Positions 1 to 32,897 of a stretch of DNA of 32,897 nucleotides are shown here, piece after piece. The notes below the pieces were generated by a model that worked only from the letters and a program-made list of their open reading frames with translations, was not told the DNA's origin and made no database searches. Position numbers and translations under genes: made by a program. Source of the stretch: Candidatus Borkfalkia excrementavium (lineage in GTDB: Bacteria > Bacillota > Clostridia > Christensenellales > Borkfalkiaceae); contig DXCO01000029.1 in NCBI GenBank assembly GCA_019115945.1, positions 1 through 32,897 on the forward strand, read 5' to 3'. Position 1 is the stretch's first letter. The number at the start of each line of letters is the position of its first letter.

Positions 1-117
1 GCTGCTCGAAGAATTCGAGCACGCGGTCAGAATGGACGCGCATGCCGCGATCAGCATGACGAGAGCCAGTATCCAGGTAGTAATCCTCTTTTTGGTCGAA
101 TGATTCATCTTTGTCAT
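1..117 (-). CDS. Putative lipoprotein, N-terminal fragment (cut by window edge)
   Basis: Only the first 39 codons are in the window. They read as a bacterial lipoprotein signal peptide: a charged start (MTKMNHSTKKR), a hydrophobic core of about 18 residues, and a lipobox LTAC at residues 30-33, followed by a Ser/Asn-rich linker. The cysteine at residue 33 would be lipidated and the mature protein tethered outside the membrane. An AAAGGGTG ribosome site lies a few bases upstream of the ATG. A second in-frame ATG at codon 4 is possible. Such signals are common on solute-binding proteins of ABC transporters, but the mature domain is not visible, so no function is assigned. Confidence 0.75.
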   Translation of the reverse strand, partial: MTKMNHSTKKRITTWILALVMLIAACASILTACSNSSSS

Positions 118-207
118 AGAACACCCTTTGCAGATAAAGTATTAATAAAAAACGAAATAAATCGCGCGGTTCCGCCCCCTTGCGGAAAGCGAAAATCGTA
201 CTATCTT

Positions 208-236
208 ATTTTAATATAAAAAGTACGGAATTGCAA
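208..236 (-). promoter_or_regulatory. Promoter of the lipoprotein gene
   Basis: On the minus strand, TTGCAA (231-236) and TAAAAT (208-213) are separated by 17 bases. This leaves a leader of about 80 bases before the lipoprotein start. The leader contains a small hairpin (TTCCGC/GCGGAA) near 172-190. Confidence 0.55.
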
Positions 237-376
237 GCGATAACGGTTAAAAAAACGTGAAAATTGAATTTATTTTTCTTTCTTGCGCACAAACTGTATT
301 ATATATACGAAATTCCGCCGCGCAGCGCTCGCAAAGGCGCAAAAAACAGGCCGCGGCGGGAAAGAGGTGTCCTGTT

Positions 377-739
377 TTGGAAAAAAAAGCAAATAAAATC
401 CTTCTCGGCGCATGCGGCGGGATCACGGGCGCGGTAAACGGGATCTTCGGCGGAGGCGGCGGCATGATCGTCGTGCCTCTGCTCACATCGCTTGCGAACA
501 AGCCGCCCCTCGTCGCGCACGCGACCGCGATCCTCATCATCCTTCCCGTAAGCCTTGCCAGCGGGATCATCTATCTCATCAACGGCTATTTCGATACGGA
601 ATTGTTTCTTTCCGTCAGTTTGGGCGTGCTGTTCGGCGGCTTTTTGGGCGCGGGCGCGCTCAACAAACTGTCCGCCGGCACGGCCACGATCATCTTTGCC
701 GCCGTCATGTTTGCCGCCGGTCTGAAAATGATTTTCTGA
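377..739 (+). CDS. TauE/SafE-type membrane protein, half-length (first of pair)
   Basis: A 120-residue membrane protein starting at TTG 377. This start is chosen because AGAGGTG lies about 7 bases upstream and the family homology begins directly after it. The upstream in-frame extension is Arg/Gln-rich and has no ribosome site. The glycine-rich N-terminal segment (GITGAVNGIFGGGGGMIVVPLL) and the following hydrophobic helices match one repeat unit of the TauE/SafE permease family, whose full-length members have about 250 residues and two such halves. It ends as a typical half does (FAAGLKMIF). The partner half starts 13 bases downstream. The family is linked to export of sulfite or organosulfonates, but the substrate cannot be read from the sequence. 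Confidence 0.8.
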   Translation: MEKKANKILLGACGGITGAVNGIFGGGGGMIVVPLLTSLANKPPLVAHATAILIILPVSLASGIIYLINGYFDTELFLSVSLGVLFGGFLGAGALNKLSAGTATIIFAAVMFAAGLKMIF

Positions 740-752
740 AGGAGTTCCGGCA

Positions 753-1148
753 ATGCGTTTTATCGTGTATCTGATCGCGGGCGTGCTCGGCGGTTTTCTC
801 GGCGGCATGGGGATGGGCGGCGGAACGGTCCTGATCCCCATCCTGACAATTTTCTGCGGAGTGGAACAGCACCTGGCGCAGTCGGTGAATCTGCTCTCCT
901 TTCTGCCCATGGCGCTGCTTTCCCTTCGCGTGCATTCACAAAACGGCCTGCTCGACACAAAGGGGGTATTGTGGGTCATTCTGCCCGCCGTCGCGCTCTC
1001 GGTGCTTGGCGGGATCTTTGTGAAAGGGGTTTCGGGCGGCGCTCTGAAAACGTCGTTCGGCGTGTTTTTATGCGTGCTTTCCGTCTGGCAGTTTTATACG
1101 GGCGTCAAGGGCGTGCTTGCTGAGCGCAACGCGCGCGGCGTAAAATAA
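753..1148 (+). CDS. TauE/SafE-type membrane protein, half-length (second of pair)
   Basis: A 131-residue membrane protein with its own AAGGAG ribosome site about 9 bases before ATG 753. The N-terminal GVLGGFLGGMGMGGGTVLIP repeats the glycine-rich signature of the preceding gene. Three further hydrophobic segments follow. It is in a different frame from its neighbour and has its own start, so the pair looks like two genes rather than one broken gene. The two products probably assemble as a heterodimer equal to one full-length TauE/SafE permease (inference). No terminator is evident after it, and the next promoter is that of the rnf operon. Confidence 0.8.
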   Translation: MRFIVYLIAGVLGGFLGGMGMGGGTVLIPILTIFCGVEQHLAQSVNLLSFLPMALLSLRVHSQNGLLDTKGVLWVILPAVALSVLGGIFVKGVSGGALKTSFGVFLCVLSVWQFYTGVKGVLAERNARGVK

Positions 1149-1215
1149 AAAAGTCTCCGTATTCGGCGATCTCCTGTTTCCGGGTATGGTTTTGCGGCCG
1201 ATTTTTTGTAAATCC

Positions 1216-1244
1216 TTTACAAGTGCGGGAAAAAATGGTAAAAT
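1216..1244 (+). promoter_or_regulatory. Promoter of the rnf operon
   Basis: TTTACA (1216-1221) and TAAAAT (1239-1244) with a 17-base spacer, plus a TGG extension just before the -10 box. The leader of about 60 bases holds a small GC hairpin (CCTCG/CGAGG, 1260-1274) and a strong GGGGAGGAAGG ribosome site. Confidence 0.75.
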
Positions 1245-1308
1245 AAATATCGACACAGTCCTCGCTCGGCGAGGCATATGACCCGTCGAACGGGGAGGAA
1301 GGTTATTA

Positions 1309-2595
1309 TTGGTTACGTTTGCAAACGGAATTCATCCCAAAGGCTGTAAAGAACTGTCCGGGGATCAGGCGATCGGGCGGGGCCCCGATCCGCAGTTTTT
1401 GTATGTGCCCCTGACCCAGCATATCGGCGCGCCCGCGCAGCCCGCAGTCGGTGCGGGCGAGCGCGTAAAGAGGGGGCAGTTGATCGCCCGCGCGGCGGAA
1501 GGGCTTTCCGCCAACGTGTATTCGCCCGTGTCGGGCACCGTTCAGGGCGTCGTTCAGCACATAACCCAATCGGGGAAAAAGCGCGATCATATCCTCATCG
1601 AAAACGACTTTTCCGATGAGAGCGTCTCTCTGCCGCCGCTTGGCGAGATCACGGGCGGCAGTGTCCTTTCCCGCATCGCGGAAGCGGGCATCGTGGGTAT
1701 GGGCGGCGCGGCTTTCCCCACGGCGGCAAAACTGAATACGGGGGAGAAAAAGGTGGACGTGCTCGTCGTCAACGGCGCCGAGTGCGAACCGTACATCACG
1801 TGCGATTACCGCATCATGCTCGAATACGCGCCCGAGATCGTCAAGGGCGTGCGTTTTGCCATGCTCGCGTGCGGGGCGGAACGCGCCGTCATCGGCATCG
1901 AAGATAATAAGCCGGACGCGATCCGCACGATGAGCGGAGCCGCGGAGGGAAATGTTTCGGTAAAGCGCCTGAAAACGAAGTACCCGCAGGGCGCGGAAAA
2001 GCAACTCGTCTACAGTTGCGTGAAAAGGGTGATCCCCGAAGGCAAACTGCCCGCGGACGCAGGCGTTGTCGTCGTCAACGTGCATACGGCGCTGGCGATT
2101 TATAAGGCAGTCGCGGAAAATACGCCCTGTTACGAGCGGGTGATGACGGTGAGCGGAAAAGGGGCGGAAAGGCCCTGCAACATCTGGGTGAAAAACGGCA
2201 CGCCGTACCGCGATCTTGCGGAATTTTGCGGCGGCAGCGAAGATTGCGCCCGCATCGTGGCAGGCGGGCCGATGATGGGGGATCCCGTCTTTTCCCTGAA
2301 AGTATGCACGGGGAAAGGCTCTTCCTCCCTGTTGTTCCTCAGCGAAAGCGAGTGCGAGAGCAAATCCGCAAGCGTATGCATCGGATGCGGCAGATGCGTT
2401 GCGGCGTGCCCCATGGGGCTTTCTCCCGTATTTATCGAGCGCGCGCTGTTCGATAAAAATTACGAGGAAGCAAAGTGGTACGGCGCGGAATCGTGTATCG
2501 GATGCGGGTGCTGTTCTTACGTCTGCCCCGCAAAAAGATTTTTGGTGCAGAGCGTCAAACTTGCGAAAAAAACGATCAAGGAGAAAGGGCTGTAA
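1309..2595 (+). CDS. rnfC: Rnf electron transport complex subunit C
   Basis: A 428-residue peripheral subunit of the ion-translocating ferredoxin:NAD+ oxidoreductase. In the known complex RnfC carries the NAD(H)-reacting site on the cytoplasmic face. The N-terminal half has the soluble Nqo1/RnfC-type fold, with glycine-rich stretches such as GIVGMGGAAFPTAAKL and NGAECEPYITCDYR. The C-terminal part has two ferredoxin-type motifs, CIGCGRCVAACP (Cys357, 360, 363, 367) and CIGCGCCSYVCP (Cys396, 399, 402, 406), which fit two [4Fe-4S] clusters. The start is TTG 1309, placed 6 bases after a GGGAGGAAGG site. It opens the rnfCDGEAB operon, and its stop overlaps the rnfD start in TAATG. Confidence 0.95.
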   Translation: MVTFANGIHPKGCKELSGDQAIGRGPDPQFLYVPLTQHIGAPAQPAVGAGERVKRGQLIARAAEGLSANVYSPVSGTVQGVVQHITQSGKKRDHILIENDFSDESVSLPPLGEITGGSVLSRIAEAGIVGMGGAAFPTAAKLNTGEKKVDVLVVNGAECEPYITCDYRIMLEYAPEIVKGVRFAMLACGAERAVIGIEDNKPDAIRTMSGAAEGNVSVKRLKTKYPQGAEKQLVYSCVKRVIPEGKLPADAGVVVVNVHTALAIYKAVAENTPCYERVMTVSGKGAERPCNIWVKNGTPYRDLAEFCGGSEDCARIVAGGPMMGDPVFSLKVCTGKGSSSLLFLSESECESKSASVCIGCGRCVAACPMGLSPVFIERALFDKNYEEAKWYGAESCIGCGCCSYVCPAKRFLVQSVKLAKKTIKEKGL

Positions 2596-4775
2596 TGGCG
2601 GAAATCAAAAATTACAAAGTGGCGATCTCTCCGCACAAACTCGATTCCGATACGACGCGGCGCCTCATGCTCGACGTGATCATCGCGCTGTTGCCCTGCC
2701 TCGTGTGCGGCGTCCTCTTTTTCGGGCTGTATGCGCTCCTGCTCGTCGTTATCTGCACGGCGACCTGTTTTGTAAGCGAACAGATCTACAATCTGCTCCG
2801 CAAAAAGCCGCTCACCTTCGATCTTTCGGCGGTCGTTACGGGGCTGATCCTGGGGCTGAACCTTCCCGCGCGTGCGCCTTGGTATATTCCGATCGTCGGC
2901 GGCGTGATCGCGATCATTTTCGTCAAAATGTTTTTCGGCGGCCTCGGCAAAAACTTTGCCAACCCCGCCGCCACGGCGCGCGTCTTTCTGCTTTTGGCAT
3001 ACGGCAGCGTCATGGCAAAGTATATCGGCGCGGATATTTCGGGGAATTTTCTTGCCGACGGCACGACTTCCGCCACGTATCTCGGCGGCGGCGTATCCGC
3101 CCTTGCCGGTAACTTTTTCGGCGTAAGGGGATATTGGGGCAATGTTCTGCAACTCTTTTTCGGCTACGTAGGCGGCTGTATCGGAGAGACCTGCGTGCCC
3201 GCGATTCTGGCGGGCGGGGCATATCTGATCGCGCGCCGCGTCATAGATTGGCGCATTCCGCTCGTCTATCTTCTTACGGCGGCGTTCATGACGCTCGTCT
3301 GTTTTCAGTCGGCGGGCGAAATCCTTTTGCAACTTTTCTCCGGAGGGCTCATGTTCGGTGCGTTTTTCATGGCGACCGATTACGCGACTTCCCCGAAATG
3401 GAAGATCAACAGGATCCTGTTTGCGTTCGGTCTCGGCGTGCTCACGGTGCTCATCCGCAGGTTCGGCAGTTTTCCCGAGGGCGTTTCGCTGGCCATACTG
3501 TTCATGAATCTGCTCGTCCCCGTGATGGACAGATATCTCGTGCCCGTGCGTTTCGGCCAGCAGACGAAGAGCGGCCGCCCGAAACCGCAGATCATGAAAT
3601 GGCTGATGCGCGGCCTGTGCGTCGCAATGGCGCTTGTTCTGGCGATCGCGGTTCCCGTCATGGCGCCGGCGGAGTGGCGGGAATATAAAAATTCCCGCAC
3701 CGAAGTGGAGATCCCCGCTTCGTACGAGTATGTCCGCTCTTTCTCCCTCGACGCATTCGGAAATTTCTATTTCGATACGGAAGATTCCCTGCAGGTGCCC
3801 GGCGGACAGGAAGTAAAGTTCACCATCGGGATCGGGACCGATTATCTCGTTTCCGATATAGTGCCCGAAGAACAGAGCGACCGTTATACGGCGGAACTCT
3901 CGCTCTTCCTGCATAAATCGTACAGCCAGATTTCCGGTCTGCAAGGGGATCTGAATACGGGGGCGACAGTCGTCAATACCTCCCTGAAAAATATGATCCT
4001 CGAATGCTATAAAGTCATCAACGATTCCGGCTATGCCAATCGCAACTATCCGGTCCGCGATGCGTATGCATACGTCGATTCGCATGCGCGCGCGGGATTC
4101 GGCGGCGAAGAGATCTTCGGCGTTTCCTCAACGATCACCATCCGCGAAGGGGTACAGCAGGATCTGAAATTCATCGTCCGGCTCGCGGACGGCAAAGTTT
4201 CTTCCGTTCTGCCCGTAGAACAGAGCGGAAGGTGGCAGGCGTCTTTGGCGCTCTTCCTCGGCAAGACGTATGCGGAGGTCGCCGCGATCTCCGACCTGCA
4301 GGCGCCGGGCGCGGGGGCGGACGGCGTCGTCTCGGCGACGAAAACGAACACCGCCCTCAAAAACATGATTCTGGAATGTTTCCTCGCGTCCGATCTGAAC
4401 GCGGATGCGTATACCGTCGGCTCTGCAGAATATGTGCAGGCGGCGGGTGCTTCCGCTCTGTTCGGCGGCGTTTCCTTCCTTGCGGGAGGGGAAGCGTACC
4501 TTGCGGAATACGATTACCGCCAGCCGCTCGCTTTTTATATCAATCTTGCGGAGGACAGGGTCGCAAACATTATCCCCATCACGCAGAGTACCGTTGGCTT
4601 TACGGCAGAACTTTCCTTCTTCCTCGGCAAGACGCGCGCAGAGATCTTTGCGCTGACCGATCTGGGCACGGGCGACGCGACTTCGTCCGCCACGCGCATG
4701 AATACGGCGCTCAAAGGAATGATCCTCGAATGTTTCGATCTTTTGGAAAATTTTGCGGGAGGTGACGCGCAATGA
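2595..4775 (+). CDS. rnfD: Rnf subunit D with three C-terminal RnfG-like repeats (extended RnfD)
   Basis: A 726-residue protein, about twice the usual 300-350 for RnfD. Residues 1 to about 325 form the standard multi-spanning RnfD core, including DGTTSAT at 155-161, which fits the covalent FMN attachment site (Thr161). An extra membrane helix follows at about 337-357. Then come three repeats at about 377-477, 491-600 and 611-717, sharing a V..I.P.EQS block, an FLGKT-type block and a terminal T/SAT...NTALKNMILECF block. They resemble the extracytoplasmic FMN-binding domain of RnfG. Candidate acceptor threonines are Thr458 (DLNTGAT), Thr582 (DGVVSAT) and Thr700 (DATSSAT). The start is the ATG inside TAATG at the rnfC stop; a longer upstream reading would run through rnfC. 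The rnfG start overlaps its stop (ATGA). RnfD identity is certain; the repeat function is inferred. Confidence 0.93.
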   Translation: MAEIKNYKVAISPHKLDSDTTRRLMLDVIIALLPCLVCGVLFFGLYALLLVVICTATCFVSEQIYNLLRKKPLTFDLSAVVTGLILGLNLPARAPWYIPIVGGVIAIIFVKMFFGGLGKNFANPAATARVFLLLAYGSVMAKYIGADISGNFLADGTTSATYLGGGVSALAGNFFGVRGYWGNVLQLFFGYVGGCIGETCVPAILAGGAYLIARRVIDWRIPLVYLLTAAFMTLVCFQSAGEILLQLFSGGLMFGAFFMATDYATSPKWKINRILFAFGLGVLTVLIRRFGSFPEGVSLAILFMNLLVPVMDRYLVPVRFGQQTKSGRPKPQIMKWLMRGLCVAMALVLAIAVPVMAPAEWREYKNSRTEVEIPASYEYVRSFSLDAFGNFYFDTEDSLQVPGGQEVKFTIGIGTDYLVSDIVPEEQSDRYTAELSLFLHKSYSQISGLQGDLNTGATVVNTSLKNMILECYKVINDSGYANRNYPVRDAYAYVDSHARAGFGGEEIFGVSSTITIREGVQQDLKFIVRLADGKVSSVLPVEQSGRWQASLALFLGKTYAEVAAISDLQAPGAGADGVVSATKTNTALKNMILECFLASDLNADAYTVGSAEYVQAAGASALFGGVSFLAGGEAYLAEYDYRQPLAFYINLAEDRVANIIPITQSTVGFTAELSFFLGKTRAEIFALTDLGTGDATSSATRMNTALKGMILECFDLLENFAGGDAQ

Positions 4776-5320
4776 CTGCAAAAGTAAAATCCATGCTGCA
4801 ATGCATCCTCGTTCTGGCCGTCATCGCGCTTGCCAGCGGTGTTCTCCTCGGCGCGGTGCATGTCCTTACCTATGTCGATCCCTTTCAGGCGACCCTTGAC
4901 TTTTTCAAGGAGGAAAGCGGGGCGGAGGGCGATTTTGAAATGATCGTGGAAAAGGAAACGTCCGTCGACGGAACGAGCGGAAGCATCGTCTATTACGCGC
5001 GTTCCACAGACGGCGTGCACGCCTTCCTCGCAAAGGGCAACGGCGGATACGGAGGGGAAAGGGTCCCCGTTTACGTGTTTATCAAAGAGGGGACGATCAC
5101 AAAGGTCGCTCCGGGCGATTATACGCAGCAGACCTTTATGGACGAACTTGAAAAAGGCTTTTACGATCAGTTTGTGGGCAAAGACGTCGCGACGCTGAAA
5201 CCGCTGGAAGCGGATACCGTATCCGGCGCGACCATGAGTTCCACGGCGGTCAGAAACGCAATCGACGCCGTCGTTGCCTATTACAACGGGAACGTATCGG
5301 GAGGGGAGAGCAATGGATAG
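4772..5320 (+). CDS. rnfG: Rnf electron transport complex subunit G (covalent FMN)
   Basis: A 182-residue protein with one N-terminal membrane helix (about residues 8-30) and an extracytoplasmic FMN-binding domain. The ApbE-type attachment motif DTVSGATMSS places the covalent FMN on Thr154. In the known complex, RnfG passes electrons between the flavin of RnfD and the rest of the membrane part. The ATG overlaps the rnfD stop as ATGA and is preceded by GGAGGTGACG. Its C-terminus overlaps the rnfE start by 8 bases. Length is normal for the family. No apbE flavin transferase gene is present in this window, so it must be encoded elsewhere. Confidence 0.95.
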   Translation: MTAKVKSMLQCILVLAVIALASGVLLGAVHVLTYVDPFQATLDFFKEESGAEGDFEMIVEKETSVDGTSGSIVYYARSTDGVHAFLAKGNGGYGGERVPVYVFIKEGTITKVAPGDYTQQTFMDELEKGFYDQFVGKDVATLKPLEADTVSGATMSSTAVRNAIDAVVAYYNGNVSGGESNG

Positions 5321-5990
5321 AAGAAAACTCAAAGATACCTTTCTCGGCGGTATCATAAAAAACAATCCCACGTTCGTGCTCGTTTTGGGCACCTGTCCGA
5401 CGATCGCGATGACGACCAGCCTTTTTCAGGCCTTCGCGATGGGCGTTGCCACGATGTTCGTGCTCGTCTTTTCCAACCTGTTTGTCAGCCTTTTGCGCAA
5501 TCTCATTCCCGACAAGGTGCGCATTCCGTGCTATATCGTGATCATTTCGACCTTTGTCATCATCGTGCAGATGGTCATGCAGAGGTATCTTCCCGACCTG
5601 TACAGCACGATGAATCAGTTTATAACGCTGATCGTGGTCAACTGCATTATCCTGGCGCGTGCAGAAAGTTTTGCTTCCTGCAATAAACCCCTTTACAGCG
5701 TCGTCGACGGGCTGTCCATGGGGCTCGGGTTTACGGGAGCCCTTTGCCTGATCGGCATCATCCGCGAATTTTTTGCGGGCGGCTCCTTTGCAGGAATGTC
5801 GATCCCTGGTTTTCCCGTGATGGATACGAACGGCGCGAAAGCCTTCGGTTTCATCGTGTTCGGCTGCCTGATGGCTCTGTTCAATTTCGTGATTCAGAAA
5901 CTCAACGAACGCAAGGAAAAGATGAAAAAGGCGTCTCTGCCCCTTTCGGACGGCAGGGTGGAAGAACTGAAAGAAGGAGGTGCGCAATGA
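5313..5990 (+). CDS. rnfE: Rnf electron transport complex subunit E
   Basis: A 225-residue integral membrane subunit with about six hydrophobic helices. The family signature near the N-terminus (NNPTFVLVLGTCPTIAMTTS) and NCIILARAESFA in the middle are characteristic of RnfE/NqrD. RnfE and RnfA form an inverted pair that holds a cluster in the membrane of the ion-translocating core (established for the family). The start is ATG 5313, after GGGAGGGGAG, and it overlaps the end of rnfG by 8 bases. The earlier in-frame start inside rnfG has no ribosome site. The tail (about 35 residues) is charged and cytoplasmic. Confidence 0.95.
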   Translation: MDRRKLKDTFLGGIIKNNPTFVLVLGTCPTIAMTTSLFQAFAMGVATMFVLVFSNLFVSLLRNLIPDKVRIPCYIVIISTFVIIVQMVMQRYLPDLYSTMNQFITLIVVNCIILARAESFASCNKPLYSVVDGLSMGLGFTGALCLIGIIREFFAGGSFAGMSIPGFPVMDTNGAKAFGFIVFGCLMALFNFVIQKLNERKEKMKKASLPLSDGRVEELKEGGAQ

Positions 5991-6574
5991 CCGTTTCCAT
6001 CATATCTTTGATGTTCGCCGCCGTCATATCGGATAATATAGTGCTGTCGCAGTATCAGGGGATCTGTCCTTTCCTCGGCGTTTCCAAAAAAATTTCGAGC
6101 GCGGCTGGAATGGGGTTTGCCGTCATATTCGTCATGGCGATCTCCTCCGTATTCACGTATCTGCTCTACAACTATGTGCTCGTGCCGCTGGAAGTCGGCT
6201 ATCTTTACACGATGGCGTTCATTCTCGTGATCGCCAGCCTCGTACAGATCACCGAAATGATCGTAAAGAGGTTTTCTCCCACCCTCTACAGCGCTTTGGG
6301 CGTATATCTTCCTCTGATCACGACCAATTGCGCAATATTGGGCACGGCGAAGGCGCTTGTCGTTCCGCAGATATACAATTTTGTCTACACGTTCGCCATA
6401 TCCGTCGCGACGGGGGTCGGATTTTTGTTTGCCATCGTTCTTCTCGCGTGCGTGCGCCTGAAAACGGACAGGGCGGATATTCCGAAATGTTTCAAAGGCT
6501 TTCCGATCACGCTGATCACCGCGGCGATCATGGCAATGGCGTTCGCCGGTTTTTCCGGCATACTGGCGGGGTGA
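5987..6574 (+). CDS. rnfA: Rnf electron transport complex subunit A
   Basis: A 195-residue integral membrane subunit, typical RnfA length, with six hydrophobic segments. Conserved features include the N-terminal SDNIVLSQYQGICPFLGVSKK segment and the mid-protein TTNCAILGTA, which mirrors the NCIILARAE of RnfE and carries the cysteine implicated in the intramembrane iron centre. It starts at ATG 5987, overlapping the rnfE stop as ATGA, after an AAGGAGG ribosome site. It should pair with RnfE in the ion-translocating core of the complex. Confidence 0.95.
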   Translation: MTVSIISLMFAAVISDNIVLSQYQGICPFLGVSKKISSAAGMGFAVIFVMAISSVFTYLLYNYVLVPLEVGYLYTMAFILVIASLVQITEMIVKRFSPTLYSALGVYLPLITTNCAILGTAKALVVPQIYNFVYTFAISVATGVGFLFAIVLLACVRLKTDRADIPKCFKGFPITLITAAIMAMAFAGFSGILAG

Positions 6575-6582
6575 AGTAAACT

Positions 6583-7377
6583 ATGAATACGATCGTTCAA
6601 ATCGCCGTTGCGGGCGGCGTCATGCTCGCCATAGCGCTGGTTTTCGGCGTCATCCTCGTCATCTGTTCCAATGTTTTTGCCGTCAAAAAGGACGAGCGCA
6701 TCGAAAAGGTGGAAAATCTTCTCGCAAAGTCCAACTGCGGCGGCTGCGGCAAGGCGGGCTGCGCGCAGTTTGCGGAAGCGCTCGTAAAGGGAGAGGCAAA
6801 ACTTTCCGACTGCCGCGCCACGCCCGCGGCCAACAAAGAAAAAATTGCGCAGATTTTGGGCGGCGGAGAGATCGGGGAAGACACGGTCGCCGTCGTGCAT
6901 TGCTGCGGCGGAAACGCCTGCTACAACAAATACGATTATCAGGGCTACGGCAACTGCGCCTCGTGCGAACTGATCGCGGGCGGCATCAAGGCGTGTCCGG
7001 TCGGCTGTATCGGAAAAAAGACCTGTTCCGATGTCTGTGCGTATTATGCCATCGACGTGGGCGACGGCGGCTATTCTGTCGTGGACAAAGAAAAGTGCGT
7101 TTCCTGCGGGGCATGCATTTCCAATTGTCCGAAAGGCATCATCGGCCGCATCCCTAAAAATGCCAAAGTGTATATCGCCTGTTCCAATCACGGAAAGGGC
7201 AAAGACGTCATGGAACTGTGCAAAAACGGATGCATCGCCTGCGGCCTGTGCGCAAAGACGTGCCCTGTCGGCGCGATCGCCATGAAGGACGGCCTGCCCG
7301 AGATCGATTATACGAAATGCATCGGCTGTATGAAATGCGCACAAAAGTGCCCGCGCGGCTGCATAAAGGGGCATTAA
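6583..7377 (+). CDS. rnfB: Rnf electron transport complex subunit B (ferredoxin-reacting)
   Basis: A 264-residue iron-sulfur protein that accepts electrons from reduced ferredoxin in the known complex. It has an N-terminal membrane anchor (about residues 5-30), then the Fe-S domain CGGCGKAGC with Cys52, 55, 60 and 77. Several further cysteine motifs follow: CASCELI...CPVGC, CVSCGACISNCP, CIACGLCAKTCP and CIGCMKCAQKCP. It ends shortly after the last motif, without the long tail of some clostridial forms. It starts 8 bases after rnfA, with only a weak ribosome site (GGGGTGAAG). It is the last rnf gene. Confidence 0.95.
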   Translation: MNTIVQIAVAGGVMLAIALVFGVILVICSNVFAVKKDERIEKVENLLAKSNCGGCGKAGCAQFAEALVKGEAKLSDCRATPAANKEKIAQILGGGEIGEDTVAVVHCCGGNACYNKYDYQGYGNCASCELIAGGIKACPVGCIGKKTCSDVCAYYAIDVGDGGYSVVDKEKCVSCGACISNCPKGIIGRIPKNAKVYIACSNHGKGKDVMELCKNGCIACGLCAKTCPVGAIAMKDGLPEIDYTKCIGCMKCAQKCPRGCIKGH

Positions 7378-7379
7378 AC

Positions 7380-8036
7380 ATGCGTTATCGGTATATTCTG
7401 TTCGATCTAGACGGCACGCTTTTCGATACGGGCGAGGGGATCCTGAACTCGTTCAGGCATACTTTCAAAGAGACGGGCGTGCCGTATGAAGAGCAGGGGT
7501 TGTTAAAATTTATCGGTCCGCCGCTCTACGAATCTTTCCGCACGATATTGGGTAAAAGCGAGGAAGAGGCGGAGCGCATGAAAAAGATTTACCGGACATT
7601 TTATCGCGAAACGGGCGTTTATCAATGCAGGCCGGTAGACGGGGCGGAAGACTGCCTCGCCGCTCTCGTGCGCGGCGGTGCAAAACTGGCGGTGGCTACG
7701 TCCAAACCGGAAATTTTTGCGCATAAGATCCTTCAGAGATTCGGTTTCGAAAAATATTTTTCGGCCGTATGCGGCGCGTTCCCCGACGACAGCAGAGCGG
7801 AAAAATCGGAGGTGATCTCGGCCGCGCTCGACGCGCTGGGCGCCGCGGGCGAAAGGGAAAAAAGCGTCATGGTAGGAGACAGAAATTACGATGTTTTCGG
7901 CGCCGCAAAATGCGGGATCGGCTGTATCGGGATCGACGTTTGCGGCTTTGCGGAAGCGGGCGAATTGGAGGGCGCGGGCGCGCTCGCTCTCGTCCGTTCG
8001 TTCGGCGAATTGCTCGCCTTATTGGAAAAAAGCTGA
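7380..8036 (+). CDS. HAD-superfamily phosphatase (phosphoglycolate phosphatase-like)
   Basis: A 218-residue haloacid dehalogenase family hydrolase. Motif I is FDLDGT (Asp9 nucleophile, Asp11), motif II is the Thr/Ser in VATSKPE, motif III a lysine around residue 141, and motif IV GDRNYD. The FIGPPLYESF segment in the cap is typical of the Gph/PgpB-like subgroup acting on small phosphorylated metabolites. The ATG lies 2 bases after the rnfB stop, so it is very likely cotranscribed with the rnf operon. No functional link to Rnf can be read from the sequence. The exact substrate is unknown. Confidence 0.85.
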   Translation: MRYRYILFDLDGTLFDTGEGILNSFRHTFKETGVPYEEQGLLKFIGPPLYESFRTILGKSEEEAERMKKIYRTFYRETGVYQCRPVDGAEDCLAALVRGGAKLAVATSKPEIFAHKILQRFGFEKYFSAVCGAFPDDSRAEKSEVISAALDALGAAGEREKSVMVGDRNYDVFGAAKCGIGCIGIDVCGFAEAGELEGAGALALVRSFGELLALLEKS

Positions 8037-8065
8037 AATTATTAAAATTTTGATATACCGAAAGG

Positions 8066-8113
8066 AAAAAGAAATTCGGGTTGTGCAATTTGTACAGTCC
8101 CTTTTTTCTTTTT
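8066..8113 (+). terminator. Probable terminator of the rnf operon
   Basis: An imperfect hairpin: GGG (8078-8080) with CCC (8099-8101) enclosing TGTGC/GTACA, followed directly by T6CT5. The outer AAAAAGAAA pairs with TTTCTTTTT. The stem is weak in GC, so termination may be partial. Confidence 0.45.
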
Positions 8114-8125
8114 ATGTGGAAAAAT

Positions 8126-8186
8126 TTGACAAATTATTATCAAAATATGAAGTGTATTTTCAATAAATATTGTTAATAATTGTCAA
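8126..8186. repeat. AT-rich imperfect inverted repeat upstream of ppx
   Basis: TTGACAAATTATTA (8126-8139) is mirrored by TTAATAATTGTCAA (8173-8186), with a one-base difference, about 33 bases apart. It lies about 60 bases upstream of the ppx -35 box, in an AT-rich gap of about 310 bases (8037-8347) that holds no coding sequence. It could be a regulator site; no function is shown. Confidence 0.4.
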
Positions 8187-8242
8187 AACGATAAAAATCA
8201 ATAAACTTAGCAAAAATATTGCACAAATTCTCAAAAATGGTC

Positions 8243-8271
8243 TGTACAAAAGCCCCGAAGAATGTTATAAT
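8243..8271 (+). promoter_or_regulatory. Promoter of ppx
   Basis: TGTACA (8243-8248) and a perfect TATAAT (8266-8271) with a 17-base spacer and a TGT extension before the -10 box. The leader to the ppx ATG is about 70 bases and includes AAAGGA at 8333-8338. Confidence 0.7.
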
Positions 8272-8347
8272 AGTTGCGGTTAAGTTTATTTATAGTAAAG
8301 AATTGCAAAACAGTGTTCTGTTATCTTAACGCAAAGGATCAGAGGAA

Positions 8348-9862
8348 ATGGAAAAAATCGGTATCATCGATCTGGGATCAAATTCAGCGCGCCTCGTCAT
8401 CGTCGAATTGTTCGGCGAGGGGCATTTTGTGGTTGTCGACGAACTTAAAGAGAGCGTTCGTCTCGGTCAGGATATGGAGAGAGACGGCTTTCTGAAGCCG
8501 CAGAGAGTAGCCGAGACGATCAAAACGCTGAAAATGTTCAAAAAACTCTGCGATGCCAGCAAAGTGGATCGCATCATCGCGGTCGCAACGGCGGCCGTAC
8601 GCAGGGCAAAAAATCAGCGCAGTTTTCTCGATGAAATTCAGGCGACCTGCGGCATAAAGGTCAAAGTTCTGAGCGAGGAAGAGGAAGCCACGCTCGTCTA
8701 TCGCGGCGTCATCAATTCGATGGACATCCCCAAGGGCATCATTCTCGAAATCGGCGGCGGAAGCACGAAGATCGTCTATTACAACCGCAGGAATATGCTC
8801 AATTATTCCACGCTTCCCTTCGGCGCCGTCACGCTGACCGACCTTTTCAAGGACGGGAATCTTTCCCCCGAAGAACAGGCGGAAAAGGTGGAGGAATTTT
8901 TCACCGAACAACTTTCCCAGATAGAGTGGCTCTCCACGGTGGACCCCGACGTGCAGATGATCGGCGTGGGCGGGTCTTTCCGCAATATTTTCAAGATCAG
9001 CAAACTCGTGCGCAAATATCCGCTCGATACGGTGCACAATTATCACCTTCCCGTCGAAGATTTCGAGTCCATTTACGACATGATCAAGGTCCTCGATCTC
9101 GACAAGAAGAAAAAGATCAAAGGGATTTCCACGGCGCGCGCGGATATTCTTCCCGCGGCGCTCGCCGTCGTCAAATCTTTCGTGCATTTTATGCATTTTG
9201 AGAATTTTATTATCGGCGGCTCCGGCCTGCGCGAGGGGATCATGTTCAATCAGGCGATGCCCGTCACGCTGGAAAAGCCCATCTCCGATATTCTCGGGTA
9301 CAGTTTGAGCAGCCTCGTCAAATATTACGAATGCAACGAAAAGCACGTCGAACACGTGGTCAATCTTTCCGTGCAGTTGTTCAAACAGCTGCGCGTCCTG
9401 CACAAGTTCCCCAGGCAGTATCTGAAGATCCTGAAAGTCGCGGCGACCCTGCACGACTGCGGCACGCGCGTAAAATTTTACAACCATCAGAAGCACAGTT
9501 GCTACATGATCCTCAACTCGACGCTGTACGGGATCACGCACAGAGAGATCGTGCTGGCGGCGTTTGTCGCGGGCTGCCATAAAAAAGAGGACATCAACAT
9601 GTCCGACTGGGTCAAATTCAAAGATATCGTCTTGGAAGAGGACCTGGAGGCGGTCAAAAAACTGGGCGTGATGCTGCGCATCGCCGAAAGTCTTGACAGG
9701 AGCAGTTCGGGTACCATAAAGGGGATCAACTGCGACGTATTGGGAGATTCGGTCATCATGAAGACGGAAGTGGAAGGCGACGCGTCTTTGGAGATCCGCG
9801 ACGCGATGACCGCGAATGCGGAATTCCGTAAATCGTTCCGCAAAAATTTGGAGATTCTTTGA
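8348..9862 (+). CDS. ppx: Ppx/GppA family phosphatase with HD domain
   Basis: A 504-residue protein. The N-terminal part is the ASKHA-fold Ppx/GppA domain: GIIDLGSNSARLVI at the start, AVATAAVRRAKN, the LSEEEEATLVYRG block and the phosphate loop ILEIGGGSTKI. The C-terminal part (about 330-490) is HD-like, with LHDCG (His369, Asp370) and a further His/Tyr-rich stretch. The family hydrolyses terminal phosphates of polyphosphate or the gamma phosphate of pppGpp. Which one applies here cannot be told. The gene has its own promoter and an AAAGGA site 9 bases before the ATG. A GC hairpin follows the stop, before maf. Confidence 0.88.
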   Translation: MEKIGIIDLGSNSARLVIVELFGEGHFVVVDELKESVRLGQDMERDGFLKPQRVAETIKTLKMFKKLCDASKVDRIIAVATAAVRRAKNQRSFLDEIQATCGIKVKVLSEEEEATLVYRGVINSMDIPKGIILEIGGGSTKIVYYNRRNMLNYSTLPFGAVTLTDLFKDGNLSPEEQAEKVEEFFTEQLSQIEWLSTVDPDVQMIGVGGSFRNIFKISKLVRKYPLDTVHNYHLPVEDFESIYDMIKVLDLDKKKKIKGISTARADILPAALAVVKSFVHFMHFENFIIGGSGLREGIMFNQAMPVTLEKPISDILGYSLSSLVKYYECNEKHVEHVVNLSVQLFKQLRVLHKFPRQYLKILKVAATLHDCGTRVKFYNHQKHSCYMILNSTLYGITHREIVLAAFVAGCHKKEDINMSDWVKFKDIVLEEDLEAVKKLGVMLRIAESLDRSSSGTIKGINCDVLGDSVIMKTEVEGDASLEIRDAMTANAEFRKSFRKNLEIL

Positions 9863-9870
9863 TGCGGAAA

Positions 9871-9901
9871 GGGGATCGCCGCAGTTTTTGCGGCGGTCCC
9901 C
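9871..9901 (+). terminator. GC hairpin between ppx and maf, weak or no T tail
   Basis: A 12-base-pair stem with one T-G pair (9871-9882 with 9890-9901) and a loop AGTTTTT. It is followed only by GTTTGCTTG, so it is a poor intrinsic terminator. It may attenuate or stabilise the mRNA end, and maf may still be partly cotranscribed with ppx. Confidence 0.4.
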
Positions 9902-9920
9902 GTTTGCTTGATGAAAGGCG

Positions 9921-10478
9921 ATGGAAATCATTTTGGCAAGCGCGTCTCCGCGCAGGAAGGAAATTTTGTCCCGCATCGTGCCGGCCTTTACCGTCGTTCC
10001 GTCAGGGGCGGACGAACACGTCCCTCCGTTGTCCCCGGCGGATACGGTCGAAGCGCTCGCCTGCATGAAAGCGGAAAGCGTTTTTGAAAAATATCCGGAG
10101 GCTTTGGTGATCGGGGCGGATACGGTCGTCGCGTTTGAGGGGAAGATCCTCGGCAAACCGGCGGATCGGGAAGACGCCGTCCGCACGCTTAGGATGCTCA
10201 GCGGAAAGGAGCACGAAGTTTTTACGGGCTGGTGCATCCTTGCCCCGGGCGTCAAAAAAAGCGGCAGCGTCCGCACGGCCGTCCGTTTCCGCGATCTGGA
10301 CGAAGGATTTATCCGCGAATATGCGGACAGCGGCAAACCGCTCGACAAAGCGGGCAGTTACGGGATACAGGATGACGAGCGTCTCGTCGCGAAATACAGC
10401 GGAAGTTTCACGAATGTAGTGGGGTTTCCCGAAGAAGAAATCAGAGAGCAGTTAAAATCGCTCGGGTGCGTAAAATGA
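9921..10478 (+). CDS. maf: Maf-family nucleotide pyrophosphatase
   Basis: A 185-residue Maf/YhdE-type protein. It opens with the family signature ILASASPRRKEIL, continues with the conserved VIGADTVVAFEGKILGKP and the EVFTGWCI block, and ends with DKAGSYGIQ, followed by GSFTNVVGFP. Members hydrolyse dTTP/UTP or modified nucleotides to the monophosphate and have been linked to control of septum formation. The start matches the family exactly; the nearby AAAGG is unusually close (2 bases). The stop overlaps the next start as ATGA. Position next to an MreB homologue recalls the maf-mreB clusters of other Firmicutes. Confidence 0.92.
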   Translation: MEIILASASPRRKEILSRIVPAFTVVPSGADEHVPPLSPADTVEALACMKAESVFEKYPEALVIGADTVVAFEGKILGKPADREDAVRTLRMLSGKEHEVFTGWCILAPGVKKSGSVRTAVRFRDLDEGFIREYADSGKPLDKAGSYGIQDDERLVAKYSGSFTNVVGFPEEEIREQLKSLGCVK

Positions 10479-11473
10479 TAAAATTGGCAATTGATTTAGG
10501 ATCGTCCGTCACAAAAATTTTCAGGATCGGCAGCGGCATCGTGCTGGCCGAACCGAGTTGCGTTGCGGTCGCTTCGGGCACGAACAACGTCAAGGCGATC
10601 GGGGAGGAGGCAAAGCGCCTGATCGGCAAGACCGCGGAATATACGACGATCGTGTCGCCCGTTTTCGAAGCGGATATCGTCAACGAAAAAATGGCGGCGG
10701 TCATGCTGGCTTATTTTTTGAAAAAAGTCGGGATAGGCCCGTCGCAGGCGAAGCGCGCGGAGGTCATCTTTGCGGTGCCGTGCGGCGCGCAGGAAGAGCT
10801 GCTGGATAAATATTATCGGGTCGCAGAGGAGTGCCGCCTCGGGAATGTACGCTTTGCCGAATCGCCTTTTTTGTCCGCATTCGGGCAGAATTTGATTCTC
10901 AACGAAACGAATCCCGTATTTGTCATCGATATCGGCGGGGGCAGCACGGACATTGCCGCCTTTTCGCTCGACGGGATCATTGCGGGCATATCGCTCAATA
11001 TCGGCGGCGGAAATATCGACAGCCACATCATCGACAAGATCGCGGAGTCTTTCAATCTGAAGATCGGGCTTTTGACGAGCGAAAAGATCAAAACGACGAT
11101 CGGCAGTCTGTATTCCAATGACAACGAGAGCATGGTTGTGAACGGACGCGACATCACGACGGGCCGTCCGCGCTCCGTCGCCGTCTCTTCCTCCGACGTC
11201 TACGAGTGCATGAAGGTATTTGCGGACAAGATCGCCGAATACGCGGGCTTGGTCCTGTCCAAACTGCCGGCCGAAGTGTCCGCTTCCGTCTGGCACAGCG
11301 GCATTTATCTTTCGGGCGGTATGGGCAAACTGATCGGGTTCGACGATTATCTCTATCGCAAACTGCAGATGGACGTCAATGTTGCGGACGAGCCGCAGAT
11401 GGCGGTCATTCTGGGCGCGGGTGCGGCCATCGGCAACGACGATCTGCTCGAAACGATCCGCATCGATTACTGA
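10475..11473 (+). CDS. MreB-like actin homologue (rod shape-determining family)
   Basis: A 332-residue bacterial actin. Visible nucleotide-binding motifs are phosphate 1 (AIDLGSSVTKIF, about residues 5-16), phosphate 2 (VIDIGGGSTDIAAFSLDG) and the adenosine motif (YLSGGMGKLIGF). The EPSCVAVASG and IGEEAKRLIGKT blocks match MreB/Mbl. It polymerises beneath the membrane to guide wall synthesis in known members. It is more divergent than typical MreB in the N-terminal third, and no mreC or mreD follows: a strong terminator comes directly after. It could therefore be an Mbl/MreBH-type paralogue. The ATG overlaps the maf stop, so the two are translationally coupled. Confidence 0.85.
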   Translation: MIKLAIDLGSSVTKIFRIGSGIVLAEPSCVAVASGTNNVKAIGEEAKRLIGKTAEYTTIVSPVFEADIVNEKMAAVMLAYFLKKVGIGPSQAKRAEVIFAVPCGAQEELLDKYYRVAEECRLGNVRFAESPFLSAFGQNLILNETNPVFVIDIGGGSTDIAAFSLDGIIAGISLNIGGGNIDSHIIDKIAESFNLKIGLLTSEKIKTTIGSLYSNDNESMVVNGRDITTGRPRSVAVSSSDVYECMKVFADKIAEYAGLVLSKLPAEVSASVWHSGIYLSGGMGKLIGFDDYLYRKLQMDVNVADEPQMAVILGAGAAIGNDDLLETIRIDY

Positions 11474-11499
11474 AACACGCAAAAAAAAGATATAAAAAA

Positions 11500-11537
11500 C
11501 GAGACAGCCGCTGATTTTCGCGGCTGTCTCGCTTTTT
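11500..11537. terminator. Bidirectional terminator between the MreB-like gene and the acyl-CoA synthetase gene
   Basis: A perfect 12-base-pair stem (11500-11511 with 11520-11531), flanked by an A run at 11494-11499 and a T run at 11533-11537. It can terminate the two convergent transcripts. Confidence 0.9.
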
Positions 11538-11562
11538 ATCCTTTGGTAAAATCAGGATGGTT

Positions 11563-13227
11563 TTATAACCTTGCGTCCTTCTCTCTGATCTGGACGCGGC
11601 GTATTTTTCCGCTGATCGTCTTGGGAAGTTCTTCCACGAATTCCACCACGCGCGGATATTTGTAGGGCGCGGTCGTCTTTTTTACGTGATTCTGCAGTTC
11701 TTTTTTCAGTTCTTCGCTGGGCTGATATCCCTTTGCAAGCACGATCGTCGCCTTTACGAGTTGTCCGCGCACGCCTTCCGTATCCGGCACGCCCGTTATG
11801 GCGCATTCGAGTACGGCGGGGTGTTCCATCAGGGCGCTTTCCACTTCAAAGGGCCCGATCCTGTAGCCGGAACTCTTGATGATATCGTCCTTTCTTCCTA
11901 CGAACCAGTAATATCCGTCCGAATCGCGGTAAGCCAGATCGCCCAGATGATAGTATCCGTCGTGTTTCACCGTTTCGGTCAGTTCGGGGTCATGGTAATA
12001 TCCGTCGAACAGACCCTGCTGCGGGTGGCGCAGACGGATGCAGATCTCACCCGCTCCCTCTTCGACGGGCTGATCTTCGTCGTTGAGCAGTTGCACGTCG
12101 TATAGGGGAGAGGGTTTCCCCATAGAACCCGGCCTGATCTCGACAAAGTCGGGGAAGGTCGCGCACACGACGGTGGTCTCCGTCTGTCCGAACCCCTCGT
12201 AGATCCGGTGTCCCGTTTTCAGATAGATCTGTTTGTATATTTCGGGGTTGAGCGCTTCTCCCGCCGTCATCATGGTGCGTATGCTGGAAAGGTCGTATTT
12301 GCTCAGATCCGTCTTCATCATAAAGCGGTACACGGTGGGCGGCGCGCAGAAAGTTGTGATCTTATATTTCGTTATATATTCGAGCAGGTCGGCAGGGTCA
12401 AATTTTCCGTGAAAATCGTACACGAATATCGCGGACCCGCAGATCCACTGTCCGAACAGTTTGCCCCAACTGCACTTTGCCCATCCCGTTTCGGCAAGGG
12501 TGAAATGCAGGCCTTCGTCGAGGCATCTGAGCCAGTATCGTGCTGTGATGATATGTCCGAGCGTGTACCTTTGGCTCAGGCACACCATTTTGGGCATGCC
12601 CGTCGTGCCGGAGGTGAAATAAATGAGAATGGTATCGTCCGCGCTGCAATCGGCGCGGTTGTCGAACAACAGGTTCTCCGGCTGTTTTTCAACGGCGGCA
12701 TCGTAGTCGATAAACCCTTCCCGTTTGCCGACGACGAGCAGGTGTTTTACGGAGGGCACGTGCGACGCGGCTTTTAAAATATTGTCGCAAAGTTCCTCTT
12801 CGTCCACGGCAACCACCGCCTTGACGCCCGCCTTTTCCATTCTGTAAACGAGGTCCTTTTCCATCAGCATGTGCGTCGCGGGGATCCCGATCGCGCCGAG
12901 TTTGGAAAGGCCCATCAGAGTCGTCCAGTATTCGTGGCGCCTTTGCAGGATCACCAGAACGGTATCTCCCTTGCGTATCCCCAACGAATAAAAGAAGTTT
13001 GCCGTCTGGTCGGAAATCCTCTTTATATCCGCAAAATCAAAAATTTTTTCGCCTCCGAAATCGTCGCACCAGACGAGAGCGCGTTTAGAGGGTTCCAGTT
13101 TTGCATACTCGTCGACGACGTCGTAAGCGAAATTAAAGTGATCGGGAACATTCAGTTTGAAATTGTTGTAAAAATCGTCGTAATTCTTAAAATCGACGGC
13201 ATTCGTGAACCGATGCAAAAGGTTCAT
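11563..13227 (-). CDS. AMP-forming acyl-CoA synthetase (medium-chain type)
   Basis: A 554-residue ANL-superfamily ligase that activates a carboxylic acid to acyl-AMP and then to the CoA thioester. Visible motifs are the P-loop YFTSGTTGMPKMV, the GFGQTETTV motif, the hinge region FVGRKDDIIKSSGYRIGPFE and the catalytic lysine in PKTISGKIRRV near the C-terminus. The overall pattern is closest to the ACSM/medium-chain acyl-CoA or acetyl-CoA synthetase-like group; the substrate is not certain. The start is ATG 13227, with a GGAGG site upstream. An earlier possible start at 13251 has no such site. It is monocistronic and convergent with the MreB-like gene. Confidence 0.9.
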   Translation of the reverse strand: MNLLHRFTNAVDFKNYDDFYNNFKLNVPDHFNFAYDVVDEYAKLEPSKRALVWCDDFGGEKIFDFADIKRISDQTANFFYSLGIRKGDTVLVILQRRHEYWTTLMGLSKLGAIGIPATHMLMEKDLVYRMEKAGVKAVVAVDEEELCDNILKAASHVPSVKHLLVVGKREGFIDYDAAVEKQPENLLFDNRADCSADDTILIYFTSGTTGMPKMVCLSQRYTLGHIITARYWLRCLDEGLHFTLAETGWAKCSWGKLFGQWICGSAIFVYDFHGKFDPADLLEYITKYKITTFCAPPTVYRFMMKTDLSKYDLSSIRTMMTAGEALNPEIYKQIYLKTGHRIYEGFGQTETTVVCATFPDFVEIRPGSMGKPSPLYDVQLLNDEDQPVEEGAGEICIRLRHPQQGLFDGYYHDPELTETVKHDGYYHLGDLAYRDSDGYYWFVGRKDDIIKSSGYRIGPFEVESALMEHPAVLECAITGVPDTEGVRGQLVKATIVLAKGYQPSEELKKELQNHVKKTTAPYKYPRVVEFVEELPKTISGKIRRVQIREKDARL

Positions 13228-13260
13228 AATTTTTGCCTCCGTGCAAATCATCCAATGTAT

Positions 13261-13289
13261 ATTCTAACATATTTTTGCCAAATAATAAA
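13261..13289 (-). promoter_or_regulatory. Possible promoter of the acyl-CoA synthetase gene
   Basis: On the minus strand, TTTATT (13284-13289) and TAGAAT (13261-13266) with a 17-base spacer and a TGT extension before the -10 box. The -35 box is a weak match. Confidence 0.45.
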
Positions 13290-13327
13290 GTAGATTTTAT
13301 AAACTCGCGCGAAATTTGTATGGATAT

Positions 13328-13356
13328 TTGCAAAATTCGGAAGATAATGGTATAAT
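13328..13356 (+). promoter_or_regulatory. Promoter of the winged-helix gene pair
   Basis: TTGCAA (13328-13333) and TATAAT (13351-13356), 17-base spacer, with a TGG extension. It is divergent from the acyl-CoA synthetase promoter. Confidence 0.75.
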
Positions 13357-13410
13357 AATGCCGACTCGGGCGCGTTCTGCGCCCTATGTTTGTCCACGGG
13401 AGGGGAGTGT

Positions 13411-13776
13411 ATGCTGGATCATCTTACCGCCGCAGTGCTGGAAATCGTGAATGCGGGATCGGACGGGTCGTACAAGGTGCTGGAAACGTCTGATTTTCTT
13501 TCCGCGCTTCCCGATCGGCTGAAGACGGACGAGGCGGGGCTGGACAACTCTCTGCGCTTTCTGAGCGAGCGCGGGTATATCGACATCCGCTATTCGGACA
13601 AGGGGACCTATTGCCTTTGTTCTCTGCCGAAAGGCAGAACCTATGCGGAGAGCGCTGCCAAAGAAGAGGAAAAGAAAAAGTCGCGCGGCGGCGCGCTCGC
13701 CGTATTTTTCGGCGCGCTTGCGGGCGGATTTCTCGGCGCGCTTGCGGCGGGGCTTCTGGCCGCATTCTGCCTTTGA
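13411..13776 (+). CDS. Small tail-anchored winged-helix-like protein (first of pair)
   Basis: A 121-residue protein of unassigned function. Residues 1 to about 80 look like a compact helix-turn-helix or winged-helix domain: a leading helix, a Leu-rich second helix ending in LPDRLKTDEAGLDNSLRFLSERGYI, and a beta hairpin DIRYSDKGTYCLCSLP. A Lys/Glu linker (EEEKKKSRGG) precedes one C-terminal membrane helix of about 25 small and hydrophobic residues. The start is ATG 13411 after GGGAGGGGAG. It aligns along its whole length with the next gene. The N-terminal domain should be cytoplasmic. DNA binding is possible, but the domain may instead mediate protein contacts. Confidence 0.75.
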   Translation: MLDHLTAAVLEIVNAGSDGSYKVLETSDFLSALPDRLKTDEAGLDNSLRFLSERGYIDIRYSDKGTYCLCSLPKGRTYAESAAKEEEKKKSRGGALAVFFGALAGGFLGALAAGLLAAFCL

Positions 13777-13796
13777 GCCGGACACAGGAGAACGCC

Positions 13797-14156
13797 ATGT
13801 TAAACAAACAGGAAAACGAAGTTATGAAAGCCGTCTATGAAATGTGCGACGGCAAGGGCAGTTGCCTCGTCAGTCCGCTCGAGATCATGAGCATTTTGCC
13901 CGAAAAGAGAAAGTATACGCCCGAAAAGATCGACGCGATCCTCCGCTCGCTCGAACTGGACGATTATTTCGATCTCATACAGTCAGACCGCAAAGGGGAG
14001 AAAATGTACGTGATCACGCTCCACGCGAACGGCGAGGCGTACAGGCGCACCAATTTGCAGATGAAGCGGAATATCGCCTTCAAGGTCGCTCTGGCGGTGG
14101 GCAGCGCGGTCATCACCTTTGTCGTGGGCCTCATTCTCAGGGAGATTTTTTCCTGA
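13797..14156 (+). CDS. Small tail-anchored winged-helix-like protein (second of pair)
   Basis: A 119-residue paralogue of the preceding gene, 20 bases downstream, with ACAGGAG 6 bases before its ATG. It has the same plan: a helical N-terminal half (ENEVMKAVYEMCDGKGSCLV, then ILPEKRKYTPEKIDAILRSLELDDYFDLI), a beta hairpin (GEKMYVITLHANGEAYRR) and a C-terminal membrane helix (about 92-115). Identity between the pair is low but the order and spacing of elements agree, which points to an old tandem duplication. A strong terminator follows. The function is unknown. Confidence 0.78.
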   Translation: MLNKQENEVMKAVYEMCDGKGSCLVSPLEIMSILPEKRKYTPEKIDAILRSLELDDYFDLIQSDRKGEKMYVITLHANGEAYRRTNLQMKRNIAFKVALAVGSAVITFVVGLILREIFS

Positions 14157-14160
14157 GCGG

Positions 14161-14187
14161 TGCAATGTCTAAGACATTGCATTTTTT
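14161..14187 (+). terminator. Intrinsic terminator after the winged-helix pair
   Basis: A perfect 9-base-pair stem TGCAATGTC/GACATTGCA (14161-14169 with 14173-14181) with a three-base loop, followed by TTTTTT. Confidence 0.9.
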
Positions 14188-14190
14188 ACG

Positions 14191-14224
14191 CGCAAAATCC
14201 GTTGACAGCGCGGTGGATTTTGCG
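14191..14224. promoter_or_regulatory. Operator-like perfect inverted repeat around the uvrB -35 box
   Basis: CGCAAAATCC (14191-14200) and GGATTTTGCG (14215-14224) form a perfect 10-base inverted repeat with a 14-base centre. It encloses the -35 hexamer and ends two bases before the -10 box. It lies upstream of the expected transcription start, so it acts, if at all, as DNA. Confidence 0.55.
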
Positions 14225-14231
14225 ATATAAT
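14202..14231 (+). promoter_or_regulatory. Promoter of uvrBA
   Basis: Consensus TTGACA (14202-14207) and TATAAT (14226-14231) with an 18-base spacer. Confidence 0.85.
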
Positions 14232-14245
14232 AATTGAGAAAAACA

Positions 14246-14259
14246 TAAACATTTGTTTG
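14246..14259. promoter_or_regulatory. Degenerate SOS-box-like palindrome downstream of the uvrB promoter
   Basis: TAAACATTTGTTTG keeps the geometry of the Firmicute LexA box (GAAC-N4-GTTC), with the outer G and C replaced symmetrically by A and T. It lies in the early transcribed leader of uvrB, a known LexA-regulated gene in Bacillus. This is suggestive only. Confidence 0.35.
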
Positions 14260-14282
14260 CATTTTTACGTTTTGAATCAGCC

Positions 14283-16247
14283 ATGGATAAATTTGAACTG
14301 GTTTCACCCTATCAGCCTACGGGGGATCAGCCGCAGGCGATCGAAAAACTGACGGAAGGCGTGCTGGACGGGATCCGCACGCAGGTGCTCGTGGGGGTCA
14401 CGGGCAGCGGCAAAACGTTCACGATGGCGAACGTCATCAAAAACGTCAACCGCCCGACCCTCGTCATCGCGCACAATAAGACGCTCGCGGCGCAACTCTG
14501 CAACGAATTCCGCGAGTTTTTTCCGCACAACCGCGTGGAATATTTTGTCTCGTATTACGACTATTATCAGCCGGAAAGTTATATTCCGAGCACGGATACC
14601 TATATCGAAAAGGATATGTCCGTCAACGACGAGATCGACAAACTGCGCAATTCCGCCACGGCGTCTCTGGGCGAGCGGAGCGACGTGCTCGTCGTCGCGA
14701 GCGTATCCTGCATATACGGTTTGGGCGCGCCCGAGGAATACTTCAAACTCGCCATCTCGCTGCGGCCGGGAGATGCGCTTTCGCGCGACGATCTGATCCG
14801 GCGCCTGATCGAACTGCAGTATGCCAGAAAGGATATCGACTTTTCCCGCTCATCCTTCCGCGTGCACGGCGACGTGGTGGAAATTTTCCCCGCGGGGGCC
14901 TCAGAGATCGCCATTCGCGTGGAGTTTTTCGGGGACGAAATAGACAGACTGTGCGAAGAGGAAGTCGTTACGGGCAAGATCACCGCAGACCTGAAACATG
15001 CGCTCATCTTTCCCGCAAGCCATTACGCGGTGGGCAGCGGCCGCCTGATGTCCGCGATCGAAGCGATCGAGAGGGATCTCAAAACAGAGGTCAAGGCGTT
15101 CCGCGACGAAGGGAAACTTCTCGAGGCGCAGCGGCTGGAACAGCGCACCGAATATGACATCGAGATGATGAAGGAAGTGGGGTACTGCAGCGGCGTGGAA
15201 AATTACAGCCGCTATTTCGACGGCAGAAGACCGGGCGAGCCCTCCTTTACCTTGCTCGACTATTTTCCCGACAATTTTCTCGTGTTTATCGACGAGAGCC
15301 ATATGACGATCCCGCAGATCAGGGCAATGTACCGCGGCGATCTCTCGCGCAAGACCAATCTGGTCAATTACGGATTCCGCATGCGTTCCGCTTACGACAA
15401 CCGCCCGCTCACCTTCGAAGAATTCGACGCGCGTGTGCCGCAACTCATCTGCGTTTCCGCCACGCCCGCCGAATACGAACTGAAAGAGGCGGGGCAGGTG
15501 GTCGAACAGATCATCCGTCCGACGGGGCTCCTGGATCCGGAAATCGAGGTCCGTCCCGTCAAGGGGCAGATAGACGATCTGCTCGCGGAGATCAGAAAGG
15601 TCACTGCGGGCGGCGGGCGCGTGCTCATAACCACCCTCACCAAGCGCATGGCGGAAAATCTGACCGATTTTCTCAAAGAGAGCAACGTCAAAGTGCGGTA
15701 CATGCACAGCGATATCGATACGCTTGAACGCATCGATATCGTCAACGGGCTCAGGAGCGGAGAATTTGACGTCCTGTGCGGCATCAACCTTCTGCGCGAG
15801 GGGTTGGATATGCCCGAAGTCAAATTGGTCGCCATACTCGATGCGGACAAAGAGGGCTTTTTGCGGAGCGATACCTCGCTCATTCAGACGATCGGCCGCG
15901 CGGCTCGAAACGCGGAAGGGCGGGTGATCATGTATGCCGATACGGTCACGGGCAGCATGCAGCGCGCCATCGACGAGACGAACCGCCGCCGCAAAGCGCA
16001 GAAAGAATACAACGAGGCGCACGGAATAATCCCGAAAACCATCGTCAAAGAGGTAAAAAGCACGCTCGCGATCACGGAAAAGAAGCGCGAACTCCCTCCC
16101 GACAGGATCTCTTTGGAAGAGATCCCCGCCGAGATCGAAAAACTCAAGGCCCTGATGAAGGTGGCTTCCAATCAACTGGATTTTGAAAAGGCGATCGAGA
16201 TCCGCGATACGATCAATCTGTTGCGGAAAAGACTGCTCAAAAGGTAA
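14283..16247 (+). CDS. uvrB: Excinuclease ABC subunit B
   Basis: A 654-residue UvrB, the damage-verifying helicase-like subunit of nucleotide excision repair. The Walker A motif GVTGSGKT is at 38-45. The beta-hairpin region ([22 protein letters not shown]) that locks onto damaged DNA is intact. The DESH box (FIDESH) and helicase motifs near QTIGRAARN are present, and a C-terminal UVR domain ([13 protein letters not shown]) for UvrC contact closes the protein. The start at ATG 14283 matches the family N-terminus ([16 protein letters not shown]). No clear ribosome site precedes it, which is unusual here. uvrA follows 9 bases downstream, so the two are an operon. Confidence 0.97.
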
Positions 16248-16256
16248 CGCGGTAAG

Positions 16257-19082
16257 ATGAAAGACGAAATATTTGTAAAAGGCGCAAAGGAAAACAATTT
16301 AAAGAACATAGATGTGCACATTCCCCGGGACAAACTGGTCGTATTCACGGGGCTTTCGGGCAGCGGAAAATCCACGCTCGCCTTCGATACGATCTTTGCG
16401 GAAGGGCAGAGGCGGTATGTGGAAAGCCTCTCGTCCTACGCGCGGCAGTTTTTGGGGCAGATGGAAAAGCCGGACGTCGAGTCCATCGACGGGCTGTCTC
16501 CCGCCATTTCCATCGATCAGAAAACGACTTCACATAATCCCCGCTCCACGGTGGGCACGGTGACGGAAATTTACGACTATATGCGCCTTCTGTTTGCGCG
16601 CGTTGGCGTTCCGCACTGTCCCGAATGCGGCAGGGAGATCCGCCGCCAGACGGTAGACGAGATCGCGGATAAAGTGATGGCGATGCCGCAGGGCAGCAAG
16701 ATTCTCGTCACGGCACCCGTCGTGCGCGGGCGGAAGGGCGAGTACGTAAAGGAACTGGAATCTTTCCGCAAGAGCGGCTACGGCAGGGTAAAGATCGACG
16801 GCATCGTATACGATCTGCAGGAAGAGATCAAACTGGAAAAGAACATAAAGCACGACATCGGCGTCGTCGTGGACAGGCTCGTCGTCAAAGACGGGATCCA
16901 GAAGCGCCTGACGGACAGCCTGGAAACCGCGCTCAAATTGGCGGACGGGCTGGTGGTCATCGACTGCGACGGCAACGAGGAACTGTACTCGGTCAAATAC
17001 GCCTGCCCCGACTGCGGCATCAATATCGAAGAGATCGAGCCGCGCTTGTTTTCCTTCAACACGCCCTACGGCGCCTGCCCCGACTGCGGTGGCCTTGGGT
17101 TCAAACAGGTGGTGGACGAATCGCTCATCTGCCCCGATAAAAGCAAGACGCTCCGCGAGGGCGCCATTGCCGTGGGCGGCTATTTTCTGGAAAGCAAGCA
17201 AGTGAACAATATGTACGTCGAGGCGGTGGCAAAGCATTACAAGATCGATCTCGACGTGCCCGTGCGCGATCTTCCGAAAGAACAGTACGACATTCTCATG
17301 TACGGCTCGCACGGAGAAAAGATCCCGATGCAGTACGACCGATATAATTTTCACGGTACCTATCAGATCGAGTGGGAGGGGTTTGTCAATTCCCTTTCCC
17401 GCCGCTATCAGAATACGGACAGCATGGGGGTGAAACAGGAGATCGAAAAGTATATCACCCAACTGCCCTGTCCGACGTGCGGCGGCAAACGCCTGAAAAA
17501 AGAGGCTTTGTCCGTCTATGTCGGAGGGAAAAATATTTCCGAACTCTGCGATCTGTCCGTTTCCGATCTCTATGACTTTTTTGACGATTTGGCTCTGACG
17601 CCTACCGAACATCTCATCGCGGACGTCATTCTGAAAGAGATCAAGGCGCGCCTGAACTTTTTGTGCAACGTCGGCCTTGCCTATCTGAATCTCGCGCGTA
17701 GCGCGGGCACGCTGTCGGGGGGCGAAGCGCAGCGCATCCGCCTTGCGACGCAGATCGGCAGCGGTCTGACGGGCGTTCTGTATATTTTGGACGAGCCGAG
17801 CATCGGTCTGCATCAGCGCGACAACGAAAAACTGCTCGCCACGCTGAAAAATCTGCGCGATCTCGGCAACACGCTCATCGTGGTCGAGCACGACGAAGAT
17901 ACCATGCGAGCGGCCGATTACATCGTCGATATCGGCCCGAAAGCGGGCGTGCACGGCGGTGAGGTCGTCGCATGCGGCAGCGTGGAGGATATCATGAACT
18001 GCCCCGATTCGATCACGGGCGATTATCTGTCCGGCCGCAGAAAGATCGAGATCCCGCCCGTCCGCCAGGCTCCGGACGGCAGGTGGTTCAGCGTAAAAAA
18101 TTGCCGGCAGAACAACCTGAAGGGGATCGACGTGCGTTTTCCCGTCGGGCTTTTTACCGCCGTTACGGGCGTTTCCGGGTCGGGAAAAAGTTCTCTCGTC
18201 AACGAGATCGTGTATCCGTTCATGGCAAATTCGCTCAACGGGGCGCATCTTCCCACCGGCAAATGCGACGGATGCGAAGGGCTGGAATATTTCGATAAGG
18301 TCATCGCCATCGATCAGTCGCCGATCGGCAGAACGCCGCGCAGCAACCCCGCCACGTACACGGGTGTTTTCGGTCTGATCCGCGAATTGTTCGCCGCCAC
18401 GCCCGACGCGCGCGAACGCGGCTACAAGGCGGGAAGGTTCTCCTTCAACGTCTCCGGCGGCAGGTGCGAGCACTGTTTCGGAGACGGGATCATCAAGATC
18501 GAAATGCACTTTTTGCCGGATATTTTCGTGCCCTGCGAGGTGTGCGGCGGAAAGCGCTATAACCGCGAAACGCTGGAGGTGCGCTATAAGGGCAAAAACA
18601 TCGCCGAAGTTTTGGATATGACCATCGAAGAAGCGTGCGAATTTTTCCGTCCCGTCACGAGCATCTACAACAAACTCAAGACCATCAACGACGTGGGCCT
18701 GGGCTATATCAAACTCGGGCAGAGCGCCACGACTTTGTCGGGGGGTGAGGCGCAGCGCGTCAAACTTGCGACCGAACTTTCCAAGCGTTCAACGGGAAAG
18801 ACCTGCTATATCCTCGACGAGCCGACGACGGGCCTGCACAGTTACGACGTGGACAAACTCATCCAGGTTTTGCAGAAACTCAAGAGCGCCGGCAATACGG
18901 TCATCGTCATCGAACATAATCTCGACGTGATCAAAGTTGCGGACTGGATCGTCGATCTCGGCAGAGAGGGCGGCGATTTCGGCGGCGAAGTCGTCGCGTG
19001 CGGAACGCCCGAACAGATCGCCGCGTGCAGGGAAAGTTATACGGGCCGGTTCCTCAAAGGCATACTCGAAAGCAAGCGGTAA
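16257..19082 (+). CDS. uvrA: Excinuclease ABC subunit A
   Basis: A 941-residue UvrA, the dimeric ATPase that finds bulky DNA lesions and loads UvrB. It has two ABC modules. The first has Walker [10 protein letters not shown] and signature [16 protein letters not shown] with DEPSIGLHQ. The second has GVSGSGKSS and [16 protein letters not shown] with DEPTTGLHS. Zinc-binding modules are seen as [16 protein letters not shown]...CPDCGGLG, and CEHCFGDG...[10 protein letters not shown]. Full length for the family, no truncation. It is the second gene of uvrBA and is closed by a 19-base-pair terminator. Confidence 0.97.
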
Positions 19083-19150
19083 GGGCGCAGAGGCATATGC
19101 TGTATTAACAGTTTCGCCTCCGGCCTTGTATCAAAGCATAAAAAGCATAA

Positions 19151-19192
19151 AAAAGCGCGCCGCGCAAGGTTATCCTTGCGCGGCGCGCTTTT
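19151..19192. terminator. Strong terminator after uvrA
   Basis: A perfect 19-base-pair inverted repeat (19151-19169 with 19174-19192), GC-rich core with AAAA/TTTT ends and a four-base loop. It can also stop transcripts coming from the tRNA on the other strand. Confidence 0.92.
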
Positions 19193-19201
19193 GATCGTTT
19201 T

Positions 19202-19276
19202 TGGTAGCCCCAAGGGGACTCGAACCCCTGTTTTCGCCGTGAGAGGGCGACGTCTTAACCGCTTGACCATGAGGCC
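19202..19276 (-). tRNA. tRNA-Glu (anticodon CTC)
   Basis: A 75-base cloverleaf on the minus strand. The acceptor arm is GGCCTCA paired with TGGGGCT. The anticodon stem is TCGCC/GGCGA with loop CTCTCAC, giving anticodon CTC. The T arm is AGGGG-TTCGAGT-CCCCT. The CCA end is encoded. It has its own promoter just upstream. Confidence 0.95.
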
Positions 19277-19296
19277 GTCTCAAAATTTGCTTTACA

Positions 19297-19325
19297 ATTA
19301 TATCATAAAAAGCAGGCGAGGGCAA
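19297..19325 (-). promoter_or_regulatory. Promoter of tRNA-Glu
   Basis: On the minus strand, TTGCCC (19320-19325) and TATAAT (19297-19302) with a 17-base spacer. The expected start is about 15 bases before the mature tRNA. Confidence 0.75.
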
Positions 19326-19410
19326 CTGATTTTTTGAGTATTTTCAAAAATTTTCAGCCGTTTTCCGCCGCAAAAAGGGCAAAAAAAGATCCGCTCGTGC
19401 CGCAGAACGA

Positions 19411-19610
19411 AAAAGTGTTAACCCGCTTCTCGCAGGTGGGTGCGCCGCCGTACCGCCTCAGACTTTCCGTTCATAAACAGACCTTGCCTATCGGCACAGA
19501 CTTAAATAAAGCGCTCCCTTGTAACAAATGTGGATTAAGATAATTCGAACCCCGAACACAGCAGACCGTTTCGGTTATAAAGGGATCGCAGGGGATCCCG
19601 TTTGTCTCTG
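19411..19610 (-). ncRNA. Small RNA gene, probably 6S RNA
   Basis: About 200 bases on the minus strand between tRNA-Glu and the kinase gene, with no coding sequence. It has a consensus promoter (19617-19645) and ends in a hairpin ACCTGC-GAGAA-GCGGGT (19421-19437) close to a T5 run. Near the 5' end are two hairpins: GGGATC/GATCCC and ACCG-AAA-CGGT. The segments CTGTGTTCG near the 5' side and GCACCCACCTGC near the 3' side resemble, from memory, the conserved closing regions of Firmicute 6S RNA, which binds RNA polymerase. The gene is well supported as transcribed; the 6S identity is moderate. Features of RNase P RNA, tmRNA and SRP RNA were not found. Confidence 0.5.
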
Positions 19611-19616
19611 TAATAT

Positions 19617-19645
19617 ATTATATACGATCGAGCGGAAAATATCAA
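19617..19645 (-). promoter_or_regulatory. Promoter of the small RNA
   Basis: On the minus strand, TTGATA (19640-19645) and TATAAT (19617-19622) with a 17-base spacer. The expected start is near 19610. Confidence 0.75.
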
Positions 19646-19658
19646 CCGAATCGAAACA

Positions 19659-19682
19659 AAAATTGCGCCGTCGCGCAATTTT
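19659..19682 (-). terminator. Terminator of the pyridoxamine kinase gene
   Basis: A perfect 10-base-pair stem AAAATTGCGC/GCGCAATTTT (19659-19668 with 19673-19682), with a T run on the minus strand. It lies just downstream of the kinase stop and before the small RNA promoter. Confidence 0.85.
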
Positions 19683-19697
19683 CACCAAACGATCGCT

Positions 19698-20555
19698 CTA
19701 TTTTCTGCATTCTTTATCCAAGGCTTGCAGATAAGCGTACATCTGGCTTTCCGAATTCAGGCCGTAACGCGCTTCCGTCTTGTCCGCCGCCGTCTGTTTG
19801 ATGGAATTTTTAGTAAATTCCGCGGCGATCGCGACCGATTTTTCCATGCCGATCCCGCGCGCCCGCGCCCCGACGAGCGCACTCGCATATACATCGCCCG
19901 CACCGTGGAACGCGCCCTCGATCTTTTCCGTCGAATAACTTCTGACCGCTCCCTTTTCGTCCGTATAATACACGGTGCTCAGAACGCGCGTTTTTCCGTT
20001 GACTTCAGCGGTCTCGTCGCACCCCGTCACGGAAGGGAAGGGGCAAAGCCTGCGCAGTTTGGTCAGGATCTCCGTGTACGAATGCTCCGTCAGAGAAGAA
20101 TAGGGGGTATCCGTCAGGAAACACGCCTCGGTCAGGTTGGGCACGACCACGTCCGCGATCTTGCAAAGTCCCTTCATTTCATTTACGAAATTCTGATCGA
20201 AATGCGCGTACAGTATGCCGTTGTCGCCCATTACGGGATCCACGACCATCGTGCCGCCCTCTTTGAGAAAATCCTTTTTTATGCTCTTGACCATCTCGAT
20301 CTGCGAAATGCTGCCGAGATAACCGCTGATGATAAAATCATATTGCAGCCCGAGCGATTTCCAATGCTGCAAAATGGCGGGTATATCCTCGCTCAGGTCG
20401 CGAAAAGTGTAGCCCGAAAATCCGCCCGTGTGCGTAGAAAGGATCGCGGTGGGCAGGATGTCGCAGGTAACGCCGGAAGCAGATATGATGGGCAGCGCCA
20501 CGGTAAGGGAGCATTTCCCCACGCAGGAAATATCGTTGATCGCAAGAACTCTCAT
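19698..20555 (-). CDS. Pyridoxamine kinase (PfkB/ribokinase fold)
   Basis: A 285-residue B6-vitamer kinase that phosphorylates pyridoxal or pyridoxamine in the salvage of pyridoxal phosphate. Visible signatures are the N-terminal AINDISCVGKCSLTVALPI, SGYLGSISQ, VVDPVMGDNG, VVPNLTEACFL and the phosphate-loop region FHGAGDVYASALVGA, with the catalytic Asp. The start is ATG 20555, because GGAGA lies 8 bases upstream; a TTG six codons earlier would cover that site. It is monocistronic, with its own consensus promoter and terminator, and divergent from the SDR gene. Confidence 0.88.
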   Translation of the reverse strand: MRVLAINDISCVGKCSLTVALPIISASGVTCDILPTAILSTHTGGFSGYTFRDLSEDIPAILQHWKSLGLQYDFIISGYLGSISQIEMVKSIKKDFLKEGGTMVVDPVMGDNGILYAHFDQNFVNEMKGLCKIADVVVPNLTEACFLTDTPYSSLTEHSYTEILTKLRRLCPFPSVTGCDETAEVNGKTRVLSTVYYTDEKGAVRSYSTEKIEGAFHGAGDVYASALVGARARGIGMEKSVAIAAEFTKNSIKQTAADKTEARYGLNSESQMYAYLQALDKECRK

Positions 20556-20586
20556 GATGCACGTCTCCGTCAAATTTATAACGTAG

Positions 20587-20615
20587 ATTATAAACTTTAA
20601 TTTTTATTTTGTCAA
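20587..20615 (-). promoter_or_regulatory. Promoter of the pyridoxamine kinase gene
   Basis: On the minus strand, perfect TTGACA (20610-20615) and TATAAT (20587-20592) with a 17-base spacer. Confidence 0.85.
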
Positions 20616-20669
20616 ATAAATGGACATCGTATCCCGTTATGAGGCGCATAAGAATTGCTTATCGTTCAC

Positions 20670-20698
20670 TTTACATCGCGGCGTTTTTATGCTAAAAT
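20670..20698 (+). promoter_or_regulatory. Promoter of the SDR-glpK operon
   Basis: TTTACA (20670-20675) and TAAAAT (20693-20698) with a 17-base spacer and a TGC extension. The SDR ATG is only 10 bases after the -10 box, so the leader would be very short or absent. Confidence 0.6.
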
Positions 20699-20708
20699 GA
20701 AAAGGATT

Positions 20709-21515
20709 ATGAAAGGTACGGTAGCAAACGGATTTTATACCTTTATCAGCGGCGCTACGGGCGGCATCGGCCGCGCGTTCGCGTTTGCCTGCGCGGCGGA
20801 AGGGAGCTTGTTCCTGACGGGCAGGAGCGCGGAAAAACTCGACCTTCTGCGCGCTGAAATTCAGGCGGAATATCCCGCCTGTGCGGTAGAGGTCTTTCCC
20901 TGCGATCTGACGGATCTTTCTTCCCGCGGCAGGCTGTACGCATATGTCGCGGAGAGAGGGCTGATTTTCAGCCGCCTCTGCAATGTTGCGGGCGTGGATA
21001 TACAGAAAGCGTTTGAAAAATATACCGAAGAAAAAATCGCTTTTCAGTGCAGGGTCAATCTCGAAGGGACGCTGTCCGTCACCCGTTTTGTCCTGTCTCG
21101 CCGCGCGCCGTCGCTCGAGATCGTTACGATCGGCAGTATATCGGGCGTATATCCGATGCCTTATTTTGCGATATACAGCGCTACGAAAAGCGCCCTTGCG
21201 AGTTTCTTTTCCTCTCTGCGCCTGGAACTGAAGGGGCAGAACGTGAAGATCACCACGATCGAACCGGGCGGCGTCTATACACGGCCGGACATCGTCAAAG
21301 ATATCGAAGGGCAGGGGCTGTGGGGCAGGCTTTCCGCCAAATCCCCCGCATATGTCGCAAAAAAGAGTTTGAAGGCGGTCAAAAAGAACAAGCGCATCTG
21401 CCGGCCGGGTTTTTGGAACAAATTTGTCGCGGCCGTGCCGCGCATACTGCCGCTCGGCGTGCGCATGCGCTTTATCGCACGGCGCTGGAAAAAACTTGAA
21501 AAGGATGCGTTCTGA
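20709..21515 (+). CDS. Short-chain dehydrogenase/reductase
   Basis: A 268-residue classical SDR with an NAD(P)-binding Rossmann fold. Visible motifs are the cofactor loop SGATGGIGRA, the NVAG variant of the NNAG motif, a catalytic serine in IGSISG and the YSATK active site. The C-terminal third is basic and has a hydrophobic segment (FVAAVPRILPLG), which suggests membrane association. The substrate is unknown. ATG 20709 is chosen because an earlier ATG (20697) lies inside the -10 box. It is the first gene of a run with glpK 16 bases downstream, which hints at a lipid or glycerol-linked role, without proof. Confidence 0.85.
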   Translation: MKGTVANGFYTFISGATGGIGRAFAFACAAEGSLFLTGRSAEKLDLLRAEIQAEYPACAVEVFPCDLTDLSSRGRLYAYVAERGLIFSRLCNVAGVDIQKAFEKYTEEKIAFQCRVNLEGTLSVTRFVLSRRAPSLEIVTIGSISGVYPMPYFAIYSATKSALASFFSSLRLELKGQNVKITTIEPGGVYTRPDIVKDIEGQGLWGRLSAKSPAYVAKKSLKAVKKNKRICRPGFWNKFVAAVPRILPLGVRMRFIARRWKKLEKDAF

Positions 21516-21531
21516 CGCGAAGGGGGAACGG

Positions 21532-23019
21532 ATGAAAAAATATATCGCCGCGATGGACCAGGGAACGACGAGTTCCCGCACCATACTGTTTGATCGCCGC
21601 GGCAGGATGGTCTCCTGCGGCCAGGCGGGATTCAGGCAGATCTATCCGCAGCCGGGATGGGTGGAGCACGATCCGGAAGATTTGTTTTCCTCTCAGATGA
21701 AAAGTTGGGAAGAGGCGCTCCGCCTCGGCGGCGTCCGTCCCGAGGAGATCGAAGCGATCGGCATCGCGAATCAGCGTGAAACCGCTGTCGTATGGGATAA
21801 ATTTACGGGAAAACCCGTCTATAACGCGATCGTATGGCAGTGCAGACGTACGGCGGCACAGTGCGAACAACTGCAAAAGACGCACGGCCGGCAGATCTAC
21901 GAACGCACGGGGCTGCGGACGGATGCATACTTTTCCGCTTCGAAGATCGCATGGATCTTGGATCACGTGCCGTTTGCCCGTACGCGGGCGGAAAACGGCG
22001 AGTTGCTTTTCGGCACGGTGGATACTTATCTGATCTGGCGGCTGACGGGCGGCAGGGTGCACGCGACCGATTACACGAACGCATCGCGCACCATGCTGTT
22101 CAATGTGCACACGCTGTGCTGGGACGATGACTTGCTGCGGCTTTTCCGCGTTCCGCGCTGCATGCTGCCGAAAGTGCTGCCCTCCGGTTCCGATTACGGC
22201 GTAACGCTGCCTGCGTTTACGGGCGTTTCTCTGCCCGTCTGCGCGGCGGTCGGCGATCAGCAGGGCGCTTTGTTCGGGCATCTGTGCGTGCGGGCGGGCG
22301 AGGCGAAGAATACGTACGGTACGGGCTGTTTTCTTCTGATGAATACGGGGAGTGAGGCCGTAGAGTCGAAAAACGGACTTTTGACGACGCTCACGGCATC
22401 TCTGACGAAGCCCGGGTACGCTTTGGAAGGGAGCGTATTTATCGGCGGTGCGGTCGTGCAGTGGCTCCGCGACGAAATGAAGGTGATCTCCTCCGCGCAG
22501 GAGTCGGAAACGCTCGCGTTCTCCGTGCCCGACACGGGCGGCGTATATTTTGTGCCCGCCTTCGTGGGGCTCGGCGCTCCTCATTGGGATTCCGGTTGCC
22601 GCGGTACGATCTGCGGCATCACGAGGGGAACGGGCCGCGCGCAGATCGTGCGCGCCGCGCTGGAATCGATCGCGTATCAGGTTTCGGATGTCGTGCGCTG
22701 TATGGAACGGGACGTCCGCCTAAGTATAGAAAAGCTGAGCGTGGACGGCGGCGCGAGCGCAAATCGCTTTTTGATGCAATTTCAGGCGGATATCCTCGGC
22801 GCGGAAGTCTGCCGCCCCGCCGTTTCGGAAACGACCGCGCTCGGCGCGGCCTATCTTGCGGGGCTGACGAGCGGATTTTACCGCGATCTGGAACAACTGA
22901 AAGAGAATGCCGCGGGTGCGGAATGCTATCGTCCCGAAATGAGCGATGCGCTCCGCGCGGAAAATCTGAGAGGATGGGAATCGGCGCTCGGCAGAGCGCT
23001 CTTCTCGCCCGAAAAATAA
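21532..23019 (+). CDS. glpK: Glycerol kinase
   Basis: A 495-residue FGGY-family kinase that makes glycerol 3-phosphate from glycerol and ATP. The N-terminal phosphate motif DQGTTSSRTILFD, IGIANQRETAVVWD, IVWQCRRTA and the family segment TYGTGCFLLMNTG are all present, as is GGASANRFLMQFQADIL with the adenosine-binding motif. Length is standard. It starts at ATG 21532 after AAGGGGG. No glycerol facilitator or glycerol-3-phosphate dehydrogenase gene is next to it. It sits between an SDR and an acetyltransferase, with short gaps that suggest one transcript. Confidence 0.93.
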   Translation: MKKYIAAMDQGTTSSRTILFDRRGRMVSCGQAGFRQIYPQPGWVEHDPEDLFSSQMKSWEEALRLGGVRPEEIEAIGIANQRETAVVWDKFTGKPVYNAIVWQCRRTAAQCEQLQKTHGRQIYERTGLRTDAYFSASKIAWILDHVPFARTRAENGELLFGTVDTYLIWRLTGGRVHATDYTNASRTMLFNVHTLCWDDDLLRLFRVPRCMLPKVLPSGSDYGVTLPAFTGVSLPVCAAVGDQQGALFGHLCVRAGEAKNTYGTGCFLLMNTGSEAVESKNGLLTTLTASLTKPGYALEGSVFIGGAVVQWLRDEMKVISSAQESETLAFSVPDTGGVYFVPAFVGLGAPHWDSGCRGTICGITRGTGRAQIVRAALESIAYQVSDVVRCMERDVRLSIEKLSVDGGASANRFLMQFQADILGAEVCRPAVSETTALGAAYLAGLTSGFYRDLEQLKENAAGAECYRPEMSDALRAENLRGWESALGRALFSPEK

Positions 23020-23031
23020 GGAGAATGAAAG

Positions 23032-23661
23032 ATGACGGAAAAGGAAAGGATGCAAAAGGGGCTCGTCTATCTTCCCACCGACGGGCAGATTCTGGAGGAG
23101 CAGGCGGACTGCCTCGAACTTTTATACGATTACAACCGTACCCGCCCGCACGAAAAAGAGTTAAGGCAGCAGTTGATGAAAAAAATGTTCGCCGAAGTGG
23201 GGGAGGGTTGCTATTTCGAACCGCCCCTGCACAGCAATTTCGGCGGCCGTCACGTGCATCTCGGTAAAAATGTTTACGGTAATTTCGGCGTTACTTTCGT
23301 GGACGATGCGGATATATACGTCGGCGATTGCGTCATGTTCGCGCCGAACGTGGTCGTCGCTACGGCGGGGCATCCCATCTTGCCCTCCCTCCGCAGAAAG
23401 GCGATGCAGTTCAACAAGCCCGTTCATATCGGCAGCAATGTTTGGATCGGCGCGAACGCTGTCGTTCTGCCCGGCGTTACGATCGGGGACAATACGGTGA
23501 TCGGTGCGGGAAGCGTCGTCACGAAAGATATTCCCGCCAACGTGATCGCGGTCGGCAATCCCTGCAGGGTCCTGCGCCCGATCGGGGAAAGGGATAAAGT
23601 CTATTTTTATAAAGACGAAAAATACGATTTCGAAATCAAAGAAGAAGAGGAGGATCTATGA
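23032..23661 (+). CDS. Hexapeptide sugar O-acetyltransferase (maltose/galactoside type)
   Basis: A 209-residue left-handed beta-helix acetyltransferase of the Maa/LacA type, which moves acetyl from acetyl-CoA to a sugar hydroxyl. The N-terminal helical cap (MTEKERMQKGLVYLPTDGQI) and the hexapeptide region with FGGRHVHLGKNVYGNF, the catalytic histidine in VVVATAGHPI and IGSNVWIGANAVVLPGVTIG are all typical. The C-terminus has an acidic tail (EIKEEEEDL). AAGGAG precedes the start. The last codons overlap the thyA start as ATGA, so the two are coupled. Confidence 0.88.
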   Translation: MTEKERMQKGLVYLPTDGQILEEQADCLELLYDYNRTRPHEKELRQQLMKKMFAEVGEGCYFEPPLHSNFGGRHVHLGKNVYGNFGVTFVDDADIYVGDCVMFAPNVVVATAGHPILPSLRRKAMQFNKPVHIGSNVWIGANAVVLPGVTIGDNTVIGAGSVVTKDIPANVIAVGNPCRVLRPIGERDKVYFYKDEKYDFEIKEEEEDL

Positions 23662-24488
23662 GCAGGGCAGACGAAATTTTTATTCAGAATTGTCGGGATA
23701 TTCTGGACAACGGGATCTGGGATACGGACAGGGAGGTGCGTCCCCGCTGGGAGGACGGCACACCCGCGCATACCATCAAAAAATTCGGGCAGGTGTCCCG
23801 CTATGACCTGCGCGAAGAGTTTCCCATCCTCACCATCCGCCGTACCTATCTCAAATCTGCGATCGACGAGATCCTTTGGATATGGCAGAAAAAGAGCAAC
23901 AACATCCATGATCTGTCCTCGCACATCTGGGACAGTTGGGCGGACGAAAGCGGTTCTATCGGCAAGGCGTACGGCTATCAGTTGGGGATCAAGTACCGGT
24001 TTGCGGAAGGGGAGTTCGATCAGGTGGATAAGGTATTGTACGACCTCAAAAACAATCCCGCAAGCAGGCGCATCATCGCGCATATGTACAACGTGGCCGA
24101 TCTGAAAGACATGCATCTGTATCCGTGCGCATATTCTATGACTTTCAACGTCAGCGGCAATACGCTCAACGGCATTCTCAATCAGCGCAGTCAGGATATG
24201 CTCGCGGCGAGCAACTGGAACGTCGTGCAGTACAGCATACTGCTCATGATGTTCGCGCGCGCGGCCGGGCTGGAAGCAGGGGAACTCGTCCACGTCGTGG
24301 CGGACGCGCATATCTATGACCGCCACGTACCCATCGTGGAAAAGATTTTGAAAAACCCTCAATATCCCGCACCGCGTCTCATCGCGGACGAAAGCGTAAC
24401 CGATTTTTATCGGTTTACGAAGGATAGTTTCCGGCTTGAAAATTATCGGTATACCGATCTGGATGTTAAAATTCCCGTCGCAATTTGA
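23658..24488 (+). CDS. thyA: Thymidylate synthase, ThyA type
   Basis: A 276-residue folate-dependent enzyme that methylates dUMP to dTMP using methylene-tetrahydrofolate. The catalytic cysteine is Cys157 in YPCAYS. Phosphate-binding arginines are in ASRRI and NQRSQD. The dUMP-binding Asn is in NWNVVQY, and His and Tyr in DAHIYDRH fit the uracil/sugar site. The C-terminus ends in PVAI, as in classical ThyA. The residue after the cysteine is Ala instead of the His of E. coli ThyA (PCH), a visible departure. It is coupled to the upstream acetyltransferase gene and followed 58 bases later by folA, a natural partner. Confidence 0.93.
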   Translation: MSRADEIFIQNCRDILDNGIWDTDREVRPRWEDGTPAHTIKKFGQVSRYDLREEFPILTIRRTYLKSAIDEILWIWQKKSNNIHDLSSHIWDSWADESGSIGKAYGYQLGIKYRFAEGEFDQVDKVLYDLKNNPASRRIIAHMYNVADLKDMHLYPCAYSMTFNVSGNTLNGILNQRSQDMLAASNWNVVQYSILLMMFARAAGLEAGELVHVVADAHIYDRHVPIVEKILKNPQYPAPRLIADESVTDFYRFTKDSFRLENYRYTDLDVKIPVAI

Positions 24489-24546
24489 TAAAAATCGATT
24501 TAAAAACAATACTATGTCACACATAATGCATTAAAATGAGGTGTTT

Positions 24547-25047
24547 ATGAAAGCGATCGTCGTAGTGGACAAAAATTGGGGTATCGGAAAGAATAACAAT
24601 CTGCTGTTCAGTCTGCCCGCGGATATGAAGCATTTCCGCGAAACGACTTCGGGCAAAGTGGTCGTGATGGGAAGCAATACGCTGCTCTCTTTTCCCGGGA
24701 GCAAACCGCTGAAGAACCGGACGAATATCGTGCTTTGGCCGGGTGCGGAAAAAAGGGAAGACTGCACGATCGTACATACGCTGGACGAACTGTTTTCGGA
24801 GATCAGTAAATATCCCGAGGACGACGTGTTCGTCGTGGGCGGGGCGATGATGTACAGGACGCTTTTGCCCTATTGCAGCGAGGTGATCGCGACGAAGGCT
24901 GAGGCGGACGGCGGGGCGGAGGTGTTTTTTGAAAACCTCGACCTTCAGCCGGACTGGTCGCTGGAAAGCGAGGGCGAGCCGATCGAAACGAACGGGGTCG
25001 CGATCCGTTTCTGCGTATACAAAAATGCATCCGTGAAAGAATACTGA
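24547..25047 (+). CDS. folA: Dihydrofolate reductase
   Basis: A 166-residue DHFR that regenerates tetrahydrofolate from the dihydrofolate made by ThyA. It has the N-terminal KAIVVVDKNWGIGKNNNLLF, with the substrate-site Asp in LPADMKHF, the NADPH-binding VVMGSNTLLSFPG and VFVVGGAMMYRTLLPYC. The start is ATG 24547; GAGGTG lies 3 bases upstream, so a GTG two codons earlier is less likely. It follows thyA closely, with no clear terminator between, and is closed by a hairpin terminator. Confidence 0.93.
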   Translation: MKAIVVVDKNWGIGKNNNLLFSLPADMKHFRETTSGKVVVMGSNTLLSFPGSKPLKNRTNIVLWPGAEKREDCTIVHTLDELFSEISKYPEDDVFVVGGAMMYRTLLPYCSEVIATKAEADGGAEVFFENLDLQPDWSLESEGEPIETNGVAIRFCVYKNASVKEY

Positions 25048-25048
25048 G

Positions 25049-25084
25049 AAAGGGGCAGACGCAGGAAGTTGCGCCTGCCCTTTT
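25049..25084 (+). terminator. Terminator after folA
   Basis: A stem of 15 positions with one mismatch and one G-T pair (25049-25063 with 25070-25084), loop of six, ending in TTTT. Confidence 0.8.
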
Positions 25085-25175
25085 ATCGTAAAAAACAGAA
25101 TTTCAAAGATTTCGGTTCGCCGCGCCCGTATGCTTAAAAACAGCGGGCAAAAACACGGACCGATCGGAGGGATAC

Positions 25176-25395
25176 ATGAAAAAGATTGCCGTCGTGGAAG
25201 ATGACGAATATATCGGCAATATGCTTTGCGAATTTTTGCGCGAAAAGGCTGTTCGGTCGCTTTTTTACGGTAGAAAACGCCCGCGGGTCCACGGGGCTCG
25301 GGCTTTCCATCGCCAAACTTTTCGTCGAACAGATAGGCGGGAGCATAGGTGCTTTTTGGTCGGCGGGGCGGCTTTCTGTCCGCATGAAATTATGA
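25176..25395 (+). pseudogene. Fused remnant of a two-component system (response regulator head plus histidine kinase tail)
   Basis: Bases 25176-25247 encode a typical response-regulator start (MKKIAVVEDDEYIGNMLCEF), with a GGAGG ribosome site just upstream. From about 25249, in a different frame, the sequence encodes the end of a histidine kinase ATPase domain: FGRFFTVENARG, the G2 box STGLGLSIAKLFVEQIGG and a closing GRLSVRMKL with a stop at 25395. The middle (the phosphoacceptor Asp, the DNA-binding domain, the rest of the kinase) is missing. This is best explained by one internal deletion in an adjacent regulator-kinase gene pair. Neither part can function as such. Confidence 0.85.
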
Positions 25396-25456
25396 GTTTT
25401 TACGCCGGTATCTGCACGGAGCGCGCGTTTTTTGGGGCAAAACTTTCAAATATAAG

Positions 25457-25485
25457 TTGTAATTTTTCGATCGTTATGGTATAAT
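25457..25485 (+). promoter_or_regulatory. Promoter of fucO
   Basis: TTGTAA (25457-25462) and TATAAT (25480-25485) with a 17-base spacer and a TGG extension. The short leader carries GGAGGG 8 bases before the ATG. Confidence 0.8.
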
Positions 25486-25514
25486 ATTTTAAAAAAATAT
25501 GGAGGGTTCTTACT

Positions 25515-26666
25515 ATGGCAAGAATGGTACTCAACGAAACGAGTTATTTCGGCGCCGGCTGCCGCAAAGAAGTCGCGGGAGAACTTGCGCGCCGCAACAT
25601 GAAAAAGGCGTTTGTCGTAACGGACAAAGATCTGGTCAAATTCGGCGTTGCCAAAAAGGTGACGGACGTGCTCGACGAGGCGAAAGTCTCTTACGATATT
25701 TTCGACGACGTCAAAGCGAATCCGACGATCGCAAACGTGAAAAACGGACTTGCCGCTTTCAAAAAATCCAAGGCGGACGTCATCATCGCGATCGGCGGCG
25801 GCTCCGTCATCGATACGGCCAAAGCCATCGGCATCATTGCGGAAAACCCCGAGTTTGCGGACGTGAAGTCCCTTGAGGGCACGGCGGACACGAAGAACAA
25901 GAGTTTCCCCGTCATCGCTTTTGCGACGACGTCCGGCACCGCGGCGGAAGTTACGATCAACTACGTCATCACTGACGAAGAGGCGGGCAGAAAACTCGTC
26001 TGCGTCGATCCCAACGATATGCCCCTCATCGCGTTCAACGATGCGGAGATGCTCATGAGCATGCCCAAGGGGCTGACGGCAGCGACGGGCATGGATGCGC
26101 TCACGCACGCGATCGAGGCGTACATCACGCCCGGCGCGACGCCCATTTCTGACCTTCTGACCTGGAACAGCATCAAATTTATCGCAGAAAACCTTGAAGC
26201 CGCGGTCAAAGACGGCAGCAACGCCTCCGCGCGCGAGGGGATGGCTTACGGCTCGTACGTTGCGGGCATGGCGTTCTCCAACGTCGGTTTGGGCATCGTG
26301 CATTCCATGGCGCACCCGCTCGGCGCACGCTACGATATTGCGCACGGCGTCGCGAACGCACTGCTTTTGCCGTACGTCATGGAGTACAATAAACCCGCCG
26401 CTCTCAAAAAGTTCGGCGACATCGCCCGCGCGATGGGCGTAGACGTGAAGGGCATGAGCGACGATGAGGCGGCCGATGCCGCGATCGAGGCTGTCCGCAA
26501 ACTGTCCAAGGCGATCGGGATCCCTCAGAAACTGCACGAACTGGGCATCAAGGAAGAACAGTTGAAACAACTTTCCGAAGATGCGTTCATCGATCCCTGC
26601 ACGGGCGGCAATCCCCGCAAAACCTCCCCTGCGGAAATTCTCGAAATTTACAAAAAAGCCCTTTGA
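25515..26666 (+). CDS. fucO: Iron-dependent alcohol dehydrogenase, lactaldehyde reductase type
   Basis: A 383-residue group III (iron-containing) alcohol dehydrogenase. It matches lactaldehyde:1,2-propanediol oxidoreductase (FucO) along its length: MVLNETSYFG near the start, the cofactor loop IAIGGGSVIDTAKAIGII, FATTSGTAAEVTINYVITDEE, the iron ligands in ATGMDALTHAIEAY (Asp, His), VHSMAHPLGA and AHGVANALLLP (His), and the C-terminal CTGGNPR. In known pathways it reduces lactaldehyde from fucose or rhamnose to 1,2-propanediol. No other fucose or rhamnose genes are adjacent, so it may serve a broader alcohol role. It has its own promoter and terminator. Confidence 0.9.
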   Translation: MARMVLNETSYFGAGCRKEVAGELARRNMKKAFVVTDKDLVKFGVAKKVTDVLDEAKVSYDIFDDVKANPTIANVKNGLAAFKKSKADVIIAIGGGSVIDTAKAIGIIAENPEFADVKSLEGTADTKNKSFPVIAFATTSGTAAEVTINYVITDEEAGRKLVCVDPNDMPLIAFNDAEMLMSMPKGLTAATGMDALTHAIEAYITPGATPISDLLTWNSIKFIAENLEAAVKDGSNASAREGMAYGSYVAGMAFSNVGLGIVHSMAHPLGARYDIAHGVANALLLPYVMEYNKPAALKKFGDIARAMGVDVKGMSDDEAADAAIEAVRKLSKAIGIPQKLHELGIKEEQLKQLSEDAFIDPCTGGNPRKTSPAEILEIYKKAL

Positions 26667-26676
26667 TTTTAGAAAT

Positions 26677-26715
26677 AAAAGGCGCCTGCACACGAAAGCG
26701 TGCAGGCGCCTTTTT
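26677..26715. terminator. Terminator between fucO and the pentapeptide gene
   Basis: A 15-base-pair stem (AAAA plus GGCGCCTGCAC, 26677-26691, with GTGCAGGCGCC plus TTTT, 26700-26714), with a T5 tail at 26711-26715. The AAAA side allows it to act on both convergent transcripts. Confidence 0.9.
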
Positions 26716-26736
26716 GTATGTGGCAGGGGAACCCCT

Positions 26737-27360
26737 TTATTCCACGTCTATGCCGAGCGCGCGCAGAAAGGCCGCGGATTGCAGAAGTCCGATCTTAGCG
26801 CCCTTGAGTTCGGACAAGGATTCCGAAATTTCTATGCCGGAGATATCCGAATCGCAAAGATCCAGCCCCTTCAGCGGCGTGCGGAAAAAATTCACGCGGG
26901 CAAAACAGCATTTTTCGACGGATACGTTTTTCATTTGCGCCATGGCGATGTCCGCGCCCCTCAGGTTGCATTCCGAAAGCGACAGGGCATTGAATTTCTG
27001 TGCGTTGAAATTCGCATAGGACAGGTTGCAGTCTTTGAAAGACGCATCCCGCAGCGCGCCTTCAGAAAAATCTGCGCCCACGCCTTTGCAGCCGACGAAC
27101 TGCACTCTGCGGAAGCACGCTTTGGTAAATTTTGTGCCCGACAGATTGCAGTTTTCAAAAATCGCGTCCGAAACATCCGCGCCGCGAAAATCCGCGTCGC
27201 TGAAATCGCAGTTATCGAATATGCATTCGGCGATCTCGGCCCCGCCGTATGCCGCTTTTGCGGCGTTCAGCCGGCTCAAGCGCAGGCCTTCGGTGCGTTC
27301 CGCATCGAGCGCGCCGCCCTCGCGTACGGGCCCCGAAAATTTAGGAGAAAGAATGTTCAT
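26737..27360 (-). CDS. Pentapeptide repeat protein (Qnr-like)
   Basis: A 207-residue protein built of A(D/N)(L/F)XX-type pentapeptides (CDFSDADFRGADVSDAIF, CNLSGTKF, ANFNAQKF, CNLRGADI and others), which fold into a right-handed beta-helix mimicking DNA. The length, the central break and a C-terminal ELKGAKIGLLQSAAFLRALG helix recall Qnr-type proteins that protect DNA gyrase. That role is only suggested. The start is ATG 27360. A GTG further upstream (27387) lies inside the promoter spacer and cannot be used. No ribosome site is present, since the ATG is six bases from the -10 box, which points to a leaderless mRNA. Confidence 0.82.
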   Translation of the reverse strand: MNILSPKFSGPVREGGALDAERTEGLRLSRLNAAKAAYGGAEIAECIFDNCDFSDADFRGADVSDAIFENCNLSGTKFTKACFRRVQFVGCKGVGADFSEGALRDASFKDCNLSYANFNAQKFNALSLSECNLRGADIAMAQMKNVSVEKCCFARVNFFRTPLKGLDLCDSDISGIEISESLSELKGAKIGLLQSAAFLRALGIDVE

Positions 27361-27366
27361 ATGCTC

Positions 27367-27395
27367 ATTATATGGCCTCTGGCGCACTTTGTCAA
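27367..27395 (-). promoter_or_regulatory. Promoter of the pentapeptide gene, no leader
   Basis: On the minus strand, perfect TTGACA (27390-27395) and TATAAT (27367-27372) with a 17-base spacer. Six bases (GAGCAT) separate the -10 box from the ATG, so transcription should start at or beside the start codon. Confidence 0.8.
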
Positions 27396-27406
27396 GGTCT
27401 TATATT

Positions 27407-28174
27407 TTATTTGTTGTTCATATGTATATAAAAAAACTTATTGCGATATTGCGTCGGCGTTATTCCTTCGTGATATTTGAAAAATTTTACGAAAAGATTT
27501 TCCTCTTCAAATCCGCAGTTCGCAGCGATCTCTTTGATCGAATCGTTTGTATTGATGAGGACAGACTCTATATACGAAATGCGATGTTTGATGATTCCCG
27601 CTTTCAGATCCATTCCGAATTCTTTTTTATAAATGCGGGACAAGTAGTCTGTACTATACCCGAAATGGCTTGCAACGGCCCTTGCAGTGAGCGGCCGGCT
27701 TGAAAGAATGCGGATATATTCGTTCGCTTCAAAGGCAATCTTGTTGCGGTATTCGGTGGAAGTGTTCAAGGACAGCAGAAATTTTGCGAGCGTAAGTTCG
27801 CACAATAACAGATTTGATTTTGAAAAATGCATGATTTCCTTAAAACTGCGTTCGGTATTGGGGGCAGCCGGCGCGCATAATTTCGGAATGCCAAAAAACG
27901 GTAAATCGTTTGTGCAGAAATGCAACCAAAAGAAAGAGGTATGTCCGGTACTGATTTCTGTGCCCGCATGTTCGAGGTTCGGTTCGAGAAGCAGCATTTC
28001 CCCTTTGCGGAAGGAATATATGTTTTTCTCTTCTCGGATGCAAATTTCCCCCTCTGTAACGTAGATCAGTTCGTAACTGTCTATTACTCTTTTCGGGTGC
28101 GTCCATACACTTTCGGTATCGAACAACCCCATCCCCATGTAAGAAAGCGTCGCAGAATTATTGAATGCAATCAT
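27407..28174 (-). CDS. AraC-family transcriptional regulator
   Basis: A 255-residue regulator. The N-terminal half is a cupin-like sensor domain (SYELIYVTEGEICIREE, FRKGEMLLLEPNLEH). The C-terminal half has two helix-turn-helix motifs: LTARAVASHFGYSTDYLSRIYKKEFG and SIKEIAANCGFEEENLFVKFFKYHEGITPTQYR. ATG 28174 is chosen because AAAGGTG lies 12 bases upstream; a GTG at 28189 is an alternative. It is divergent from the GH127 gene with overlapping promoters, so it most likely controls that gene in response to a sugar. The DNA here is visibly AT-richer than the flanks. Confidence 0.9.
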   Translation of the reverse strand: MIAFNNSATLSYMGMGLFDTESVWTHPKRVIDSYELIYVTEGEICIREEKNIYSFRKGEMLLLEPNLEHAGTEISTGHTSFFWLHFCTNDLPFFGIPKLCAPAAPNTERSFKEIMHFSKSNLLLCELTLAKFLLSLNTSTEYRNKIAFEANEYIRILSSRPLTARAVASHFGYSTDYLSRIYKKEFGMDLKAGIIKHRISYIESVLINTNDSIKEIAANCGFEEENLFVKFFKYHEGITPTQYRNKFFYIHMNNK

Positions 28175-28203
28175 GTCGGATTTTTTCACCTTTTTCTTAT
28201 TTT

Positions 28204-28232
28204 TTGCATTGAATATGTTGGATAAATATAAT
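28204..28232 (+). promoter_or_regulatory. Promoter of the GH127 gene
   Basis: TTGCAT (28204-28209) and TATAAT (28227-28232) with a 17-base spacer. A second TATAAT overlaps at 28232-28237. The -10 box overlaps that of the opposite promoter. Confidence 0.7.
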
Positions 28233-28253
28233 ATAATTTGATCATAAAGTCAA
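28225..28253 (-). promoter_or_regulatory. Promoter of the AraC regulator gene
   Basis: On the minus strand, TTGACT (28248-28253) and TATATT (28225-28230) with a 17-base spacer. It shares bases with the GH127 promoter, so polymerase binding to one should exclude the other. Confidence 0.7.
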
Positions 28254-28270
28254 CTAAAAGGAGAATAAAG

Positions 28271-30124
28271 ATGCAAAATCCAGAAATTTTGTCTTTTCGG
28301 AATGTAAACTTGCATGACGGATTTTGGGCGAGAAGATATATTTTAAACAAAAATATTTCTCTGGAAAGTGTCAGGCAACAGTTCGAACGGACCGCAAGAT
28401 TTGACGCCCTTCGGTTTAATTATCTTAAAAACGGGCGCCATATTCACTATTATTATGATTCCGATGCGGCAAAATGGATCGAAGCGGTATCGTATCTTAT
28501 CGAAAAAGACCGCCCGTCCATGGCAGAGAACGAGGCGTTCATCGATGAATTGGTCGATTGTATGAAACGGGCACAGCGCGACGACGGATATCTCAATTCA
28601 TATTTTCAGCAAATTGCTCCCGATGAAATATTTCGCAATAGAGAATGCCATGAGTTATACTGTGCGGGACACCTGATCGAGGCGGCCGTCGCATATGCGA
28701 AGGCGACGGGTAAGCGTAAATTTTTGCATATCATGGAAAAATATTGCGATTATATTTGCCGTGTATTTATCGAAGAGAAAAGCGCTGCGTTTGTTACGCC
28801 CGGCCATGAGGAAATAGAACTCGCGCTGATTAAATTGTATCGCTTTACGCACAGAAAAAAATACTTGGAAATGGCGGAGTTTTTTTTAAAAAATCGCGGT
28901 GTCTGGGCAAAAGAGTTGATGAATGAAGAGAATACTTTTTGCAAACAGGATGATTGCGATATTTTCAATTTGCATAAAGCGGTGGGGCATTGTGTCCGCG
29001 CGCTCTATCTGTATTGCGGGATTGCCGACTTGGCTTTAGAAAGAGAAGACATAACACTCAGGCAAAATCTTCAGAAAGTATTTGAAGATATTGTCGGTCA
29101 TAAAATGTATATTACGGGCGGCGTAGGATCATCGCATCGGGGCGAATGTTTTACGGCCGAATACGATCTGCCCAATCATACCGCATACAGCGAGAGTTGT
29201 GCTTCCATAGCCATGATTCTGTTTGCGCTCCGCATGCGAAAACTGGAACGAAACGCTAAGTACGGTCACGTTATCGAACGTATTATGTATAATTCGCTGC
29301 TCTCTTCTTGTTCTCTTGACGGAAAATCCTTTTTTTATGTAAACCCTTTGGAAATAGCACTGGAAGAATACGGCAGGGAGAGTTGCATCCCGAAGGATAG
29401 TGCGGAATGGTTACCTATAAAACAGAGAAAGGAAGTTTTCGATTGTTCCTGTTGTCCGCCCAATCTCAACCGTTTTTTTGCTGAGATCGGCAGCGTGATC
29501 GCCGTTTGCGAGGAAGATGCGTTATTTGTCGAACAATATGTTTCGTCTGACTTGACAACTGCTTTCGGCTCCGTTTCCATTCGCGAACAATATGCGCTTG
29601 ACGGCTGTGTGGATATTTTTTCGGAAAATTATGGAAAAGATCGGCTGGCGGTAAGGATACCCGAGTGGAGCCGTTCTTTAGACTGCGTGTTGAACGGCGA
29701 AAAAGTGCTTCCGGAATGTAAGGAAGGATATGCTTATTTTACGGTCGGGAAAAATTTTTCTCTGTCTCTGAATTTTCATATCGCGCCCGTTTTTGTTTCG
29801 GCAAATCCGAATGTCCGAGCAAATGTGGGCAGGGTGGCATTGACGTACGGACCTGTCGTATATTGCTTGGAAGGGGTGGAAAACGGTACAAGGCTGAATC
29901 GGATTTCTGTTTCTCCATCCGCAGCAAAAGAGGCGAAAATGATTCTTGCGTTTCACGGCCTGTACTCTGTCGAGATGGAAGGGTTTATCGACAAAGAGCA
30001 GGATTTGCTGTATTTCCCTGCGAGGGCAAGTGAAAAAGAAGGGAAAAAACTGACGTTTATTCCATATTTTGCGTTCGCAAACCGAGGTGAGAGCGATATG
30101 CTCGTATGGGTACGCCGCGCTTGA
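28271..30124 (+). CDS. GH127-family glycosidase (beta-L-arabinofuranosidase-like)
   Basis: A 617-residue cytoplasmic enzyme (no signal peptide). It matches the DUF1680/GH127 family, whose best-known member releases beta-L-arabinofuranose using a zinc-bound cysteine nucleophile. The putative zinc and catalytic set is Glu308 and Cys310 (YSESCAS) and Cys394-Cys395 (DCSCCPPN). The N-terminal alpha/alpha barrel includes GYLNSYFQ, CHELYCAGHLIEAAVAY and GHCVRALYLY. The start is ATG 28271 after AAAGGAG. Base composition is lower in GC than most of the window, as in the neighbouring AraC gene, which suggests they came together by transfer. Confidence 0.9.
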   Translation: MQNPEILSFRNVNLHDGFWARRYILNKNISLESVRQQFERTARFDALRFNYLKNGRHIHYYYDSDAAKWIEAVSYLIEKDRPSMAENEAFIDELVDCMKRAQRDDGYLNSYFQQIAPDEIFRNRECHELYCAGHLIEAAVAYAKATGKRKFLHIMEKYCDYICRVFIEEKSAAFVTPGHEEIELALIKLYRFTHRKKYLEMAEFFLKNRGVWAKELMNEENTFCKQDDCDIFNLHKAVGHCVRALYLYCGIADLALEREDITLRQNLQKVFEDIVGHKMYITGGVGSSHRGECFTAEYDLPNHTAYSESCASIAMILFALRMRKLERNAKYGHVIERIMYNSLLSSCSLDGKSFFYVNPLEIALEEYGRESCIPKDSAEWLPIKQRKEVFDCSCCPPNLNRFFAEIGSVIAVCEEDALFVEQYVSSDLTTAFGSVSIREQYALDGCVDIFSENYGKDRLAVRIPEWSRSLDCVLNGEKVLPECKEGYAYFTVGKNFSLSLNFHIAPVFVSANPNVRANVGRVALTYGPVVYCLEGVENGTRLNRISVSPSAAKEAKMILAFHGLYSVEMEGFIDKEQDLLYFPARASEKEGKKLTFIPYFAFANRGESDMLVWVRRA

Positions 30125-30144
30125 CGCATTTTGATTTCGAATCG

Positions 30145-30202
30145 TTTAAATATAGAAAACCTCCCGCGGACCAATGTCTGCGGGAGGTTTTCTATATTTA
30201 AA
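30145..30202. terminator. Very long bidirectional terminator hairpin
   Basis: A 27-base-pair stem (30145-30171 with 30176-30202) with one G-T pair and a CAAT loop. It has a GC-rich core and AT-rich ends (TTTAAATATAG). It separates the convergent GH127 and oxidoreductase genes. Confidence 0.88.
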
Positions 30203-30210
30203 AAAGGTGA

Positions 30211-31275
30211 TTATTTCAAGACGACTTCATGGCCTGTCTTTGCCGATTCATACACAGCGTCGAGAATGCGCATGATCTCAATGCCGTCGTCGGCGGTGGA
30301 AATAAGATCCTGTTCTCCTTTGATCGCGCCGACAAAATTGGCAAGTTCCGCGGCAAACTCCGATCCGTCAAATCCGGTGCGGGAAGCAAAGCGGATATCC
30401 GACATCCTGTTTTCGGTCACGGTGTGGAACACGAGATCGGGGTCGATGGTGATGCCGCCCTTCGTTCCGAACAGTTCGACTTTGCCCTCGTCTTTTTCTA
30501 CGTTCAGGCTGTAACTCGTTTCTACGGTCAGCGTGCTGCCGTTGTCGAAGCGGATCATGGCGCATGCGAGATCTTCCACGTCGCACACGTCTTCTTTTCC
30601 GCGGTAACTGGCCGAAACGTAAGCCTTTCTGTCTGCCAGCTCCTCGCGGTTATAAAGTTTCGTATAAGTCGCGCCGTATACGGATACGGGTTTGGGATTG
30701 CCTTCAAGATAGCGCACCAGGTCGATCACGTGCACGCCGAGGTCGATGAGCGGTCCGCCGCCCGAGCGGGCTTTGTCCGAAAACCAGCCGCCGGGGTTGC
30801 CGTTGCGGCGTATGTAGGTCGCTTTCGCGTAATAGATGTCTCCCATCTGTCCGTGCGCGATCAGGTCTTTCGCAAGCGCCGCGTCTTTGCCGAAGCGGCG
30901 GACGAACCCGATGCCGAGTATTTTTCCCGCCTTTTTCGCCGCAGCGCGCATCTCTTCCGCCTGTTTCGCGCTCATCGCCATGGGTTTTTCGCAGAAGACG
31001 TGTTTGCCCGCTTCCAGCGCCATGATAGAGCAGGGGGCGTGTCCGTTGTTCCAGGTGCACACGCTCACCGCGTCCAGTTCGGGCAGTTCTGCAAGCATCT
31101 TTTTTTCATCTGTATACAGGCGCGTGATGCCGTATTTTTCACCCTTTTCGTGCAAAATCTTTTCGTCGATATCGCAAAACGCGTACAGTTCGCAGTCGGG
31201 ATTGCTCAGATATCCCTCGATATGGCAGGAGGAAATGTTTCCCACGCCGATCACGCCGATCTTCAATTTACTCAT
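30211..31275 (-). CDS. Gfo/Idh/MocA-family oxidoreductase
   Basis: A 354-residue NAD(P)-dependent sugar or inositol dehydrogenase-like enzyme. It has the Rossmann start KIGVIGVGNISSCH, the family EKP motif (VFCEKPMAMSAKQAEEM) with the catalytic Lys, and GGGPLIDLGVHVIDLVRYL with Asp and His of the active site. The ATG at 31275 uses a GGAGG site formed by the last codons of the upstream isomerase gene, 3 bases away. The two genes thus form a translationally linked operon, a pairing common in sugar and polyol catabolism. The substrate is unknown. Confidence 0.9.
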   Translation of the reverse strand: MSKLKIGVIGVGNISSCHIEGYLSNPDCELYAFCDIDEKILHEKGEKYGITRLYTDEKKMLAELPELDAVSVCTWNNGHAPCSIMALEAGKHVFCEKPMAMSAKQAEEMRAAAKKAGKILGIGFVRRFGKDAALAKDLIAHGQMGDIYYAKATYIRRNGNPGGWFSDKARSGGGPLIDLGVHVIDLVRYLEGNPKPVSVYGATYTKLYNREELADRKAYVSASYRGKEDVCDVEDLACAMIRFDNGSTLTVETSYSLNVEKDEGKVELFGTKGGITIDPDLVFHTVTENRMSDIRFASRTGFDGSEFAAELANFVGAIKGEQDLISTADDGIEIMRILDAVYESAKTGHEVVLK

Positions 31276-31278
31276 GAT

Positions 31279-32118
31279 TTAACCTCCGATATGTTTTTTC
31301 AGGAAAGAGACGGCCGCCGCAATATCTTTGGAAGGCGTGTCTCCGCACTCGCGCTCGATGGTCAGATACCCGTCGTATCCGATCTCTCTGAGCGCGGCAA
31401 TGTAATCGTTCCAGGGTACGCCGCCCTCGCCCAAAGGCATCTCTTTGATATGTTCGCCCCAATCGGCCTGTTCCAGCCCGAAATAAGAGGGGGCATAAAG
31501 GGTGCGCGTATCCGATTTTTTGAGCATGATCCCGTCTTTTGCGTGCGTATGCACGATATAATCTTTCAGTACGCGCACCGATTCGGCGGGGTTGTCTCCC
31601 GCGCACATGACGAGGTTCGCGGGGTCAAGGTTGACCGCCACGCCGCGGCTGCCCAGACCGTCCAGGAATGCCTTGAGGCGTACGGCCGTTTCGGGTCCCG
31701 TTTCCACGGCAAAATGTCCGCCCATGGAATCGGCAAACTCCGCAAGTTCGCGGCAGACGAGGTGCATGCTTTCATATTGCGGGCAGTTTATTTCTTCGGG
31801 CACGACGCCGATATGCGTGGTCACGATATCCGTTCCCAGTTCTTTTGCGATTTCCATGATCCGCTTTTCCCGGTCGATGAGCGCGCGGTCTTTCGTATAA
31901 TACATGGCGCAGCCGAAATCGCCGCACAGCGCCGAAACTTCCAGCCCTTCTCCCTCCAGCATGCTCTTGACTTCGCGCACATTTTCCCTGGTCATTTTTT
32001 CGTGCACCGTCTCGGAATTTGCGTACATCTGCACGCCGTTCACGCCGAGTGCGGCCGCTTCCTTCACCGCTTCCGCAAACTTTTTGCGGAAACTTTCCAA
32101 AATAACGCCTATTTTCAA
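31279..32118 (-). CDS. Sugar phosphate isomerase/epimerase (xylose isomerase-like TIM barrel)
   Basis: A 279-residue TIM-barrel protein of the AP endonuclease 2/xylose isomerase-like family. Metal-binding residues fit Glu in FAVETGPET, Asp in VNLDPANLV, His in VHTHAKDG and Glu in LTIEREC. It starts at TTG 32118, since a GGAGG site lies 9 bases upstream and no ATG is near. It is the first gene of the pair with the oxidoreductase and probably isomerises or epimerises a sugar or inositol derivative; the exact reaction is unknown. It is driven by a promoter overlapping the terminator of the AraC gene upstream. Confidence 0.87.
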   Translation of the reverse strand: MKIGVILESFRKKFAEAVKEAAALGVNGVQMYANSETVHEKMTRENVREVKSMLEGEGLEVSALCGDFGCAMYYTKDRALIDREKRIMEIAKELGTDIVTTHIGVVPEEINCPQYESMHLVCRELAEFADSMGGHFAVETGPETAVRLKAFLDGLGSRGVAVNLDPANLVMCAGDNPAESVRVLKDYIVHTHAKDGIMLKKSDTRTLYAPSYFGLEQADWGEHIKEMPLGEGGVPWNDYIAALREIGYDGYLTIERECGDTPSKDIAAAVSFLKKHIGG

Positions 32119-32165
32119 TTTTCAGATCCTCCGTTTCTTTTTCCCCTGATGCGGGGATCGCTTTT

Positions 32166-32194
32166 ATTATAAAAAAAACCGCGGCGGAAAGCAA
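32166..32194 (-). promoter_or_regulatory. Promoter of the isomerase-oxidoreductase operon, inside a terminator
   Basis: On the minus strand, TTGCTT (32189-32194) and TATAAT (32166-32171) with a 17-base spacer. The -35 box lies in the loop of the upstream terminator and the -10 box follows its T run. A small hairpin (TCCCC/GGGGA, 32142-32157) lies in the leader. Confidence 0.6.
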
Positions 32195-32204
32195 TCCCGC
32201 CGCG
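32171..32204 (-). terminator. Terminator of the upstream AraC regulator gene
   Basis: On the minus strand, a perfect 8-base-pair stem CGCGGCGG/CCGCCGCG (32180-32187 with 32197-32204), loop of nine, and then eight T. Confidence 0.85.
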
Positions 32205-32235
32205 TAATGCGTTACTGTCAAAATCTACGATTTTT

Positions 32236-32897
32236 TTATTTTGTCTCTTTTGTGCTCCGCACGCTGCGCAAGGTGCGGTAATAGGTGTTCTGGCTCACGA
32301 ATCCGCACAGCATGGCCGCTTTGCCCGCCGGAATGTCCGGCTCCGCTTTCATGAGCGCCTCCGTCTCGCGCAGGCGGATGCGGTTGAGGTAATCGCGGAA
32401 ATGCGAATCGGTGAACCGATTGAACAGGGAAGAAAAGTAATTGGGGCTGTACCCGAACTTTTCCGCAAGCGAAGCAACGGACAGTTCTTCCGCAAAATGC
32501 GCGTCTATGTATTGCAGGACTTCCGCAATGAATCTTCCTTCCTCTCCGTTCTTTTTTTCCGTGGGAGGGTAACGGTCTGCAAGGTAACCGAGGATCCAAT
32601 CCGCAAGCCCGTGTTTCATCAGTGCGTTATACGTATTCCAATCTTCGGCGGCGGATGCGAGCAAAGAGAGGAGACGTGCGTTTTTATCCTCTCCGGCATA
32701 CATGAACATGGGAAAAGTGCCGCCGTAGCGGGTATGAAAATTTTTCAGATACGCATCCGACAGCACGATGACGTAAGCCTCCGAATGGAAGGCCGTCTTA
32801 TAAACGTGCGTCACGTAGTTATCCGCAAAAAACACGTCGCCCGTGTGCAGCGTCCGCTCTTCGCCGTTTCCGCGCGCGGTAAATTCCCCCTCGGCCA
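32236..32897 (-). CDS. AraC-family transcriptional regulator, partial (N-terminus beyond window)
   Basis: The reading frame is open to the window edge, so the start is missing; about 220 residues are visible. The visible N-terminal portion is cupin-like (RTLHTGDVFFADNYVTHVYK). The C-terminal domain has two helix-turn-helix motifs, LSVASLAEKFGYSPNYFSSLFNRFTDSHFRDYL and the second ending in GFVSQNTYYRTLRSVRSTKETK. It is upstream of, and co-oriented with, the isomerase-oxidoreductase operon, and is the likely regulator of that operon. A terminator and a new promoter separate them. Confidence 0.87.
   Translation of the reverse strand, partial: AEGEFTARGNGEERTLHTGDVFFADNYVTHVYKTAFHSEAYVIVLSDAYLKNFHTRYGGTFPMFMYAGEDKNARLLSLLASAAEDWNTYNALMKHGLADWILGYLADRYPPTEKKNGEEGRFIAEVLQYIDAHFAEELSVASLAEKFGYSPNYFSSLFNRFTDSHFRDYLNRIRLRETEALMKAEPDIPAGKAAMLCGFVSQNTYYRTLRSVRSTKETK

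Follow-up and report, generated by a model that had tools for sequence, protein, structure and literature searches.

The stretch of DNA analyzed here, referred to as the window, comprises 32,897 nucleotides from the gut bacterium Candidatus Borkfalkia excrementavium (contig DXCO01000029.1). It carries an rnfCDGEAB operon with all genes on the + strand (Table 1), in which the start of rnfG overlaps the stop of rnfD by 4 bases. Just upstream of this operon, two adjacent small genes (257-739 and 753-1148) match the C-terminal half and then the N-terminal half of TauE/SafE, i.e., in reversed order, and possibly encode a split, two-subunit exporter. Two open frames located elsewhere in the window (26581-27480, 299 aa; 30229-32172, 647 aa) had no Pfam match and are regarded as putative genes. 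RnfD is 726 residues long versus about 300 to 385 residues in relatives outside the genus. Its core passed the thresholds of both RnfD family profiles (PF03116, 338 bits for a cut-off of 27.7; TIGR01946 rnfD, 267 bits for a cut-off of 207), and the model of this core matched the solved RnfD structures of A. woodii (9eri_D, Z 29.7) and C. tetanomorphum (7zc6_D, Z 27.5). The usual flavin site of the core, DGTTSAT, agrees with the D..[ST].AT pattern.

Table 1. Features of the rnf operon and of the extended RnfD in the window
Feature	Position	Strand	Evidence
rnfC	1309..2595	+	TIGR01945, 471.9 bits
rnfD	2595-4775	+	ATG start, 726 aa
RnfD core (NQR2_RnfD_RnfE, PF03116), residues 9-321	2619..3557	+	Pfam E 6e-101
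Usual flavin site of the RnfD core, DGTTSAT, residues 155-161	3057..3077	+	Position
Extra transmembrane helix, residues 337-359 (approx.)	3603..3671	+	AlphaFold helix 332-366
FMN_bind-like repeat 1, residues 377-472	3723..4010	+	Repeat profile E 2e-25
Repeat 1 motif DLNTGAT, canonical Dxx[ST]GAT	3948..3968	+	Motif definition PMC12052999
FMN_bind-like repeat 2, residues 491-596	4065..4382	+	Repeat profile E 2e-29
Repeat 2 motif DGVVSAT, relaxed flavinylation-type	4320..4340	+	Position
FMN_bind-like repeat 3, residues 611-714	4425..4736	+	Repeat profile E 9e-39; model pLDDT 90.2; RnfG best match
Repeat 3 motif DATSSAT, relaxed flavinylation-type	4674..4694	+	Position
rnfG, separate, 182 aa, one FMN_bind	4772..5320	+	Pfam FMN_bind E 2.5e-7, 31.7 bits
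RnfG flavin motif DTVSGAT	5213-5233	+	Position
rnfE	5313..5990	+	Rnf-Nqr E 2.4e-57
rnfA	5987..6574	+	Rnf-Nqr E 1.7e-52
rnfB	6583..7377	+	FeS + Fer4 domains

The core is followed by an extra helix (hydropathy 2.45), flanked by a charge of +5 on its N side and -1 on its C side, and then by a tail of three repeats of ~105 residues displaying 42-44% identity between adjacent copies. A preliminary description of this DNA had proposed an RnfD core with an additional membrane helix, which is borne out by PF03116, by TIGR01946, and by the hydropathy and charge profiles. The three repeats that it placed at residues 377-477, 491-600, and 611-717 closely agree with the boundaries obtained with the repeat profile. 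The blocks that it listed as common to the repeats were correct and were found in the sequence, but a key block was missed, namely, the flavinylation-type motif located just before NTALKNM. Since the tail was found in 30 relatives, a chance or assembly origin is ruled out.

A search of 60 related genomes revealed a tailed RnfD in the majority of those from this genus, including Candidatus Borkfalkia avistercoris, stercoripullorum, and faecigallinarum (the genus belongs to the order Christensenellales in the NCBI taxonomy). The tail was present in all 30 Candidatus Borkfalkia RnfD proteins examined, with 1 to 5 repeats. Complete proteins contained one (n=7), two (n=14), three (n=3), four (n=3), or five (n=1) repeats, and two further proteins were truncated at contig ends. 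No match to the repeat profile was obtained in the other 17 genera sampled from the family, in 390 further genomes of the class, or in 397 genomes of the phylum. RnfD was detected in nine other genera of the family, mostly as frames of about 315-404 residues. Several candidates for additional tailed proteins were rejected: the longer frame of G087 was open upstream only, the long RnfD-containing frames opened in other genera were fusions to a whole RnfG or upstream-open frames, and L115, L123, and L137, which had resembled tailed RnfD in the search, each have an RnfD of the usual kind with a gene for a two-domain RnfG after it. The search for the same fusion in related genomes, suggested in the preliminary description, therefore uncovered it genus-wide and nowhere outside the genus among the genomes sampled.

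Scanning of the window's own RnfD tail with Pfam and NCBIfam gave no relevant match, and FMN_bind was not detected even at an E value of 10. We therefore turn to the family, for which 62 repeats were taken from the 30 RnfD proteins and 61 were aligned (alignment A1). Pfam FMN_bind (PF04205) matched 18 of these 61 repeats at E<=1 (best, 3.7e-5), with only 4 matched by the next family, and the RnfD tails of two relatives exceeded the curated FMN_bind cut-off of 22 in a whole-genome scan (24.9 and 22.4 bits). Profiles built from RnfG only were kept free of tail repeats, an iterated RnfG profile having been discarded because it had absorbed them; at E<1e-3, they detected 6 of 30 tails when built from the same genus and 3 of 30 when built from other genera. 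Profile-profile comparison by hhalign of the tail with RnfG gave P values of 1.5e-5 and 3.6e-6, with D..tSAT aligned on D..SGAT and the motif Thr of the repeat in register with the flavin Thr of RnfG. Conversely, the repeat profile reached the window's own RnfG (E 0.004). Used against the sequences of solved structures, this profile retrieved nothing beyond a brief spurious alignment with a designed repeat protein.

The AlphaFold model of repeat 3 had a pLDDT of 90. Its best VIA-align match was RnfG from C. tetanomorphum (7zc6_G, Z 9.9, rmsd 2.6 over 101 residues), and the five best rows, including RnfG from A. vinelandii (Z 8.8) and domain 1 of CbFMN4 (fifth, Z 8.6), were all RnfG or CbFMN4; IscU was the first unrelated fold (Z 7.7). 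Foldseek alone ranked CbFMN4 domain 1 on top with an E value of 0.29, which is below significance and is read only together with VIA-align. The likeness to the FMN domain of RnfG proposed in the preliminary description is thus supported by Pfam in relatives, by hhalign, and by the structural match to RnfG; a lack of any FMN_bind match or a fold unlike that of RnfG was looked for and did not occur. Together, the family sequence evidence and the predicted structure support the assignment of the tail repeats to the FMN_bind domains, as divergent relatives of the one in RnfG. With respect to the definition of multi-flavinylated proteins as containing more than one FMN_bind domain (PMC8238504), RnfD of the window has three repeats according to the family profile and none according to Pfam directly. 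The repeats share QSTMGY where many RnfG proteins read ETPGLG. Across A1, the last helix of the repeats has a nearly invariant Met...Glu-Cys (M..xECF) close to its end, which is missing from the window's RnfG; this conserved Cys of an outward domain is probably involved in buried packing.

In a tree, all 61 repeats formed one clade (100/100) separated from every RnfG by a long branch (2.3 changes per column), although few columns were available. This separation, together with the retention of a separate rnfG, led us to reject the possibility that the tail is a fused copy of RnfG. Across the genus, RnfG retains its flavin site, which varies slightly in two species; the tail is thus an addition. 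RnfG of this genus is itself divergent (TIGR01947, 18.7 bits versus a cut-off of 102; FMN_bind, only 31.7 bits). Adjacent repeats were nearly identical in some proteins (repeats 2 and 3 of L007, 95% at the DNA level; repeats 2 and 3 of L005, 92% at the protein level), indicating that repeats are still being gained. The dN/dS ratio of orthologous repeats (~0.2-0.8) reflects purifying selection, weaker than that acting on the RnfD core.

The target motif of the flavin transferase ApbE is Dxx[ST]GA[ST], FMN being attached to its last residue (PMC12052999). The Asp of this motif was conserved in 62 of 62 repeats and the Ala-Thr pair in all 60 repeats that are complete across the motif; of the two others, one, in the five-repeat homologue, lacks the Thr, and the other is interrupted by the end of its contig. 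The repeats are overall only about half identical, yet D....AT is constant. Invariance of Asp, Ala, and Thr amid such divergence is the pattern expected for flavin attachment. The strict form Dxx[ST]GAT occurred in 13 repeats and DxxTSAT in 33, the Gly being replaced by Ser in 47 of the 62. In another ApbE target, replacement of the motif Gly by Ala lowered flavinylation to ~50% (PMC12052999), which counts against full flavinylation of the relaxed form. DxxSSATP was the commonest core flavin site among the RnfD proteins examined in other Clostridia; by analogy, this suggests, rather than proves, that Ser is tolerated in place of the motif Gly.

The source genome contains one apbE gene (191.5 bits), whose product has a lipobox-like LFGC sequence near its N terminus, and ApbE was detected in 36 of 37 Borkfalkia genomes. 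The sole apbE gene adjoins genes for a NusG_II (NusG domain II) protein and an Hpre_diP_synt_I membrane protein (L032:283-2517), neighbors that may belong with flavinylation. A single secreted ApbE lipoprotein would attach one FMN per repeat on the last Thr of D....AT, the predicted flavin residues of the tail being Thr458, Thr582, and Thr700.

RnfD consists of two inverted five-helix halves with the FMN on the outer side of the membrane (PMC9588780). In 30 of 30 proteins, the 20 residues on the N side of the extra helix had a charge of +2 to +7 and the 15 residues on the C side a charge of -2 to +1. Because the charge is positive before the extra helix and nearly neutral or negative after it, the tail should, as judged from the sequence, be extracytosolic, where ApbE works. 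The added helix, the eleventh, would present the array of FMN_bind domains at the external membrane surface.

Multi-flavinylated RnfG, in some cases with (multi-)haem domains, is known from Christensenellales and has been proposed to provide a second electron route to outside acceptors (Meheust et al. 2021, PMC8238504). The system described here resembles it in having several predicted FMN_bind domains external to the Rnf complex, an ApbE, and the same bacterial order (PMC8238504). It differs in that the extra domains are not on RnfG, which is a one-domain protein in Borkfalkia, but on RnfD behind an added helix, and in that these domains are divergent and mostly missed by Pfam. RnfG with two to four FMN_bind domains was also seen in other Clostridia in which RnfD is ordinary (L039, L043, L091, L118, L090, L102, L106, L098, and L165). 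RnfD-RnfG fusions were detected in other Christensenellales families (L034, 109-1791; L163, L164, L167, and L168; frames of 526-570 aa). As in Borkfalkia, an RnfD core, an added helix, and FMN_bind are combined in one chain, the FMN_bind domain of L034 exceeding the cut-off; however, the partner in these fusions is a complete RnfG in one copy, whereas Borkfalkia retains a separate rnfG. The Borkfalkia repeat profile matched none of the five fusion tails. These fusions, for which we found no description in the literature searched, are a precedent for the addition of an outward domain to RnfD by means of a helix.

Tandem extracytosolic FMN_bind domains are also found in the beads-on-a-string proteins SaFMN3 and CbFMN4 (PMC10339131; PMC11334425), which are separate proteins, unlike the Borkfalkia array, which is built into an ion-pumping membrane subunit. 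Multi-FMN_bind proteins have been purified with every site filled (PMC10339131). In the NQR/RNF-like two-subunit systems, a membrane domain of the NqrB/RnfD type is likewise extended by a domain at its C terminus (PMC8238504, PMC11334425), but the added domain is cytosolic and NAD binding, and the RnfD-like part of these systems has no flavin site. Among the mostly open-access papers covered by our literature search, none described an RnfD that bears additional FMN_bind domains while rnfG is kept as its own gene. Thus, multi-flavin RnfG is already known, and the new element, as far as we found, is that RnfD has a multi-flavin tail and RnfG is still present.

In the outer part of the normal Rnf circuit, electrons pass from the iron of RnfAE to the FMN of RnfG and then to the FMN of RnfD. 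The flavins tethered to RnfD would adjoin this outer half of the electron path and be fed from RnfG or RnfD. With its three tail flavins added to those of the RnfD core and RnfG, the complex would contain five covalent flavins instead of the usual two. The tail is probably an outward, covalently tethered multi-flavin chain that draws electrons from the Rnf flavins or buffers them, flavinylation and electron flow both being predicted. Electrons at the outer Rnf flavins would pass on to the tethered domains and from there either move on to an acceptor beyond the membrane or be kept as a reserve. Because copy number varies, a chain or store is favored over a fixed docking partner, and we infer that an outward branch or electron reserve is the most likely role of the tail. 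The extended external flavin relay that the preliminary description proposed for the repeats is plausible but putative. No electron acceptor was found in the genome, which is ~90% complete, and this speaks against a dedicated outward route; neither a further FMN_bind protein nor an extracytosolic fumarate reductase-like protein was seen in it. The one strong FAD_binding_2 match, considered as a fumarate reductase acceptor, was rejected, as it corresponds to NadB encoded between NadA- and NadC-like genes. More tentatively, and with greater doubt than for the tail itself, the Rnf complex of Borkfalkia might be both an ion pump and a conduit for extracellular electron transfer, in which an RnfD flavin wire evolved once from FMN_bind and had its length (one to five flavins) set by tandem duplication across species.

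A flavinylated tail could instead work inside the normal Rnf circuit, as additional tethered shuttle heads or as an electron buffer returning electrons to RnfD and NAD+, with no outside acceptor. RnfG swings between RnfAE and RnfD via small contacts (PMC9588780), tethering to RnfD places the repeats beside its path, function tolerates 1 to 5 copies, and the failure to find an outside partner in a genome ~90% complete fits such a role. However, no replacement shuttle is needed where RnfG and its flavin site are retained, and docking of the repeats in the place of RnfG is not obvious considering their distance from it (2.3 changes per column) and the presence of QSTMGY versus ETPGLG. We consider this explanation unlikely, although it is the most credible of the three alternatives weighed here.

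The two others question the flavins or the fold. The repeats might have kept the FMN_bind fold but lost the flavin and now act structurally, for instance by touching the cell wall or by covering the outer face of RnfD, as could be suspected from the relaxed motif of most copies, the lack of a Pfam match for the window's own tail, a dN/dS ratio above that of the core, and free variation in copy number. This is improbable, since the Asp, Ala, and Thr of the motif are constant in 60 of 60 complete repeats while other positions diverge, and 13 repeats, including repeat 1 of the window, have the strict motif; the occurrence of ApbE in 36 of 37 genomes also argues against it, although this enzyme might be present for RnfG and the RnfD core only. 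That the repeats adopt another alpha/beta fold, e.g., that of IscU, whose structures scored just under RnfG (Z 7.7), is hardly credible, since three sequence tests favor FMN_bind/RnfG and none IscU, FMN_bind matching 18 members and the next family 4.

The Rnf complex is usually viewed as a closed circuit in which electrons run from ferredoxin to NAD+. If its ion-translocating subunit carries a flavin chain, this circuit would have a tap on the outer side, and energy conservation would be coupled directly to external acceptors or to a store of electrons. The repeats also illustrate that divergent members of the flavinylated type escape profile-based surveys. Because chains in this single genus naturally range from one to five domains and RnfG is retained alongside, the genus offers a ready-made test series for the number of flavins that a relay of this kind requires.
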